Positions 1-64,000 of a DNA stretch of 64,000 bases are shown here, in pieces (within the stretch, counting starts at the first letter, position 1; each line of letters starts with the position of its first letter). The notes beneath the pieces are model-generated. The model had not been told where the DNA came from. It was given only the letters and a program-made list of their open reading frames with translations, and did no database searches. The DNA lies in NCBI GenBank assembly GCA_944381575.1, contig CALWLS010000009.1, forward strand, positions 35,919 to 99,918, written 5' to 3'. This stretch comes from an uncultured Lachnospiraceae bacterium. Its GTDB lineage: Bacteria; Bacillota; Clostridia; Lachnospirales; Lachnospiraceae. Made by a program: the position numbers and the translations under genes.

Positions 1-307
1 ATTCCATACTTCTGTCCGGAACGAACTGAAGTTCCGGAGTTTTTCTTAAATTGACCGAATGTGCCAGGCTCCTTCTGATGAAGCCTTCGGCATTCTTAAG
101 CCCTTCTATGCTTTCCATAAGCTTTTCATCAGAACCAATGGTGGAGACATGTACCTTACAGTACTGGAGATCCGGAGTCACCTCAACTCTCGTAATGGAA
201 AGAAGAGGATCTATCCTCGGGTCCTTTACCTCGTTCCTGATTATAACGGAGAGCTCCCTCAAGACCTCTCCGTTTATCCTGTTGTTTTTTATGCTGCCTT
301 TTCTCAT
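1..307 (-). CDS. rbfA: Ribosome-binding factor A, 3' end cut by window edge
   Basis: RbfA binds the 30S subunit and is needed for late 16S rRNA maturation and cold adaptation. Reading the minus strand from the ATG at 305-307 gives an open frame of 102 codons to the window edge. It starts MRKGSIKNNRINGEVLREL, carries the family core KDPRIDPLLSITRVEVTPDL, and has the late motif LRKTPELQFVPD. A good Shine-Dalgarno (TAAGGAGA) lies just upstream of the ATG. The gene follows infB by 72 bp, the usual Firmicutes order except that ylxP is absent between them. Only about 15-20 C-terminal residues should be missing. Confidence 0.93.
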   Translation of the reverse strand, partial: MRKGSIKNNRINGEVLRELSVIIRNEVKDPRIDPLLSITRVEVTPDLQYCKVHVSTIGSDEKLMESIEGLKNAEGFIRRSLAHSVNLRKTPELQFVPDRSME

Positions 308-379
308 ATACTTCTCCTTACGGCTCCCGGACCTTCTATCCGTAAAAAGAGCCTGGATCATATAATACGGATCCTGCCA

Positions 380-3307
380 TCAAGCCCTTGGGACCTGCAC
401 CATCTTGTAGATCTCAAGAGTATCGTCCACCTGTACGTCCGTGAAGTCGTCCAGTACGATACCGCATTCAAATCCGAGCTTGACTTCCTTGACCTCGTCC
501 TTGAAACGCTTGAGTGAAGCTATATCTCCGTCAAATATCTGTTTATCGCCTCTGAACAGACGGGCCCTTGAGCCTCTCTCAATAACTCCGTCCGTTACAT
601 AGCAGCCTGCTATGGTTCCTACTCCAGAAGCCTTGAATATCTGCCTTACTACCGCACGTCCGGTATTCTGAGGTTCATAGACAGGCGCGAGCATTCCGGT
701 AAGAGCGCTCTGAAGATCCTCTATGGCCTGATAGATGACCCTGTAGAGCCTCATGTCTATCTTTTCCTGCTCTGCCTTTGCCTTCGCCACGGCATCCGGC
801 TTTACGTTGAAGCCTATAATGATGGCGTTGGCAGCTGAAGCCAGATTGACGTCGGACTCATTTATATTTCCGGCTGCCGCATGGATGACGTTTACGGCCA
901 CCTCCTCATTTGACAGCTTGCCAAGGCTCTGCTTGACCGCTTCCACCGAACCCTGAACGTCAGCCTTGATAATTATCGGAAGCTCCTTTATGTTTCCTGC
1001 CTTGATCTCGTCGAACAGATCGTCAAGATTCATCTTCTTCTTGGTCTCATCAAGCATATGCTTCTTCTGCTCGGCAATAAAGGTCTCGGCTATGCTTCTG
1101 GCCTCCTTTTCATCCTTGCAGACCATGAACACCTCTCCCGCGTCAGGAACGTCGTTAAGTCCGAGTATCTCTGCCGGATATGATGGAAGAGCCTTCTTTA
1201 TCTGATTATGCTTATCATCGAACATGGCGCGGACCTTGCCGTAGCATGAGCCTGCCACCACGTTATCGCCGACATTTAAGGTACCCTTCTGTACCAGTAC
1301 GGTAGCTATAGGGCCTCTGCCCTTATCTAACTGCGCCTCTATGACAAGTCCCCTTGCTTTTCTGTCAGGGTTCGCCTTAAGCTCCATAACATCGGCCTCA
1401 AGGAGTATCATGTCAAGCAGGTCAGAGATGCCGGCTCCGGTTTTTGCCGATACCTCTACCATAGGAGTCGTTCCACCCCATTCCTCTGCAATGAGACCGT
1501 ACTCTGACAGCTCGTTCTTTACCATATCAGGGTTGGCCGTAGGCTTATCCATCTTGTTGATGGCTACTATGACCTCAACATTTGCAGCCTTTGCATGACT
1601 TATGGCCTCTATGGTCTGAGGCTTAACTCCGTCATCTGCCGCAACCACCAGCACGGCGATATCCGTGGACTGGGCTCCCCTTAAACGCATTGCGGTAAAT
1701 GCCTCATGTCCCGGGGTATCAAGGAAGGTTATGTACCTGTCTCCCGCGCTTACCACAGACGCTCCTATGTGCTGTGTAATGCCTCCGGCCTCACGGCTCG
1801 TAACATTTGTATTCCTTATGGCGTCAAGAAGCGATGTCTTTCCGTGATCTACATGTCCCATTACGCAGACTACAGGATTCCTTAAGACGAGCTTTGACTC
1901 ATCCTCATCCTCCTCCTTAAGGAGCTCGGCGATCACATCCTCCTCAACTTCCTTCTCGCAGAGGATATCGTAATCCATGGCGATCTCCTCAGCTTCCTCG
2001 TAGCTTAAGTCAGTATTAGGAGTCACCATCTTTCCGGCAAGGAAAAGCTTCTTGACTATAACACTTGGCTGAAGATGAAGCTTTTCCGCAAGATCCTTGA
2101 TCGTAAGCGTCTCAGGGATCACTATCACCTTGATCTCCTCCTCAGGCTTCTCCTTTTTAGGCTCAGGCTTTATGAAGGCTCCCTTTTTGGTCTTTCCTGC
2201 AGCAGCAAGATCGTCAACATACTTGTCCTTCTTGTCCTTTCTGTTGTCCTTTCCTGCAAAGGCGTTCCTTCCCCTTGGCGACTTGCCGGCAGGAGCATCA
2301 AAGCCTCTCTGGGCTCCGGCCTGCTGACTTCTCTTATCTCCAGGCTGTCCCGGTCTCTGGCCTCTCTGATCCTGAGGCTTGCCGGCAAAGCTCCTTCCGC
2401 CCTGCCTCTGATTATCTCCGTGCTGCCTTCCTGACTGTCCTCCCTGATCCTGCTTTCTCTGAGCATCTCCGGTCCTTCCCCTGTGCTGTCCGTCGGAAGA
2501 ACCGCCTCTCTGGGAGTTTCTTAAGCTGTTTTCCTTCTTGGCCTGTCTTGATGCCTCGGCTATGACTGCCGCCGCATCGTAGTTGGCGTAGGATTTTACT
2601 ATCTTTACCTTAGGTATGACAGGATCTGCAAGACTTGGAGCCTTTGGTTTTTCAGCCTTTTCTCCTGCCGCTTCTTCCTCCCTGGCCGGGCTCTGTGCAT
2701 TTTTTTCAACCTCAGGCTCGGCGGCCTCAGCCTCTGAAACAGCTTCTGAAGGCTCCTTATCCGCTGTCTCCGCCATGGCAGCCTTGTCATTAGCAGCCTC
2801 TCTTTTTACCGTTTCCTCAGCCGCAGCAGCTTCTTCCTTAACGGCCTTTGCGTTATCCGTGTCTTTTACGGCGTTTTCCGTTAATGCTGTTTCCGGCGTA
2901 TCCTGAGCTGTCATTTCCTTAACGCTTGTCTCGGCTTCCTTTACCTTTTCCTCGATCGGCTTAGTCTCTGGCTTAGTCTCTGGCTTTATGGTATTTTCAT
3001 TGGCGGCGGCCGCTTCAGCCTTTTTATCTGAAAGGTTGGCCGCCGGTCTTACAGGCTTCGTTCCTGCCGGCAGCGGCCTCGGCCTTTTGGCAGCTCCCGC
3101 ATTTCCCTGGGAACTTTCAGCCTTGCCCTTATGCTCTGACATATCCGCTGCATTCTTGAGTCTTTTAGGGAGTTCCTTTATGCTGGTAGAATTCTGCTTA
3201 CGGAAAACTATATTAAGCTTTTTTTTCGGTGCTGCAGGCTTTCCTGACTGAGCGCCTTCCTGAGAATTATTTATATCCTTTTTATTATTTTCATTAGCCA
3301 CAGGCAT
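380..3307 (-). CDS. infB: Translation initiation factor IF-2
   Basis: IF-2 is the GTPase that brings fMet-tRNA to the 30S subunit and promotes subunit joining. The 975-residue protein has a long N-terminal low-complexity half: Ala/Glu/Lys-rich, then a Gly/Gln/Arg-rich stretch around residues 250-350. An IF2-N domain ([20 protein letters not shown]) follows, then the G domain with G1 GHVDHGKT, G3 DTPGHEAF and G4 NKMD, then domains II-IV to the C-terminus. It is longer than Bacillus IF-2 (about 716 aa) because of the N-terminal extension. The ATG overlaps the end of ylxQ by 14 bp, which suggests translational coupling. Confidence 0.98.
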
Positions 3308-3629
3308 TACCTCCCTCTATAAGTTCCAATATACGCTTGGCGAAGCCCTCATCCTCCACGGTGACTACGGATCTGAGATCCTTGCCCATCATGTGTCCGA
3401 GCTCCTCCTTTGAAATATCCATCAAGACCATCGGAATGCTTTTGTGTGAGCACATGTCCTTAAACTTTTTCATGGTCCCTTCCGAAGTATCTCCGGAAAC
3501 CATGCAAAGCTTTGCTGTCCCTGACCTGACCGACTCTTCTGCCGCAAAGCCTCCGGATCTTATCCTTCCTGCCTTATACGCCAGCCCGATCATCGACCCA
3601 AGTCTTTTATCAGATGTTTTTTCCGTCAA
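3294..3629 (-). CDS. ylxQ: L7Ae/YlxQ-family K-turn RNA-binding protein
   Basis: This 111-residue protein is a small L7Ae-fold protein of the kind encoded between nusA and infB in Firmicutes. Homologues bind kink-turn RNA, but the physiological target of YlxQ is not settled. Visible family features are the N-terminal GLAYKAGRIRSG segment and the alternating alpha/beta pattern through residue 100. The start is a TTG at 3627-3629, with AGAGGG seven bases upstream. It begins 19 bp after the nusA stop, so the ylxR gene usually found between nusA and ylxQ is not here. The end overlaps infB. Confidence 0.85.
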   Translation of the reverse strand: MTEKTSDKRLGSMIGLAYKAGRIRSGGFAAEESVRSGTAKLCMVSGDTSEGTMKKFKDMCSHKSIPMVLMDISKEELGHMMGKDLRSVVTVEDEGFAKRILELIEGGNACG

Positions 3630-3648
3630 ATCTTTCCCTCTTTATAAA

Positions 3649-4902
3649 TCAAACGGATCCCTCTCCGTCTTCCTCAGCCTCTTCCTCATACGCTTCAGTG
3701 TCATCGGCTTCAACAGCATCCTCAAGGGCTTCCCCGTCATAGACTTCGTCATCCTCATATCCATCCGCGGAATAATCAGCCTCATCATAATCAGCACCCT
3801 CATATTCCTCATCGCCGTACTCAGCGTCTCCCATGGCTTCCATGCCCAGCTCTTCCAAAAGTCCGGACTCTTCGGCCTGAGTCTCTGATTTGATATCTAT
3901 CTTATATCCGGTGAGCTTAGCCGCAAGCCTTGCGTTCTGTCCTTCCTTACCTATCGCAAGTGAAAGCTGATAGTCCGGAACTATGACAACGGCAGCCTTT
4001 GAATCCTCGTCGGCCACTACGCAAATGACCTTTGCCGGGCTCAGTGCGTTTTCTATGAGGAAGGCAGGGTTATCATCCCAGTTGATGATATCGATCTTTT
4101 CTCCTCCAAGCTCGTCAACTATGGCGTTTACCCTTGCTCCGTTGACTCCGACGCAGGCTCCCACAGGATCCACGTTCTCATCATGGGAAATAACGGCCAT
4201 TTTTGTCCTTGATCCGGCCTCTCTTGCTATCTCCTTGATCTCTACCACGCCCTCGCCTATCTCTGATACCTCATCCGTAAACAGGCATTTTACAAGATCC
4301 GGATGTGTGCGTGAAACGGATATCCTCGGTCCGCGCGGATTGTTCTTTACCTCTAAAACATAAACCTTTATCCTCTGGTTAGGCTTGAGCTCCTCTCCCT
4401 TGATCTGCTCGCTTTCCGCAAGTATCGCGTCAGCCTTTCCGAGATTGACCGTAACGTTCCTTCCCAGATTCCTCTGGACTATACCTGTCATGATGTTATG
4501 TTCATGCTCTATGAATTCCCTGTAGATGGAGTTTCTCTCCTCCTCACGGATCTTCTGCTTTATGACGCCCTTTGCATTCTGCGTCGAGATACGTCCGAAC
4601 TTCTGGGAATCCACCTGTATCTGGATCACATCGCCAAGCTGAGCGTTTTTATCTATCATGAGGGCGTCAGGAAGGCTGATCTCCTCGATGGGATCGAGCA
4701 CATCCTCCACCACCGTCTTTTCCTGGAATATCTTATAATCGTAGGTGTCCTTATCTATCTTTACAACACAGTTGTCAGCCCTGCCGAAATGGTTCTTGCA
4801 CGCCGTTATCAGCGAGCTTTCGATAGCCTCAAACAAAGCCTCCTTCGGAATGCCGCGCTCTTTGCCGAGTATTTCGAGTGCTTCCTTCAATTCATTGTTC
4901 AT
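3649..4902 (-). CDS. nusA: Transcription termination/antitermination factor NusA
   Basis: NusA binds RNA polymerase and nascent RNA, modulating pausing, termination and rRNA antitermination. The protein (417 aa) shows the N-terminal polymerase-binding domain, an S1 domain near 130-200, and two KH domains near 200-350 (VGACVGVNGARVNAIVDELGG and LAIGKEGQNARLAAKLTG). A roughly 65-residue acidic tail of D/E/Y follows the second KH domain. The short tail has no E. coli-type acidic repeats AR1/AR2, as is usual in Firmicutes. An AGGAGAG site precedes the ATG by nine bases. It lies 29 bp after rimP in the same operon. Confidence 0.97.
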   Translation of the reverse strand: MNNELKEALEILGKERGIPKEALFEAIESSLITACKNHFGRADNCVVKIDKDTYDYKIFQEKTVVEDVLDPIEEISLPDALMIDKNAQLGDVIQIQVDSQKFGRISTQNAKGVIKQKIREEERNSIYREFIEHEHNIMTGIVQRNLGRNVTVNLGKADAILAESEQIKGEELKPNQRIKVYVLEVKNNPRGPRISVSRTHPDLVKCLFTDEVSEIGEGVVEIKEIAREAGSRTKMAVISHDENVDPVGACVGVNGARVNAIVDELGGEKIDIINWDDNPAFLIENALSPAKVICVVADEDSKAAVVIVPDYQLSLAIGKEGQNARLAAKLTGYKIDIKSETQAEESGLLEELGMEAMGDAEYGDEEYEGADYDEADYSADGYEDDEVYDGEALEDAVEADDTEAYEEEAEEDGEGSV

Positions 4903-4931
4903 GCTGATCTCTCCTTAAAATAAAACCTCTG

Positions 4932-5279
4932 TCATCCTTCATTAAGAAATCCCTTTGAGCACACCTCAAGGGTATATGTTTCACTTATAAAATCAGTCTT
5001 ATCGAGCCATGTGCTCAAATATCTTGATACTTTGGCACAGTCGTTGATACCTATGCCCGGCTCATGCCTTTCCTCACCGGTCTCTTCATCCGGTTCGGAC
5101 TGTACTGGCTCAGCAGCGGCGCGTTTTTCCGCCTCGGCGTCGCTCAAGTCTATATAAAGCCTCAGATACCAGTTATGGTCCTCCTCGGTAAACTCGCTTG
5201 TTATCAGCTCATAGCCGTTTTTCTTAAGAAACGGTACTATGAATTCCTCCACCCGGGTAAGGTAATCATTGTGTTCCAT
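4932..5279 (-). CDS. rimP: Ribosome maturation factor RimP, lacking the C-terminal domain
   Basis: RimP acts in 30S assembly. The 115-residue protein carries the N-terminal alpha/beta domain (FIVPFLKKNGYELITSEF, YLRLYIDLSD, ISETYTLEV). The frame then stops at GFLNEG, just where full-length RimP (about 150 aa) would read SSPGxxRPL and continue into the SH3-like domain. The following 29 bp lead directly to nusA, so the missing domain is not present in another frame nearby. An unusual Glu/Ala/Pro-rich insertion sits near residues 48-75. GGGAG precedes the ATG by about seven bases. The family assignment rests on context plus the N-domain. Confidence 0.85.
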   Translation of the reverse strand: MEHNDYLTRVEEFIVPFLKKNGYELITSEFTEEDHNWYLRLYIDLSDAEAEKRAAAEPVQSEPDEETGEERHEPGIGINDCAKVSRYLSTWLDKTDFISETYTLEVCSKGFLNEG

Positions 5280-5296
5280 ACATTCTCCCGCAAAGA

Positions 5297-5326
5297 TTAA
5301 GGAGTGGACCGCTGCCCACTCCTTAA
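5297..5326 (-). terminator. Perfect 11-bp stem-loop between topA and rimP
   Basis: TTAAGGAGTGG (5297-5307) pairs perfectly with CCACTCCTTAA (5316-5326) around an 8-nt loop. On the minus strand it lies after topA and 18 bp before the rimP ATG. There is only a weak U-rich stretch behind it, so it may be a topA terminator, an attenuator, or a leader structure of the rimP-nusA operon. Confidence 0.5.
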
Positions 5327-5426
5327 ATACTGATTGATTATTTCCTCATAAAGACTATCACAAACCGGCATCTTTATCAAGGGTATTTTGTCCTGTTTTT
5401 AAGCATTCAAGCCGTTTTCAGGTATT

Positions 5427-7424
5427 TTATGTCTTTACTTTCCCGGCTTCCCCGCCAAAGGCCTCCGCCTCCTTTGCCGCGCTCTTTACCGTCGGTTTCC
5501 TCCAGTTCACATAATCGCAGTCAGGATATCTCTCGCATGAATAAAACAGCCTTCCCTTTTTCGTACGTCTTTTTACTATATCGCTTCCGCATTTAGGGCA
5601 TTTCACGCCGATCTTTTCAAGAAGCGGTTTTGTGTTCCTGCACTCCGGGAATCCGGGGCAGGCAAGGAATTTGCCGTGTGGTCCGTATTTTATGACCATG
5701 TTTCTTCCGCATTTATCGCATATGACATCCGTTACCTGATCCGCCACCTTTATCCTGCCGAGGTTGGTCCTGGCCGACTCTATGGAGTTTTCAAGCTTTG
5801 GATAAAAATCTCCTATGACAGTCTTCCAGTTGAGCTGGCCTTCAGCGACCTTGTCCAGCTCCTCCTCCATGGCTGCTGTAAATCCGGTATCCACGATCTC
5901 AGGAAACGCCGTGACCATCAGCTCATTTACGGCCGTACCGAGCTCCGTGACATACAGGTTCTTTTTCTCCTTTGTTATATAATTCCTTGCTAAAAGCGTC
6001 GTGATCGTAGGAGCATAAGTAGAAGGCCTGCCTATGCCGTCCTCCTCGAGAGCCCTTACAAGAGTTGCCTCGGTATAATGGGCCGGCGGCTCGGTGAAAT
6101 GCTTTATGTCCTCCACCTTATTGAACCTTACCGTGTTTCCCTGCTTCAGGAAACTTAAGTCCTGTTTATTTTCATCTTCCTCGGTTTCGTTTTTGTAAAC
6201 GCTTAAAAAGCCGTCAAATATCCTTTTTGATCCTGAAGCAGTAAAGGTATGTCCATCGCACTCAAGCCTTACTCTTGTCTGGGCGTATACTGCCGGCGAC
6301 ATGCGGCTTGCCGTAAATCTCTTCCAGATAAGCTGATAAAGCCTGAATTCATCACGGCTCAGCTTATCCTTTAACATGGCCGGAGTATTTTCTATATGAG
6401 TAGGCCTGATGGCTTCGTGGGCATCCTGTATGTTGCCTCCTGCCTTGCCGTGTGCCGGCCTTGCGGAAACATATGCCGTGCCGTAATTGGCCTCTATGTA
6501 CTGCTTTGCAGACGCTACGGCCTCATCGCTTATCCTTATGGAGTCAGTCCTGAGGTAAGTGATATATCCGTCCTCATACAGCTTCTGGGCGATGCGCATG
6601 GTCTGCTGTGTGGAAAGGTTCAAAAGCCTCGATGCGTCCTGCTGCATCGTCGATGTTGTAAAAGGCCACGGGGCGTTCTTAACGCGCTCTGAATCAGTGA
6701 CCTCTGCCACCAGCACATCCTTACCCCTTACATCCTCTACTATTGCTGCGGCTGAAGCCTCATCCTCAAGGCTGTTCTTTTTCCCGTTTTCACCATAATA
6801 TAACGCCCTGACCGACTTCTGTCCGTTTTTGATGTCAGCCTCCACAGTATGATATTCCTTAGGGATAAAGGCGTTTATCTCCGCCTCTCTGTCGCACACC
6901 ATCCTTAAGGCCACCGACTGGACTCTTCCGGCCGACAGACCCCTCTTGATCTTTTCCCAGAGTATAGGGCTTATGGAGTAACCTACTATCCTGTCCATCA
7001 CTCTGCGTCCCTGCTGGGCGTCCACAAGGTTCATATCTATGTCTCTCGGATTTTTGAGTGCTTTTGTAACGGCGTCCTTCGTGATCTCATTAAATGTTAT
7101 CCTGTAAGCCTTCCTGCTGCCTTCAAGCCCCAGAGCCGTCTTAAGGTGCCAGCTTATGGCCTCTCCCTCACGGTCCGGGTCGGTCGCAAGATATACGCGG
7201 TCAGCCTTTGCCGCCTCCTTCTTAAGCTCCGCGATAAGGTCTCCCTTGCCGCGTATGGTTATGTACTTCGGCTCGAACCCGTGCTCTATGTCTATACCCA
7301 TGGAGGATTTTGGCAGATCCCTAACATGTCCCATTGACGCGCTTACGGTATAGCTGCTGCCGAGAAATTTTTTGATGGTTTTCATTTTAGCCGGTGACTC
7401 GACTATTACTAAATTTTTTGCCAT
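5427..7424 (-). CDS. topA: DNA topoisomerase I
   Basis: This type IA topoisomerase relaxes negative supercoils by single-strand passage. Its 665 residues begin with a TOPRIM domain (LVIVESPAKMKTIKKFLG, then DPDREGEAI). The active-site tyrosine lies in GYITYLRTDS. At the C-terminus are two four-cysteine zinc fingers, starting CDKCGRNM and CPKCGSDI. Length matches the Firmicutes enzyme. GGAGAAGAG precedes the ATG. The gene is read toward the rimP-nusA operon, and is not next to dprA as in B. subtilis; here comM-dprA sit about 7 kb away on the other strand. Confidence 0.98.
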   Translation of the reverse strand: MAKNLVIVESPAKMKTIKKFLGSSYTVSASMGHVRDLPKSSMGIDIEHGFEPKYITIRGKGDLIAELKKEAAKADRVYLATDPDREGEAISWHLKTALGLEGSRKAYRITFNEITKDAVTKALKNPRDIDMNLVDAQQGRRVMDRIVGYSISPILWEKIKRGLSAGRVQSVALRMVCDREAEINAFIPKEYHTVEADIKNGQKSVRALYYGENGKKNSLEDEASAAAIVEDVRGKDVLVAEVTDSERVKNAPWPFTTSTMQQDASRLLNLSTQQTMRIAQKLYEDGYITYLRTDSIRISDEAVASAKQYIEANYGTAYVSARPAHGKAGGNIQDAHEAIRPTHIENTPAMLKDKLSRDEFRLYQLIWKRFTASRMSPAVYAQTRVRLECDGHTFTASGSKRIFDGFLSVYKNETEEDENKQDLSFLKQGNTVRFNKVEDIKHFTEPPAHYTEATLVRALEEDGIGRPSTYAPTITTLLARNYITKEKKNLYVTELGTAVNELMVTAFPEIVDTGFTAAMEEELDKVAEGQLNWKTVIGDFYPKLENSIESARTNLGRIKVADQVTDVICDKCGRNMVIKYGPHGKFLACPGFPECRNTKPLLEKIGVKCPKCGSDIVKRRTKKGRLFYSCERYPDCDYVNWRKPTVKSAAKEAEAFGGEAGKVKT

Positions 7425-7568
7425 ATGACACTCTTCTCCGAATTAAGAAACTCTCCGTAAAACTCCGATAACCTGATCTTATGGATAACTCATTCTATAT
7501 TATTTATATTTATACATAGATTTTACCGATAACCGATTGAATTCTCCGGAAAATTACAGTAAATTAAT

Positions 7569-7597
7569 CATTACTATAAATAATCCCTTCTGTCAAT
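7569..7597 (-). promoter_or_regulatory. Probable sigma-A promoter for topA
   Basis: Reading minus, a perfect -35 TTGACA (7592-7597) is followed after 17 bp by TAATGA (7569-7574). It lies about 145 bp upstream of the topA ATG. The intergenic stretch 7425-7662 is AT-rich and also has a TATAAT on the plus strand at 7601-7606, possibly the -10 of the divergent DAHP synthase gene, though without a clear -35. Confidence 0.45.
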
Positions 7598-7662
7598 TAT
7601 ATAATCTTGAGATTTACTTAAGATTTTTTGTGATAGGGGCTGTCAAAGGCAGGTAAAAAGAT

Positions 7663-8706
7663 ATGCAGGAAAAAAATATAACATTTCACAGAAAGCTCAT
7701 CGTGCCTCTGGAGCTTAAGCAGATGTTCCCGCTTACCGCGGAGCTTGAAAAGCTCAAGGCTGAACGCGATGAGATAATCAAAAACATCATCACCGGTGCA
7801 GACAGAAGGATGCTGCTCCTTATCGGCCCGTGTTCCGCTGACAGGGAGGACGCCGTTCTCGACTATATCACAAGGCTCATCCCGGTGCAGGAGAAGGTAA
7901 AGGACAGGATCTTCATCGTGCCGAGGGTCTATACCAATAAACCCCGCACTGTCGGCAAGGGCTATAAGGGCATACTCCACCAGCCTGATCCGGAAAAGGC
8001 CCCGGATCTTTTAAAAGGCATCATAACCATACGTGAAATGAACATGCGCATCATCAGGGAGACCGGCTTTACCTGCGCCGACGAGATGCTTTATCCCGAG
8101 GTCTACCGTTTTAATTCAGACCTGCTCTCCTATGTTGCCATAGGCGCAAGATCCGTTGAGGATCAGGAGCACAGGCTGCTGTCCTCCGGCATAGATATCC
8201 CTGTTGGAATGAAAAACCCGACCAGCGGCAACTTGAACGTAATGCTGAATTCCGTGACCGCCGCCCAGTCGGAACAGAATTTCATATACAGAAACTGGGA
8301 GGTTTCCACCACCGGTAATCCTCTGGCCCATACCATACTCCGCGGCTACGAGAACCAGAACGGCGAAACCTTCCCTAACTACCACTATGAAACGCTGCAG
8401 GAGCTCTTAAGCCTCTACGAGAAACGCAGCCTTAAAAATCCTGCCGTGATAATAGACTGCAACCACGCCAATTCGGGCAAAAAATATCTGGAACAGATCC
8501 GCATCAGCAAGGACATCCTCTACAGCCGCAAGCACAATGAGGATATCAAAAAGCTCGTTAAGGGCCTCATGATAGAGAGCTATATAGAGGACGGCAACCA
8601 GAAGGAGACCGAGCACTGCTACGGCAAGTCCATCACCGACGCCTGCATAGGCTGGGAAAAGACTGAAAAGCTTATCTATGAGCTCGCTGAGGAGTGGCAG
8701 ATGTAA
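7663..8706 (+). CDS. 3-deoxy-7-phosphoheptulonate (DAHP) synthase, AroG/AroF type
   Basis: This enzyme condenses phosphoenolpyruvate with erythrose 4-phosphate, the first step of the shikimate pathway. The 347-residue protein is a class I type-alpha DAHP synthase: LLIGPCSADREDAV, the PRVYTNKPRTVGKGYKG motif, GARSVEDQEHR and IIDCNHANSGKKYLEQ are all clear. Length fits the E. coli AroF/G/H family. The gene stands alone on the plus strand between the divergent topA and the convergent liv operon. Whether it is feedback inhibited by Tyr, Phe or Trp cannot be told from the motifs. The Shine-Dalgarno (GGCAGGT) is modest. Confidence 0.96.
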   Translation: MQEKNITFHRKLIVPLELKQMFPLTAELEKLKAERDEIIKNIITGADRRMLLLIGPCSADREDAVLDYITRLIPVQEKVKDRIFIVPRVYTNKPRTVGKGYKGILHQPDPEKAPDLLKGIITIREMNMRIIRETGFTCADEMLYPEVYRFNSDLLSYVAIGARSVEDQEHRLLSSGIDIPVGMKNPTSGNLNVMLNSVTAAQSEQNFIYRNWEVSTTGNPLAHTILRGYENQNGETFPNYHYETLQELLSLYEKRSLKNPAVIIDCNHANSGKKYLEQIRISKDILYSRKHNEDIKKLVKGLMIESYIEDGNQKETEHCYGKSITDACIGWEKTEKLIYELAEEWQM

Positions 8707-8737
8707 ACAGTTTAAACAGACAGTTTTAACAGAAACA

Positions 8738-8806
8738 TGCGCCGCCAGGCGCAGCTTAAAAACCGGTTTTAAGATCCTATCGCAGGACCGAAAAAACCGG
8801 TTTTTG
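8738..8806. terminator. Probable bidirectional terminator between the DAHP synthase gene and livF
   Basis: A GC-rich hairpin (TGCGCC-GCCA-GGCGCA, 8738-8753) is followed by two copies of AAAACCGGTTTT (about 8758-8770 and 8791-8805). These can pair with each other and end in a T run on either strand. It separates two convergent genes. Confidence 0.65.
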
Positions 8807-8832
8807 TAATTTAACTATTATATCTGCATTTC

Positions 8833-9543
8833 TTACTTCGCCTTTACTCCAAGGTAAGCCTGCTGTACTCTCTCATCCTGCAGAAGCTCTTTTCCTGTGC
8901 CCTGCAGTGTGATCTTTCCTGTTTCAAGAACAAAGGCATAATCAGATATCTCCAGCGCCTTAAAAGCATTCTGCTCTGCAAGGAGTATCGTCATACCCTG
9001 TTTCTTAAGCTCGCCGATAATGTCGAATACCTGCTGTATCACTATCGGAGCAAGCCCCAGCGAAGGCTCGTCCATGAGCAGGATCTTCGGTCTGCCCATA
9101 AGGCCTCTCGCTATGGCAAGCATCTGCTGCTCTCCTCCCGACAGGGTTCCCGCATACTGCTTTTTTCTCTCGCCAAGTATTGGGAACATCTCCTCCATTT
9201 TTTTAATATCGGACCTGATTCCGTCCTTATCCTTCCTTAAATGAGCTCCCATGAGCAGATTCTCGTACACGGTCAGATTTGCATATAGCCTTCTTCTTTC
9301 CGGCACCAGGGCCATCCCCTGTCCCAGGACATGGTTTGCATCCTTTGCAAGCGCTTCCCCGTTTATCTCTATGGATCCGGTCTTTGACTTGAGCACTCCC
9401 GCAAGGGTCATCATCAGGGTCGATTTTCCGGCTCCGTTTGCTCCTACCAGGGAGACCGTCTTATTATCAGGGACCTCAAAGCTTACATCTCTCAGAGCCT
9501 GTATACGTCCATAAAATACATTTATGTCATTGACCTTAAGCAT
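8833..9543 (-). CDS. livF: Branched-chain amino acid ABC transporter ATP-binding protein LivF
   Basis: LivF is one of two cytoplasmic ATPases that power import of Leu/Ile/Val through LivHM. The 236-residue protein has Walker A GANGAGKST, signature LSGGEQQMLAIARGL, Walker B ILLMDEPSLGLAP and the switch histidine region LLAEQNA (Gln in place of His, normal for LivF). Its length is typical. The ATG overlaps the end of livG by eight bases. It is the last gene of the five-gene liv operon and runs into a bidirectional terminator. Confidence 0.95.
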   Translation of the reverse strand: MLKVNDINVFYGRIQALRDVSFEVPDNKTVSLVGANGAGKSTLMMTLAGVLKSKTGSIEINGEALAKDANHVLGQGMALVPERRRLYANLTVYENLLMGAHLRKDKDGIRSDIKKMEEMFPILGERKKQYAGTLSGGEQQMLAIARGLMGRPKILLMDEPSLGLAPIVIQQVFDIIGELKKQGMTILLAEQNAFKALEISDYAFVLETGKITLQGTGKELLQDERVQQAYLGVKAK

Positions 9544-10333
9544 CTGCCTCGCCTCCTAAATATGCTTCAAGTACTTTAGGATCGTTCTGTATCACCTCCG
9601 GCGTGCCCTCAGCAAGGAATTTACCGAAGTTGATTACATATAAGTGATCGCAAAGGTTCATTACAAGATCCATATGATGCTCAATGAGCAGAACGCTTAA
9701 GTCAAACTTTTTCGCAAGCGTCCTGATAAGCTCGGTAAGCTCCCTCGTTTCCTCCGGATTCATTCCGGCAGCCGGCTCATCCAGTAATAAAAGCCTCGGA
9801 TTGAGCGCAAGGGCGCGGGCTATCTCAAGCTTACGCTGCAGGCCGTATGGAAGGCTCTCCGCAGTCTTATAGGCGTATTCCTCTATACCGACGTCTCTTA
9901 AGTACTTTTTAGCTTCCTCTCTCAACTCGATCTCACTTTTCTTTATCTTATTGTTTACGAAAGGAAAGTTGGTAAAGAGTGCCTGCATTACGTTATACTT
10001 AGGGTTATTAAGATCCAGAGCGGTTATTACGTTCTCTATGACCGTAAGCTTTTTAAACAGCCTGATGTTCTGGAAGGTCCTGGCTATGCCGAGCTTTACT
10101 ATCTCCTCCGGCTGTTTTCCGGTGATATTCTGTCCTTCAAAATAAATATTTCCCTCAGTCGGCTGGTAAACGCTCGTTATAAGATTGAACACGGTCGTCT
10201 TACCGGCTCCGTTGGGGCCTATGATGCCCATTATCTCACCGGTTTTAAGTTCGAATGAAAGATTCTCGACGGCCTTTATGCCTCCAAACGCCTTGGTAAG
10301 TCCGTCTATCTTAAGAGCCGTATCTTTACTCAT
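9536..10333 (-). CDS. livG: Branched-chain amino acid ABC transporter ATP-binding protein LivG
   Basis: This is the second ATPase of the LivHMGF importer (265 aa). Walker A is GPNGAGKTTV, the signature is LPYGLQRKLEIARAL, Walker B is LLLLDEPAAGMNP, and the switch histidine is in LLIEHHMDLVM. The PAAGMNPEE segment is characteristic of LivG and separates it from LivF. It overlaps livM upstream and livF downstream by eight bases each, so the three are translationally coupled. Confidence 0.95.
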   Translation of the reverse strand: MSKDTALKIDGLTKAFGGIKAVENLSFELKTGEIMGIIGPNGAGKTTVFNLITSVYQPTEGNIYFEGQNITGKQPEEIVKLGIARTFQNIRLFKKLTVIENVITALDLNNPKYNVMQALFTNFPFVNNKIKKSEIELREEAKKYLRDVGIEEYAYKTAESLPYGLQRKLEIARALALNPRLLLLDEPAAGMNPEETRELTELIRTLAKKFDLSVLLIEHHMDLVMNLCDHLYVINFGKFLAEGTPEVIQNDPKVLEAYLGGEADA

Positions 10334-11228
10334 CTATCTCAACCCCCTCAGGACCGATCAGCTTTTGCTTTCGGAGCCTTCTTACCAGATTTCTCATTCC
10401 CCTTATGGTTATCTCCTTATATCCGAATATTCCTGACGGACGGAGTACCATGATCGCTACAAGCACGGCACCATAGGCCACCATACGCCACTGATCGGCA
10501 ACGCGGAGCACCTCCGGTATCATGGTAAATATGCACGCCGCTATGCAAGGACCGGTTATGCTTCCCATTCCGCCTGCAACTACTATCGCCGTATACAGGG
10601 TGGACTGAGTGCTGATGAACATGCTCGGCTGTATGAAACGTATATAGTGAGCGTATATGGCTCCTCCTATACCTGCGCATATGGCGCTGAATAAAAGAGC
10701 CCTGAGCCTTACCTGTACAACATTTATTCCTGCCATCTCGGCAGCTATCGGATCTTCCCTTACGGAAATGGACATACGGCCATACCTCGAAAAGATATAG
10801 TTTTTTGTCACCCACAAAACTATCACGAGTATCACAAATACAGTTATCGGATGGGAATAATTTCCAAGGCCGCCTATGCCTCTTGCCCCGTTCGTTATCT
10901 CAAGGTTCTCAAGAATGACTCGCATGGCTTCTCCAAAACCAAGGGTCGTAATTGTAAAATAATCGCTCCTGAGCTTTGCCCTCAGCGTAGGATAACCGAT
11001 TATCAGACTGGCAAGGCCGCTGGTAAGAGCCGCGCCTATGACTCCAACAAAGAATGGAAGCTCAAATGTTTTTGTGAGAATCGCACAGGTATACGCACCT
11101 ATGGCCACGAAGGCAGCGTGTCCCAAAGACACCAGACCCGTAAATCCGGTAAACACCGCAAGCCCCACGACTATAATGGACGTATACATGCAGACCGTTA
11201 TGACACCCCATATATAGGACGAAAACAT
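10326..11228 (-). CDS. livM: Branched-chain amino acid ABC transporter permease LivM
   Basis: LivM is an inner-membrane permease subunit forming the channel with LivH. The 300-residue protein is strongly hydrophobic with about eight to ten membrane segments. It shows the family pattern GLVSLGHAAFVAIGAYT near residue 30, the loop GARGIGG, and RSYGRSMISVREDPIAAEMAG-like sequence in the cytoplasmic coupling region near 145-165. A charged C-terminal tail follows GIFGYKEI. It lies 15 bp after livH and overlaps livG. Confidence 0.94.
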   Translation of the reverse strand: MFSSYIWGVITVCMYTSIIVVGLAVFTGFTGLVSLGHAAFVAIGAYTCAILTKTFELPFFVGVIGAALTSGLASLIIGYPTLRAKLRSDYFTITTLGFGEAMRVILENLEITNGARGIGGLGNYSHPITVFVILVIVLWVTKNYIFSRYGRMSISVREDPIAAEMAGINVVQVRLRALLFSAICAGIGGAIYAHYIRFIQPSMFISTQSTLYTAIVVAGGMGSITGPCIAACIFTMIPEVLRVADQWRMVAYGAVLVAIMVLRPSGIFGYKEITIRGMRNLVRRLRKQKLIGPEGVEIDE

Positions 11229-11243
11229 GTATATACCTCCCTC

Positions 11244-12128
11244 TTATACCTTTTCCTCAAGATACTTTCCGAACAGACCTGCCGGACGTATCAGCAAAAT
11301 AATTATCAGTATCGCAAAACTGAATACATCCCTGTATGTAGAGGTGATATAAACAGAAACAAAGGCCTCAACTATCCCAAGGATAACTCCGCCGTATATG
11401 GCTCCCGGAAGAGATCCAAGACCACCGATGACAGCCGCGATATAAGCTTTATTTGTGATCCATCCCATATTAGGGTAGGCCATGTATTTTATGCCGAGGA
11501 ACATTCCGGATATTCCCGCAAACGCTCCCGCAATAACGAATACAAGCCCTATCACCACGCTTAAGTTGACGCCGTTTAACGTTGCCACCGTGGAATCATA
11601 AGAAGCCGCCCTTATCGCTATTCCGGTCCTCGTCTTATTTATGAAATAGTTCATGATCGCTATGGCTATTATTGAAAAGACTATTGCGAAAAGATCCATT
11701 TTACCAAGGGCAGCGCCAAATATATTGATGGTCGTCTCCTCAAATATGATCGGGTACGCATAGAAATGTGCTCCAATAGTCGCATATACCAGGTTTTCAA
11801 TAAATATCGAAAGTCCCATGGCGCTTATCATAAAGAACATAGGCGGAGCATTCCTTTTCCTGAGCGGGCTGTAGGCCACTCTCTCGGTTGCAAGGCTGAC
11901 CACTGCCATGGCTGCCATGGAGATAATTAAGGCAACGAATACATTGGCCCCCAGCAGAGTCATGGCGTAATACCCTGCAAAGGAAGCAAGCATTATCACG
12001 CCTCCATAGGCAAAGTTACTGAAGTTCAAAATACTGAATACCAGAGAATATCCGACTGCCATAAGCGAGTAGATACCTCCTATGGCAAGGCCTGTGATAA
12101 GTGTCTGGAACAATAATGAAAGTTCCAT
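11244..12128 (-). CDS. livH: Branched-chain amino acid ABC transporter permease LivH
   Basis: LivH is the partner permease of LivM (294 aa, about eight membrane segments). Family features are GLAIGGIYSLMAVGYSLVF at the N-terminus, the Asn/Phe-rich LNFSNFAYGGVIMLASF, the coupling segment RAASYDSTVATLNGVN, and the C-terminal LIRPAGLFGK. It lies 81 bp downstream of livJ, and the gap contains a GC-rich hairpin that may lower expression of the downstream genes relative to the binding protein. Confidence 0.95.
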   Translation of the reverse strand: MELSLLFQTLITGLAIGGIYSLMAVGYSLVFSILNFSNFAYGGVIMLASFAGYYAMTLLGANVFVALIISMAAMAVVSLATERVAYSPLRKRNAPPMFFMISAMGLSIFIENLVYATIGAHFYAYPIIFEETTINIFGAALGKMDLFAIVFSIIAIAIMNYFINKTRTGIAIRAASYDSTVATLNGVNLSVVIGLVFVIAGAFAGISGMFLGIKYMAYPNMGWITNKAYIAAVIGGLGSLPGAIYGGVILGIVEAFVSVYITSTYRDVFSFAILIIILLIRPAGLFGKYLEEKV

Positions 12129-12152
12129 ATTTTTCCTCCTGTCGGAAAATCA

Positions 12153-12175
12153 GGGGCAGCTTTTATCGCCGCCCC
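12153..12175 (-). terminator. Intercistronic hairpin between livJ and livH
   Basis: On the minus strand GGGGCGGC (12168-12175) pairs with GCTGCCCC (12153-12160) around a 7-nt loop, with one mismatch, followed by TGATTTTCC. Partial terminators or 3' stabilising hairpins after the binding-protein gene are common in ABC operons; that role is inferred here. Confidence 0.5.
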
Positions 12176-12209
12176 GGATCCTTAAACTTCAAATACAGAT
12201 AGTTATGAT

Positions 12210-13391
12210 TTATTCTGCGTCAGATACCGAAGCCGCAACCGTGGTCACGTATTCAAATTCGGTTCCGTTGACCTGCTCTATTACGGCGTTCTTGCCGATA
12301 GGGTTATGGGTTGCAGGATCGTTCGTAAATACTCCCGTAAGAACTTCAACGTCCTTGGCGTTCTCAAGCCAGTCGGCTATGGCTGTAGGATCGGTTCCAA
12401 CCTCCGTTATGGCGTCCTCTAAAAGCATGATGGCGTCAACTGCAAATGCAGGGTTAGGCATTACCGGATCCTCATTATACTTTTCTCTGTATTCCTCAAC
12501 GAAATCAGCAAGTATAGGGTCGGCAAGGGAAGCTGAATTTATGATGTATGCTCCCTCTGCTGCCGTTCCGGCTATCTCGAACAGCTCCTCTGTAGGCCAG
12601 TTATCACAGCCTATGAATACACAGTCCATTCCAAGCTCTCTTGCCTGCTTCATCGCAAGGGCTCCCTGCGTATGAGTGGTAGGCAGATACAGAACGTCAG
12701 GATCAAGCTCTTTTATCTTCGCCAGCTGAGCCTTATACTCAAGCTCCTCAGAACGGAAGGACTCTTCTGCCACAACCTCTCCTCCGAGCTCCGTAAAGGT
12801 GTCATGGAAATACTTTCCGAGGAAGGTGGAGTAATCCGATCCAACGTCCGTAAGTATCGCAGCCTTTACGCAGGAAAGATCGTCATGGGCGAAGGTCGCA
12901 GCCACTGAACCCTGATAAGGGTCTATGAAGCAGACTCTGAAAATGTACTGAAGGGCTTCATCCGAACCCTCAGGCACGGTGAGCAGTTCACTTGTTCCCG
13001 TTGTGGTGATAAGCGGTATCTGCTCCTCCTCACATATAGATGAGCAGGCTATTGCATTTCCCGACTGGGAAGGTCCTATCATGGCTATGGCCCCATCCGA
13101 GATAAGCCTCTTGCAGACGTTTACGGCCTCAGCCTGGTCAGACTTATTGTCATAATGTATGACCTCTACCTGCCTGCCGTTTATTCCGCCCTCGGCGTTA
13201 AGCTTTTCCACATACATATCTATCGCCTTGACCTCGGCCTGTCCCCACTTGGCTCCGGTACCGGTAGTGGACGACTGATGACCTATTATTATTGGTCCGT
13301 CATCAGAAGCTTCCTCAGCACCGCATCCTGAAAGGAAAGCCGAGCATGCCATGAGTCCGGCTAACAGAATCGATAAATATCTCTTTTTCAT
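12210..13391 (-). CDS. livJ: Branched-chain amino acid ABC transporter substrate-binding lipoprotein
   Basis: This extracellular lipid-anchored receptor delivers branched-chain amino acids to LivHM. I place the start at the ATG at 13389-13391, because AGGAGGAG lies just upstream and the product then begins with a clean lipoprotein signal, MKKRYLSILLAGLMACSAFLSGCG, whose lipobox is LSGC. The open frame extends 17 codons further upstream without another ribosome site. The remainder (about 370 residues) is a periplasmic-binding-protein type I fold (IIGHQSSTTG, VEVIHYDNKSDQAEAVN, GPSQSGNAIA). Substrate is assigned from the liv operon; related receptors bind other amino acids or amides. Confidence 0.93.
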   Translation of the reverse strand: MKKRYLSILLAGLMACSAFLSGCGAEEASDDGPIIIGHQSSTTGTGAKWGQAEVKAIDMYVEKLNAEGGINGRQVEVIHYDNKSDQAEAVNVCKRLISDGAIAMIGPSQSGNAIACSSICEEEQIPLITTTGTSELLTVPEGSDEALQYIFRVCFIDPYQGSVAATFAHDDLSCVKAAILTDVGSDYSTFLGKYFHDTFTELGGEVVAEESFRSEELEYKAQLAKIKELDPDVLYLPTTHTQGALAMKQARELGMDCVFIGCDNWPTEELFEIAGTAAEGAYIINSASLADPILADFVEEYREKYNEDPVMPNPAFAVDAIMLLEDAITEVGTDPTAIADWLENAKDVEVLTGVFTNDPATHNPIGKNAVIEQVNGTEFEYVTTVAASVSDAE

Positions 13392-13455
13392 ATTGCTCCT
13401 CCTTTGGTATGCAATAGCTTTATTATTCTTGTATTTGTACAAGCTTTACGCTGTG

Positions 13456-13484
13456 ATTGTATAACAATTACCCCCCCCAGTCAA
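13456..13484 (-). promoter_or_regulatory. liv operon promoter with a G8 tract in the spacer
   Basis: Reading minus: -35 TTGACT (13479-13484), a 17-bp spacer that opens with eight consecutive G (13471-13478), then -10 TACAAT (13456-13461). The predicted start is near 13449, about 58 bases before the livJ ATG. The homopolymer lies entirely between the two hexamers. Confidence 0.7.
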
Positions 13485-13557
13485 GCATTACTTACAAATT
13501 AATCAACGTTTAAGGCCGTCTTTATGTATAATATTCACAAACGAATGCCCTGTCCTG

Positions 13558-13586
13558 TTGAATAATCGTTGGAAATATTGTAAAAT
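13558..13586 (+). promoter_or_regulatory. Probable promoter of the pseudouridine synthase-comM-dprA genes
   Basis: TTGAAT (13558-13563), a 17-bp spacer, then TAAAAT (13581-13586). The predicted start is near 13593, about 45 bases upstream of the ATG at 13638. No other feature is seen in the 246-bp divergent gap apart from the liv promoter. Confidence 0.55.
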
Positions 13587-13637
13587 CCGAGTGACAGACA
13601 TTTAATTTCTATATTCAATCTTTCAGGATCCCCTAAG

Positions 13638-14708
13638 ATGCAGATAATAAAGATCAGTGAATATGACTCCGGCAAGAGGCTGGATAAGTTTCTTTTTAAA
13701 TTTTTCGACTCGGCCCCCGCAAGCTTTGTCTACAAAAATCTGCGTAAGAAAAATATCAAGCTCTGCAAAAAAAAGGCTGCAGGCAATGAGATATTAAAGG
13801 CCGGAGATGAGATCGAGCTGTTTTTTTCTGAAGAGACCTTAATTTCCTTAAGCAGTCTGGCTGCCAGACTGTTCACCGCAAACGATACTGTTTCCGGCCC
13901 GGATGCTGCAGAAACGCTGAAAACTGACAGGAGTCATCGGACAGAACACTTTGATCTTAGGGATTTCTGCGATATCATCTACGAGGATGACAATATCATC
14001 CTTGCCAATAAGCTTTCCGGCATATTGAGCCAGAAATCCTCTCCCGGAGACTTCAGCCTTAATGAAGCTCTTATTATGTACTGCGGCTTAGACCGGGATA
14101 AGGCCGATCCCATTTCTGCCTTCCGTCCCTCCATATGCAACAGGCTTGACCGCAATACCTCAGGGCTTATAGTATTTGCAAAAAACTATGCTTCAGCCAG
14201 AGAGATAAACGGTCTTATCAGGGACAGGAGCATCCGGAAATACTATCTTGCAGCCGTGACGGGACGTGTAAACAATAAAAGCTCAGTAAGGGCATGGCTT
14301 ATAAAGGACCGCTCTGAGAACATCGTAAGGATATTTGACAGTGAGATCGAAGGGTCATCTTTTATTGAGACCACCTATGAGCCCTTAGGGCACGGTGTAT
14401 TTCAAAACTTTGACATAACCCTGCTGAAGGTCGGCCTTATCACCGGAAAGACACACCAGATAAGGTCTCATCTTGCCTACCTCGGCCATCCGATACTTGG
14501 GGACACAAAATATGGAGGTACCGGCACCGGCAGTGTTCCTTACTCCAGGACCGGCAAAAATAAGCAGAGGCAGCTGCTCCACTCCTGGATGCTGCATTTT
14601 CCGGAGGACATTTCAGATCCGCTTTCATATCTTTCCGGAAAAACATTTACCGCTGATCTGCCAAAATATTTTTTAGACGTAATTTCCACAAGCGGGATCC
14701 ATATCTGA
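13638..14708 (+). CDS. RluA-family rRNA pseudouridine synthase
   Basis: This protein isomerises uridine to pseudouridine, probably in 23S rRNA. An N-terminal S4 RNA-binding domain covers about residues 1-65 (RLDKFLFKFF, then KAGDEIELFF). The catalytic domain has the family signature NRLDRNTSGL with the nucleophilic Asp at 171, and KTHQIRSHLAYLGHPILGD near residue 275. Length (356 aa) is slightly above the usual 300-320 because of a linker near 70-105. RluA, RluC and RluD specificities cannot be separated from motifs, so no symbol is given. comM starts 51 bp downstream. Confidence 0.92.
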   Translation: MQIIKISEYDSGKRLDKFLFKFFDSAPASFVYKNLRKKNIKLCKKKAAGNEILKAGDEIELFFSEETLISLSSLAARLFTANDTVSGPDAAETLKTDRSHRTEHFDLRDFCDIIYEDDNIILANKLSGILSQKSSPGDFSLNEALIMYCGLDRDKADPISAFRPSICNRLDRNTSGLIVFAKNYASAREINGLIRDRSIRKYYLAAVTGRVNNKSSVRAWLIKDRSENIVRIFDSEIEGSSFIETTYEPLGHGVFQNFDITLLKVGLITGKTHQIRSHLAYLGHPILGDTKYGGTGTGSVPYSRTGKNKQRQLLHSWMLHFPEDISDPLSYLSGKTFTADLPKYFLDVISTSGIHI

Positions 14709-14759
14709 TCCCGCTCTCATCTCACCCCAGACATAAAACATAATATAAGGAGGTTCAAA

Positions 14760-16334
14760 ATGTTTGCCAAAGCAAGTACGGCAGGCCTTTTTGGCATTGA
14801 CGGATTCAGTGCGGAGGTCGAGGCCGACATACAAAACGGCATTCCGGGACTTTATCTCACGGGAGCCATTGCCCCTGAGATACGCGAAGCCCAGTACAGG
14901 ATATGGAATGCTTTAAAAAACAGCGGTATCAGGATCGAACCAAAAAAGATCACAGTAAACATAAGCCCCGCCTCATTAAAAAAGCACGGGACCCACTATG
15001 ATCTGCCCATTGCGGCCGCGATCCTGGCCGGAACCGGCGTGCTTGGATCCGGCGTCCTGGCTGACTCCGGATTTTTGGGAGAGCTCGGACTGGACGGACG
15101 CTTAAAGCCGGTAAGAGGCGTGTTGCCGCTCAGCATAAGATTAAATCAGGATTCCGTTAAAAGGATATTCGTTCCATACGAAAACGCCCGGGAGGCCGCT
15201 CTTATAGAAGGCCTGACGATCATAGGCGTAAAGCGCCTTGGAGATATGATAGATTTCCTTAACTCTTCGAGGATAAACGAAGGAATAACCATGCTTAAGG
15301 GTCCTCTTTATCCTTCCATTAATGATGGCCCATATTGCAGTACTCAGGGTCAGGATGTGGATTTTTCCGACGTCCGGGGCCAGGAATACCTTAAAAGAGC
15401 CGCAGAGATCGCAGTGAGCGGCCATCATAATATCCTGTTCACCGGACCGGCAGGAACCGGAAAGACAATGATAGCAAAGCGCATGGCTACAATACTGCCT
15501 CCCCTTTCTCGAAACGAGGATCTGAAGATATCCCAGATATACAGCATTCTCGGTCTTCTTCCTGAGGACCGTCCTCTTTTGTCAAAGCGTCCCTTCCGAA
15601 GCCCTCATAACTGCATATCCGAGGCCGCCTTTTCCGGCGGAGGTGCATCTGCCCTCCCAGGAGAGCTTTCACTTGCTTCCGGAGGCATACTTTTTTTAGA
15701 CGAGCTCCCGCTATTTAAACGCAATGTCCTTGAGACCTTAAGACAGCCCCTTGAGGAAAGAAGGATCACAGTATCAAGAATGAATATAAGCTGCACCTAT
15801 CCGGCGGATTTCATTCTTGCCGCTGCCATGAATCCCTGCGCCTGCGGATTTTATCCAGACAGATCAAAATGCAGCTGCTCTCCCGCTCAGATAAGGGCCT
15901 ATACCGGCCGGCTTTCAAAGCCTCTCCTGGACCGCATAGATATCTGCGCAGCCGCAAGGCCCTCCGAGCTTTCTGAATTAAAACAGAACTCAAAGCCCGC
16001 AGAGAGCTCCTCAGACATAAGAAAAAGAGTTGAAAAGGCCCGACTGATACAGGCAGAGCGCTTCAAAAATTCTTCCGGGATATTGTTTAACGGACAGATG
16101 GGGATACAGGAAATAGAAAAGTTCTGTCATCTCGAAAACAAAGAGGCAGCACTTGCCGAAGATATATTCGTAAAACGCGGACTGTCTCTGAGGACCTATC
16201 ACAAAATGCTCAAGATAGCCCGTACCATTGCAGATATGGACGGTTCATTAAGGATACTTCCGCACCATATTTTAGAGGCCGCCGATCTTAAGGCCGGTTC
16301 AGAATCATTCTTTGGCACCGCTATAAAATATTAA
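14760..16334 (+). CDS. comM: YifB/ComM family AAA+ ATPase (Mg chelatase-like)
   Basis: ComM is a hexameric branch-migration helicase that promotes integration of transforming DNA in naturally competent bacteria. The 524-residue protein has the N-terminal ChlI-like domain (residues 1-165, EVEADIQNGIPGL), Walker A GPAGTGKT at 229-236 and Walker B ILFLDELPLF. A Cys-rich insertion NPCACGFYPD...CSCSPAQ follows, then a sensor-2/C-terminal domain ending near SLRTYHKMLKIARTIADM. AAGGAGG sits six bases before the ATG. dprA follows by 11 bp; pairing of these two competence-related genes is usual in Clostridia. Confidence 0.95.
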   Translation: MFAKASTAGLFGIDGFSAEVEADIQNGIPGLYLTGAIAPEIREAQYRIWNALKNSGIRIEPKKITVNISPASLKKHGTHYDLPIAAAILAGTGVLGSGVLADSGFLGELGLDGRLKPVRGVLPLSIRLNQDSVKRIFVPYENAREAALIEGLTIIGVKRLGDMIDFLNSSRINEGITMLKGPLYPSINDGPYCSTQGQDVDFSDVRGQEYLKRAAEIAVSGHHNILFTGPAGTGKTMIAKRMATILPPLSRNEDLKISQIYSILGLLPEDRPLLSKRPFRSPHNCISEAAFSGGGASALPGELSLASGGILFLDELPLFKRNVLETLRQPLEERRITVSRMNISCTYPADFILAAAMNPCACGFYPDRSKCSCSPAQIRAYTGRLSKPLLDRIDICAAARPSELSELKQNSKPAESSSDIRKRVEKARLIQAERFKNSSGILFNGQMGIQEIEKFCHLENKEAALAEDIFVKRGLSLRTYHKMLKIARTIADMDGSLRILPHHILEAADLKAGSESFFGTAIKY

Positions 16335-16345
16335 GGAGTATCTCT

Positions 16346-17461
16346 ATGTATATGGACAGAAAAACCGCCTGTTACCTCTTAAGCTGTGCCGGAGATATCG
16401 GTCCCGCCTCCATTGGCAGATTAAGGCTTACGGCGGGAAGCTATCAGGACATGATCCTTACTGACCCCGACCTGTTTTTAAGGTCCGGCATAATTAATAA
16501 TAAACAGGCTGAAAAGCTTCATAAGGTGCGTTCGGATATGGACAGGCTCCTTTTAAAATACGAAGAGCTCACGGCCTCAGGCGTAAGCATATTTACTCTT
16601 GAGGATTCCGGCTATCCCGAAAGACTCGCCAAGATAAGCGATCCCCCTTTTATATTGTATGTCAGGGGACGTCTGCCTGATGAAACTATGCCTTCAGCCG
16701 CCGTCATAGGTTCCAGGACCTGCAGTGATTACGGTATTTCGGCCGCAGAGTTTTTCAGTGAAGAGCTTTCAGAAAACGGTGTCCAGATAATAAGCGGCCT
16801 CGCTCACGGCATAGATACAGCAGCCGCTGTAGGCGCTTTGAGATCAGGTCATGATACCTTTGCCGTCCTTGGAACAGGCATAAATATATGCTACCCGAAG
16901 GAAAACTATCCCCTGTACCGCAGTATAACCGGAGAAGCTGAAGGAACTCATAACAGAGGCGGCGTCATCACGGAATTTGCCCCGGATGAAAATGCCCTCC
17001 CATTTCACTTTATTATGAGGAACAGGATAATAGCCGGCCTGTGTGACGTATTACTGGTCATAGAGGCGAGAGAAAAAAGCGGCACATCCATAACCGTAAA
17101 CTATGCCCTCTCTCAGGGAAAGGATGTGTTTGCCATGCCCGGAAGGATAAACGACCCCTTAGGCAGAGGCTGCAACGGCCTGATACGTGACGGTGCATTT
17201 CCTCTTACGGAGCCCGGTGACGTGCTTACATACCTTGGCATTGATTCATCTGAAAAAAATATCATGGGAAAAAGAGACACAGCCTGTCTTTCCCATGATG
17301 AAAAAAATATTTATTCAGTTCTTACAGAGGAGCCCTCGCATCTTGAGGACATATCCGAAGCAAGCGGCATACCCATCCTAAAGCTCCCCATGATCCTGTT
17401 TGACCTTGAACAAAAGGGTTATGCCTTAAATACAGGCAACGCCTTCTATAAAAGGCTCTGA
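16346..17461 (+). CDS. dprA: DNA-processing protein DprA
   Basis: DprA loads RecA onto incoming single-stranded DNA during transformation. The 371-residue protein has an N-terminal helical region. The Rossmann-like core follows with AVIGSRTCSDYG, ISGLAHGIDTAAAVGAL, GTGINICYPKEN and the late LVIEAREKSGTSITVNYALSQGKDV. A winged-helix-like tail follows (LEDISEASGIPILKLPMILFDLEQKG). AAGGAG precedes the ATG. Its stop codon abuts that of the convergent HAD gene within the palindrome TGATCA, leaving no space for a terminator. Confidence 0.96.
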   Translation: MYMDRKTACYLLSCAGDIGPASIGRLRLTAGSYQDMILTDPDLFLRSGIINNKQAEKLHKVRSDMDRLLLKYEELTASGVSIFTLEDSGYPERLAKISDPPFILYVRGRLPDETMPSAAVIGSRTCSDYGISAAEFFSEELSENGVQIISGLAHGIDTAAAVGALRSGHDTFAVLGTGINICYPKENYPLYRSITGEAEGTHNRGGVITEFAPDENALPFHFIMRNRIIAGLCDVLLVIEAREKSGTSITVNYALSQGKDVFAMPGRINDPLGRGCNGLIRDGAFPLTEPGDVLTYLGIDSSEKNIMGKRDTACLSHDEKNIYSVLTEEPSHLEDISEASGIPILKLPMILFDLEQKGYALNTGNAFYKRL

Positions 17462-18124
17462 TCACTTCATAAGCTCGCCGTAATCAGAAATATAATGATC
17501 CGCAAGGCTGATCTTTTCAGACGTAAGATCTCTGGAAAAATCGTCGTACACCGCGACTGTTTCCATCCCCGCAGCCCTGCCTGAAGCAATGCCGGCAGGT
17601 ATATCCTCAAAAACCACGCAGTTTTCAGGATCTGAACCAAGCAGGCTTGCAGCATGAAGATATACGTCCGGAAAAGGCTTTCCCCTTGCCACATCGCTTG
17701 AGGTTATCACAACATCGAAAAAGCTTTCCAGCCTGTTGGACTTAAGGCAGATCCTGACATTTTCCACGGCATTGCTGGTGGCAATGCCCATCTTTACGCC
17801 CCTGTCCTTTAACAGGCTTATAAACTCCCTGGCATAGGGCTTTGGCTTCACCTCATGCTCATACCTGTACAATGTCATGGCTATCCAGTCGTCTCTCATC
17901 TCGGAAACAGACCTCGGCACCCCAAGCACATCCCTGAAGTAAACGGCTGTTTCCTCAACGCTCATGCCTTCGATATCGCGCTGTATCTCCTGACGGAAAT
18001 CAATGCCGAACCTTCCGAGATATTCTATATCTATGTCGGTCCACATCCACATCGAGTCGACTATGGTCCCGTCAAAATCGAATATTACCGTATCAAAATC
18101 ACGCGTCAGTCCGTTCAGTCTCAT
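17462..18124 (-). CDS. HAD-superfamily hydrolase, beta-phosphoglucomutase/phosphatase-like
   Basis: This 220-residue HAD subfamily IA enzyme begins FDTVIFDFDGTIVDS with both catalytic Asp residues. Motif II is MGIATSNAVENV, the Lys is in ARGKPFPDVYLHAA, and motif IV is CVVFEDIPAGI. A four-helix cap lies at residues 20-90. Relatives include beta-phosphoglucomutase and sugar-phosphate phosphatases, and the true substrate cannot be read from the sequence. The start overlaps the upstream coiled-coil gene by 26 bp, so it is probably the last gene of the rsmD-coaD cluster. Confidence 0.85.
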   Translation of the reverse strand: MRLNGLTRDFDTVIFDFDGTIVDSMWMWTDIDIEYLGRFGIDFRQEIQRDIEGMSVEETAVYFRDVLGVPRSVSEMRDDWIAMTLYRYEHEVKPKPYAREFISLLKDRGVKMGIATSNAVENVRICLKSNRLESFFDVVITSSDVARGKPFPDVYLHAASLLGSDPENCVVFEDIPAGIASGRAAGMETVAVYDDFSRDLTSEKISLADHYISDYGELMK

Positions 18125-18680
18125 CTGTATCTGCTGCCGCTCCGGTAACGCCTAATTTGCTGCGGTTCTCACTGCACTCATTATAAATGCTCTCCAATGA
18201 TGAGAACATCTGATCAAGCCTCGTCCTGCTCTCTGAAGCATGAGTCGAGATGATTCCCTGTATCTCCTGAAGAAGGGAATCCGTATACTGTATGGCTCCC
18301 TCCCTTATGGCGGAAGCATCGGCATAGGCGTCGTTAAGGATCCCCTCTGCCTGTCCCCTGGCCTCTTCCACTACTTCGTTGGCCTTTTGATAAGCCCTCT
18401 GCATCACCTCGTGGTCGCTTATAAGCACATCGATCTGCGACTGGGCGTCATTGATCATATTCTGGGCCTGGAGCTGAGCATCCTTAAGTATGGCATCCTG
18501 CTGATTGACGATCTTCTGATATTTCTTTATCTCATCAGGTACCCTCATCCTCAGCTCTGCAATAAGCTCATCTATCTCTTCCTTATTGACGATGATCTTG
18601 CTGTTTGAAAGCGGCTGATATTTGCAGGTATCAATATATTCCTCTATATCATCGATGATCTCTTCAATCCTGTTGCTCAT
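18099..18680 (-). CDS. Coiled-coil protein of unknown function next to coaD
   Basis: I do not recognise a named family with certainty. The 193-residue protein is predicted to be almost all helix. After a short N-terminal part (RIEEIIDDIEEYIDTCKYQP), residues 70-140 have a coiled-coil pattern rich in Ala, Gln and Glu (AQLQAQNMINDAQSQIDVL), similar to the stator b-subunit of ATP synthase and to DivIVA-type proteins. The C-terminus is acidic. There is no membrane segment. It overlaps coaD by 17 bp and the HAD gene by 26 bp, so the three are translationally linked. A structural or division-related role is only a guess. Confidence 0.75.
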   Translation of the reverse strand: MSNRIEEIIDDIEEYIDTCKYQPLSNSKIIVNKEEIDELIAELRMRVPDEIKKYQKIVNQQDAILKDAQLQAQNMINDAQSQIDVLISDHEVMQRAYQKANEVVEEARGQAEGILNDAYADASAIREGAIQYTDSLLQEIQGIISTHASESRTRLDQMFSSLESIYNECSENRSKLGVTGAAADTDETERTDA

Positions 18681-19170
18681 TATATCTCTCCTTATACTTT
18701 TCTTTGATCATATCCGCTATGAACGGCGGTACAAATGATGAGATATCCCCTCCGTATGACGCAAGTGTCCTGACGGAGCTTGAGCTCACGTAAGAATACC
18801 TTCTGTCATTAAGCAAAAGCACTATCTCAAAGTCCGGATCAAGCATCTGGTTAGTACGGCCTATGGTAAGCTCATACTCATAATCCGCAGCATTCCTTAT
18901 GCCCCTCACTACGGCGTCCGCGTGCTCCTGCCTGTAAAAATCCACCTGCAGCCCGGAAAAGCATTTGACTTCGATGTTATCAGTTCCGTCAAAGGCCTTG
19001 TTAATCATATTAACACGTTCATCTATAGAAAACAACGGACTTTTTTCAGTGTTGCTGAGCACTCCGACTATGAGCTTTCCGCACATTGCAGCCGCTCTCT
19101 TTATAATATCAATATGCCCGTATGTAAGCGGATCAAAGCTCCCCGGATATATCCAAACAGTGTCTCTCAT
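18664..19170 (-). CDS. coaD: Phosphopantetheine adenylyltransferase
   Basis: CoaD transfers AMP from ATP to 4'-phosphopantetheine, the penultimate step of coenzyme A synthesis. The 168-residue protein starts WIYPGSFDPLTYGHIDII, containing the nucleotidyltransferase TxGH motif (TYGH). It has VVRGIRNAADYEYEL and the C-terminal SYVSSSSVRTLASYGGDIS. Length matches the family (about 160). It follows rsmD by 29 bp, the normal Firmicutes order. Confidence 0.97.
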   Translation of the reverse strand: MRDTVWIYPGSFDPLTYGHIDIIKRAAAMCGKLIVGVLSNTEKSPLFSIDERVNMINKAFDGTDNIEVKCFSGLQVDFYRQEHADAVVRGIRNAADYEYELTIGRTNQMLDPDFEIVLLLNDRRYSYVSSSSVRTLASYGGDISSFVPPFIADMIKEKYKERYNEQQD

Positions 19171-19199
19171 GACGTCCTCTTTTTTCCGACGGCAAGCCG

Positions 19200-19763
19200 T
19201 CAGCCTCGTATTTTTATAAATAAATGCTTCTGATTTTTATATTCCTTGACCCTTGTGATCTCAAGGCCCAGCTCATCAAGGCCTTTTAATTCTGTCTCAA
19301 GCGACTCTTCTACTATGATCAGAGTATCCATACCAAGCCTCCCTGACAGCATGAGCTGCTTAAGCGCTTTAAGCTCAAGCCCCATATTGTACGGCGGGTC
19401 CATAAATATGATGAGTCTGTCATCCTCCGACAGATCCTTCGGAAAATAGACGTTTACGTTTTCGGCATCCGTCCTTACTATCCTTGCACGGTCATAAAAG
19501 CCGCACTTTCTCACATTTGCCTCTATGACGTCTATGGACGCCTTTCTGTTATCCACAAATACCGCCCTTTTGGCTCCCCGGCTTAAGGCTTCTATGCCTA
19601 TGGCACCGGAGCCGGCAAACAAGTCAATAAATACAGCCCCCTGCAGATCAAACTGGAGTATGTTAAATAAGGTCTCCTTTATCCTGTCCGTGGTAGGTCT
19701 TGTATCCATGCCCTCCGGTGCCTTTAAGGGTATGCTCCTCGCCGTTCCGGCAATAACTCTCAT
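19200..19763 (-). CDS. rsmD: 16S rRNA m2G966 methyltransferase RsmD
   Basis: RsmD methylates G966 of 16S rRNA using S-adenosylmethionine. The 187-residue protein begins MRVIAGTARSIPLKAP, followed by RPTTDRIKETLFNIL. The SAM-binding motif is FIDLFAGSGAIGIEALSRGA, and the catalytic motif is DPPY in IFMDPPYNMG. Length and order next to coaD agree with the family. Spacing to recG upstream is 43 bp. Confidence 0.95.
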   Translation of the reverse strand: MRVIAGTARSIPLKAPEGMDTRPTTDRIKETLFNILQFDLQGAVFIDLFAGSGAIGIEALSRGAKRAVFVDNRKASIDVIEANVRKCGFYDRARIVRTDAENVNVYFPKDLSEDDRLIIFMDPPYNMGLELKALKQLMLSGRLGMDTLIIVEESLETELKGLDELGLEITRVKEYKNQKHLFIKIRG

Positions 19764-19806
19764 ATATATCCTCCAGAAAACTCCGTTTCATAAGTGAACG
19801 GCAGTT

Positions 19807-21903
19807 TTACAGTATGTTACCCGTTTCCATGTATTTTAAAAGCATCTTATTGAGCTTAAGATCCTCAGGCTCCTCCAACTCAGGGTCTGTTTTCAGCAGC
19901 ATATCCACGGCCCTTCTTGCTTTTTTCAATATATCCGTATCCCTGTATATGTCGGCTATCCTGTAGCTGGCCTCACCGCTCTGCTTAAATCCGAATATAT
20001 CTCCAGGTCCTCTAAGTTTAAGATCCTCCTCAGCTATCTTAAAGCCGTCATTTGAAGCATTAAGTATGCCAAGCCTCTCCGCCGCTTTTTCACTGTCGGA
20101 GGTATTTATCATGATACAGTAGGACTGTTCCTTTCCGCGTCCGACCCTTCCCCTCAGCTGGTGAAGCTCCGCAAGTCCGAACCTTTCCGCATTCTCCACC
20201 ATCATTACTGAAGCGTTCGGCACATCGACTCCCACCTCGACTACGGTAGTGGATATGAGAAGATCTATGTCCCTCTCCTTAAAGCTCTCCATGATCCTGT
20301 CCTTATCCGCGTCTCTCATCCTTCCGTGGAGTATGCCTATCCTCACCTCGGGCGGAAATACTCTTTTAAGCCTTTCAGCATAATCGGTCACGTTTTCCAG
20401 CTCTGAGAGTCCGGCGGTCTTATCCGTGCCGTCCTCCGATGTGTCCTCTATGGCAGGACAGATAATATAGGCCTGACGGCCCTTTTTTATTTCATCATAT
20501 ATGAATCTGTAGGCGGTCTTCCTGTATGACGGACCCACCACGCAGTTTTTTATCGGGAGTCTCCCCGTAGGTCTCGCATCCAGTATGGAAACATCCATCC
20601 CGCTGTATACGATGAGCGACAGCGTCCTCGGGATAGGCGTCGCACTCATGATAAGGGTATGCGGAATGTCCCCTTTATTAAATATGGCCTCTCTTTGTCC
20701 AACGCCGAACCTGTGCTGCTCGTCAGTTACCACAAGGCCAAGATCGTGATATTCAGTCTTTTCCTGAAATACCGCATGAGTTCCTATGATTATATCCGCC
20801 TCATGCTCCCTTATCCGCTTAAGGGCAGTCCTTTTTTCCGCGGCTCCCATGCCTCCGGTAAGCAGCACCGTGCTGATCCCAAGCTCAGCCCCTCCCATAT
20901 CCTCGTTAGCAGATATGGAATCAAGGAGACTGTTTAATGTATCAAAATGCTGACGCGCAAGCACTGCCGTTGGAGCCATTATAACCGACTGATAACCGTT
21001 AAGCGAAGCGTATATAGCTGAAAGCAGGGCAACTATGGTCTTTCCGGAACCCACATCCCCCTCCACAAGGCGGTTCATCACATGTCCTGAATTCATATCG
21101 GAGGATATGTCCCTGTAGGCCCTTACCTGGGCCTTCGTAAGTTCAAAGGGAAGTCCGGCCATCACCTTCATCATCCTCATATCAGGCCTGCACCTGTGTG
21201 ACGATACGGATTTTCTGGCATTATCGCTCAGCTTTGAGCCTGCCAGCATGCTCATGAAAAACTCGTTGAAAACGGCTCTCTCCCTCGCAGCCGAAAGTTC
21301 CTGTTCAGATCTTGGAAAATGCAGCCTTATCAAAGATGAATCCATGCTGCCAAGCTTTAGCTCATCCCTGATGCGCTCTGGAAGAAATTCTCCCGCCCTG
21401 CCGTACCGATTCAGGGCTTCAGCCACGGCGTTCATGACGGTGCTGTTCGTTATCCCCTTTGAAAGAGGATAAACCGGCATTATCCTGCCGGCATATTTTT
21501 CCCTATAGGCGTCAGCGTCGTATATCTTTGGCTGGATCATCATAAGCCTGCCGTTTTTCTCGGATATCCTGCCCCTGAACACAAGATGTCTGCCGGCCTT
21601 CAGGCTGTTTTTTAAGAATGGGGAATTGAACCATGACAGCTGCAGTCTTCCTGTCATATCAGATAGATAGGCGTTTACTATCACCCTGCCGTTATAACGG
21701 TTTACGGATGCATCGCTGTTAAGTACTCCTTCAACTGCCATGGTGCTTCCAGGACAGAGCTCATATATCGGCGATGGTTCATTAAACCTTTCATAATCCC
21801 TCGGATAATAATATATCAGATCCTCTGCCGAGAAAATGCCGAGGCGATTAAACGCCGCGGCAGTTTTTTCTCCTATTCCCCTAAGTGTCGTCAGCTCTGA
21901 CAA
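19807..21903 (-). CDS. recG: ATP-dependent DNA helicase RecG
   Basis: RecG is a monomeric helicase that remodels stalled replication forks and branch-migrates Holliday junctions. The 698-residue protein has the N-terminal wedge/OB domain (LRGIGEKTAAAFNRLGI, later GRVIVNAYLSDMTGRLQLSWFN). Helicase motif I is GDVGSGKT, Ia is MAPTAVLARQH, II is DEQH in VVTDEQHRFGVGQR, III is MSATPIPRT and VI is QLRGRVGRG. It lies 13 bp downstream of the fakA-like gene. Confidence 0.98.
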   Translation of the reverse strand: MSELTTLRGIGEKTAAAFNRLGIFSAEDLIYYYPRDYERFNEPSPIYELCPGSTMAVEGVLNSDASVNRYNGRVIVNAYLSDMTGRLQLSWFNSPFLKNSLKAGRHLVFRGRISEKNGRLMMIQPKIYDADAYREKYAGRIMPVYPLSKGITNSTVMNAVAEALNRYGRAGEFLPERIRDELKLGSMDSSLIRLHFPRSEQELSAARERAVFNEFFMSMLAGSKLSDNARKSVSSHRCRPDMRMMKVMAGLPFELTKAQVRAYRDISSDMNSGHVMNRLVEGDVGSGKTIVALLSAIYASLNGYQSVIMAPTAVLARQHFDTLNSLLDSISANEDMGGAELGISTVLLTGGMGAAEKRTALKRIREHEADIIIGTHAVFQEKTEYHDLGLVVTDEQHRFGVGQREAIFNKGDIPHTLIMSATPIPRTLSLIVYSGMDVSILDARPTGRLPIKNCVVGPSYRKTAYRFIYDEIKKGRQAYIICPAIEDTSEDGTDKTAGLSELENVTDYAERLKRVFPPEVRIGILHGRMRDADKDRIMESFKERDIDLLISTTVVEVGVDVPNASVMMVENAERFGLAELHQLRGRVGRGKEQSYCIMINTSDSEKAAERLGILNASNDGFKIAEEDLKLRGPGDIFGFKQSGEASYRIADIYRDTDILKKARRAVDMLLKTDPELEEPEDLKLNKMLLKYMETGNIL

Positions 21904-21916
21904 TCAGTGCACCTCT

Positions 21917-23617
21917 TTATTCCACGCTTATTATATAATAGTAGACCGGCTGTTCTCCTCTTTCTACCTCTGTCTCTATATCAGGGTGCTTTTCAGATAT
22001 CCTGTCCGCAAGCAGCCCTGCGGATTCATCATCTATTCCCTCGCCGGCGTAGATCGTAACCATGGAGGAATCCTCGTCTATCATCTTATCCAGCATATCG
22101 GCGGCAGTGTCGTTAAGTATCTGGCCCACGGAAAGTATTCCCCGGTCGCCGATACCCATTATATCTCCCTCACGGATCTCCATTCCGTCTATGACCGTAT
22201 TCCTTACCGCATAGGTAAGCTCTCCTGTCTTAATGGCCGATATCGCTTCCGACATGGCTTCAAGATTAGCCTCCGGAGTATCGCCTTCGTTAAAGGCTAT
22301 AACGGCGGCTATGCCCTGAGGCACGGTTTTTGTAGGCACGACATGGATCCTTACGTCCTTATTGATCCTTGCAGCCTGCTCTGCTGCGAGGATTATATTT
22401 TTATTATTCGGAAGGATGTATACGTCTTCGGCGTTGACCTCCTCTACGGCCTTAAGCATATCCTCCGTACTTGGATTCATGGTCTGTCCGCCTTCTATGA
22501 CATAGCTTACTCCCAGCTCCTCAAAAATGTTCTCAAAGCCCTTTCCGGAGCAAACGGCTATAAATGCCGAAGGCTTTTTCGGTCCCTTTTTTGCCGCTTC
22601 GTTTTCCTCGTTGAGCTTTTCCATAGCGGCGATCTTTGAAGCGTTCTTTATGAGAGTTTCCTCATGCTCCTCCCTCATGTTGTCCACCTTCATGTGGGAA
22701 AGAGACTCGCCTATCTCAAGGCCCTTTTCAAACACAAGTCCCGGATGATTGGTGTGTACGTGGACCTTGATCATTTCATCATCGCTCACGCACACAATGG
22801 AATCTCCTATACTCTCAAGATATCTCTTAAAGCCGGCGATCCTGTCTGCATCAAGAGGCTCCTTAAGATTAACTATAAGCTCGGTGCAGTATCCGAATTT
22901 TATATCGTCCGTGGATATCCTGTTCCTCGTTCTGCCTTCCGTGTCCTGACTGCCAGTCTCATCCGCAGCCTGATAAACTGAAATATCGGTATCCGTATCC
23001 TCCCCTGAAAGCGCTGCAAGAGCCCCCTCAAGAAATACTATAAGTCCCTGTCCTCCGGAATCCACGACTCCAGCTTCCTTAAGTACCGGAAGCAGCTCCG
23101 GTGTCCTCTTAAGAGCTTCCTTTCCGCTATCAAGGGCCTCCCTTACAAGCTCGCATATATCATCGGTCACCGGCGCTATCTCGGATGCCTTGTCGGATAT
23201 GCTCCTTGCAACGGTGAGTATGGTGCCCTCCTTTGGTTTCATTACAGCCTTATAGGCAGTTTCCACCGCCTTATTTACGGCTGAGGCAAGAAGCAGGGAA
23301 TCAATGGTCTTGGAGCTTCCCACAGTCTTGCAGAATCCCCTGATAAGCTGGGACATTATAACTCCGGAGTTACCTCTTGCACCGCGAAGGGAACCTGAGG
23401 ACATGGTCTTTGCCACGGCCTCCATATCATAATCCCTTAACTCCGACAGAGCCCTGGCCGCCGCCATGACGGTCATGGACATATTGGTTCCGGTATCGCC
23501 GTCCGGTACCGGAAAAACATTAAGTTCATTAATGTAGGCTTTATTAAGATCAAGTTTTTTCGCGCCGGCAATAAAGCATTTTCTTAAAATGCCGGCGTCA
23601 AGAGTATTGGTCTTCAA
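21917..23617 (-). CDS. fakA: DAK2/DegV-family kinase FakA-like (YloV)
   Basis: In Staphylococcus, FakA phosphorylates fatty acids held by a DegV-family FakB protein, feeding phospholipid synthesis. The 566-residue protein has the N-terminal DAK2 ATP-binding domain (NVFPVPDGDTGTNMSMTV near residues 30-50; SLRGARGNSGVIMSQL; VDSGGQGL), a middle domain, and a C-terminal EDD-like domain (VTIYAGEGIDD). Length matches YloV (about 550). No FakB partner is visible in the window, so fatty-acid kinase activity is inferred from the family. Confidence 0.88.
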   Translation of the reverse strand: MKTNTLDAGILRKCFIAGAKKLDLNKAYINELNVFPVPDGDTGTNMSMTVMAAARALSELRDYDMEAVAKTMSSGSLRGARGNSGVIMSQLIRGFCKTVGSSKTIDSLLLASAVNKAVETAYKAVMKPKEGTILTVARSISDKASEIAPVTDDICELVREALDSGKEALKRTPELLPVLKEAGVVDSGGQGLIVFLEGALAALSGEDTDTDISVYQAADETGSQDTEGRTRNRISTDDIKFGYCTELIVNLKEPLDADRIAGFKRYLESIGDSIVCVSDDEMIKVHVHTNHPGLVFEKGLEIGESLSHMKVDNMREEHEETLIKNASKIAAMEKLNEENEAAKKGPKKPSAFIAVCSGKGFENIFEELGVSYVIEGGQTMNPSTEDMLKAVEEVNAEDVYILPNNKNIILAAEQAARINKDVRIHVVPTKTVPQGIAAVIAFNEGDTPEANLEAMSEAISAIKTGELTYAVRNTVIDGMEIREGDIMGIGDRGILSVGQILNDTAADMLDKMIDEDSSMVTIYAGEGIDDESAGLLADRISEKHPDIETEVERGEQPVYYYIISVE

Positions 23618-23631
23618 CTCAAGTCTCCTCC

Positions 23632-23991
23632 TTAATCGATCCGTCTTACACCCTCAACATAAACATCGATGCTGCTTACCTTAAGCCCGGTGTGCTCTTC
23701 CACCTGGTATTTGACAGTCTCGATAAGGTTGTTGGAAACCGTAAAAATATTTACACCGTAAGCGACGATAATATGTATCTTCAGAATGATCTCATTAAGA
23801 TCATTGACAGCAACCTCTATCCCCTTTCTCAGGGAATCCTTTTTGAGCATCCTGACAAGGCCGTCCCTTATGCTCACTGCGGCCATCCCCACGATGCCGA
23901 AGCACTCCACCGAGGCCGATCCGGCTATCGTGGCAATAACATCCTCGGAGATGGTTATATTGCCAAGTTCGCTATTAAGCTTTCCTTTCAT
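23632..23991 (-). CDS. Asp23/YloU family envelope stress-type protein
   Basis: Asp23/Gls24-family proteins sit on the inner face of the membrane and contribute to envelope homeostasis. I start the gene at the ATG at 23989-23991 because AAGGAGGA lies seven bases upstream and the product then begins MKGKLNSELGNITISEDVIATIAG, the normal family start; the frame stays open 44 codons further without support. The resulting 119 residues include CFGIVGMAAVSIRDGL and the C-terminal LKVSSIDVYVEGVRRID. It lies 14 bp before the fakA-like gene and is divergent from rpmB, the usual Firmicutes order. Confidence 0.92.
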   Translation of the reverse strand: MKGKLNSELGNITISEDVIATIAGSASVECFGIVGMAAVSIRDGLVRMLKKDSLRKGIEVAVNDLNEIILKIHIIVAYGVNIFTVSNNLIETVKYQVEEHTGLKVSSIDVYVEGVRRID

Positions 23992-24052
23992 GACTTCCTC
24001 CTTGCTTTTATGAAATATTATCATAAATGCATACCTTTTTAAAGTGAAATGC

Positions 24053-24081
24053 TTGCATTTAAAATACAATTCTGCTATCAT
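24053..24081 (+). promoter_or_regulatory. Promoter of rpmB
   Basis: TTGCAT (24053-24058), a 17-bp spacer and TATCAT (24076-24081), with the predicted start near 24088 and a strong AAGGAGG site before the ATG at 24122. On the minus strand the same gap must hold the asp23-fakA-recG promoter; GATAAT near 24015-24020 is a candidate -10. Confidence 0.65.
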
Positions 24082-24121
24082 AACATTTGCGCAATTTTGA
24101 GTTAAGTAAGGAGGTGCTACC

Positions 24122-24349
24122 ATGGCAAAATGTTCAGTATGTGGAAAGTCTGTACTGTTTGGTAACGCAGTGAGCCATTCTCACAGAAGATCAAACAAGA
24201 TCTTCAAGCCAAACGTAAAGAAGGTCAACATTCAGACAGAAGCAGGTAATAGAAAAGTGTACGTATGCACATCTTGCTTAAGATCCGGTAAGGTTCAGAG
24301 AGCTTCCGTTGTTAAGGCTGCTGCTCCTGTTGTTGCAGACGCTGAATAA
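24122..24349 (+). CDS. rpmB: 50S ribosomal protein L28
   Basis: L28 is a small structural protein of the large ribosomal subunit. The 75-residue protein starts MAKCSVCGKSVLFGNAVSHSH and continues with RRSNKIFKPNVKKV and the C-terminal VCTSCLRSGKVQRA. It is the zinc-ribbon (C+) form with two CxxC pairs (CSVC, CTSC). An Ala/Val-rich tail of about 12 residues follows. It is transcribed alone, with its own promoter and terminator. Confidence 0.98.
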   Translation: MAKCSVCGKSVLFGNAVSHSHRRSNKIFKPNVKKVNIQTEAGNRKVYVCTSCLRSGKVQRASVVKAAAPVVADAE

Positions 24350-24379
24350 TACTTCCAGACTGACCAAAATCTATAAAAC

Positions 24380-24410
24380 GCTGCCTGTGTTTTTACACGG
24401 CAGCTTTTTT
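24380..24410 (+). terminator. rpmB terminator
   Basis: GCTGCCTGTGT pairs with ACACGGCAGC (one bulge) around a T-rich loop and is followed directly by seven T (24404-24410). Confidence 0.85.
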
Positions 24411-24482
24411 AGTTCATTACTATCTTACATATAAAACTCGGGTTATTGGGACTGATCACCAGCATGTTTTGCCCTATACCCC

Positions 24483-24530
24483 AAAAACTTCCTGTCATGT
24501 ATCCGTTTCTACGGAATACATGGCAGGAAG
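24483..24530 (-). terminator. Terminator of the nfnAB operon
   Basis: On the minus strand CTTCCTGCCATGTATTCCG pairs with CGGATACATGACAGGAAG (one wobble, one bulge), followed by TTTTT (24483-24487). It lies about 70 bp after the nfnB stop. A second hairpin at 24543-24582 (CAGTA-AAA arms and an inner ATAAGC/GCTTAT stem) lies between it and nfnB. Confidence 0.75.
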
Positions 24531-24602
24531 CTTATCTTATCGCAGTATAAAAGCATAAGCTCTATGCTTATCCCTTTTACTGTATTAAACAGACCTCAGC
24601 TT

Positions 24603-26006
24603 TTATTTTGCTGAAAGATACCCGTCTATCGCTGCCGCCGCGGTCTTTCCCGCACCCATGGCGGATATTACGGTAGCCGCTCCGGTGACTGCGTCTCCTC
24701 CGGCATATACGCCCTCCCTTGAGGTAAGGCCGTACTCATTTACTATTATTCCGCCCTTTTCATTTACCTCAAGTCCCTTTGTGGTATTCTTTATGAGAGG
24801 GTTAGGAGATGTTCCGATGGCAATGACCACCGTGTCCACCGGGATATCAAACTCGGAGCCCTCCACCGGCACAGGCCTGCGCCTGCCCTTTGCATCCGGC
24901 TCTCCAAGCTCCATCCTGATGCATCTGATGGCCGTAACGTCTCCGTTACGAGGATCCTTCTTATCCTCAGGATTGTCATATCCGATTATCTCCACAGGAT
25001 TATTAAGGAGCTTAAACTGGATACCCTCTTCCTCAGCGTGCTCCACCTCTTCCTTCCTTGCAGGAAGCTCTTCCATGGATCTTCTGTATACTATATAAAC
25101 ATTATCGGCTCCAAGCCTTAAAGCGGTCCTTGCAGCATCCATGGCAACGTTTCCGCCGCCGACTACCGCAACGTTTCCGCCCTTTTTGACAGGAGTCGTC
25201 GGATCATCAAGATAGGCCTTCATGAGGTTGCTCCTTGTCAGGAATTCATTCGCCGAATAAACCCCCTTAAGGGACTCTCCAGGTATATGCATGAAATTAG
25301 GAAGTCCGGCGCCGGAGCCGATGAACACGGCCTCGTAGCCCATATCGAACAGCTCGTCTATCGTAAGGGTCTTTCCTATGACCACGTCGGTATTTACCGT
25401 AACCCCGAGCTTATTTAAGGTGTCTACTTCCTTTGCCACTATGGTCTTTGGAAGACGGAACTCAGGTATTCCGTAAACAAGGACTCCTCCGGCCTTATGC
25501 AGCGCCTCATATACGGTAACGTCATAGCCCTTTTTCGCAAGATCACCTGCGCAGGTAAGGCCTGAAGGTCCTGACCCCACAACGGCTACCTTATGTCCGT
25601 TTTTCTCTGGAAGCTCCGGATCAGCCTTAACATTTTCATTATGCCAGTCAGCAACGAATCTCTCGAGCCTTCCGATACCCACGGGCTCAAACTTGATGCC
25701 CATGGTACATTTTGATTCGCACTGGGTCTCCTGAGGACATACCCTTCCGCACACGGCAGGAAGCGATGAGGTCCTTGTAATAACCTTATATGCACCTTCA
25801 AAATCCTGCTCTTTTATATGTCCTATAAATTCCGGGATGCTGATATTTACGGGACAGGCATCCACACATGGCTGATTTTTGCAGTTAAGGCATCTCTCAG
25901 CCTCTGCCACTGCCGTCTCCATGGAATATCCGAGGGCAACCTCATTAAAATTATGGGCTCTTACCTCAGGCGCCTGTGAAGGCATCTCATGTTTTTTAGG
26001 TTCCAT
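24603..26006 (-). CDS. nfnB: NADPH-dependent ferredoxin/glutamate synthase-type oxidoreductase, NfnB
   Basis: With NfnA this subunit forms an electron-bifurcating NADH-dependent reduced ferredoxin:NADP+ oxidoreductase. I choose the ATG at 26004-26006 because GGGAGG lies eight bases upstream and it starts 16 bp after nfnA; the frame runs 22 codons further upstream into nfnA. About 467 residues remain, as in known NfnB. N-terminal iron-sulfur motifs are CLNCKNQPCVDACPVNI and CGRVCPQETQCESKC. The FAD motif is VVGSGPSGLTCAGDLAKKG and the NADPH motif VVGGGNVAMDAARTAL. Homologues are often annotated gltA or gltD; the adjacent nfnA argues for Nfn. Confidence 0.9.
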   Translation of the reverse strand: MEPKKHEMPSQAPEVRAHNFNEVALGYSMETAVAEAERCLNCKNQPCVDACPVNISIPEFIGHIKEQDFEGAYKVITRTSSLPAVCGRVCPQETQCESKCTMGIKFEPVGIGRLERFVADWHNENVKADPELPEKNGHKVAVVGSGPSGLTCAGDLAKKGYDVTVYEALHKAGGVLVYGIPEFRLPKTIVAKEVDTLNKLGVTVNTDVVIGKTLTIDELFDMGYEAVFIGSGAGLPNFMHIPGESLKGVYSANEFLTRSNLMKAYLDDPTTPVKKGGNVAVVGGGNVAMDAARTALRLGADNVYIVYRRSMEELPARKEEVEHAEEEGIQFKLLNNPVEIIGYDNPEDKKDPRNGDVTAIRCIRMELGEPDAKGRRRPVPVEGSEFDIPVDTVVIAIGTSPNPLIKNTTKGLEVNEKGGIIVNEYGLTSREGVYAGGDAVTGAATVISAMGAGKTAAAAIDGYLSAK

Positions 26007-26022
26007 ACCTTTTCCTCCCTTC

Positions 26023-26868
26023 TCAGGCATTTTTAAAGAGATTGCAGGTCTCTTCGTATGCATGTCTCTCAAAGTCCGTATACATCCTGCTTCTCATGAT
26101 GGCGTTATCAAAATCCACCTTGTATCCGTCGAAATCAGGACCGTCTACACAGGCAAATTTAATAATGTCCTTTCCGTCCTCATGAAGCGTGAGCCTGCAG
26201 CCTCCGCACATTCCGGTTCCGTCTATCATGATAGGGCTCATGGAAACAGTTATAGGCGCATTGAATTCCTTTGCCGTAAGCACGGTAAATTTCATCATTA
26301 CAAGCGGTCCGATGCAGATGATGTTATCGAATTTTTCCTTTTCAAGAAGCTCTCTTAAAGGCACGGTGCAGTTTCCCTCCCTGCCGTAGGAGCCGTCGTC
26401 CGTCATGACTATGAGCCTGTTGGATGCAGCCCTGAACTCGTCCTCAAGGATAACAAGATCCTTATTTCTGAATCCAATGATGCTTGTTACATCAGCGCCT
26501 ATCCTGTGGAATTCCTCAGCCACCGGAAGCGCTATGGCACAGCCTACTCCGCCTCCGACTATGCAGACCTTTTTGATCCCTTCAGTCTCAGTGGCATTTC
26601 CCAAAGGTCCTACGAAATCCTGTATGTATCCGCCCTCCGGCACATGATTGAGCTTTGTCGTCGTGGCTCCTACCACCTGGAATATTACCTTTACGGTACC
26701 TTCCTCTTTGTTTACTCCGGCAACCGTAAGCGGTATCCTCTCTCCGTCCTCATCTACTCTTAAGATGATGAACTGCCCCGGCTTTGCCTTATTTGCTACA
26801 AGCGGAGCTTCCACCTCGATCTGTGTGACCGTAGGCCTTAGGGATCTTCTGTGAACGATCTTAAACAT
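26023..26868 (-). CDS. nfnA: Ferredoxin-NADP+ reductase subunit alpha, NfnA
   Basis: NfnA holds FAD, NAD and a [2Fe-2S] cluster and pairs with NfnB to link NADH, ferredoxin and NADP+. The ATG at 26866-26868 has AGGAGA upstream and gives the family start MFKIVHRRSL; the open frame continues 20 codons upstream without support. The 281 residues show the FAD domain (KPGQFIILRVDEDGERIPLT), the NAD domain (CIVGGGVGCAIALPVAEEF) and the C-terminal cluster-binding MCGGCRLT followed by CVDGPDFDG. Such pairs are also called SudAB (sulfide dehydrogenase). Confidence 0.92.
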   Translation of the reverse strand: MFKIVHRRSLRPTVTQIEVEAPLVANKAKPGQFIILRVDEDGERIPLTVAGVNKEEGTVKVIFQVVGATTTKLNHVPEGGYIQDFVGPLGNATETEGIKKVCIVGGGVGCAIALPVAEEFHRIGADVTSIIGFRNKDLVILEDEFRAASNRLIVMTDDGSYGREGNCTVPLRELLEKEKFDNIICIGPLVMMKFTVLTAKEFNAPITVSMSPIMIDGTGMCGGCRLTLHEDGKDIIKFACVDGPDFDGYKVDFDNAIMRSRMYTDFERHAYEETCNLFKNA

Positions 26869-26896
26869 TTTTCTCTCCTGAAAATGAAAAATAATT

Positions 26897-27880
26897 TTAA
26901 AGCGGCGACACCGAAAGCGCCGTTTCAAGTATCTCCCAAATAAAAAATACTATGAACCAGATATTGATGAGGTCCTTAAAGACCGGCTTTTTATCCTCTG
27001 CATATTTCCCCTTGCCGGATATTTCCCTCAAATAAAGGAAAGCTGTCACCAGACATACTGCTGCCACGGCCATATATGCCCAGACAAAAACATCTTCCGG
27101 CATGCTTTCAGCCGCAAGCGGCAGCAGCGTTCCAAGCACTCCGTTATTAAAAACATGCAGTATCACCGCCCAGCCCAATGAATACCTTAATGCAGCATGG
27201 GCAAGTATCAGTCCGGCCATAAAGGTAAATGCAAGCTGCGATATATCACCGTGCATGAATGAAAATGCGAGGGCCGAGATGATAATGGCCCTTTTCTTCC
27301 CGTATGGCAGCAGGCCTTTCAGCACAAAACCTCTGAATACGATCTCTTCAATGACCGGTCCCCATATAACGCTGTATATCACCAGCGCCCAGTTAAGCGT
27401 GTAATCAGCCGTAGCAGCAGGACTCAGTTCTGAGGTATATCCAAAGAAGTTCAGCAGAGCTTCTATAGGAATATCCGCGGCTATAGCAAGGATCTGGGCA
27501 GATATCACGGCGGCCATAAGACACATGAGATCCCTGACCTTCATACTCTCTGTCTTTACCGACAGTCCTTTAAGGAAGCTGTATTTATGGTCCGCCGATA
27601 CCGCAGTATAGCCTCTAAACTCAAAAAGCCCGTACCGCTTATCTATATCGCAGAAATAAATTCCTGCGGCCAAAAGTCCGGTAAAAGTGGCTGCAAGAGA
27701 TATCAGCCCGACAGCCATGTCTCCATCTATAAGAAAATTCAGATCAGGAGACAAAACTATAAAGACCGCGGCCGTAATGACATAGAAAATCTGGATGAGG
27801 ACCATGGTAAGGATATATATGTTCAACCCGAGAAAAACCTTTTTGGCATAATTTATACCCGGGTCAGCTTTGCCTCTCAT
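26897..27880 (-). CDS. CPBP family intramembrane metalloprotease
   Basis: CPBP (Abi) proteins are membrane glutamic-type proteases related to eukaryotic Rce1. The 327-residue protein has about eight hydrophobic segments and the three conserved motifs: EEIVFRG near residue 182, then FSFMHG about 25 residues later, and the late HVFNNG. The substrate is unknown; roles in peptide maturation or bacteriocin immunity are described for some members. It lies 28 bp upstream of nfnA, so it could be in the same transcript, although no functional link is obvious. Confidence 0.88.
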   Translation of the reverse strand: MRGKADPGINYAKKVFLGLNIYILTMVLIQIFYVITAAVFIVLSPDLNFLIDGDMAVGLISLAATFTGLLAAGIYFCDIDKRYGLFEFRGYTAVSADHKYSFLKGLSVKTESMKVRDLMCLMAAVISAQILAIAADIPIEALLNFFGYTSELSPAATADYTLNWALVIYSVIWGPVIEEIVFRGFVLKGLLPYGKKRAIIISALAFSFMHGDISQLAFTFMAGLILAHAALRYSLGWAVILHVFNNGVLGTLLPLAAESMPEDVFVWAYMAVAAVCLVTAFLYLREISGKGKYAEDKKPVFKDLINIWFIVFFIWEILETALSVSPL

Positions 27881-27909
27881 TTCAGATCCTCTCTTAATCC
27901 CCTCCTGTA

Positions 27910-28515
27910 TCAGCGGCAGGCCTCCATGATGGCGTCATAGAGCTCATCATAGGTCTCATATCTCTTTAAGTCAGGTCTTTCTGCCTTAAGCTTTTCCGTT
28001 GTCCTGAAGAGGAAGCCGGCCTTTGAGGCGTCTATCATTCCTATGTCGTTATAGCTGTCTCCTGCCGCTATTGTATCAAATCCTATGGACTGCAGCGCCC
28101 TTACGGTGCTGTATTTGGACTTCTCCACGCGCATTCTGTAGCCGGTTATCTCCCCGTTTGGAGCCACCTCAAGATTATTGCAGAATAAGGTCGGATAACC
28201 AAGCTTCTTCATGAGAGGCATCGCAAACTGATAAAAGGTATCACTTAATATGATCACCTGAACATTCTCACGAAGCCTGTCCACAAACTCTCTTGCCCCC
28301 GGAAGCGGATCTATCTGGGATATCACATCCTGGATCTCCTTAAGTCCCATGCCCTTTTCCTTTAATACCTTGATCCTGAACTGCATGAGCTTATCATAAT
28401 CCGGCTCGTCCCTTGTCGTCTTTTTCAGCTCCGGAAGTCCGGTCTTCTCTGAAAAAGCCACCCATATCTCCGGTACGAGCACGCCTTCCATATCGAGACA
28501 AACAATATTACTCAT
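27910..28515 (-). CDS. thrH: Phosphoserine phosphatase / homoserine phosphotransferase ThrH
   Basis: ThrH is a HAD enzyme that dephosphorylates phosphoserine and, in Pseudomonas, can transfer the phosphate to homoserine. The 201-residue protein begins with CLDMEGVLVPEIWVAF, diagnostic of ThrH (DxEGV in place of the usual DxDGT). It continues with ILSDTFYQF and AAGDSYNDIGMIDASKAG, which supply the remaining HAD catalytic residues. The length agrees with ThrH (about 205). It is followed 29 bp later by the CPBP gene and preceded by the radical SAM gene by 33 bp. Confidence 0.9.
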   Translation of the reverse strand: MSNIVCLDMEGVLVPEIWVAFSEKTGLPELKKTTRDEPDYDKLMQFRIKVLKEKGMGLKEIQDVISQIDPLPGAREFVDRLRENVQVIILSDTFYQFAMPLMKKLGYPTLFCNNLEVAPNGEITGYRMRVEKSKYSTVRALQSIGFDTIAAGDSYNDIGMIDASKAGFLFRTTEKLKAERPDLKRYETYDELYDAIMEACR

Positions 28516-28548
28516 TTCCTTATATCCTCCATAAATAAATATATGCCT

Positions 28549-29424
28549 TTAAAATCTCCTCATCCACTCAGGCCTGAGCTTAAGCTCACCGTTAAGGGCC
28601 GCGTCGATCTTATCGATCATGGCCTGCCTGTCATCGTTCAGGGTTCCCGCAAGAGTAAGATAATTTGACGCATGATTCATGCGGAAAACACAGCCCGGGC
28701 AGTCCATGTGCCTTAAAAGCTCCCTGGTCTCCTCAAGCACCTCCGTTGAATCAAGCAGTTCAAACTCTCCGTTTCTGACCCATTCCTCAAGCGGCGTACC
28801 CTCGTGAACCTCGAGGGTCAGGACTCCCACATAATCAGGATTCATGCGTGACAGCGCGTCTGCAGTACCCTTCACATGCTCATCGCTGAGCTTTTTCCCT
28901 CCAAGGCCCGCTATGGCAGTCACTGAGAGCTTCATTCCGGCTTTCTTTGCCTTTAATCCTCCCTCAACTATCTGATCGGCAGTAAATCCCTTGGTCATAA
29001 GCTTCAGGACCTCGTCGCTTCCCGATTCGAGGCCAAGGTAAACCATGGTAAGTCCATGCTCCCTTAATGTCCTAAGCTCCTCCTCCGTCTTTAACAGAAG
29101 GCTTCCCGGGGAAGCATAGGTCGTTACTCTCTCAAGCACCGGATAATCCCTGTAGCACTCATCAAGTATCGCCACAAGATCCTCCGTCTTCCTTATAAGA
29201 GCGTCGCCGTCGGCCAGGAATATCCTGTTGGCCTTACCGGCATAGCCGGCAGCCGCCACCTCCCTCAGATCCTTGATGACATCTTCAAGAGGCCTGTTAT
29301 AAAACCTTTTTTCTTTATACATTGTACAGAACGCACAGGTGTTGTGGCTGCAGCCCAAAGTAGCCTGTATTATAAGACTGTAGGCCTCGCTCGGCGGTCT
29401 GTATACATCTCCGTAATACTGCAT
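28549..29424 (-). CDS. Radical SAM protein of unknown specificity
   Basis: The 291-residue protein has an N-terminal cysteine motif CSHNTCAFC (Cx4Cx2C) followed by TMYKEK, as in the COG1032-type radical SAM family, followed by the SAM-binding GKANRIFLADGDAL and a TIM-barrel pattern (VYLGLESGSDEVLKLMTKG). No B12-binding or TRAM domain is visible. The substrate is unknown. It precedes thrH by 33 bp. AGAGGAA precedes the ATG. Confidence 0.87.
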   Translation of the reverse strand: MQYYGDVYRPPSEAYSLIIQATLGCSHNTCAFCTMYKEKRFYNRPLEDVIKDLREVAAAGYAGKANRIFLADGDALIRKTEDLVAILDECYRDYPVLERVTTYASPGSLLLKTEEELRTLREHGLTMVYLGLESGSDEVLKLMTKGFTADQIVEGGLKAKKAGMKLSVTAIAGLGGKKLSDEHVKGTADALSRMNPDYVGVLTLEVHEGTPLEEWVRNGEFELLDSTEVLEETRELLRHMDCPGCVFRMNHASNYLTLAGTLNDDRQAMIDKIDAALNGELKLRPEWMRRF

Positions 29425-29449
29425 TTATTTCCTCTTAAATCCTTATGAC

Positions 29450-29465
29450 GGATCCATATGGATCC
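29450..29465. repeat. Perfect 16-bp palindrome upstream of the radical SAM gene
   Basis: GGATCCATATGGATCC is fully self-complementary and lies 26 bp upstream of the radical SAM start. It could be an operator or a hairpin; on the minus strand it follows a T6 run. Confidence 0.45.
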
Positions 29466-29549
29466 AAAAAATGTTCCGTACCAATGATACTATGGATCAC
29501 TCATCATTTCAAGGACAGCGGCGCAATAAAATGCCCCATGGTCCTTGTA

Positions 29550-29625
29550 AATAAAGAAGGATCCGCATTCTCTCCCGTAATAAAGCCGGTGCTTTAAACG
29601 GAAAGGAATACGGATCCGCTTTATT
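29550..29625 (-). terminator. Long nested inverted repeat after the P-type ATPase gene
   Basis: The 76-bp element has outer arms AATAAAG/CTTTATT, then GGATCCG/CGGATCC, ATTC/GAAT, and an inner TAAAGC-CGGT-GCTTTA stem, so most of it can fold into one long hairpin. It lies 65-140 bp beyond the ATPase stop and ends in a T-rich stretch on the minus strand. A terminator is likely; a small mobile repeat is an alternative. The remaining gap (29425-29689) shows no gene. Confidence 0.55.
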
Positions 29626-29689
29626 CATTTATGATCTTTATGATCCAGTGCTTAACGCCGTCACATTTACATAATAAATGTAATAGAGA

Positions 29690-31570
29690 TCATTTCTTAA
29701 TATATCTCCAGCTGAGCAGGAGCGCTGAGTTTACGATTACGACTACCGATCCGGCATTGTGCACGAGGGCTCCGAATACAGGATTGAGCACGCCGGTTAT
29801 GGCAAGTATTATGGCGAGGAAATTAAGTCCCAATGAAAAAGCAAGATTAAGCTTTATCGTATTCATCATACGCTTTGCAAGAGCCAGCAGATGCGGGAAT
29901 TCCCTGACATCATCATTTATAAGCGCTATGTCCGCGGCATCCACCGCTATATCGCTTCCGACGCCGCCCATGGCCACTCCAACCTCGGCCTTTTTAAGAG
30001 CCGGAGCGTCATTTATACCGTCTCCTATCATACAGACAGGCTTATCCTCCTCCTGATACTTATCTATATAAGTAAGCTTATCCTCCGGCAGACATCTTGC
30101 ATGTATCTCGTTGATATGGAGCTTCTTTGCCATATTCTGCGCAGCATTCAAGTTATCTCCCGTAAGCAGTACCGGCGTAACTCCGAGGTTCTTTATCTGA
30201 TCTATCATGTCAGGCGCGTCTTCTCTCAGCTTATCCGAGAGAGCTATATAGCCTGCGTAGCTGCCATCCACTGAAACATATGTAAGGGTACAACCCTGTC
30301 CTAAATATTCATTTACATCATCGGTGACATCCACTGTCACTCCGTTTTCCTCGAGCAGCTTATAATTTCCGGCAAGTATGCGCTTTCCGTCAAGAGAAAC
30401 ACTCACGCCGCGTCCCGGTATCATATTGAAGTCCACCGGATCTATAAGCTCTCCCTTGCCCGACTGTCTGAAGGAATTGATTATCGCCTTGCCAAGCGGA
30501 TGCTCTGAAAGCTTTTCTGCCGAAGCCGTATACCTGTACAGCTCATTATCATCAAGGCCTGAGAGAACGCTCTTTACGGCCACAACATTTGGAGTTCCGT
30601 ATGTAAGGGTACCGGTCTTATCAAAAGCGAACATTTTGACCTTTGCAAGTCTCTCGAGGGCATCTCCCTCCCTTACAAGAAAACCGTGCTTGGTGGAGTT
30701 GCCTATGGCTGCCATTATGGCAGTAGGGGTTGCAAGCACAAGGGCACATGGACAGAATACTACAAGTATGGTGACCGAACGGATTATCTCATGTGTCACA
30801 AGATAAGTACCGATGGCAGCCACAAGGGCGATAACAACTATCCATGTAGCCCATCTGTCCGCAATGCCCACTATCTTTGCCTTTCCTGCATCAGCGGACT
30901 GTACGAGCTTTATCATCCTCTGTATGGAGCTGTCCTCACCGACCTTGGTAGCCTTCATCTCAAAGGCTCCGAACTGGTTCACGGTGCCACTGGAGACCTC
31001 GTCTCCCACCGTTTTATCCACCGGCATGGATTCACCTGTCATAACAGCCTGATTTATGGAGGTCTGACCGGAAATGATAACTCCGTCCACGGCAATGCTC
31101 TCACCCGGAAGCACCCTTAAGATATCTCCAAGCTTTATCTGCTCTGCCGGGACTATCCTCTCAGTTCCATCGGTTATTACACGGCCCGTCTTCGGAGTCA
31201 GATGCACAAGCTTTTCAATACCGGCCCTTGCCTTGGCTACAGTAAGGTCCTCCAACAGGGCTCCTATCTGCATGATAAAAGCAACCTCACCTGCCGCGAA
31301 GGTCTCACCGATAAATACCGACGCGATTATGGCCATGGATACCAGCACATCAGCTTTAATGTCAAACTCCGTAACAAGGCCTATAATAGCCTCTAAGATT
31401 ATCGGTAGTCCGCAAAGAATTATGGCTATCCATGCGATTTCAAAGGGAAAAGGCTCGATGCCGAGCAGGTTCATCGCAAGGGCTATTCCGGATATTACTA
31501 TAAACGCTATATCCTTTTTAGTCCCTCCAATCTCCATCAGCTCCTCGAGCTTACCCATAGCTTCCTTCAT
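29690..31570 (-). CDS. Heavy-metal translocating P1B-type ATPase
   Basis: This membrane pump uses an aspartyl-phosphate intermediate to move transition metals out of the cytoplasm. The 626-residue protein has about eight membrane helices, the actuator TGE at 178-180, the transmembrane metal motif CPC at 273-275, the phosphorylation site DKTGT with Asp317, an HP pair in SEHPLGKA, and GDGINDAPAL. There is no N-terminal heavy-metal-associated domain. The last helix carries HNAGS...NS, unlike the MSS pattern of copper pumps or the DxG of zinc/cadmium pumps, so the metal is uncertain. Its own promoter holds a CsoR-type dyad, favouring copper or another CsoR-family ligand. Confidence 0.92.
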   Translation of the reverse strand: MKEAMGKLEELMEIGGTKKDIAFIVISGIALAMNLLGIEPFPFEIAWIAIILCGLPIILEAIIGLVTEFDIKADVLVSMAIIASVFIGETFAAGEVAFIMQIGALLEDLTVAKARAGIEKLVHLTPKTGRVITDGTERIVPAEQIKLGDILRVLPGESIAVDGVIISGQTSINQAVMTGESMPVDKTVGDEVSSGTVNQFGAFEMKATKVGEDSSIQRMIKLVQSADAGKAKIVGIADRWATWIVVIALVAAIGTYLVTHEIIRSVTILVVFCPCALVLATPTAIMAAIGNSTKHGFLVREGDALERLAKVKMFAFDKTGTLTYGTPNVVAVKSVLSGLDDNELYRYTASAEKLSEHPLGKAIINSFRQSGKGELIDPVDFNMIPGRGVSVSLDGKRILAGNYKLLEENGVTVDVTDDVNEYLGQGCTLTYVSVDGSYAGYIALSDKLREDAPDMIDQIKNLGVTPVLLTGDNLNAAQNMAKKLHINEIHARCLPEDKLTYIDKYQEEDKPVCMIGDGINDAPALKKAEVGVAMGGVGSDIAVDAADIALINDDVREFPHLLALAKRMMNTIKLNLAFSLGLNFLAIILAITGVLNPVFGALVHNAGSVVVIVNSALLLSWRYIKK

Positions 31571-31607
31571 ACTGCACCTCTCTTTACATTAATAGAATGA
31601 AGCAATT

Positions 31608-31630
31608 AAACATAGCTGTAAGCTATGTTT
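31608..31630 (-). other. Stem-loop in the ATPase mRNA leader
   Basis: AAACATAGC (31608-31616) and GCTATGTTT (31622-31630) form a perfect 9-bp stem with a 5-nt loop, located between the promoter and the ATPase start codon. Only a partial T run follows on the minus strand. It may stabilise the leader or act as an attenuator. Confidence 0.45.
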
Positions 31631-31646
31631 TATTTGTGACACGTTA

Positions 31647-31675
31647 AATATACCCATACGGGTATTTGTAGTCAA
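31647..31675 (-). promoter_or_regulatory. P-type ATPase promoter with CsoR-like operator in the spacer
   Basis: Reading minus: TTGACT (31670-31675), a 17-bp spacer, TATATT (31647-31652). The dyad ATACCC-ATAC-GGGTAT (31650-31665) fills the spacer and touches the -10. CsoR operators are GC-core dyads flanked by A/T of this kind, and a csoR gene lies 1.3 kb upstream. Repression in the absence of metal is the natural inference. Confidence 0.7.
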
Positions 31676-31723
31676 GTACTTTTTTATACTTTTTCAAATC
31701 TTTATATGTTCATTTATTCATAC

Positions 31724-31751
31724 AAAAAGGAACAGCCTTCGCTGTTCCTTT
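31724..31751 (-). terminator. Terminator after the DUF134-NifX gene
   Basis: On the minus strand AAAGGAACAGC-GAAG-GCTGTTCCTTT is a perfect 11-bp stem running into TTTTTG. It ends the upstream gene, so the ATPase depends on its own promoter at 31647-31675. Confidence 0.85.
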
Positions 31752-31822
31752 AATCAATAATACTGCACTGCCTTATTAATAAAAATTTATTGATGCGTTA
31801 CCGGATCACAGCCGGCCCACGC

Positions 31823-32806
31823 TTACTCCATGTGATGACCGCAGTGATGTCCCTCGCCGTGACCGTGTTCTCCATGATGCTCACAGTGGTGGCCTTCGCC
31901 ATGCTCATGCTCTCCATGATGTCCGCAATGGTGCCCCTCTCCATGGCCATGCTCTCCATGGTGTCCGCAGTGATGGCCCTCTCCATGTCCATGCTCTCCA
32001 TGGTGTCCGCAATGGTGGCCCTCTCCATCTCCGTGTTCTCCGTGATGCTCGCAGTGGGCATTTGGATCAAACTGAAGCGCTCCCGTCATAAGAGCTTCAA
32101 CGGCCTTGTCTGCCTCTCCGCTCACTCCGCCGTAAAGCATGATGCCTGCCTCCCTTAAGGCCTCCTGAGCGCCTCCGCCTATGCCTCCGCAGATCAGCAC
32201 GTCAACCTGATTATCAACAAGGAAGCCTACAAGGGCTCCGTGTCCGCTGCCATTAGTGTCCACGATACTTGTGGTTATTATTTTACCGCCTGCAGTATCA
32301 TAGAACTTGAATTTCTCAGTGTGGCCGAAATGCTGAAATACGTTTCCGTCCTCATAAGTTACCGCGATCCTCATTTGATTGTCTCCTTTTATGATCATTT
32401 TATTATGTTCATTTTTTGATGCGGATAGTTTGCCTTTCATATCCATATCCGTACCGCCATGGCAGCCGCAGTGATGTCCTGACAAGGGAACCGATACGGT
32501 ATCACCGCCGGTATCGTGTCCGCAGCAGCAATAGTCACCACCGCCTATGATGAGCGGCCTGCCGTTTACGATACAGTCAGCGATCTTAAATCTTGCAGAC
32601 TGATATATCTCCGTGGCCGTCGTCCTCGATATCTGCATGCTGTCAGCTGCCTCAGCATGAGTAAGCCCCTTAAGATCCACGAGCCTGATCATTTCATACT
32701 CATCTACCGTGAGTATTACATCTCCTGAAGGCGGGATGCCCTCCGGATAAAACCTGACATAATCCGGCTCGCAAAATACAACTCTTTTCCTCTTTGGCCT
32801 TGGCAT
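31823..32806 (-). CDS. Fused DUF134 HTH - NifX-like domain - His/Cys repeat protein
   Basis: The start is the ATG at 32804-32806, eight bases after GGAG; an ATG six codons earlier has no ribosome site. Residues 1-85 are a DUF134-type helix-turn-helix (MPRPKRKRVV, GLTHAEAADSMQISRTTATEIY). A Cys/His patch follows (YCCCGHD, HHCGCHGG, 92-117). Residues 145-245 are a NifX/NifB-C-like domain (MRIAVTYEDGNVFQHFGHTEKF, ICGGIGGGAQEALREAGI), which in the family binds Fe/Mo cofactor precursors. The tail (251-327) is five to six copies of a 14-residue HHCGHHGEHGHGEG unit, a likely metal-binding sink. An internal ATG at 32372-32374 has AGGAGA seven bases upstream. Precise function unknown; context says metal handling. 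Confidence 0.82.
   Translation of the reverse strand: MPRPKRKRVVFCEPDYVRFYPEGIPPSGDVILTVDEYEMIRLVDLKGLTHAEAADSMQISRTTATEIYQSARFKIADCIVNGRPLIIGGGDYCCCGHDTGGDTVSVPLSGHHCGCHGGTDMDMKGKLSASKNEHNKMIIKGDNQMRIAVTYEDGNVFQHFGHTEKFKFYDTAGGKIITTSIVDTNGSGHGALVGFLVDNQVDVLICGGIGGGAQEALREAGIMLYGGVSGEADKAVEALMTGALQFDPNAHCEHHGEHGDGEGHHCGHHGEHGHGEGHHCGHHGEHGHGEGHHCGHHGEHEHGEGHHCEHHGEHGHGEGHHCGHHME
31826..32056 (-). repeat. Tandem 42-bp coding repeats (His-rich tail)
   Basis: About five and a half copies of a 42-bp unit encode the repeated HHCGHHGEHGHGEG peptide. Copies differ by a few bases, mostly synonymous, plus G/E and H/D changes, indicating expansion by slippage or recombination followed by selection for the His/Cys pattern. 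Confidence 0.85.
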
Positions 32807-32831
32807 AAACTGATCTCCATACATTCATTTC

Positions 32832-32871
32832 CGACATATGTCGATTATAGCATGGATCTTTATTTTTTCAA
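32832..32871 (-). promoter_or_regulatory. Promoter of the DUF134-NifX gene with palindrome at the start site
   Basis: Reading minus: TTGAAA (32866-32871), a 16-bp spacer, TATAAT (32844-32849), immediately followed by the perfect palindrome CGACATATGTCG (32832-32843) across the expected transcription start. The promoter lies between the csoR stop and the DUF134 start. The palindrome could be an operator for the DUF134 helix-turn-helix; this is inference. Confidence 0.6.
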
Positions 32872-32878
32872 GCCCGGA

Positions 32879-33154
32879 TCAGCTCATATTTGCAAATCTC
32901 TCAACCGCCTTTGTAAAATCCTCTACTGTTTTATCCGCATTGCCGTGCTCTATGCCGTCCTTGACGCAGTGCTTGATATGGCCCTCAAGTACGATCTGTC
33001 CGCATCTGTGGAGCGCTGACTTGGCGGCATTTATCTGAGAAAGGATATCCTCACACGGTACATCCTCATCTATCATCCTGTCTATCGCCTGCACCTGTCC
33101 GACTATTTTCTTAAGCCTCCGGTGCAGATTATCCTGATCCATGCACTGTATCAT
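32879..33154 (-). CDS. csoR: CsoR-family metal-sensing repressor
   Basis: CsoR is an all-helical DNA-binding protein that releases DNA when it binds Cu(I). The 91-residue protein has LHRRLKKIVGQVQAIDRMI and conserved ligands Cys34, His59 and Cys63, with exactly the spacing of the Mycobacterium copper sensor (Cys36, His61, Cys65), so copper is the best guess; nickel, formaldehyde and persulfide sensors of the same family have other patterns. GGAGG precedes the ATG by five bases. The probable target dyad is in the ATPase promoter at 31650-31665. Confidence 0.93.
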   Translation of the reverse strand: MIQCMDQDNLHRRLKKIVGQVQAIDRMIDEDVPCEDILSQINAAKSALHRCGQIVLEGHIKHCVKDGIEHGNADKTVEDFTKAVERFANMS

Positions 33155-33272
33155 ATAAGCCTCCGTTTATCTCTTAAAACATACAAAATCAGTGTGTATA
33201 TAAATTTAACATGAATAGATATGGCTGTCCATAGAGAAAACATTAATTTGAAAATACTCTATGCCCTATGTC

Positions 33273-33301
33273 TTGACAGTGTTTTCTTTTATAAATAATA
33301 T
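33273..33301 (+). promoter_or_regulatory. Orphan plus-strand promoter
   Basis: A perfect TTGACA (33273-33278), a 17-bp spacer and TAATAT (33296-33301) point away from csoR into sequence without a recognised plus-strand gene. The next hairpin on that strand is at 33601-33632. An RNA of roughly 300 nt is possible. Confidence 0.5.
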
Positions 33302-33594
33302 TGGGATAGAACATGTTTTTCTCTTTAATGTTCTGCGCAAATCTTACGCAATTCTCATTTTAATCAGCTGATCACCTTTTTCTTGATTTGTAAAATTTTC
33401 ATACGCTTTGGGTACATGATTTAAGCGGATAAAATTCATGGCCATTATAAAAAAGCTGAATTACTCATTGAAAATTTCAGATAAGAATCAGAGAATATAA
33501 ATAATAGGTGACTTTTGTCCCTAAACAATACGAATAAAATATAGAAATCATGATATTAGGTGAAGATATCCGCATTATTACACATATTAGGTAT

Positions 33595-33632
33595 GAAAAA
33601 AGAGCGGGAAGGTGGTTAGTCCTTCTCGCTCT
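33595..33632 (-). terminator. guaA terminator
   Basis: On the minus strand AGAGCGAGAAGG pairs with CCTTCCCGCTCT (one mismatch) and is followed by six T (33596-33601). It lies about 110 bp beyond the guaA stop. The same hairpin, with a G-U pair, could also end a plus-strand transcript. Confidence 0.8.
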
Positions 33633-33743
33633 CTGCATTTAATTTTCCTAATTTTACCTCACGCCAAAACCAGGACCGATTGTGTTAGGCCGATTGATTT
33701 CGGACGGAGAGGTCGGTGGGATTGGATCGGATGGGAACAATGC

Positions 33744-35285
33744 TTATTCAAACTCTATCGTTCCTGGCGGCTTACTTGTAAGGTCGTAGAATACTCTGTT
33801 TACTCCGCGGACCTCGTTGATTATACGGCTCATGACTGTCTGGAGCACCTCAAACGGTATCTCAGCCGCCTCCGCCGTCATAAAGTCCACAGTATTTACC
33901 GCGCGCAGAGCTACGGCGTAATCATAGGTCCTCTCGTCTCCCATGACTCCTACGGAGCGCATGTTGGTAAGAGCCGCGAAATACTGACCGATGCTGCGGC
34001 TTAAGCCCGCCTTATCTATCTCCTCGCGGTAGATATAATCCGCATCCTGTACTATGCGCACCTTTTCCGCCGTGACCTCTCCGATGATACGGATCCCGAG
34101 TCCCGGGCCTGGGAACGGCTGACGGTATACAAGGTTATCCGGAAGTCCAAGCTCCATTCCCACCTTTCTTACCTCATCCTTGAAGAGATTTCTGAGAGGC
34201 TCTATTATCTCCTTAAAATCCACATAATCCGGAAGACCTCCGACATTGTGGTGGGATTTGATCACGGCCGACTCTCCGCCAAGGCCCGACTCCACCACGT
34301 CCGGATAAATGGTTCCCTGGGCAAGATAATCAACGGCGCCGATCTTCTTTGCCTCTTCCTCAAATACCCTTATGAACTCCTCGCCTATGATCTTGCGCTT
34401 TTTCTCAGGCTCAGTCACGCCCTTAAGCTTATCATAGTAACGCTCGGCGGCATTTACCCTTATAAAATTAAGGTCAAACTGTCCGTGCTCTCCGAATACA
34501 GCCTCTACCTCGTCGCCTTCATTCTTCCTTAAGAGACCGTGATCCACAAATACGCAGGTCAGCTGCTTGCCTATGGCTCTTGACAAAAGCCCTGCTGCCA
34601 CTGAGGAATCCACGCCGCCCGAAAGAGCAAGGAGGACTCTTCCGTCCCCTACCTTTTCACGGATCTCCTTGATCTTTTCCGCTGCAAATGAATCCATATG
34701 CCAGTCTCCGCTGCAGCCGCAGATATTTCTGACAAAGTTATAGAGCATCTTTGTGCCGTATACCGTATGCAGCACCTCCGGATGGAACTGAATGGCATAG
34801 AGGCCCTTTTCAGGATAATGAGCCGCCGCCACCGGGCAGTTGTCCGTATGCGCGATGATTCCAAAGCCCGGAGCGGTCTCCGAAATATAATCAAAATGGC
34901 TCATCCAGCAGATCGTGTCCTCTGGGACATCCTTAAACAGCTCAGCCGAACTGTCCACATACAGCTCAGTCTTGCCATATTCTCTTACGGGAGCCTTTTC
35001 CACCCTGCCCCCAAGGACATGCATCATGAGCTGTGCACCGTAACAGAGTCCCAGCACGGGCACTCCTATCTCAAACAGCTCCTTAGTACATCCGGGAGCC
35101 CCGGGCTCATAGCAGCTGTTAGGCCCTCCCGTAAGGATGATGCCCTTAGGCTGCATCTCCTTTATCTTTGCAATGTCCGTTCTGTAGGAATATATCTCGC
35201 AATAGACATTGCATTCTCTTACACGCCTCGCGACCAGCTGGTTATACTGGCCTCCGAAATCAATTACAATGATCTTTTCCTGCAT
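33744..35285 (-). CDS. guaA: GMP synthase (glutamine-hydrolysing)
   Basis: GuaA converts XMP to GMP using ATP and glutamine. The 513-residue protein has the N-terminal class I glutamine amidotransferase domain ([11 protein letters not shown]; nucleophile in [25 protein letters not shown]). The ATP-pyrophosphatase domain follows ([16 protein letters not shown]), then the C-terminal dimerisation domain ending [18 protein letters not shown]. Length matches the family. The leader contains a short CCGGA-GCAT-TCCGG hairpin but no guanine riboswitch that I can recognise. Confidence 0.98.
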
Positions 35286-35352
35286 CGCGTCTCCTTAAAT
35301 CCCCCGGAATGCTCCGGTTTGTGGTTTATTGTTTTATGATTTTTTCACGCCG

Positions 35353-35395
35353 TTGAAAAACTGATTCGTTACATTTGAAAACCTGATTCGTTACA
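35353..35395. repeat. Two direct repeats, 22-bp period, upstream of guaA
   Basis: Two 21-bp copies (35353-35373 and 35375-35395) differ at one base; the core is CTGATTCGTTACA. They begin 68 bp upstream of the guaA ATG and repeat with about two helical turns, as expected of a paired protein-binding site. The rest of the 144-bp gap shows a short inverted fragment CCGAATC near 35423-35429. Confidence 0.6.
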
Positions 35396-35429
35396 CTGAG
35401 ATCCCGGTTCGAGCTGCCTGGAACCCGAA

Positions 35430-36233
35430 TCATGCCGCGTCGTCGACATTCTTTTCCGGCTCCCTTACAAGCTTCATGTTCCTGTAACGGTTCTCTATCC
35501 ATTCATCCGTATAATGCTCATCCACAAACTCTTCGGCCCAGTTTTTCGCCGTATTGCCGTAATCTCTCGCGTTCATTCGGTACAGGGCCGCCGCGCTTAT
35601 GGCCATGTCCAGTACCATGAGCACAAGGATGAGATAGGTCGACACCTTTCCGATCATCACCGGTATGCGCTCTATAACCTTGCTCATCCATGGATAGATT
35701 ATCTTGATCCAGAACAGCGCCAGTATGCCCCAGAACAGGCAGTAGGTAAGGTTTACCCTTCCGTCGATATTGAAACGCATGTGGCTGTAGTCCCAGAATA
35801 TACATCCGAAGAGCTTTTCCCCAAGATATGAACAGGTATATTCAAATACTCCTCCAAGCAGTGTGCCGGCTATAAATATATACCTGTCATCCTTGTCTAT
35901 CAGCCGGTGCAGCGCCCATGTAAGCAGCATTCCTCCAAAGCCCCATACGACTGAGAACTGCCCTATGACAAGGGAGCTCCTGCTCATCCACTCCCCATGG
36001 ACTATGCCGACAAAGAAAAACTCAATGACGACCCCTATGAATCCGCACAGGATAAAAACCCAGAAAAGCTTATAGAATCCAAAGCCGTCGGCAAACACCT
36101 GCCTGCCGCTGCTCTTATGATCGTCCTTTTCCTCCCCAGGCCTTGCGGCATGCCTTATGACGTGAGCTCTCGCTTCCTTATACTTTTCCCAGAGCTCTGC
36201 CGTCTTCCTCTTAAATTCACTCTCACCGTTCAT
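35430..36233 (-). CDS. Putative ABC transporter type IV (CmpB/DUF1113-like) membrane protein
   Basis: The 267-residue protein resembles the PF06541-type family of small Firmicutes membrane proteins, whose role is not established. A charged N-terminal region (1-50) is followed by about five to six membrane segments starting FYKLFWVFILCGFIGVVIEF. The central TLLGGVFEYTCSYLGEKLFG and the following FWDYSHMRFNIDGRVNLTYC are the family hallmark. A soluble acidic C-terminal tail of about 50 residues ends at DDAA. It lies upstream of guaA in the same direction. Confidence 0.75.
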   Translation of the reverse strand: MNGESEFKRKTAELWEKYKEARAHVIRHAARPGEEKDDHKSSGRQVFADGFGFYKLFWVFILCGFIGVVIEFFFVGIVHGEWMSRSSLVIGQFSVVWGFGGMLLTWALHRLIDKDDRYIFIAGTLLGGVFEYTCSYLGEKLFGCIFWDYSHMRFNIDGRVNLTYCLFWGILALFWIKIIYPWMSKVIERIPVMIGKVSTYLILVLMVLDMAISAAALYRMNARDYGNTAKNWAEEFVDEHYTDEWIENRYRNMKLVREPEKNVDDAA

Positions 36234-36339
36234 CTTCAGCCACCTCCTATTACAGCTGCGGTAATTAAATGGATTGATCCGAACCCCTCCCGCAACCGTA
36301 ACGCCGGTATCTCAACATGATCAGATCAAATGCCTTATG

Positions 36340-37071
36340 TTATATTATGTATTCCTCATCAGTCCCTGATATGACTGAAATGATACCGTCCTTAAGCATC
36401 CGTGCGGTCCCGTGTATCACTGTCCTTCCATCCTCTTTAGTGACATAGGATCCGTCGTTAAGCAGATAGAAGGTCTTTCCCATGGAATCCTTATATGTGA
36501 TATCCTCAAAAAGCCTTTTCCCGTCAAGGATGTCGTCCTTTATGGCCTGATAGTGTGGAATGATCGATATATCAACGAGACCGAGCCCTTCCCTGAAGCG
36601 TACAAAATCAGGGGCGCTCTCTCCCTCCATCTCCGGCTGAGCATATACCTCAGAAGCGGAATTCATGGAGCCTGAGCTTATCCCCACCAGTACTCCGTCA
36701 AAGCTCCTTATCCTCTCCTTAAGCCCTATCTCGTGATAAAAATCATTAGTGGTAGGCACGTGGCCTCCGGAAAGGAAAACCGCGTCATATATGGACATGT
36801 CCTTTATTATGTCAGGCGATGTCCTGTGATCAAGCGCCGTGATACTTAAAAACGTCAGCTCTGCATATGTCAGTCTGTGCTTAAGCTCATAGCATATACC
36901 GTCCACCATCTCGTAGTCGTCCGGCTGTGAGGCAATAAACAGGACCCTTGAATCAGGCTTCCAGGCTTTTTCGAGCCTGTCGGCAAAGCCGTTTGCCGGA
37001 TTAAATCCGTAATACTCCGTCAGTCCTCCGCGGTAAACCCCGTATGGAAGGCTTGTAAGAAATATCTCCAT
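36340..37071 (-). CDS. Peptidase S51-like (dipeptidase E family) protein
   Basis: S51 peptidases cleave Asp-X dipeptides or, in cyanophycinase relatives, Asp-Arg polymers. The 243-residue protein has a flavodoxin-like pattern, the conserved VFLSGGHV segment, and the nucleophile motif GISSGSMN near residue 132 (GxSxG), then ISIIPHYQ with the likely catalytic His. The usual GxSAGA is changed to GISSGS, so activity is probable but the substrate is open. The gene is followed 17 bp upstream-side by the kinase-like gene in the same direction. Confidence 0.8.
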   Translation of the reverse strand: MEIFLTSLPYGVYRGGLTEYYGFNPANGFADRLEKAWKPDSRVLFIASQPDDYEMVDGICYELKHRLTYAELTFLSITALDHRTSPDIIKDMSIYDAVFLSGGHVPTTNDFYHEIGLKERIRSFDGVLVGISSGSMNSASEVYAQPEMEGESAPDFVRFREGLGLVDISIIPHYQAIKDDILDGKRLFEDITYKDSMGKTFYLLNDGSYVTKEDGRTVIHGTARMLKDGIISVISGTDEEYII

Positions 37072-37087
37072 TCGGACCTCCGGTTTA

Positions 37088-37684
37088 TCAGTTATTTACA
37101 TGCTGAACTATATTCCTTAAGATGGCAACACAGTTATCCTCTCCTATGGCTCCGGAGTTAAGGCAGATATGGTAATTCCTTGCGTCTCCGTAGGTAAGGT
37201 CCGTATATATCTGGTAATAAGCCGCCCTGTGCTTATCCTTATCCTTGAGCCTTCTCTTAGGATCCACGTCAGTCTCGCCGTACAGCCTTACTATCCTGTC
37301 CGCACGGTAATCCTCGTCAGCATGTATGAAGACCTTTAATACATCCTCCCTGTCGGCTAAAAGATAGTCGGCGCAGCGTCCTACGATGACGCAGCTTTCC
37401 TTTTCCGCTATATCCTTGATGATGCTGCTCTGTATCTGCCAGATCCTCTCCTCATTCGTCGGGCCGTTATATGACCACCTGTTCATCATGGTCCCGAATA
37501 TTCCGCCCTTTACATCCTCTCCCTTTTCGGAGATATATGTCTTATCAAAACCACTCTGTTCAGCTACCTGATCTATTATCTCCTTGTCATAGCATTTTAT
37601 ATTAAGCTGCTCGGCCAGTTTTTTACCTATGGTCCTTCCACCGCTTCCAAACTGTCTGCTTATTGTAATGATCTTATAGCTCAT
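37088..37684 (-). CDS. Cytidylate kinase-like family protein
   Basis: The 198-residue protein belongs to the AAA-type cytidylate kinase-like family (PF13189 type). The P-loop is ISRQFGSGGRTIGKKLAEQL near residue 10-28, then CYDKEIIDQVAEQSG, and IVGRCADYLL and KVFIHADEDYRADRIVRLYG in the nucleotide-binding regions. True Cmk proteins are longer and keep GPAGAGKST at the P-loop, so the name is by family only. In many Clostridia several copies of this family occur; their substrate is unknown. Confidence 0.85.
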   Translation of the reverse strand: MSYKIITISRQFGSGGRTIGKKLAEQLNIKCYDKEIIDQVAEQSGFDKTYISEKGEDVKGGIFGTMMNRWSYNGPTNEERIWQIQSSIIKDIAEKESCVIVGRCADYLLADREDVLKVFIHADEDYRADRIVRLYGETDVDPKRRLKDKDKHRAAYYQIYTDLTYGDARNYHICLNSGAIGEDNCVAILRNIVQHVNN

Positions 37685-37821
37685 GGTGACACTCCTTTAA
37701 AATAAAAATCATATGTAACATTTTACTATATTTTATCAGAAAAATCCTGTAAATGTACCGCTATTCAGAAATTTCAATACCTCTTAAGGTCTTCCATATA
37801 TAAATGTTCTGTCCTGAAACT

Positions 37822-37856
37822 TATAACCTGTCCTCATACATCGACTATAACCTGTC
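37822..37856. repeat. Direct repeat TATAACCTGTC, 24-bp period
   Basis: Two identical 11-bp copies (37822-37832 and 37846-37856) lie in the 283-bp divergent gap between the kinase-like gene and the EamA gene. They may be a binding site; no clear promoter is seen for either gene. Confidence 0.4.
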
Positions 37857-37967
37857 GTAATGTTCAGTAATTAAGCCATTAAATAGCCCTCTCGATATTG
37901 CAGTGATTATCCCGTTGTGCTAATCTGCTTTTATCGGCTGAATATCCAATAATGGGAGATTGTTTTT

Positions 37968-38897
37968 ATGGGAAATGCTGACAACAAAGACAGACTTGGA
38001 ACACTTATACTTGTCATAGGGTGCACCCTCTGGGGCATCTCCGGCACCTGCGGGCAGTATCTGTTCAGTGAAAAAGGTATAGAATCAGGCTGGCTGGTAA
38101 TGGTAAGGATGTTTATATCCGGTGTCGTCCTTGTCGCCATATGCCTTATCAGGAAGGACTCAGGCCTCATTTCCATATGGAAAAGCAGAAAAGATACCAT
38201 AAGGCTTTTGATATTCACCTTCTGCGGATTCTTAGTAAGCCAGTACTCCTACCTTACCGCTATATATTATTCCAATGCCAGCACGGCTACGGTACTCCAG
38301 GAGGTAAGCCCGGCCCTTATCATATTCGTGGTATGTCTCAGCGGACGAAGGCTTCCTCACAAAAAGGAGCTTATCTGCGTGCTGCTCGCCCTTACCGGTA
38401 CATTTTTAGTCGCCACAAAGGGACGTTTTGATTCCCTTGCACTCTCAAGGGAAGGCCTGTTCTGGGGCCTTATGTCAGCCGTCGGCATCGTTCTTTATTC
38501 CATGACCGCCGGCGATCTTACCTCAAAGTACGGCAGCCTTCCGGTGACCGGCCTTGCCATGCTTATAGGAGGCTTCGTTTTCGGCCTTGTAAGCGGTAAC
38601 TATAAGATGCAGGTAGCTATCGACTTCGAAACCCTTATGGGACTGTTCGGCGTCATAATACTGGGATCTGCCTGCGCCTATACCATGTATATAGCCGGAG
38701 TCGGTATGTGCGGCCCGGTAAAGGCCGGTATGCTCGGCACCATAGAGCCGGTCTCCGCAACAATATTTTCATTCCTGTTTTTAAAAACAGAGCTTACCGT
38801 ATTTGATATTCTCGGCGCCATAATGATACTCAGCGTCGTCTTTATACTCAACATAGATTTTAGAAAACTAACATGCCCGGCAGGGGCGGGGAGGTAA
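37968..38897 (+). CDS. EamA-family (DMT superfamily) transporter
   Basis: This is a drug/metabolite transporter with ten predicted membrane helices in two EamA repeats (residues about 10-145 and 155-295). The family start ILVIGCTLWGISGTCGQYLF and the second-repeat GLIGLSAVGIVLYSM-like segment near 160-175 support this, as do GSACAYTMYIAGVGMCGPVKAGMLGTIEPV and the late FLFLKTELTVFDILGAIMI. The exported substrate is unknown. The downstream flavoprotein gene starts four bases after the stop, so the two are co-transcribed and probably coupled. GGGAG precedes the ATG. Confidence 0.92.
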   Translation: MGNADNKDRLGTLILVIGCTLWGISGTCGQYLFSEKGIESGWLVMVRMFISGVVLVAICLIRKDSGLISIWKSRKDTIRLLIFTFCGFLVSQYSYLTAIYYSNASTATVLQEVSPALIIFVVCLSGRRLPHKKELICVLLALTGTFLVATKGRFDSLALSREGLFWGLMSAVGIVLYSMTAGDLTSKYGSLPVTGLAMLIGGFVFGLVSGNYKMQVAIDFETLMGLFGVIILGSACAYTMYIAGVGMCGPVKAGMLGTIEPVSATIFSFLFLKTELTVFDILGAIMILSVVFILNIDFRKLTCPAGAGR

Positions 38898-38901
38898 TGC
38901 C

Positions 38902-40152
38902 ATGGCTATTCACGTTGTAAAAGAAGCTCAGAGATGCCTGCAGTGCAAAAATCCGCTTTGTCAAAAGGGATGTCCGGTGAACACACCCATACCCGATATG
39001 ATAAAGCTCTTCCTTGACGGAAAGGGTACTGAGGCCGGAAAGATATTATTTGAAAATAATCCTTTGAGCCTTGTATGCGCTCTTGTGTGCGATCATGACA
39101 AGCAGTGCGAGGGCCACTGCGTCCAGGGTATAAAGGGAAGCCCTATCCACTGGTCAAGCATAGAGGCCTATATATCAGAGGGATACATGGACAGGTCAGA
39201 ATGGGCTAAAGCTCCTTCAAACCATGTCAAGGCAGCCATCATAGGCAGCGGACCTGCAGGGATAACCATAGCCATAACCCTTGCTGAAAGAGGCTACGAC
39301 GTTACTCTCTTCGACAGCCGCGACCGCATAGGCGGAGTCTTAAGATACGGTATACCGGCCTTCAGGCTTCCTAAGTCCATCATAGACGAATATCATCTCA
39401 AGATGGAAAGGCTGGGGATCCGCATAAGGCCAAACACCTCCATCGGCGGAGCAATAACTGTCGATACTCTGTTTGAGGACGGTTATAAGAGCGTATTCAT
39501 AGGTACCGGAGTATGGCGTCCTCACACTCTGCGTATCAAGGGCGAATCCCTTGGAAACGTGCATTACGCCATTAACTATCTGGCAAGTCCGGAGGTCTAC
39601 CATCTCGGTAAAAACGTGGCTGTCATCGGAGCCGGAAACGCCGCCATGGACGTGGCCCGTACCGTCATCCGCCAGCCTTCCACAAGAAATGTCGACGTGT
39701 ATGTAAGGCGTGATCACGCTGCAGCCAGTGAGATCGAGCTGGATTATGCAATGGCGGACGGAGTACGCTTCCACTACTGCATGGCTCCAGTGGAGATAAA
39801 TGACGACGGCCCTGTATTCAAGCCTGTGGAGCTGGATGAAAACGGCAACATAACCGGATACGGCGAGCCGGTACAGGTATATGCCGATTCCACCATCATT
39901 TCCATAGGACAGGGACCTAAGGACAAGATAGCAAAGACCACAAAGGGCCTTGACCTTACTGAAAAGGGGCTTTTATGGGTCGACAAGGACGGAGAGACCT
40001 CCCGTCCTGGAGTTTTCGGAAGCGGAGACGTGACCAGCGGCGCAAAGACCGTAGTGGAGGCCGTCAAGTATTCCAAGCTTGTGGCAGACGCCATGGATAA
40101 GTATATGCAGCAGTTCATCAAGACTGAGCCCCTTGAGATGAACGAGCCGTAA
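38902..40152 (+). CDS. GltD/NfnB-like NAD(P)H flavoprotein oxidoreductase
   Basis: This 416-residue protein is a paralogue of the NfnB encoded at 24603-26006. It keeps the N-terminal iron-sulfur motifs (CLQCKNPLCQKGCPVNTPI; CALVCDHDKQCEGHC), FAD motif GSGPAGITIAITLAERGYDV, the GVLRYGIPAFRLPK loop, NADPH motif VIGAGNAAMDVARTV and the C-terminal GVFGSGDVTSGAKTVVEAV. No large glutamate synthase subunit or NfnA partner is adjacent. It is coupled to the EamA gene and ends at a strong terminator. A partner encoded elsewhere, or a separate redox function, is possible. Confidence 0.88.
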   Translation: MAIHVVKEAQRCLQCKNPLCQKGCPVNTPIPDMIKLFLDGKGTEAGKILFENNPLSLVCALVCDHDKQCEGHCVQGIKGSPIHWSSIEAYISEGYMDRSEWAKAPSNHVKAAIIGSGPAGITIAITLAERGYDVTLFDSRDRIGGVLRYGIPAFRLPKSIIDEYHLKMERLGIRIRPNTSIGGAITVDTLFEDGYKSVFIGTGVWRPHTLRIKGESLGNVHYAINYLASPEVYHLGKNVAVIGAGNAAMDVARTVIRQPSTRNVDVYVRRDHAAASEIELDYAMADGVRFHYCMAPVEINDDGPVFKPVELDENGNITGYGEPVQVYADSTIISIGQGPKDKIAKTTKGLDLTEKGLLWVDKDGETSRPGVFGSGDVTSGAKTVVEAVKYSKLVADAMDKYMQQFIKTEPLEMNEP

Positions 40153-40201
40153 ATTACTTTACCGACACTTTTTAAACCGTATATCCGTAAAAAAGATATA
40201 G

Positions 40202-40242
40202 CCCGCTGTAAGCCTTATGTACTTAGCTTACAGCGGGTTTTT
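40202..40242 (+). terminator. Terminator of the EamA-flavoprotein operon
   Basis: A perfect 12-bp stem, CCCGCTGTAAGC with GCTTACAGCGGG, and a 12-nt loop, followed by five T. Confidence 0.92.
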
Positions 40243-40283
40243 ACCAACACGTTCTGTCCTGTAAATCTATATCACTTATTCCA

Positions 40284-41510
40284 TTATTCCAAAAACGATA
40301 TATTGAGGTCTACGTCGCCTTCTATCCCGTCTATCCTTCCGGTATTTGAATACTGCCTTATACTGTATTGATACGGATAATAGAAATCCTCGTTATAGCC
40401 TGCGAACCACTTGTCATACCCCTCCAGCTCCTCAAGATCCAGCATGAGTATAGCTCCCTCGATGTTGAAATAGATCATCGGAGTATAACCTGCCGCCTTT
40501 ATCTGGTCACAGTAGTATTTAATGATATGCGTGCGTTCCTCAACGCTGATGGCGTCCATTCGCCCGTTTCCGCCATCGGCTTCTTCAACGTCCACTACAA
40601 CAGGATAAGCCACTTCGTTGTCGCCTATAAGGCCCTTCAGCATCTCTATTTCCTCGTCCACCTCGGCCTCGCTTATGGCCTGAGTGAATATGTAAATGCC
40701 GGCCTTGATGCCGTTGGCGTCCGCGCCCGCAATATTTGCCTTAAACTGCTCATCCTCAACAAGCTTGCCGGTGGAATAGCCTCTGTACATGGCCCTGATG
40801 ATGGCAAACTCCACATCCGTGGCCCCGACCTTTACCCAGTCTATCTCTCCCTGATGTGATGAAACATCTATACCCTTATGGGAAATAACCTGCCCGGCCG
40901 TGTCAACATACTGCCACTCGCCGTTTTCAAGCACCTTGAGATTTTCAAGGGAATAATCGTGCTTTTTAAGCTTATCATCTATCGGAGTGAAAACATATCT
41001 CTGATCCTTATATAAAACTATATCCTCAGGGAAATATTTCCTCAGGGTGTCCATGACTGAATTGCCGCTCTCAAGCGAGGCTTTAAGCCCAAAAAGCCTT
41101 TTCTGGTCTTCAGTAAGATCAGGGTCAGCCGCTATCTGCTCCTCTGTGGTAAGCCCGGTAAGTTCGCCGCTCTCAGCCGTCTGTTCAGTATCAGTATCGG
41201 AGACTCCTCCAACCCGTCCTTTTTTTATAAACTGAACATATATGATGGCTGCTGCCGCAAGTATAATAATAAGGATAAGGCCTGCATGAATGAAGCGATA
41301 ATTATTTCCCTTTCTCTTTCCGCCGGCCTGTCCGTTTCCTCTCTGCCTCATGCGCTGATCTGACGGATCAGTTCGGCGCGGCCTCTGGCCTGACTGCGGT
41401 CTCCTTCCTTCAGGAGCCTTCCTCTGCCCCGGCTCCTGTTCCCTTATCCTGCTTCTTATGCCCTTATGTCCGCCGTCGTAACCATCCCGGCTTCCGCTAT
41501 ATCCGCTCAT
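40284..41510 (-). CDS. Membrane-anchored GH25 muramidase
   Basis: Family 25 lysozymes cut the glycan strand of peptidoglycan. The 408-residue protein begins with about 70 Arg/Gly/Gln-rich cytoplasmic residues. One membrane helix follows (IHAGLILIIILAAAAIIYVQ, about 74-95), then an acidic linker, and the GH25 barrel from about residue 212: GIDVSSHQGEIDWVKV with the catalytic Asp, VVDVEEADGG (second acid) and YFNIEGAILM. The barrel is normal length. It would act outside the membrane while tethered. The polysaccharide deacetylase at 55697-57556 has the same unusual N-terminal plan. Confidence 0.9.
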   Translation of the reverse strand: MSGYSGSRDGYDGGHKGIRSRIREQEPGQRKAPEGRRPQSGQRPRRTDPSDQRMRQRGNGQAGGKRKGNNYRFIHAGLILIIILAAAAIIYVQFIKKGRVGGVSDTDTEQTAESGELTGLTTEEQIAADPDLTEDQKRLFGLKASLESGNSVMDTLRKYFPEDIVLYKDQRYVFTPIDDKLKKHDYSLENLKVLENGEWQYVDTAGQVISHKGIDVSSHQGEIDWVKVGATDVEFAIIRAMYRGYSTGKLVEDEQFKANIAGADANGIKAGIYIFTQAISEAEVDEEIEMLKGLIGDNEVAYPVVVDVEEADGGNGRMDAISVEERTHIIKYYCDQIKAAGYTPMIYFNIEGAILMLDLEELEGYDKWFAGYNEDFYYPYQYSIRQYSNTGRIDGIEGDVDLNISFLE

Positions 41511-41587
41511 TTTATACCGCCTTTTTGGAATATACTGTAGATCTGTATATGATTATATCAAAATTCAGGCAATATTACAGCGTTAAG

Positions 41588-43864
41588 TCAGCAGGGTATA
41601 TTGAGGGCCTTCAGCACATCCTTCACTTCCCTTACCGGTATTATCTTAAGGGAGCTTTTTACCTCATCTGCGACCTCCTTAAGGTCAGACTCATTATCCT
41701 CCGGAATGAATACTGTCTCTACTCCTGCCCTCAAAGCCGCCATAAACTTTTCCGGAAGGCCTCCTATCGGCTTTACCCTTCCCTGCAGTGATATCTCTCC
41801 CGTCATTGCCACCTTAGGCGTTACCGGCGTTTTTGTGACGAGAGAAGCTAATGCCGTTGTAAGGGTTATTCCAGCCGAAGGCCCGTCCTTTGGCGTGGCT
41901 CCATCCGGCACATGTATATGCAGGTCTTTATTTTTAAGCTCGCCGGCCTTTTCAGGATACAGGCTCTTTATAAGGCTTAAGGCTATCTTGGCGGATTCCT
42001 TCATTACGTCTCCAAGATTTCCGGTTATGGTTATGTCTCCCTTGCCTTCCGTCAGCATGGTCTCTATATACAGTATGCTACCTCCGACCCTTGTCCACGC
42101 AAGTCCGGTTACCACTCCCGGCTCCGCCTTATCCGATACCTTTTTAAGATGTATCGGATTTGAATCCATGAATTCACCGACATTATTTTTAGTCACGCTT
42201 ACCTTATCCGTTTCACCGCTCACTATCCTGACGGCAGCGGACCTTAATATCTGATCTATGCGCTTCTTTAGATTCCTTACTCCGGATTCCATCGTATATT
42301 CGGATATGATGGTATCTATGGCCTTATCCGAGATGGTCACCTTTTTCTTATCAAGACCGGCAGCCTCCATGGCCTTAGGTATGAGATGGCGTTTTGCTAT
42401 CTCTATTTTTTCAAGGGGCGTATATCCCCTGAAATCTATCACCTCCATACGGTTTAACAGAGGCTCCGGTATGGTATCAGTGCTGTTTGCGGTACATATG
42501 AAAAACACATTTGAAAGGTCAAAAGGTACGTTCAGATAATGATCGGTAAAGGTGGAATTCTGCTCCGGATCCAGCACCTCCAAAAGAGCGCTTGCCGGAT
42601 CTCCATTATAGGACTGGGACAGCTTATCCACCTCGTCAAGCACCATCACCGGATCGTTGGCGTGGCATTTGCGTATACCGTCTATTATCCTGCCCGGCAT
42701 CGAGCCTATGTAAGTCCTCCTGTGTCCCCTTATGTCCGACTCATCCTTGATCCCTCCAAGGCTCACTCTTGCATACTCTCTTCCAAGAGCCTTCGCTATG
42801 GACTGCCCGACGCTTGTTTTTCCAGTACCCGGGGCTCCGACGAACAGCAGTATGGAGCCCGTTTCATTACCTTTGAGCTTCATCACTGCCAGCTGCTCTA
42901 TGATCCTCTTTTTAACCTTTTCAAGACCGAAATGGTCTGCGTCGAGTATCTTCTCCGCCGCTTTGAGATCTATATCCCTTGGCTCAGCCTGCTTCCACGG
43001 CAGGGATACAAGCGTCTCAAGATAATCCGTAAGCATGCCTGTTTCAGCCGTATTCATGGTCTCTGCCTTCAGACGCTTAAGCACTCTCCTTCCCTCATTT
43101 TTGGCGGCCTCATTCATTTCAGACTTTTCAAGCTCTATCTCAAGCCTCCTTAAGTCCGAAATGTTTTCCGGATGCATCTCATCAAGCTCCTTCTGCAGAA
43201 GCTCCATCTGTTTTTTTATGGCCGCTTCCTTATAATTTCTCTGATAATCCGCCTCCTGGGCGCTCTGTGCCTTGAGCTTGACCTTTATTATCTCAAGGTT
43301 TTCATATATGGTCTTTTCAAGTATATCAAATCTCTTCTTCCTGCTGTCCTCAGCAAGGATATCGTACTTCTGGCTGTTGTTGAGCTCCAGCCATGGAGAT
43401 ATGGTTACTGCTATCTCATTTAAGTTGTTCCAGGCCTCTGAATATGTCCTTAAGGACTGCTTCCACTGCATCTCATCGGAAAATCTGTTGATGGCCTCCC
43501 TGACCGCCATGAATCTTTCCCTTGCGGATGCTTCGTCAAGGTCGTCTATTTCCGGCCTCTTTCTCACCTCTATATCTATGCTTTTATCAGGAAGCACCAT
43601 AAGGTTTTCTATATTGACGCGGCTTTTCAGCTCGATCATCATATAACCCGACTCATTCACATCGCCGATCTCTCCGCTTATGCCTATCGGATAAAATTCA
43701 TCAGGGCTGATGTCGTTTTTTGCCACATCATCCTTTGCCACTATTATTGTCACTCTGTCGCCCGCATGCGGCTCCCTGTTTACAAGCTTTTTATACATAT
43801 CAGTATTTACGCAGAGCGTCGCCTCGGGGGCAAGCAGGGTATTATAAACCGGTAATACTGCCAT
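41588..43864 (-). CDS. lon: ATP-dependent protease Lon
   Basis: Lon degrades misfolded and regulatory proteins in the cytoplasm. The start at 43862-43864 is preceded by AGGAGATGATTTT; an in-frame ATG eight codons earlier has no ribosome site. The 758-residue protein has the N-terminal substrate domain, a coiled coil near 180-260, Walker A GAPGTGKTSVGQSIA and Walker B VMVLDEVDKL. The C-terminal serine/lysine protease domain contains DGPSAGITLTTAL (catalytic Ser) and KPIGGLPEKFMAA (catalytic Lys). A degenerate CIRCE element lies 18-44 bp upstream of the start. Confidence 0.97.
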   Translation of the reverse strand: MAVLPVYNTLLAPEATLCVNTDMYKKLVNREPHAGDRVTIIVAKDDVAKNDISPDEFYPIGISGEIGDVNESGYMMIELKSRVNIENLMVLPDKSIDIEVRKRPEIDDLDEASARERFMAVREAINRFSDEMQWKQSLRTYSEAWNNLNEIAVTISPWLELNNSQKYDILAEDSRKKRFDILEKTIYENLEIIKVKLKAQSAQEADYQRNYKEAAIKKQMELLQKELDEMHPENISDLRRLEIELEKSEMNEAAKNEGRRVLKRLKAETMNTAETGMLTDYLETLVSLPWKQAEPRDIDLKAAEKILDADHFGLEKVKKRIIEQLAVMKLKGNETGSILLFVGAPGTGKTSVGQSIAKALGREYARVSLGGIKDESDIRGHRRTYIGSMPGRIIDGIRKCHANDPVMVLDEVDKLSQSYNGDPASALLEVLDPEQNSTFTDHYLNVPFDLSNVFFICTANSTDTIPEPLLNRMEVIDFRGYTPLEKIEIAKRHLIPKAMEAAGLDKKKVTISDKAIDTIISEYTMESGVRNLKKRIDQILRSAAVRIVSGETDKVSVTKNNVGEFMDSNPIHLKKVSDKAEPGVVTGLAWTRVGGSILYIETMLTEGKGDITITGNLGDVMKESAKIALSLIKSLYPEKAGELKNKDLHIHVPDGATPKDGPSAGITLTTALASLVTKTPVTPKVAMTGEISLQGRVKPIGGLPEKFMAALRAGVETVFIPEDNESDLKEVADEVKSSLKIIPVREVKDVLKALNIPC

Positions 43865-43881
43865 AAAATCATCTCCTTTTG

Positions 43882-43908
43882 TTAGCACTCAATTATATCG
43901 AGTGACAG
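43882..43908. promoter_or_regulatory. CIRCE-like HrcA operator upstream of lon
   Basis: TTAGCACTC, nine bases, GAGTGACAG. The left arm matches the CIRCE consensus (TTAGCACTC-N9-GAGTGCTAA) at 9 of 9 positions and the right at 6 of 9, with the correct 9-bp spacing. It lies just upstream of the lon Shine-Dalgarno, the usual place for HrcA control. Confidence 0.65.
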
Positions 43909-44054
43909 TCGTCTGGTATAAATATGGGTTCCATAACATCGGATACAGACCTTTTTATATGGAACCCTTACTCATAAATCTATATACTGCTGTTTCATCC
44001 TATATAAGGATACATTCGCGGTAGGTTTTTGTCAATCGGTATATGCCGGTTCAC

Positions 44055-45302
44055 TTAATTTTCACTATTTTCCCCGTTTTCAGCACAGGACTCCTCCTGC
44101 GGTTTTTTCGCTTTTACAGCGCCGGTCTCTTCCTGGGGCTTTTTCGCCCTTACGGTTCCCGACTCAGGCACGTATTCATAAATGTCCTTTCCCGCCTTTT
44201 TCTTACCGAGATAGCCTTCAAGCACGAAGCTTATGATGGCCACTACCGGAGCGGCCAGCAGGACACCAAGGAAGCCAAAGAGCTTTGCCCCGACGATTAT
44301 GCCGAGGGTGATCCAGACGCCGGCTATGCCCAGCGCACCGCCAAAAAGCTTTGGCTTTATCACGTATCCGTCGCACAGCTGCAGCGCGAGGGTGAATACC
44401 AGAAACGGTATTACGGAATGAGGGCTCGCAAATAAGAGTATCAGGCCTCCTATAAATGCTCCTATAAAAGGACCAAAGGTCGGCAGAAGGTTCGTCACGC
44501 CCACCACCACTGATATCAGGACAAGATACGGCGTCCCGGTGACCATCATGAATATGGCGTTTGCTATGCCTATTATGATGCCGTCGATGATGTTGCTGAC
44601 CACATAGGTGGTCATGATCTTATTGCATTCTGAGAAAAACGACGTCACCGTCTTATACTTCTGTTCGTTAAGCAGCGTGCTGAGTATCCTGTGATAGGTA
44701 TTTATTATGGTATTTTTATAAACTATAAAATATACCGCAAGTATCAGGCCAAGTCCAAGATTCATGGCGTTATTGGTCGCGCTTATGGACCCCGCAGCTA
44801 TCTTTGGAACATTATTAGTGATCATCGTCACAAAGTCGTTGAGCATGGTCGAGGTGGAGCTGTCCAGTATGCTCATGTCAAGGTTATATTTTTCACCCTC
44901 CATGATCACATAGTCCAGCGTACCCCTGAGGGCTTCGGCATAGGAATTGATGTTCCCTATGAACATGGAAATACTGTCGATGACCTGCGGTATCAGGACG
45001 CTCATAAGTAACACGAACAGTATGACCACGGTTATCATTGCGATAACATTTGCCAGCTGATGCCTGACCACGTATTTATTTATCTTATGCAGCAGGCGCC
45101 TCTCTATAAATCCCGAAAGGGGCGATATCAGATATGCTATCACCATTCCGTATATAACGGGACTTAAGAGGCCTAAAACAAATTTAAGCCAGGCCAATAT
45201 GACATTAAGCTTTATCAGTACCACATATAACAGGACCGCTATGCAGGCAGCAAGAGCGTACTGTTTCCAGCCTTTTTCCTTAAATTTATCCCCTATCTTC
45301 AT
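44055..45302 (-). CDS. AI-2E family transporter (UPF0118-type permease)
   Basis: Members of this family are membrane proteins with about eight helices; different relatives are linked to autoinducer-2 export or Na+/H+ exchange, and the substrate cannot be assigned from sequence. The 415-residue protein has LLSPVIYGMVIAYLISPL early, the large hydrophilic loop around 130-220, and the conserved GVTNLLPTFGPFIGAFIGG and FGGALGIAGVWITLGIIVGAKLFGFLGVLLAAP near the C-terminus. A duplicated AKKPQEE motif sits in the hydrophilic tail. It lies 39 bp downstream of the receiver protein gene. Confidence 0.88.
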   Translation of the reverse strand: MKIGDKFKEKGWKQYALAACIAVLLYVVLIKLNVILAWLKFVLGLLSPVIYGMVIAYLISPLSGFIERRLLHKINKYVVRHQLANVIAMITVVILFVLLMSVLIPQVIDSISMFIGNINSYAEALRGTLDYVIMEGEKYNLDMSILDSSTSTMLNDFVTMITNNVPKIAAGSISATNNAMNLGLGLILAVYFIVYKNTIINTYHRILSTLLNEQKYKTVTSFFSECNKIMTTYVVSNIIDGIIIGIANAIFMMVTGTPYLVLISVVVGVTNLLPTFGPFIGAFIGGLILLFASPHSVIPFLVFTLALQLCDGYVIKPKLFGGALGIAGVWITLGIIVGAKLFGFLGVLLAAPVVAIISFVLEGYLGKKKAGKDIYEYVPESGTVRAKKPQEETGAVKAKKPQEESCAENGENSEN

Positions 45303-45341
45303 ATCTTTTATCCTTTAATAAAAGTTGTCGGTAAAATGCGT

Positions 45342-46856
45342 TTAGAGCACCTGGAGGACTGAAGCAAACCCATCCCAGAGATTATTGACCAGAGTCATCC
45401 TGCTGTTGATGCTGTCCAGATCCTCAGCTCTTATATAGACCTCTATCTGAGTGAGCAGATCCGCAAGCTCGTTATTTCCAAGCTCATTGGCCTCCATCCT
45501 TACGTCTGATATCTGAGAGGCAAGGAATTCCCACATATCGTCACCGTCGGCGATGTTATCCAGAAGCATGCTGATCTTTGTCTGCTTCATCTCACGGTTG
45601 TCCCTGAAGCTCTTAAGGAGCATAATGTACAGATCCTTATCTCCGCCTGCATTTGTTATGCCCATTTTGACCCTTAAGCCGCACTGTTCAAGATAATGCA
45701 GCTTCTCATCCACCGTGCTGTCCTTATTGACCTCCATGCACTCTTTGACTAAAAGCGAGCATATGGCGTCCTTGATCTCAGCCTCCGTTGCAGGCTTATG
45801 CACGACCTCCTCAAAGCCTATGTCAAAATACTTCTGTTTATTGCTTACATTTTCTGACGTCAGGGCTATGGCTCCCGTAAATCCATTAAGGCCCTGCTCA
45901 TCATTATGTATGGCGTTGAAGGTAGATACGCCGTCAAGATCCGACAGCCTCTGGTCTATGATCAGCAGCTCAAACGGTATGCCTCTGCATATCTCTATCG
46001 CTTCCCGGCCGCTGTCAGTTATGGTTATATCAGCAAATCTGTCCTTGAATATCCTCTCGATATCCTTTTTGATCTCCTCATCCTTTACCGCTGCCAGCAC
46101 CCTTATGCCCATAAGTATGCCTGAGGGCTTCACTCCTTCTTCCGTTTTTTCATCATTAACGGCATCCGTCGAAACGGACTGGACGTCATCATTTATATAT
46201 GCCTCCTCCATGCTTGCAGGCTCATTAACAGAACTGCTTTCAGATATGTCGGTTCCGGAACCATCCACTTCTTTAGAGGCTGTGTCTTCAGGAGCATTTT
46301 CTTCATGAGTATCAGCCTTAAGAACATCTTCATTTGCCGCAGCTTCATCCTCAGAGGTCTCTGTTTTTGCCGCATGGCACGCTGCAGTGTCCGCTTCTTT
46401 AAGAGTTTCTTCATTTGCCGCAGCTTCCGGCCTTACGTCCTCTTTTTCGGCGCTTTCAGCAGTTTCCTTTTTACCTGCAAAGCCTGCGGTCTTTTCCCGG
46501 ACAGAATCATACGCCTTTGACGCCCTGTCCGACGCCCTCGATATCATGTCGCTTACGCCTTTTGCGCCTTCCAAACTTCCGATAAGTCCGAAATGATCGA
46601 CTATAAAAAAGCAGAGGGCCAAAAGCACCGCTGTCAATGCACATATATGAAATATCATTCCTATGACTACAAAAAAGATCAGTCTTGTCAGTATAAGGAC
46701 CATGCCCAGTATATACGCCGCCGTGGAGGCCATAAAAATATAAAGTATGCTCTTAAGCCTTCCCCTGACTCCTGATAAGAGCACCGCCGCCGCAACGGAC
46801 GCTGCTATAAATATAAGAGACAGTAAAAAACCGCTTACGTTATACATATTACTCAT
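45342..46856 (-). CDS. Membrane-anchored receiver protein with HPt-like domain lacking His
   Basis: I do not recognise this 504-residue architecture as a named family. Residues 1-95 contain about three to four membrane helices with no signal-peptide cleavage site. Residues 100-245 are an acidic, low-complexity linker with repeated EEAA/EDAA blocks. Residues 250-370 form a receiver domain with FELLIIDQRLSDLDG (Asp301), IALTS (Thr333) and VHKP (Lys354); the usual N-terminal acidic pair is only KDEE. Residues 395-500 fold like an HPt domain, but the LAHxLKG phosphoacceptor site reads LASQISD, with Ser447 where the His should be. Signalling or scaffolding is likely, but unproven. Confidence 0.8.
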   Translation of the reverse strand: MSNMYNVSGFLLSLIFIAASVAAAVLLSGVRGRLKSILYIFMASTAAYILGMVLILTRLIFFVVIGMIFHICALTAVLLALCFFIVDHFGLIGSLEGAKGVSDMISRASDRASKAYDSVREKTAGFAGKKETAESAEKEDVRPEAAANEETLKEADTAACHAAKTETSEDEAAANEDVLKADTHEENAPEDTASKEVDGSGTDISESSSVNEPASMEEAYINDDVQSVSTDAVNDEKTEEGVKPSGILMGIRVLAAVKDEEIKKDIERIFKDRFADITITDSGREAIEICRGIPFELLIIDQRLSDLDGVSTFNAIHNDEQGLNGFTGAIALTSENVSNKQKYFDIGFEEVVHKPATEAEIKDAICSLLVKECMEVNKDSTVDEKLHYLEQCGLRVKMGITNAGGDKDLYIMLLKSFRDNREMKQTKISMLLDNIADGDDMWEFLASQISDVRMEANELGNNELADLLTQIEVYIRAEDLDSINSRMTLVNNLWDGFASVLQVL

Positions 46857-47127
46857 AATGACATCTTTCCTTTCAGCAGCTGCCGCCCTGTCCTTGACCT
46901 TAAGCAGCCTGCAGCTTCATTATAAACTCAGCCTGAGTAATTTACAAATACTTCACAGCCAAATCACAAAGCATTAACAATTCACCGGTATCATATAGCC
47001 ATAACATAAAAATGAAGAGATCAGATACTAAAAACATGATGCATCGGTATACTGATCTCCTCGACTACCAGCAATATCCGGTTATCCGGATTTTACATAA
47101 AATTGCTATCATACACCCCCTCTTTAT
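46857..47127. other. Gap upstream of the receiver gene, no gene seen
   Basis: This stretch, 271 bp before the hydrogenase terminator, should hold the promoter for the receiver protein-AI-2E permease genes, which read away on the minus strand. I see no clean -35/-10 pair. A small ATCCGG repeat lies near 47085-47100. Nothing else is evident. Confidence 0.5.
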
Positions 47128-47165
47128 AAATGAAAATGACACCCCTTGAGGTGTCATTTTCATTT
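47128..47165 (-). terminator. Terminator of the [FeFe] hydrogenase gene
   Basis: AAATGAAAATGACACC pairs perfectly with GGTGTCATTTTCATTT over 16 bp with a 6-nt loop. Symmetric AT-rich ends make it usable on both strands; the hydrogenase ends 16 bp before it on the minus strand. Confidence 0.85.
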
Positions 47166-47180
47166 TATGTCATATTATGA

Positions 47181-48710
47181 TCAATATTCATCCGGTATGT
47201 TGAAGTTCTCCAGAGCGCCTAACTGATCCCTGTACTTGGTATCGTAACACTCCTCAAAGGCCGCTTCATTCTGCATGTTCTTAAGGGCCGCCTGTGAATT
47301 CTTGAGAGCGGCTATGGTTCCTGCGCCTGAAATACATCCTCCAGGACACGCCATTCCCTCAAGCAGATAACCGTTATATTTTCCTGCCTTTGCAAGCTGG
47401 AGCATCTGGCGGCAGTTCTGAAGTCCGTCAGCGCTCATGGTCTTGATCTCAAGGTCAGGCCTTATCCTCTTAGCTGCCTTGACAACTGCTGCCGCAACGC
47501 CTCCTGCTGCTGCAAATCCGCGTCCGTCTGCAGAAGCCTCCGTAAGCGGCTCGCTCTCAGGAAGGAAGTCAAAGCTTACTCCGCGGGCCTCGAACATTCC
47601 CGCAACCTCCTCAAAGGTAAGCACGAAGTCAACATAGCTCCTGATGGTGCGGCGGCTTGCCTCAAGCTTCTTGGCTGCACATGGTCCTACGAATACTATC
47701 TTGCAGTTCGGCTCCTTTTCCTTTAACAGCCTTGCAGTAAGCACCATAGGCGTAAGTGCCATGGAAATGCATTTTGCCTGCTCAGGGAACATCTTCTTTG
47801 CCATCATTGCCCATGCAGGACAGCATGATGTAGCCATGAACGGGATCTTGTCCGGAACTTCCTTAATAAAGTCCTGGGCCTCCTCCACAGTGCAAAGGTC
47901 GGCTCCCACGGCTACTTCCTTCATGTCAGTAAATCCAAGCTCCTTAAACGCCGATTTAAGCTGCTGGTTCTGAAGTCCCTTGTACTGTCCGGCTATTGCA
48001 GGCGCAGCTATTGCATAAACAGGTGTGCTGGAGTCCTTGATAGCCGTTATTACCTGATAGATCTGTCCCTTATCCACTATGGCTCCGAACGGGCAGCTGA
48101 CAAGACACTGTCCGCAGGATACGCACTTCATATAGTCGATCTCGGCCCTTCCCTTTTCATCGGAATGGATGGCACCCATACCGCAGGCCTTCATGCAAGG
48201 ACGCTCCTGCTTTACTATAGCGTTATACTGGCAGGCATCTACGCACTTTCCGCACTTTATGCATTTTTCCTGATCGATATATGATCTGCCCTGTACCATG
48301 CTGATGGCATGCATAGGGCATACTTCCATACATGGATGCTCAAGACATCCCTGACACATGTTGGATACCGTTACCTTTTTCTCAGGGCAAGCGTTACATG
48401 CAAACTTGATGATATTGATAAGAGGCGGCTCATAATACTTCTCACCTATTGCGCTGGCTTCCATGTTCTCGGTTATGGCACCATACTCAGCAGCGCTCCT
48501 TATGGACATTCCCATGGCTGCGCGTACACGCTCGCCGATGATAGCCCTCTCCACAAATACATTATCCCTGTACTGGGCGTCCTCTCCCGAAATGATCTTG
48601 TACGGAATCTCGTCCATCTTTCTGATGTCGGTACCGTCATAGGCCATCTTCGCCACCTCGACAAAGACCTCATGGCGAAGCCTGGTCTTAGGAGATTCAA
48701 TTCCTCTCAT
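47181..48710 (-). CDS. [FeFe] hydrogenase, monomeric group-B-like
   Basis: This enzyme couples ferredoxin to H2, here probably to dispose of fermentation electrons. The 509-residue protein has an N-terminal part of about 100 residues typical of group B enzymes. Four [4Fe-4S]-type cysteine clusters follow (CNACPEK, CQGCLEHPCMEVCP, CIKCGKCVDACQ, CVSCGQCLVSCP), then the H-cluster domain with L1 TSCCPAW, L2 GPCAAKK and L3 MACPGGCISGAG. There is no NADH-binding partner subunit nearby, so ferredoxin is the natural partner. AAGGAGG precedes the ATG. It ends at a perfect hairpin terminator. Confidence 0.92.
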   Translation of the reverse strand: MRGIESPKTRLRHEVFVEVAKMAYDGTDIRKMDEIPYKIISGEDAQYRDNVFVERAIIGERVRAAMGMSIRSAAEYGAITENMEASAIGEKYYEPPLINIIKFACNACPEKKVTVSNMCQGCLEHPCMEVCPMHAISMVQGRSYIDQEKCIKCGKCVDACQYNAIVKQERPCMKACGMGAIHSDEKGRAEIDYMKCVSCGQCLVSCPFGAIVDKGQIYQVITAIKDSSTPVYAIAAPAIAGQYKGLQNQQLKSAFKELGFTDMKEVAVGADLCTVEEAQDFIKEVPDKIPFMATSCCPAWAMMAKKMFPEQAKCISMALTPMVLTARLLKEKEPNCKIVFVGPCAAKKLEASRRTIRSYVDFVLTFEEVAGMFEARGVSFDFLPESEPLTEASADGRGFAAAGGVAAAVVKAAKRIRPDLEIKTMSADGLQNCRQMLQLAKAGKYNGYLLEGMACPGGCISGAGTIAALKNSQAALKNMQNEAAFEECYDTKYRDQLGALENFNIPDEY

Positions 48711-48782
48711 ATAATATCCTCCTTAAATACACCCTTGCGGCATATGTTAAAAATTTGACTAATGCACACTTTTATAATAATT

Positions 48783-48831
48783 AAAAACCGTCGGCTTTTC
48801 AAGTAAAATACCTTTGCATACGGCGGTTTTT
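48783..48831 (-). terminator. Terminator after the AGCS symporter gene
   Basis: On the minus strand AAAAACCGCCG and CGACGGTTTTT form the outer stem around a long loop, ending in a T-rich AATTATT stretch. It separates the symporter from the hydrogenase. Confidence 0.6.
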
Positions 48832-48868
48832 AAATATTACTTAAATTAATACATCAATGCATAAAGCA

Positions 48869-50410
48869 TTATTTTTTTGCTGAATTTTTCTCATCCCAGA
48901 GCGGTATGTCTATACCCACTGCATCCGAACCAAAGCCCGTGCCGCCGTTCTTTTCAAAATGCTTTGTGGCCTTTAATACATACTTGAATCCGATATATAA
49001 GAGCGGAATGTTGCAGTATGCGATAAGGATGTTGGCAAAATCAGAAAGATTCCACAGGGCGCTTAAGTCCATTCCGGAAATGCTTGTCATGCAGCCGAAG
49101 GCTATGACTGCAAGGCAGAGTATCCTTATGACATTTATGAATCTGTCGCTTTCCGATATACGGTTTGAGCATATCTCGGTAAATGACACGAAGCCTAAAA
49201 GTGTCGAGAAGGCAAACAGTCCGAAGCAGACTGATATAAGCAGCGATACCGCTGAATTAAGGGCTGTTCCCGGGGTGAGCTCGGTAGCTGCAGCCGTAAA
49301 CATAGGAAGCTTGTCTAAGGCAAACCATGCGTCAGCTCCGTCTGTGAGCCATACTCTTCCCATGATAACGACAAATCCCGTAAGGGTACATATGACCATA
49401 GTATCCAGGAATACGCCGATGGACTGTACAAAGCCCTGATCGCATGGATGCTTTGCATCTGATGCGGCGGCAGCCATGGTTATGGTACCCTGTCCTGCCT
49501 CGTTACTCATAAGGCCTCTTTTTACTCCCTGTATAAGGGCTGTTCCAAATGCTCCTCCGAATACAGCCTCAGGCTTGAAGGCCTCAGTGAACACTGCATA
49601 GAAGAACCACGGGATCCTGTTAAAGTTTATAACGACCAATACAAGCACCGTTACCATATAAACCACGGCCATGATAGGCACCATTATATCCGTGACCTTT
49701 GTCACCTTCCTGATGCCGCCGAAGGATATCGCTATAACGCATATGAGCAGAACTATGAATGTGATCCAGTAGAACATTGAATTGCTTGCTATGGCATGTC
49801 CTGAAAGGGTCTCTCCTATCTGTCCTACGGCAGAGATGGTATTGAATCCCTGAGCCGGGAAGCAAAGGAGCGCGTATATGATGTAGAGTACCGAAAGGAA
49901 TACTCCGACTCCAGCGGAGCCTCCAAGCAGCCTTCTTCCGTAAAAGGCAAGTCCGCCTATGTACTCGTCATTTTTTCTTTCCTTGAATATCTGGGCAAGC
50001 GTTGCTTCAGTATAGGCCGTAGCCATGCCGAAAAATGCCGAGATCCACATCCAGAGCAAAGCTCCCGGACCACCGACCGATATGGCTCCGGTAACTCCCA
50101 GTATGTTTGCTGGACCGACTCTCATGGCCGTTGAAAGGAAAAACGCTGCCAGGGGAGATATTCCCGTTTTAACGGCCTTGCTCTCCTTTAAGACTTTTAT
50201 TCCATAGGTAAACTTACGTACCTGTATGAAATTGAGCCTGCAGGTAAAATAGATGCCCGATCCCACAAGCAGGATTATGGCAAGGGAAAAATTACCTATG
50301 ACCGGTATTGACGCATACCACTCAAAGTTTGTCGGAAAATTCCAGAACAGGTCAGAAACGATCTGTATCCTGCCGCAAACTGCATTAATAACGTCAAATA
50401 ACGCCTGCAT
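48869..50410 (-). CDS. Alanine/glycine:Na+ (cation) symporter, AGCS family
   Basis: AGCS proteins import small neutral amino acids with Na+. The 513-residue protein has about eleven membrane segments. Family features are IYFTCRLNFIQVRKF, the ISPLAAFFLSTAMRVGPANILGVTGAISVGGPGALLWMW block, ATAYTEATLAQIFKERKNDEYIGG near residue 145, VKRGLMSNEAGQGTITMAAA (signature near residue 305), and FGLFAFSTLLGFVSFTE. Length is at the long end of the family (about 450-510). The precise amino acid is not determined by these motifs. Confidence 0.93.
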   Translation of the reverse strand: MQALFDVINAVCGRIQIVSDLFWNFPTNFEWYASIPVIGNFSLAIILLVGSGIYFTCRLNFIQVRKFTYGIKVLKESKAVKTGISPLAAFFLSTAMRVGPANILGVTGAISVGGPGALLWMWISAFFGMATAYTEATLAQIFKERKNDEYIGGLAFYGRRLLGGSAGVGVFLSVLYIIYALLCFPAQGFNTISAVGQIGETLSGHAIASNSMFYWITFIVLLICVIAISFGGIRKVTKVTDIMVPIMAVVYMVTVLVLVVINFNRIPWFFYAVFTEAFKPEAVFGGAFGTALIQGVKRGLMSNEAGQGTITMAAAASDAKHPCDQGFVQSIGVFLDTMVICTLTGFVVIMGRVWLTDGADAWFALDKLPMFTAAATELTPGTALNSAVSLLISVCFGLFAFSTLLGFVSFTEICSNRISESDRFINVIRILCLAVIAFGCMTSISGMDLSALWNLSDFANILIAYCNIPLLYIGFKYVLKATKHFEKNGGTGFGSDAVGIDIPLWDEKNSAKK

Positions 50411-50529
50411 AAATTTAAACCTCCGATATAAATTCTATAGCCCCCGCTTGATTATACAGTATTGGCACGATCTTACAAGCATAAATTTCAAAAAGCTCCT
50501 GATGCATGCTGAAGACGGTGCTAAATTAC

Positions 50530-50552
50530 AAAAGGACGGCTTAACGCCGTCC
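50530..50552 (-). terminator. Terminator of kdgT
   Basis: GGACGGC-TTAAC-GCCGTCC is a perfect 7-bp stem-loop; on the minus strand it runs into TTTTG. It lies about 45 bp after the kdgT stop. Confidence 0.8.
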
Positions 50553-50594
50553 CTTAAAATGTCATGATATTATATTTTCGCGATCATCTGACCA

Positions 50595-51551
50595 TCAAGC
50601 CTTTGCGCGTTTCTTCTCCTCGATACCGTGAAGGAATGAAACAAGGAGCGGGCAAAGGATAGCTGTAACTATGATGGCTGCAGTAACCTGTGCCGTAGCT
50701 GCATCAGCTATTGAAAGAAGGCTGGCGTCAACCGCTGCAACTGCTGCAGGCGTAGCTGCTGCATTTCCTGCAGTTGTACCGATAGCTCCTCCGACCTCCG
50801 GATAGTCCATCTTTAAGAGCTTGTAAACAAGATATCCTGCAAGTCCTGTAACGAGGGTGCAGACAACTCCAAGTATGATACCCGATGCACCTGCTGCAAA
50901 GAGGTTAAGGATATTAAGCCCTGCTCCAAGAGGGAATGCAAAAAAAGGTATTGTCATTGAAGCACCAGGAGCACAGAACTCACGGATATCCTCATCAAGG
51001 TTTCCAAGGATGATTCCTACGATAACAGGAATAAGGCATCCGATAAGCATTGATATCGGGATGTTTGCAACACCTGCTGCGCCAAGAGCAAGCATGGTAA
51101 AGAATGGTCCGTCATTGATGGAAAGTATTGATACTGCTCCAACGTCGGAGGCATCTCCATACTCACCTGCCAGTGAAGCATAAAGTCCGCCGTTTGAGTT
51201 TGAAATAGCCGCAACTATAGCGAGTGTGGACAATCCAAGGATTCCGTTCTGTCCAAAGATCGCTCCGCATAAAAGTCCAAGAGCTATACCTATGCCGACC
51301 TTTACTGCAGTGATCACAATGCCCTTATAAAGTGTAGTTCCAGCTTCCTTAACGTTTATCGTCGTTGCATTGCAGAAAATAAAAACTGCAAGGATAGGCA
51401 TGGCGCCTGACTTCCAGAGATAAGTTGTGAACGTACCGTCGAAGGTAGTCCAAAGATAATCCCCTGCTATCGTATTGATGATAGCGCCTAAAAGAAGCGG
51501 AACGACCATAAGTCCGCCCGGGATCTTTTTAACTGTCTTTAAAATAGGCAT
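50595..51551 (-). CDS. kdgT: 2-keto-3-deoxygluconate permease family transporter
   Basis: KdgT imports 2-keto-3-deoxygluconate or a related sugar acid by H+ symport. The 318-residue protein is highly hydrophobic with about ten membrane helices. The motifs ILKTVKKIPGGLMVVPLLLGA, AISNSNGGLYASLAGEYGD, SINDGPFFTMLALG and the C-terminal TTAGNAAATPAAVA are typical of the family. No kduD, kdgK or kdgA gene lies nearby, but a larA homologue is 178 bp upstream in the same direction, so the actual substrate may be another hydroxy or sugar acid. Confidence 0.9.
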   Translation of the reverse strand: MPILKTVKKIPGGLMVVPLLLGAIINTIAGDYLWTTFDGTFTTYLWKSGAMPILAVFIFCNATTINVKEAGTTLYKGIVITAVKVGIGIALGLLCGAIFGQNGILGLSTLAIVAAISNSNGGLYASLAGEYGDASDVGAVSILSINDGPFFTMLALGAAGVANIPISMLIGCLIPVIVGIILGNLDEDIREFCAPGASMTIPFFAFPLGAGLNILNLFAAGASGIILGVVCTLVTGLAGYLVYKLLKMDYPEVGGAIGTTAGNAAATPAAVAAVDASLLSIADAATAQVTAAIIVTAILCPLLVSFLHGIEEKKRAKA

Positions 51552-51729
51552 ACAAGTTTCCCCCTAAATAAAAAATTTATCTATTAAGCATCATGCCCAT
51601 ACTTCCCTGGATAACCGTTCCAGCATACTGTTTCCTTTAGGCAGCCCGGATATGATGCTTTCGGACTCCGGGAAGGATCGGTTCCTCCCCGGGTCCGTTA
51701 GATCCTAAGATAAGATCAGTATCCTGTCA

Positions 51730-53007
51730 TCATTCCTTTACTATGACTGATACGCCGTCAGGAATGACCGTTACCTTGTAATCAGGCTTATTTACGATGG
51801 CCTTTGCCTTCTCCATAGCCTCTTCCATGCTGTGGGCAGGGATCATGTGGAAATCCTCTATCATCGCATCGTCACAGGATGAAACGAATACTACCTTTGC
51901 CTTGAGCATTACTCTTGCAAATATCTGTGACTGCCACTGATCGACTATCGTTTCCTCAGGCTTCCTGTCAAGGAAGGTCTTCATCATGCGGTTAAGGTCC
52001 TTTTCATCCCTGAAGGTCTCATAGAATGACTTTCCGCCATGGCCGTCATTTGCCTTGGAAAGCATGATTATGACTCCGCCCTCTTTTACAGTTGCCTCTG
52101 CTGCAGTCATTCCCTTTACTGACTGATATACGTTCTGGTCGAGAGGATATCCTCCGTTGGTAGATATAACGATGTCTGCAGGAATGGCGTCTACCTGGCA
52201 CTTTGACTTAAGGAATTCGCGCCCTACGCGGTGAGCAAGGTCGCAGTCTCCGGCAACGCTGAATATAGGATTGTGGTCAGCGTCAAGCACGACATTTACA
52301 ATGAAATCAAGCCTTGCAGCGCGTGCAGCGTAGAGCATATCGTTATGGATAGGGTTTCCGTCTATAACGCCGGTCCTTGAATACTTGCTGTCTATAAATG
52401 CAGAGTTATGGTTGTACATAACTGTCTCACGGCTTGCAACTCCAGGAAGTATGCTCTTCCTTCCTCCTGAAAATCCTGCAAAGAAGTGAGGCTCGATAAA
52501 CCCTTCAGCAACAAGCAGATCAGCCTCTGCAGCGATCTTGTCTATGATGAGATTTCCGCCTGAAGGAAGCTTTCCAAGGTAAACGAGATTATCCTTGTCA
52601 TCACAGTTATGAACTATGATCTTTTCGTTATTGAATATCTCATCGCCGTATTTTGCCTTTAACTCATCGTCCGTAGTTGCGCGATGAAGTCCCGTTGAAA
52701 CAAGTATTGTTATGTCAGCGTCCGGATTACCCTTACGGATCTCCTTAAGCAGAAGAGGCATTATTATATGGCTTGGAACAGGCCTTGTATGATCTGAAGA
52801 TATAACAACTATATTCTTCTTTCCTGCAGCCATCTCGCAAAGCCTTGGAGTACCGATAGGATTCTCAAGAGATTCCTGTACCAGCTCTGACCCGCTCTTA
52901 GGAGCCTTATAGCTGTGGATGTCTGATAAGAGCACGCCTGCGAAATGCTCGTCCTCTATATTGACAGTGAGCTTCTCTTTGCCGTAAGGCAGCATAAATT
53001 CTTTCAT
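51730..53007 (-). CDS. LarA-family nickel-pincer-dependent racemase/epimerase
   Basis: LarA proteins racemise or epimerise 2-hydroxy acids using a covalently bound nickel-pincer nucleotide. I start at the ATG at 53005-53007 (AAGGA nine to ten bases upstream); the frame extends 15 codons earlier. The 425-residue protein then has Asp72, Arg75, His108, His174, Lys184 and His200, which match the catalytic and cofactor residues of Lactiplantibacillus LarA position for position (SSDHTR, STGLHR, IEPHFF, GGRKSILPG, YNHN). The cofactor genes larB, larC and larE are not in the window. The neighbour is a KdgT-type transporter, so a sugar-acid or other hydroxy-acid epimerase is as likely as lactate racemase. 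Confidence 0.88.
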   Translation of the reverse strand: MKEFMLPYGKEKLTVNIEDEHFAGVLLSDIHSYKAPKSGSELVQESLENPIGTPRLCEMAAGKKNIVVISSDHTRPVPSHIIMPLLLKEIRKGNPDADITILVSTGLHRATTDDELKAKYGDEIFNNEKIIVHNCDDKDNLVYLGKLPSGGNLIIDKIAAEADLLVAEGFIEPHFFAGFSGGRKSILPGVASRETVMYNHNSAFIDSKYSRTGVIDGNPIHNDMLYAARAARLDFIVNVVLDADHNPIFSVAGDCDLAHRVGREFLKSKCQVDAIPADIVISTNGGYPLDQNVYQSVKGMTAAEATVKEGGVIIMLSKANDGHGGKSFYETFRDEKDLNRMMKTFLDRKPEETIVDQWQSQIFARVMLKAKVVFVSSCDDAMIEDFHMIPAHSMEEAMEKAKAIVNKPDYKVTVIPDGVSVIVKE

Positions 53008-53088
53008 GTCGATCAATTCCTTTCCTGTAAAATCCTGCCGTCTTATGAACATCAGGATTTAACCATTTTAAATAATAAATTCAGTGAT

Positions 53089-53117
53089 ATTTTACGTTTA
53101 ATTTAAGATAAACGCAA
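53089..53117 (-). promoter_or_regulatory. Promoter of larA-kdgT
   Basis: Reading minus: TTGCGT (53112-53117), a 17-bp spacer, TAAAAT (53089-53094); predicted start near 53082, about 75 bases before the larA ATG. Confidence 0.65.
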
Positions 53118-53178
53118 GAAAAACCATTCTTTTCTTAAATATTTTTATGCATTTTATCGCATTAAATCAGGCGTACAT

Positions 53179-53214
53179 TTACAATAATTAACCATTTTGT
53201 TTCAATAGTTAACC
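53179..53214. repeat. Two direct repeats, 21-bp period, upstream of the larA promoter
   Basis: TTACAATAATTAACC (53179-53193) and TTTCAATAGTTAACC (53200-53214) agree at 13 of 15 positions with two-helical-turn spacing. They lie about 60-100 bp upstream of the -35, a typical activator position. A related TTTAACC occurs downstream of the -10 near 53059-53065. Confidence 0.55.
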
Positions 53215-53233
53215 GCCTTTGCCGCTGATTTCA

Positions 53234-55003
53234 TTAAACGCAGCTGCTGACCTTCTTTGTCCTGATCTCCTCCTTAAGCATGTCAAGGAATGCTTCCATG
53301 GATACCGTAGTCGAATCCTGAGATCCGTGAAGCCTGTAGCTTACCGTCCTGTCTCCGGCCTCGTTTTTGCCAAGTACGATGAGATACGGTATCTTTGCCA
53401 TCTGGGCTTCCCTTATCCTGTATCCAAGTTTTTCGCCCCTGTCGTCCAGTTCTACCCTTATCCTGTTTTCGTAGAGATAATCATAGAGCTCCTTCGCATA
53501 GGCGTTGATCTCGTCGTCCTCATTTTTGACAGGAAGTATGACTGCCTGAACCGGAGCGAGCCAGAGAGGAAGATTTCCCTTGGTTTCCTCAAGTATATAT
53601 GCGATAAATCTGTCAAGTGAACCCAGCACCGCCCTGTGCAGCACTACCGGGGTCTGCTTGTTGCCGTCCCTGTCGATATACTTTAAGTCAAATCTCATAG
53701 GAAGGCAGAAATCCAGCTGACATGTGGAAAGGGTGTACTCATTTCCTATAGCCGGCTTGACATTGACATCAAGCTTAGGCCCGTAGAACGCAGCCTCTCC
53801 TATCTCCTCGGTATACTCTATGCCGATATCGCTGAGTACTCTCCTTAAAGCATTTTCAGCCTTATCCCACATCTCGTCATCGTCATAGTACTTGACCTTG
53901 TCCTCAGGATCCCTAAGTGAGAGCACACATCTGAAGTCAGTTATATTGAAATCCTTATAGACGTCAAATATCAGATCTACCACAGATTTGAACTCTGATT
54001 CTATCTGGTCAGGCGTTACGAACAGATGGGAATCGTTCTGGCAGAAATGCCTTGCTCTCTCTATACCCTTAAGCGTTCCACTCGGCTCGTACCTGAAGTC
54101 ATGGGCTATCTCCGCTATCCTTACAGGAAGGTCCTTATAAGAATGCATGCGGCTTGCATATATCATCATATGATGAGGGCAGTTCATAGGCCTGAGTACA
54201 AAGGACTCTCCCTCTATCTCCATGGCCGGGAACATATTTTCCTTATAATGATCCCAATGTCCCGAAGTCTTATAAAGGTTTACGTTTCCGACGCAAGGAG
54301 TCATTACATGCTTATATCCTAATTTCCTCTCCTTTTCCCTTATGTAGTTCTCAAGGATCTGCCAGATTATATAGCCGTTAGGCAAAAACATCGGAAGTCC
54401 GCGTCCCACAAGGTCGTCGGACATAAATATACCCATTTCCTTTCCTATCTTCCTGTGATCGCGCTCCTTTGCCTCCTCTAAAAGCTTAAGATGCTCCTCA
54501 AGTTCCCCGGCCGTAGGGAAACATACTCCGTATATACGCTGGAGCACATGATTATTTGAGTCTCCCTTCCAATACACTCCTGAGTATTTGATAAGCTTGA
54601 AATTTTTGCAGAGCTTGGTATTATCCACATGCGGCCCGCGGCAAAGATCGGTAAACTCCCCCTGCTGATAGACCGTGATGTTGCCATCTTCCAGATCATT
54701 TATAAGGTCGAGCTTATACATATCGTCCTTAAAAAACTCCAGTGCCTCGGATTTTGACATCTCACGTCTGATGATCTTTTTTCCTTCCTTGCAGCACTTC
54801 TTCATTTCCTTTTCAATGGCCTCGAGTATCTCATCATTTACGGTAACATCCCCAAGATCCACGTCATAGTAAAAGCCTTCCTTTACGACAGGGCCTACCC
54901 AGAATTTTGCATCCGGATAAAGGCGCTTTATCGCCTGAGCCATAACATGCGCGCATGAATGATTGAGCGTATTCAGCCTTTCATCATTTTTAAAATCAAC
55001 CAT
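53234..55003 (-). CDS. thrS: Threonyl-tRNA synthetase without the N-terminal TGS domain
   Basis: ThrRS charges tRNA-Thr. At 589 residues it lacks the roughly 60-residue N-terminal TGS (N1) domain of the usual 640-residue enzyme and starts directly in the editing domain (HSCAHVMAQAIKRLYP, keeping HxxxH). The class II core is complete: metal ligands in RPMNCPHHM, NDSHLF and LHRAVLGS, motif 2 FRYEPSGTLKGIERAR, and a C-terminal anticodon-binding domain. No T-box leader is seen in the 48-bp gap upstream. Confidence 0.95.
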   Translation of the reverse strand: MVDFKNDERLNTLNHSCAHVMAQAIKRLYPDAKFWVGPVVKEGFYYDVDLGDVTVNDEILEAIEKEMKKCCKEGKKIIRREMSKSEALEFFKDDMYKLDLINDLEDGNITVYQQGEFTDLCRGPHVDNTKLCKNFKLIKYSGVYWKGDSNNHVLQRIYGVCFPTAGELEEHLKLLEEAKERDHRKIGKEMGIFMSDDLVGRGLPMFLPNGYIIWQILENYIREKERKLGYKHVMTPCVGNVNLYKTSGHWDHYKENMFPAMEIEGESFVLRPMNCPHHMMIYASRMHSYKDLPVRIAEIAHDFRYEPSGTLKGIERARHFCQNDSHLFVTPDQIESEFKSVVDLIFDVYKDFNITDFRCVLSLRDPEDKVKYYDDDEMWDKAENALRRVLSDIGIEYTEEIGEAAFYGPKLDVNVKPAIGNEYTLSTCQLDFCLPMRFDLKYIDRDGNKQTPVVLHRAVLGSLDRFIAYILEETKGNLPLWLAPVQAVILPVKNEDDEINAYAKELYDYLYENRIRVELDDRGEKLGYRIREAQMAKIPYLIVLGKNEAGDRTVSYRLHGSQDSTTVSMEAFLDMLKEEIRTKKVSSCV

Positions 55004-55051
55004 AGCTATATCTCCTTAAATTCCTGATCAAGATCCATCAGGGACGGCCTG

Positions 55052-55639
55052 TCATATAAGATTCGAGCCATCCTCCATTATCTTATCATACTCTCTATTT
55101 AACAACTCATCAATCTTATCCGTCATAAAATCGAGCCCTTCGGCACAATAAAACCTTACGTCGGATACTGCAAACATACCAAACAGCTCCTTAAGATAAA
55201 GCTTCAGGCTGTTTTCCTTATTGATAAAGCCTCCGGCAGTGCTTATGTATACTACCCTGTCCGCATTGATAAGCTTTTCCGGCTGTCCCTTTTCATCATA
55301 TCTGAAGGTAAGGGAGCCTATTGTTATGTTTTCTATATATACCTTGAGCTTTGCCGGAAAACTGGAATCCCAGTACGGCGCAGCTATAACTATAGCGTCA
55401 GCCTTTGCAAACTGCTTTGCAAGATCATAACGCGGGTCCGCAAAATCCCCGGCTGCCTCATCAAGATTCTTTTTTTCAAGCCTGGTCCGGTTCAGAGGGT
55501 AAATATCAAGCGCCGGCAGATCAACCCTGCTGACCGTAAATCCTTCGTCGCATTTGATTGAACTCAAAAATCTTTCAGCCAATTTTCTCGTGCGTGACTC
55601 TTCCCGTACGCATGCATCAAGATATAATACGTTTTTCAT
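55052..55639 (-). CDS. Flavodoxin-fold NAD(P)H oxidoreductase (azoreductase/quinone reductase-like)
   Basis: The 195-residue protein has the Flavodoxin_2-type fold of FMN-dependent azoreductases and quinone reductases. VLYLDACVREESRTRKLAERF binds the FMN phosphate, KADAIVIAAPYWDSSFPAKLKVYIE is the central FMN loop, and VVYISTAGGF is the third FMN motif. The natural electron acceptor is not known. It lies 48 bp upstream of thrS and 57 bp downstream of the deacetylase, in one directional run. Confidence 0.88.
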   Translation of the reverse strand: MKNVLYLDACVREESRTRKLAERFLSSIKCDEGFTVSRVDLPALDIYPLNRTRLEKKNLDEAAGDFADPRYDLAKQFAKADAIVIAAPYWDSSFPAKLKVYIENITIGSLTFRYDEKGQPEKLINADRVVYISTAGGFINKENSLKLYLKELFGMFAVSDVRFYCAEGLDFMTDKIDELLNREYDKIMEDGSNLI

Positions 55640-55696
55640 CTGTTTATATCCCCTCTGTTTATATACTGCTATGAGTTTGATATGTCTTAAAGAGCA

Positions 55697-57556
55697 TCAA
55701 TATGACGGCACCGGAGTAGGCCTTGCCTCGTCAAATATCAGTGATACATCGTCGAACAGATCTCCCATCCTGTCCTTCTCACCGCTAAGCTCAAGCCACA
55801 GGTTGTATCCGTCTATCGCACGGCGTCCCTGCCTCAGATAATTATCCCCCAGCTGTACCCAGTACTGTCCGTTGTCCACATTGCAGAAATATCTGAATCC
55901 AAGGTCATACAGATACCTGAACCGTTCATTGTCCGATGAGTAGCCTCGCCAGTCAGCTATGTCCGCTCCCCTCGGATATATGATTATGTCAGGCTGCTCT
56001 CCCGTAGCCTCCCTTATAAGTGAAGCCACGTTCCTCTCCCATCTGTCACAATCCTTTTTGAACCGGTCGTATTCGATCTGTCCCAGATCCCTGTGTCCCC
56101 AGCTGTGGGAACCAAGATCGTATCCATCCTCATGAAGGGCCTTAAGCACCTTTACGGCCTCAGCCCTCTCAACCTCAACGTCATGTCCCTGCTCCAGTGA
56201 AGGATCATAATACTCTGACGAAGGATCATAGCTTTCATCAGTCCTGTATCCCAGTATTCCGTTATAACCTGTAAATACAAGGCACGCCTTATGTCCCTTA
56301 TAGGAGAAATCCGGATGCTCCTCTATAAACTCGTCAAGTATTGGAACAAGGTCGTATGCTCCGGTATGTTCATTTCCCTCAGCATCCACATAGTGGTTTA
56401 CAGGCTTTCCATTTTCATCTACGACCATCTTGTCGGCAAAGCCGGCGCCCTCCATGTATTCATAGTAGCAGACGTCGTCCTCTGACATTACAAAGGCCTT
56501 TTTCCCAGGCGGAAGCATGATGCTTCCCTTTTCCATCACGGTGTTTCCGTCCTCGTCAACAGTCTCTCTGGCAAGATCCCTTATGCTTACAAGGACGTAG
56601 CCCTTTTCATACATCGACTCAAGTATCTTCTTGAATTCTGAGACCGTGGTCATGAGCCCGTTATATCCGTCCGCCTGTGTGCCCCATTTATCCTTGTTGA
56701 AGGAATTTTCCGGATCCACGCTCAATATATGGAAAAATATGTGGGTTATAGTATTGATGTCCTGCTCAACGAGTGTCTCTTTTATTGCCTCATAATCGGA
56801 AACCGCAGCCTGGGCCTTTGTGTCGCTGTCATAGTTCTCTTGGGATTTAAGCAGGTCTATGGCTCCGTCATAGTCGTACTGGGCAGCCATAAGCTCCGCC
56901 TCAGCATATATATCAGACTCAGGCTCCGCAGCCTCAGTGGTTTCTGCGACCATAGCGCCCGATTGATCAGCATTATCCCCTGCGGTCTGTTCGACCGAAG
57001 CCCCGGAGGCCTGCGACGGATCCACTGAGTCCCGCCTGTTTGCAAAAGCTCCGTAAATAGCTCCTGAAACGAACATTATCACTGCTGCCGCAAGAGCTAT
57101 AAGTATTATGAGCCTCCTTATATCCTGGCCGTCGTTTCCGTTTCTTCCTGAAGGCTCCGGCCTTTTACGGTTCAGCCTCTTATCTGTGGAAGACTGTCCC
57201 CTGCTCCTTACACTTTCCCTTTTAGGCTCCCCGGCAGAATATGTATCTGTCCTTTTTCTATCCCGGCCATTTCCACGGCTGTACCTTTGGCCCGTCTCTC
57301 TACCAGTACTTTGTTCAGCTTCTCTAACAGTGCTTTTACCTGCTGCCCGGCCTGACCTTAAGCCTGATCTGCTTCCGGCGTCCCGGCTGCGCTCCCCGGC
57401 ATCGGCCCTGACACGCCGTCCTGTCCTCTCTGCATTTTCATCAATATCCATCTCGGGAAAACGCGCCAAGCCAGTCTGCCCTTTTTCCGCCTCCGAACGC
57501 TTCCAGTTCCCGAGGATATCGCTGGTATCTTCGCCACGGTATCTTTTATCTGACAT
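55697..57556 (-). CDS. Membrane-anchored polysaccharide deacetylase
   Basis: This CE4-type enzyme would remove acetyl groups from an extracellular glycan, possibly peptidoglycan. The 619-residue protein begins with about 140 Arg/Ser/Gly-rich cytoplasmic residues. One membrane helix follows (RRLIILIALAAAVIMFVSGAIYG, about 145-167), then an acidic linker. The NodB domain includes FVMSEDDVCYY (aspartates of the metal/base site), CLVFTGYNG, and the metal-binding HSWGH in YDLGSHSWGHRDLG. The first motif departs from the usual FDDG. A MATE gene precedes it by 23 bp. The N-terminal plan matches the GH25 muramidase at 40284-41510. Confidence 0.85.
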   Translation of the reverse strand: MSDKRYRGEDTSDILGNWKRSEAEKGQTGLARFPEMDIDENAERTGRRVRADAGERSRDAGSRSGLRSGRAAGKSTVREAEQSTGRETGQRYSRGNGRDRKRTDTYSAGEPKRESVRSRGQSSTDKRLNRKRPEPSGRNGNDGQDIRRLIILIALAAAVIMFVSGAIYGAFANRRDSVDPSQASGASVEQTAGDNADQSGAMVAETTEAAEPESDIYAEAELMAAQYDYDGAIDLLKSQENYDSDTKAQAAVSDYEAIKETLVEQDINTITHIFFHILSVDPENSFNKDKWGTQADGYNGLMTTVSEFKKILESMYEKGYVLVSIRDLARETVDEDGNTVMEKGSIMLPPGKKAFVMSEDDVCYYEYMEGAGFADKMVVDENGKPVNHYVDAEGNEHTGAYDLVPILDEFIEEHPDFSYKGHKACLVFTGYNGILGYRTDESYDPSSEYYDPSLEQGHDVEVERAEAVKVLKALHEDGYDLGSHSWGHRDLGQIEYDRFKKDCDRWERNVASLIREATGEQPDIIIYPRGADIADWRGYSSDNERFRYLYDLGFRYFCNVDNGQYWVQLGDNYLRQGRRAIDGYNLWLELSGEKDRMGDLFDDVSLIFDEARPTPVPSY

Positions 57557-57579
57557 TTATGCCCCCAATGATTTTTTAC

Positions 57580-58938
57580 TTATTCCTGAAGCCTGAAGAA
57601 TTTTTTTGATTTCACGGCAAAAAGTACTGCCGTAAATGTCACTGCCAGTACATCCGCCACAGGCTCAGCCATGTAAACCGCCATGGTCCTGTCCGCCGTA
57701 AATACAGCCGGCATTATATATATAATAGGAATCAACAGCACGAATTTCCTCACCACTGCCACTACTATCGACGAGCCAGCCTGTCCCAAAGCGTTAAATG
57801 CAGCCTGACATGCCATCTGTATACCGAAGATCGCCGTTCCTCCCATATATACTCTGAGAGCCGTTCCCGTAAATGCTATCAGTTCCGCATCTGATGTAAA
57901 CAAAGCCGCAAATCCAGTCGGAAACAGCATGACCATAAGCCATATGAATACAGAAAAGGCAAGATTTATTTTTGCAAGCATCAAAAAGGTCTGTTTTACC
58001 CTTGCGATATTTTTCGCGCCGTAATTATAGCTCATTATCGGCTGAGCTCCCTGACCCATACCCTGAAGAGGGAGCATGGCAAACTGCATCACGCTGGACA
58101 GGATGGTCATTGCCCCAACCGCTATATCCCCTCCGTATTTTAGCAGAGAGGAGTTAAAGCATACATTTAATATACTCTCGCTTGCCTGCATTATAAAATA
58201 CGAGCTTCCAAGCGCCATGCATGGGAATATCACCTCGGGCTTAAGCCTCAGGTTTTCCGGCCTTATCCTCAGCGTAGTCTTTTTGCCAAACAGAAAGACA
58301 AGCACCCATATACATGAAAAGGCCTGCGATATTATGGTGGCAAGCGCTGCCCCTCGCACTCCCATATTAAACGCAAATATAAATATAGGGTCAAGTATAA
58401 TATTAGAAACAGCCCCTATCAGTACAGAAAGCATGCCTGTTTTTGCAAAGCCCTGGGCAGTTATAAATGAATTCATTCCGAGAGTCATCTGGACAAATAT
58501 CGTACCCAGAGCATATATATTCATGTAATCAGTAGCATAGCCTATAGTATTCTCACTCGCCCCGAAGGCCATGAGAAAAGCCCTGTTGCCTAAAAACATT
58601 ACTGCCGTAAGGACTGCAGAAATGATAAAGAGTGTCGTAAAACAGTTGCCGAGTATCTGCTCAGCCTGATCTTTTTTTCCGCTGCCCATAAGGATCGAGG
58701 CTCGCGGCGCGCCGCCGTTGCCCACAAGACATGCAAAGGCCGAAACTATCATTATAAGAGGCATGCAAACTCCTACTCCGGTAAGAGCGAGCGCTCCTGT
58801 ACCCTCCATATGCCCGATATATATCCTGTCCACTATGTTATACAGCATGTTAATGATCTGAGCCGCCACCGTAGGGACAGAGAGCTTGAATAAAAGCCTT
58901 CCTATAGGCTCCTCAGCAAGAAAATCCTTATTTTCCAT
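57580..58938 (-). CDS. MATE family efflux transporter
   Basis: MATE proteins export cationic drugs or metabolites using Na+ or H+. The 452-residue protein has twelve membrane helices in two bundles. It begins EEPIGRLLFKLSVPTVAAQIINMLYNIVDRIYIGH (typical of the Clostridial MATE branch), has GVGVCMPLIMIVSAFACLVGNGGAPRASI, and the second-half GMGQGAQPIMSYNYGAKN. The substrate is unknown. A TATAAT at 58976-58981 on the minus strand is a candidate -10, with a poor -35. It is the first gene of a run through the deacetylase, reductase and thrS. Confidence 0.92.
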   Translation of the reverse strand: MENKDFLAEEPIGRLLFKLSVPTVAAQIINMLYNIVDRIYIGHMEGTGALALTGVGVCMPLIMIVSAFACLVGNGGAPRASILMGSGKKDQAEQILGNCFTTLFIISAVLTAVMFLGNRAFLMAFGASENTIGYATDYMNIYALGTIFVQMTLGMNSFITAQGFAKTGMLSVLIGAVSNIILDPIFIFAFNMGVRGAALATIISQAFSCIWVLVFLFGKKTTLRIRPENLRLKPEVIFPCMALGSSYFIMQASESILNVCFNSSLLKYGGDIAVGAMTILSSVMQFAMLPLQGMGQGAQPIMSYNYGAKNIARVKQTFLMLAKINLAFSVFIWLMVMLFPTGFAALFTSDAELIAFTGTALRVYMGGTAIFGIQMACQAAFNALGQAGSSIVVAVVRKFVLLIPIIYIMPAVFTADRTMAVYMAEPVADVLAVTFTAVLFAVKSKKFFRLQE

Positions 58939-59021
58939 ATATGCGCCTCTTTTTTAAGTGTAAGATATCCGAATGATTATAACATTTTTTTCAGCAGGTT
59001 TTCCATATTGTAATTTACATA

Positions 59022-59050
59022 TTGACAGTTTATTATAGTAATGCTATATA
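59022..59050 (+). promoter_or_regulatory. Promoter of the lysine riboswitch-transporter operon
   Basis: TTGACA (59022-59027), a 17-bp spacer, TATATA (59045-59050); predicted start near 59057, about 35 bases before the riboswitch core. Confidence 0.8.
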
Positions 59051-59089
59051 TAAGCAGAAAATCAAACTGTCTTCGATGCTTATGCATCG

Positions 59090-59260
59090 GGAGAGATAGA
59101 GGAGCGGATGCTATCAGTATTCATGCCTTCATGGCCGGCAGAGGCCGCATGTTGAAAGGAGACATCCGCCGAAACCCTGATCCTGCTGCCATGGTCAGGC
59201 GTTGGGCTGCAGCACTAACAGGCTGCGGACTGTCACATCCAGTGAAGCGCTATCACCGTA
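59090..59260 (+). ncRNA. Lysine riboswitch (L-box)
   Basis: The conserved core is present in order: GATAGAGGAGCGG at the 5' side, TATCAGTAT, GGAGACATCCGCCGAA, GTTGGGCTGC, GACTGTCACATCC, and GAAGCGCTATC at the 3' side. P1 pairs GATAG (59095-59099) with CTATC (59250-59254). A small hairpin GATGC-TTAT-GCATC precedes it. A rho-independent terminator begins about 40 nt downstream, so lysine binding should stop transcription of the ABC transporter genes that follow. Confidence 0.9.
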
Positions 59261-59298
59261 CAGACTGACTTAACGGATTCCATTCGGAGCATATGTTG

Positions 59299-59332
59299 CC
59301 GCGGGGTGTTTCATTGATACCCGGCGGTTTTT
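59299..59332 (+). terminator. Riboswitch expression-platform terminator
   Basis: CCGCGGGGT pairs with ACCCGGCGG (one mismatch) around an 11-nt loop, followed by five T (59328-59332). It lies between the lysine aptamer and the binding-protein gene. Confidence 0.85.
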
Positions 59333-59427
59333 ATATTCCGGGATGTGATCCTTCAAATCTATATTTCCCGAATGTATTTCAAAGATGACTAAGTATTTGT
59401 GCCGTAACACGGCGGGGAGGTATTCTA

Positions 59428-60402
59428 ATGACAAGATCAATCAACAATGCAGTAAGGAAGGCTGCTGCGGTAATGATGGCTGCAGCCATGGTTATCGGAG
59501 TTTCAGCATGCGGAAGCAGCACCTCAGAGGAAACTACGGTTGCTGAAACAGAGGCTGCAGGAACGGAAGCTGTTGAAGCAGAGACAGAGACGGCTGAGAC
59601 GGAGGCATCCGGTGAAACCGAGGCTGAGGCTGAGGCCGAGACGGAAGCAGCCGGCGGCACCTTAAGGGTTGCCATGGAGTGTGCATATGCACCGTATAAC
59701 TGGACTCAGAGCGATGATTCCAACGGAGCCGTACAGATCAGCGGAAGCAGTGATTATGCTTACGGTTACGACGTAATGATGGCTAAAAAGATCGCTGAGG
59801 AGCTCGGCATGGAGCTTGAGATCGTAAGATCCGACTGGGATTCACTTATTCCTGCCCTTCAGTCAGACAAGGTAGACTGTGTTATTGCAGGACAGTCCAT
59901 AACTTCTGAGCGTCTCCAGACCGTTGATTTCACTGAGCCGTACTACTACGCAAGCGTCGTTGCTCTTACAAAGAGCGATTCTGAATATGCCGATGCAGCA
60001 GGCGTTGCCGATCTTGCCGGAGGAACCTGCACAAGCCAGCAGAATACGATATGGTATGACAGCTGCCTGCCTCAGATAGCTGACGCCAATATCCTTGCAG
60101 CTCAGGAATCAGCTCCTGCAATGCTCGTTGCCCTCGAGTCAGACAGAGTGGATTACATCGTTACCGATATGCCTACTGCAAAGGCTGCATGCATCGCATA
60201 TCCTGATCTCAAGATCCTTGACTTCACCGGATCCGATGATGATTTCGAGGTATCAGAGGAGGATATCAACATCGGTATTTCAATTAATAAGGGCAATACA
60301 GAGCTTAAGGATAAGATCAACGAAGTCCTTGCAACAATGACGACTGACGACTATAACGCAATGATGGATGAGGCTATCAGCGTTCAGCCGCTCGCACAGT
60401 AA
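59428..60402 (+). CDS. Polar amino-acid (probably lysine) ABC transporter binding lipoprotein
   Basis: This extracellular receptor of a PAAT-family importer is 324 residues. A lipoprotein signal MTRSINNAVRKAAAVMMAAA leads to lipobox VSAC (Cys near residue 28), followed by about 45 Thr/Glu/Ala-rich linker residues (a run of TEAEAEAETEAA). Residues about 77-320 are a family 3 binding domain (LRVAMECAYAPYNW, GYDVMMAKKIAEELGMELE, DSLIPALQSDKVDCVIAGQSIT, RLQTVDFTEPYYYASV). GGGGAGG precedes the ATG. Lysine specificity is inferred from the riboswitch upstream. Confidence 0.92.
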   Translation: MTRSINNAVRKAAAVMMAAAMVIGVSACGSSTSEETTVAETEAAGTEAVEAETETAETEASGETEAEAEAETEAAGGTLRVAMECAYAPYNWTQSDDSNGAVQISGSSDYAYGYDVMMAKKIAEELGMELEIVRSDWDSLIPALQSDKVDCVIAGQSITSERLQTVDFTEPYYYASVVALTKSDSEYADAAGVADLAGGTCTSQQNTIWYDSCLPQIADANILAAQESAPAMLVALESDRVDYIVTDMPTAKAACIAYPDLKILDFTGSDDDFEVSEEDINIGISINKGNTELKDKINEVLATMTTDDYNAMMDEAISVQPLAQ

Positions 60403-60438
60403 TCGATACTTAAATGTATTGGCCCCAAGGAGGTTTCC

Positions 60439-61311
60439 ATGACATTGCCTGAAGGATTTTTTCCACGAATAGGTTTCATTATACAGAATTATTACGGATC
60501 TTTTTTGAGCGGTGTCGGCAATACGATGCTCATTGCGCTTGTATCCACCTTTATAGGCTGCGTTATAGGCCTTGGCGTCGGCATAGTTCAGACCACTCCT
60601 ACCGATAAGGAGAAAAATCCTGCGGCATATTATATCATGGCAGTGATCCACTTTATCTTAAACGCCTATGTAGAGATATTCCGTGGAACTCCAATGATGG
60701 TTCAGGCCATGTTCATATATTACGGAAGCTCCATGGTATTCGGCATAGATTTAAGCATGTATCAGGCAGCCTTCCTCATAGTATCCATAAACACCGGAGC
60801 TTACATGGCTGAAACCGTAAGAGGCGGTATCCTTTCCATAGATCCCGGCCAGACTGAGGGAGCAATGGCCATAGGAATGACTCACTATCAGACCATGACA
60901 TCAGTCATCCTCCCTCAGGCTGTAAGGAACATAATGCCTCAGATAGGAAATAACCTTATAATCAATATAAAGGATACCAGCGTACTGTCCGTTATTGGCG
61001 TTATGGAGCTCTTCTATACCACAAAGGGCATCGCCGGAGCTTATTATACATACTTTGAATCTTTTACCGTGACTATGGTCATTTACTTCATCCTGACCTT
61101 TGTCTGCTCAAGGATACTCAGGGCCATCGAGCATAAGATGGACGGTCCTGACAACTATGAGCTTGTGCTCTCAGACGCTCTCACCATGGGTGAAGGCAAT
61201 TACCGCGTGCGCAAGCCTGAAAGCAACACCAACCGCGATCTTGCAGAAAAGAAGCTCAGATCTTCTGCTGAATCCGCTATCGAAAAAGGCAATCAAAGGG
61301 AGGGGCTGTAA
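60439..61311 (+). CDS. Polar amino-acid ABC transporter permease
   Basis: The single permease of the importer presumably works as a homodimer. The 290-residue protein has about five membrane helices, the family start [36 protein letters not shown], the [23 protein letters not shown] coupling helix (EAA loop), and [16 protein letters not shown] hydrophilic tail of about 60 residues extends past the usual C-terminus. AAGGAGG precedes the ATG. The stop overlaps the ATPase start in TAATG. Confidence 0.93.
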
Positions 61312-62051
61312 TGTCAGAGCATGTTATCGAAGTAAAGCATTTAAGTAAATCCTTCGGCGACCATGAGGTCCTTAAGGACGTGGATTTCAACGTTGACCAT
61401 GGGGATGTTACAAGTATAATAGGCGCATCAGGATCAGGTAAATCCACCCTCTTAAGATGCATAAACCTCCTTGAAAAGCCGACCAGCGGTGAGATACTCT
61501 TCCACGGCTCATCCATTACCGGCCATGACACTGATCCATGCAAGTACCGCGCAAAGGTCGGAATGTGCTTCCAGTCATTCAATCTGTTCAATAACATGAC
61601 AGTCCTGGAAAACTGCATGACCGGCCCGGTGAAGGTCCTTAAGAAAAATAAGGAGGAAGCAAGGTCTACCGCCCTTAAATTCCTTGAAAAGGTTGGAATG
61701 GCGCCTTATATCAACGCCAAGCCAAGGCAGCTTTCAGGCGGCCAGAAGCAGCGTGTAGCCATAGCGAGAGCCCTTGCCATGCAGCCGGAGGTACTCCTCT
61801 TTGATGAGCCGACCTCTGCTCTTGACCCTCAGATGGTAGGCGAGGTACTTTCAGTTATGCGCCAACTGGCAAATGAAGGCCTTACGATGATCGTTGTCAC
61901 ACATGAGATGGCTTTTGCCCGCGATGTATCCAATCACGTGGTGTATATGGCTGACGGCGTCATCTGCGAAGAGGGCCGTCCTGAGGATATCTTTGATAAC
62001 CCTAAAGATCCTAAGACCATTGAGTTCCTCCAGAGGTTCACTAACCGCTGA
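61311..62051 (+). CDS. Polar amino-acid ABC transporter ATP-binding protein
   Basis: This is the ATPase of the importer (246 aa), GlnQ/HisP-like. Walker A is [13 protein letters not shown], the Q-loop [11 protein letters not shown], the signature [15 protein letters not shown], Walker [17 protein letters not shown] and the switch His in [12 protein letters not shown]. Length is normal. It overlaps the permease by one base and is followed 57 bp later by a bidirectional terminator. Confidence 0.95.
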
Positions 62052-62108
62052 GTATTATTGCTTAGTATAAACTGAAATTTTAAAAGACGTAAAACAATTT
62101 TTGAAAGT

Positions 62109-62156
62109 AAAGATCCTGCTCTTAAGCCTTTTATAGGGGCCTGAAGCAGGATCTTT
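62109..62156. terminator. Bidirectional terminator between the amino-acid importer and the oligopeptide-binding gene
   Basis: AAAGATCCTGCT (62109-62120) pairs perfectly with AGCAGGATCTTT (62145-62156) around a loop that holds an extra GCC/GGC pairing. A/T-rich flanks on both sides suit convergent genes. Confidence 0.85.
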
Positions 62157-62197
62157 AATTTATTTTCAACCTCAATATTTATTCAATTTATATGTCA

Positions 62198-63871
62198 CTA
62201 CTGTGGCGGTGCCTTGATCGAGAAATCCTCGTAGAAGAGCTCCTCATAGTCCTGAGGGATCCAGAATCCTTCGATCCTGTCGTTTACTGCTACGAACATC
62301 TGCTGGTGGTTAAGAGGAACCGCAACATAGTCCTTCATAAGCATCTCAAGGCACTGCTCCCAGATCTGGCCTCTTGCCTCTCTGTCCTCAGTAGAGCATC
62401 CTTCCTGATAGAGATCAAAGAACTCCTGATTGTCATAACCTACCCTGCTGTTAGCATCGGCGCCGGGCTGAAGCTGGTTGAGGAATCCATCTGCCTCCAT
62501 GGTATTTGAGGTAAAACCGTAGATGCACATCTGATGGCTTCCAGCGGCAAGATAAGCATGTAGCGGTACATACTCCATCCTGTTGATGGAAAGGCTGATA
62601 CCGGCATCCTCAAGCTGCACCTGAATCGCCTCTGCCATATCGCAGTGCTGTGTATCCTGTGATGCAACAGTGATCTCAAGCTCTACTCCGTCAGGATATC
62701 CTGCCTCTGTAAGAAGGGCCTTTGCTGCCTCAGCGTCTCCGCCCTCTCCGAAGTACTTCTTGTAGGTCTCAGCGTTTGATCCGAGGATACCAGGTGTGAT
62801 GAATGCTGTTGCAGGGCTTCCTGTTGAACCATAAGCAAGCTGAACAGTTGCCTGTACGTTGATAGCTCTTGCAAATGCCTCTCTTACCTGTACGTTATCC
62901 ATAGGAGCCTGCTTTGTGTTGAGGAGCAGGTATACAGTCTTAGCTGTAGGTGACATTACCATGCTCATACCAGGAGTAGAATCGATGTTCTCGTACTCAC
63001 GTCCGTTGGTACCGATGACGATGTCATAAGTTCCTGTCTTAGCCTCTGTTGAAGCTGCATCCGTTGAAGGGATAACTCTCATCTCGATATCCTTTACGAA
63101 TGGCTTCCCTTCCTCTGCATTCCAGTAGTACTCATTCGCCGTGAGCTTGATCATATCTCCCTGGGTATACTCTACAAGCTTGTATGCTCCTGTTCCTACT
63201 GCTGCTCCGTTAAGGTAGTCTCCTCCGAACTCCTCATATGCTGCCTTGCTTCCGATCACGCACTGGCCGTTTGCCATGTGGTTTGGAAGTGTTACGCACG
63301 GATAATCAAGTCCGATGATGATCGTATAGTCGTCCACTACTGAGCACTCATCGATATTGATCATGTTGTAGTGTGCATTTGGAAGGTTTCCTTCCTTTGC
63401 ATGCTGGAGTGTGAAGAACACGTCATTTGCTGTGAAGTCGCTTCCGTCTGAGAACTTTACTCCCTGACGAAGGTTGAACTGCCAGTGGGTCTCGTCCACC
63501 ATCTCCCAGCTCTCTGCAAGCCATGGCTGAAGCTCTCCGTTCTCGTCGAACCTTGTGAGTGTGTCATAGATCTGTACCATGATCCTGTTGTATGACTGCT
63601 CATCGTTGTTGCCCGGCTCGAAGGTTCCCGGATCGTACGGCTGTACTACCTTAAGTACCTGGCCTCCTGATGCTGCGGCTGTTTCGCCCTCTGCCTCTGA
63701 AGCCTCGCCCTCAGCTGCCTGTCCGGCTGCCTCCGCAGCTGAGCTTTCACTATCAGCGCCACTGCCATATCCATCATCCTTATGCCTGCACCCGGTAAAA
63801 AGAGCACAGCAAAACAGTAAAGCTGAAACAGCAGATATTTTTTTTATCAAAGGAATATATTCATGTCTCAT
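62198..63871 (-). CDS. Oligopeptide/dipeptide-binding ABC transporter lipoprotein (family 5)
   Basis: This 557-residue family 5 extracellular binding protein collects peptides or related solutes. The N-terminus MRHEYIPLIKKISAVSALLF leads to a lipobox (LFTGC), followed by a Ser/Ala/Glu-rich linker of about 45 residues (GEASEAEGETAAASGG). The binding domain shows QPYDPGTFEPGNNDEQSYNR, PWLAESWEMVDETHW, FNLRQGVKFSDGSDFTANDV (family 5 signature) and QVREAFARAINVQATVQLAY. No permease or ATPase genes follow downstream in the window, so it may feed a transporter elsewhere. The ribosome site is weak (AGGG four bases from the ATG). Confidence 0.93.
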   Translation of the reverse strand: MRHEYIPLIKKISAVSALLFCCALFTGCRHKDDGYGSGADSESSAAEAAGQAAEGEASEAEGETAAASGGQVLKVVQPYDPGTFEPGNNDEQSYNRIMVQIYDTLTRFDENGELQPWLAESWEMVDETHWQFNLRQGVKFSDGSDFTANDVFFTLQHAKEGNLPNAHYNMINIDECSVVDDYTIIIGLDYPCVTLPNHMANGQCVIGSKAAYEEFGGDYLNGAAVGTGAYKLVEYTQGDMIKLTANEYYWNAEEGKPFVKDIEMRVIPSTDAASTEAKTGTYDIVIGTNGREYENIDSTPGMSMVMSPTAKTVYLLLNTKQAPMDNVQVREAFARAINVQATVQLAYGSTGSPATAFITPGILGSNAETYKKYFGEGGDAEAAKALLTEAGYPDGVELEITVASQDTQHCDMAEAIQVQLEDAGISLSINRMEYVPLHAYLAAGSHQMCIYGFTSNTMEADGFLNQLQPGADANSRVGYDNQEFFDLYQEGCSTEDREARGQIWEQCLEMLMKDYVAVPLNHQQMFVAVNDRIEGFWIPQDYEELFYEDFSIKAPPQ

Positions 63872-63894
63872 AAACCCTACTATATCAAAAAATA

Positions 63895-63927
63895 AATAAA
63901 AAAAACAGCCGGTATAGGAACCTGCTG
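63895..63927 (-). terminator. Terminator downstream of tRNA-Asn
   Basis: On the minus strand ACAGCAGGTT and CCGGCTGT form a stem (one mismatch, small loop) followed by eight T and then further T-rich sequence. It lies nine bases after the tRNA 3' end and about 24 bp before the oligopeptide-binding gene. Confidence 0.8.
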
Positions 63928-63935
63928 TATCAGTA

Positions 63936-64000
63936 GCGCCCCAACCAGGACTTGAACCTGGGACCCCCTGATTAACAGTCAGATGCTCTAACCAACTGAG
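63936..64000 (-). tRNA. tRNA-Asn (GTT), 5' end cut by the window edge
   Basis: Reading minus, the visible part has the D arm CTCAGTTGGTTAGAGCA, anticodon arm with loop CTGTTAA (anticodon GTT), variable loop, T arm CCAGG-TTCAAGT-CCTGG and acceptor strand TTGGGGC plus discriminator G. The CCA end is not encoded (CTA follows). About nine 5' bases lie outside the window. Confidence 0.95.

Follow-up and report, generated by a model that had tools for sequence, protein, structure and literature searches.

A conserved internal start site suggests two products from one DUF134–NifX–His fusion gene with a predicted operator

A single fused gene of an uncultured Lachnospiraceae bacterium, in which a DUF134 helix-turn-helix is joined to a NifX domain and a His-rich tail, probably gives rise to two proteins: a full-length autoregulator that would act on the palindrome GACATATGTC, and a free NifX–His carrier or buffer that would be started internally. 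We put the probability of this reading at roughly two in three. It is derived from the window, i.e. the whole stretch of 64,000 nucleotides that was analyzed, and from a comparison with related genes, in which both the internal start site and the palindrome recur.

The earlier note on this DNA had described one frame containing DUF134, a Cys/His patch, NifX and a repeat tail, and its reading of the architecture and of the coordinates is right, with 327 aa and 5.4 repeat copies (Table 1). The open frame covers 32824-31823 (333 aa), and the start used by the family is its second ATG (32806), from which the protein begins MPRP, the N-terminal consensus among fused relatives, with GGAG 8 bases upstream. 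DUF134 (PF02001) exceeds the curated score with an E value of 1.2e-23 and 83.9 bits against a cut-off of 27, and Nitro_FeMo-Co/NifX (PF02579) is matched at residues 159-245 of the 333-aa frame, with an E value of 3.5e-19 and 69.3 bits against a cut-off of 26.3. The 2.0-Mb draft genome holds one match to each family, both in the fused gene. The predicted structure of the full protein shows two confident domains, a disordered linker (residues 98-134 in the numbering of the 327-aa form, with pLDDT below 50) and a disordered tail, the segment after the NifX domain comprising 77 residues with 32 His and 6 Cys, most of which the tandem repeat encodes. Among known structures, the NifX half is closest in sequence to 1t3v (E 8.6e-18), and its fold matches 2yx6, 1o13, 1p90 and 2wfb with TM-scores by target length of 0.71-0.87; these NifX/NafY/orange-protein structures resemble it in sequence and fold, but were solved as single domains, without a DUF134 half or a His/Cys tail. 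Across the fused-gene locus, zero Rfam families reached threshold.

Table 1. Features of the fused gene and its surroundings (positions in the window).
Feature	Position	Strand	Remarks
CsoR-family repressor gene, upstream neighbour	32879..33154	minus	relative in 2/70 flanks
Promoter TTGAAA-N16-TATAAT, TG before -10	32844..32871	minus	consensus match 11/12; between csoR and the fused gene
Palindrome GACATATGTC (CGACATATGTCG with flanks), predicted DUF134 operator	32833..32842	minus	one base after the -10
DUF134–NifX–His fusion gene	31823..32806	minus	327 aa with the family start; 333 aa if read from the ATG lying 18 nt before it
DUF134 helix-turn-helix	32531..32800	minus	Pfam, residues 9-98 of the 333-aa frame; helices confidently modelled
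Linker with Cys/His patch and internal ribosome-binding site	32375..32530	minus	mostly predicted disordered
Internal Shine-Dalgarno (SD), AAAAGGAGA	32382..32390	minus	ends 7 bases before the internal ATG
Internal ATG, first NifX codon	32372..32374	minus	opens the predicted 183-aa free product
Second CDS, free NifX–His protein, 183 aa	31823..32374	minus	predicted from conservation
42-bp tandem repeat, 5.4 copies	31833..32057	minus	encodes 14-residue His/Cys/Gly/Glu tail units
Perfect 11-bp hairpin, then T; likely terminator of the fused gene	31726..31751	minus	read from the sequence; not in the scan's list
ATPase promoter-like TTGACT-N17-TATATT	31675-31647	minus	consensus match
Palindrome ATACCCGTATGGGTAT	31650-31665	minus	in the ATPase promoter spacer, overlapping the -10 by its first three bases
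P1B-type heavy-metal ATPase gene, downstream neighbour	29690..31570	minus	relative in 3/70 flanks

Concerning the domain junction, an ATG with AGGAGA seven bases before it had been reported at the start of the NifX domain (32374-32372), and this is confirmed: the codon follows AAAAGGAGACAATCAA, whose AGGAGA ends seven bases upstream, and AAAAGGAG lies just 5' of an ATG located precisely at the NifX start. In the predicted structure this ATG corresponds to residue 145, at which, past the disordered linker, the first NifX strand begins. Taking as strong any SD that pairs with the anti-SD at -8 kcal/mol or better, the first set analyzed, i.e. 70 distinct fused genes of one NifX clade from 63 genera and 11 families (own gene included), has ATG at the NifX start in 69/70 and a strong SD there in 69/70, with a mean of -10.4 kcal/mol. 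This is close to the genes' own upstream starts (mean -11.8 kcal/mol, strong SD in 65/69), while in the same 70 genes a strong SD precedes only 33/233 other in-frame Met codons and 81/1107 out-of-frame ATGs. The second set, 74 distinct fused genes from named genomes, shows a start codon at this point in all 74 (72 ATG and 2 GTG) and a strong SD in 73, the one miss being L295, which at -7.8 still reads AAGGAG. The two GTG genes (L289 and L291) keep a start codon although the Met codon is gone. Over both sets, own gene included, start codon and strong SD occupy the exact site in 142/144; these counts run over rows that are related, hence not over independent events. The loss of the start in close relatives, which the earlier note had named as what would speak against it, is thus not what they show (69/70 and 74/74 keep it). 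The start codon and SD are retained beyond what protein constraint would require, so that an internal start yielding a free NifX–His product, as first proposed, is supported, and the reading of one gene with two proteins is strongly supported by this comparison. Neither ATG nor strong SD is found in L093, inside the clade, or in L161 and L195, which are DUF134–NifX fusions outside it; these three are the cleaner negative cases.

It should be noted how the samples were composed. DUF134 relatives over the cut-off occur in 5/25 whole genomes of the genus and 70/200 of the family, and in 62/196, 114/291 and 261/398 in wider circles; those at genus level are fused in 5/5. For the order, class and phylum searches, loci were taken from the best of the matches listed, and 20 further places were added by an open-frame length of at least 244 aa, hence the wider sample is enriched for fusions. 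Left out of the first-set counts were L002 (the own locus again), L019 and L088 (NifX partly or wholly missing), one exact repeat, and four loci with a NifX score below 100, namely L017, which lies at a contig end, L161, L189, where KGENNM occurs a few codons before the model boundary, and L195. The second set derives from the best 80 of 575 loci in named genomes, Blautia and Eubacterium ramulus among them, ranked by similarity to alignment A1, which contains 61 of 69 fused sequences (the near-identical or odd L045, L054, L061, L086, L093, L182, L183 and L185 were left out); 74 remain once 3 loci lacking a fused frame and 3 that exactly repeat first-set genes are subtracted. Because close kin of the first set were kept, the second set is a repeat on other genomes and not a fully independent test.

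Codon usage at the junction carries information of its own. When the last seven linker codons were recoded synonymously, a signal as strong as the observed one, pooled over the 70 genes, was reached in 0/500 recodings; gene by gene the same test is weak (3/49 below 0.05). First-set genes encode the Gly of the KG motif by GGA in 47/53 cases, compared with 845/2172 Gly codons in the rest of their sequence (Fisher 1.4e-13), and the 106 such codons of both sets comprise 99 GGA, 5 GGG, 2 GGT and 0 GGC; a GGC at this codon would break the SD. The best SD core falls into the three reading frames in 108, 29 and 7 of 144 genes, so different residues serve the same RNA signal. Around the internal start codon mRNA structure is weaker than the gene average in 69/70, a difference of which base composition explains part. 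The use of all three frames, the absence of GGC and the 0/500 recodings argue together that selection at the domain junction is acting on the RNA start site.

The history of the fusion bears on the same signal. One group of the NifX tree (support 93) contains 71 fused and 10 unfused rows, the unfused ones nested among the fused and not at their base; the tree has few columns and many open forks. Fission of a fused ancestor is therefore the simpler reading of the split versions, the few columns leaving the direction unfixed. In seven of the 10 unfused rows a separate DUF134 gene lies immediately upstream, at distances from a 23-base overlap to a 185-base gap, and in these seven split versions, which keep the same gene order, each NifX frame has a start with its own SD; the other three (L034, L049 and L097) are outside the DUF134-then-NifX arrangement. 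The statement in the earlier note that the two domains are separate neighbouring genes in many Clostridia needs correction: with 71 rows fused and 10 not, in a sample enriched for fusions beyond the family, fusion is the usual state in the NifX clade.

Three other explanations of the junction were tested, and all are disfavoured by the conservation, codon and recoding evidence. The internal SD could be a pause site for separate folding of the domains of a single protein, and at its position, the junction behind a disordered linker, a pause might assist folding. Pausing, however, would not require a start codon, and ATG or GTG stands at the domain start in 143/144 fused genes, two of them with GTG for Met; moreover, the low mRNA structure around this codon fits initiation, and in the seven split relatives a separate NifX frame follows the matching site, so that we regard pausing as improbable. 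Still less credible is a constraint on the protein itself, for instance a linker contact or a protease site, that would conserve KG(E/D)xxM and leave the SD match as a by-product. KG does occupy codons -5 and -4 in 106/144 genes, but 36 of the 38 genes without it still reach -8 kcal/mol (the exceptions are L093, and L295 at -7.8), and the motif Gly is GGC or GGT in 2/106, although these codons account for 1108/2172 elsewhere in first-set genes. That the start is a functionless relic of a recent gene fusion, as split neighbours with the same ribosome site and the unfixed direction of change in the NifX tree might suggest, is just as hard to credit, given a signal retained in 63 genera of 11 families, above synonymous chance (0/500), and unfused rows that, on few columns, are inside the fused group and not basal.

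The DNA-binding half that the earlier note had proposed gains support from a candidate operator in the fused gene's own promoter. From its position, the palindrome would cover the transcription start of the fused gene. Within 150 bases upstream of the DUF134 start, GACATATGTC is present with at most one mismatch in 54/70 fused genes and with at most two in 61/70 (9/70 promoters of the first set have none within two), against 21/3980 shuffled upstream regions at no more than one mismatch, a shuffle that preserves base composition only, and 7/149 real upstream regions of neighbour genes. The second set shows it at the one-mismatch level in 60/73, and 33/70 fused genes have two or more sites with up to two mismatches. 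Since many copies contain TTGACA, part of this conservation could be that of the promoter itself. In the DUF134 tree, the site (at most one mismatch) occurs in 81/112 rows on one side, where 22/112 rows have none within two mismatches, versus 4/75 in the starred group, and unfused DUF134 rows taken separately give 27/45 versus 4/75. Because the site is common in one part of the tree and rare in the other, we predict that DUF134 binds GACATATGTC in its own promoter. In a sister trio (L004, L005 and L047), CGGTATATACCG replaces the usual palindrome upstream of DUF134, and the presumed recognition helix contains SRSTVQ; SRST is seen in 0/14 other genes compared, 11 of which have SRTT or ARTT. This joint change of site and helix could serve to read the binding code of DUF134.

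Within the 200 genomes of the family, a 20-letter form of the site is found in 23, with a single match for the reversed control, and of the 25 places where it occurs, 20 are no more than about 750 bases away from a DUF134 match. It precedes what reads in translation as a NifX-type gene at L249 and L253, both near DUF134, and at L238, which is not; at L254 it stands before a MinD-type ATPase (named from its translation), and at L231 and L235 before membrane or unassigned genes, read likewise from translations. The occurrences before NifX-type genes and the MinD-type ATPase hint at a small DUF134 regulon. Permease-like genes are close to the L238 site. Two other exact palindromes in the own genome were considered as sites and rejected, as they lie inside open frames and look like chance, the backwards control also giving 2.

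Both products might be made and GACATATGTC be read by another regulator, with a different role for DUF134, a possibility that agrees with the fact that DUF134–DNA binding is not reported in the open-licence literature searched. We consider this unlikely, because the site tracks the DUF134 tree, whether the genes are fused or not, although their neighbourhoods differ, and because of the 20/25 places close to a DUF134 match. A little less likely again is the scenario of the earlier note, in which the gene would belong to a Cu/Ni/Zn module run with CsoR and the P1B ATPase. The three genes are indeed adjacent and on the same strand at the own locus, and the tail is rich in His and Cys, but in flanks of up to about 3 kb, own locus included, CsoR is found at 2/70 loci and the ATPase at 3/70, hence the pairing is local and its use as a clue to function does not generalize. 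Furthermore, separate promoter-like sites and a hairpin lie between the fused gene and the ATPase, which has a promoter match of its own. The palindrome ATACCCGTATGGGTAT in that promoter has what we take to be the likeness of a CsoR operator, and therefore the ATPase is probably under CsoR control, apart from the fused gene. No neighbour of the fused gene is conserved, the largest recurrent cluster reaching 5/58 loci (12/70 were dropped from this count because the gene caller had put an overlapping ORF in the fused gene's place). This commonest neighbour, three of whose five cases are close kin, looks from translations like an Mrp/NBP35 ATPase; it hints at clusters, Fe-S or heterometal, as the ligand and speaks against the Cu/Ni/Zn module. 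Overall, the earlier interpretation is supported for the internal start and the DNA-binding half, and not for the CsoR/ATPase pairing as a functional clue.

Returning to the reading of one gene with two products, the full-length protein, with DUF134, NifX and the His/Cys tail, would bind GACATATGTC in its own promoter and most likely repress it, repression being preferred to activation because the site overlaps the promoter. Binding of a metal or cluster by the NifX/tail half would then change DNA binding or repression, while the ribosome-binding site at the domain junction would independently make the free NifX–His half, a putative carrier or buffer for a metal or an Fe-S/heterometal cluster. 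The sequences themselves show the domains, the conserved internal start, the conserved palindrome and its concentration in one part of the DUF134 tree, whereas the making of both proteins, the role of DUF134 as the binder, repression and the nature of the ligand are inferred. As to the ligand, the NifX fold and the Mrp-like neighbours favour Fe-S/heterometal clusters, and the His/Cys tail allows Cu, Zn and Ni.

Internal initiation that yields two proteins from one gene is already known, e.g. for Cas11 in type I-B, I-C and I-D CRISPR systems, where Cas8/Cas10-Cas11 genes make Cas11 by internal translation, as established by western blot and mutation (PMC11899642). There too, an in-frame internal start frees the C-terminal part as a protein of its own; the difference is that Cas11 is a subunit of the same complex, whereas the product considered here is a putative metal or cluster carrier predicted from sequence. 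Also comparable is MrpORP, in which a NifX/ORP domain is joined to an Mrp/NBP35 ATPase (NCBIfam NF041136; PMC6345978). It has the same domain as C-terminal partner and likewise occurs in anaerobes, but its partner is an ATPase and here it is a helix-turn-helix. The fused protein itself is not an MrpORP, scoring 79.3 bits against a cut-off of 450 for NF041136 and matching only model positions 250-364 of 365. The Cas11 internal-translation paper cites McBride et al. 2020.

MrpORP-type fusions were tried as a negative control for the internal start and failed as such, since NifX fusions to partners other than DUF134 carry an in-frame start with a strong SD within four codons of the domain start in 8/13 and 5/7 cases. 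This makes 13/20, most of them MrpORP-type by our reading and some near-duplicates (L137 and L223 are the same sequence from the same genome), and is a further likeness to the present gene. Carriers of such a junction start are L124-L126, L137, L212, L217, L224, L337, L339, L340, L343 and L344, mostly Mrp-type by translation.

A broader proposal, which we hold tentatively and at somewhat less than even odds, is that the single gene forms a complete feedback circuit, in which the full-length protein would be a ligand-sensing self-repressor and the internally started half both the effector and a competing sink for the same ligand, with the internal ribosome site fixing the proportion of the two; in Clostridia more generally, NifX/ORP domains joined to DUF134 or Mrp ATPases would tend to retain a ribosome site of their own, and so yield a free carrier beside the fusion. 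The signature shared by many MrpORP-type fusions suggests such a wider rule, as a lead from few rows, some of them near-duplicates.

In the open-licence literature, judged by title and the start of the abstract, no paper on the function of DUF134 was found, and UPF0251, presumably its UniProt name, appeared there only in a mutation table. Searches of the same literature gave nothing on NifX together with DUF134 and, among the matches listed for GACATATGTC, none on DUF134 by title. As far as the matching text goes, the DUF134 hits in PMC10434189 and PMC7970244 are other numbers, DUF1349 and DUF1345. Hence, the gene family, the operator and the pairing of regulator and carrier were not found in the open-licence literature searched. 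If the reading of two products and an operator is true, DUF134, a domain of unknown function, would gain a function in the form of a testable operator, and the gene would clearly exemplify how internal initiation lets one bacterial gene supply a regulator as well as its effector, an arrangement kept across many genera of Clostridia. Annotation would be expected to record the long product only, in which case proteome and gene-family work would miss the free carrier.

A final point of notice concerns L019 and L088, which are DUF134 genes whose NifX part is partly or wholly gone in frame and which retain the His/Cys tail; their genomes each hold an intact fused copy as well (L059 and L027, respectively).
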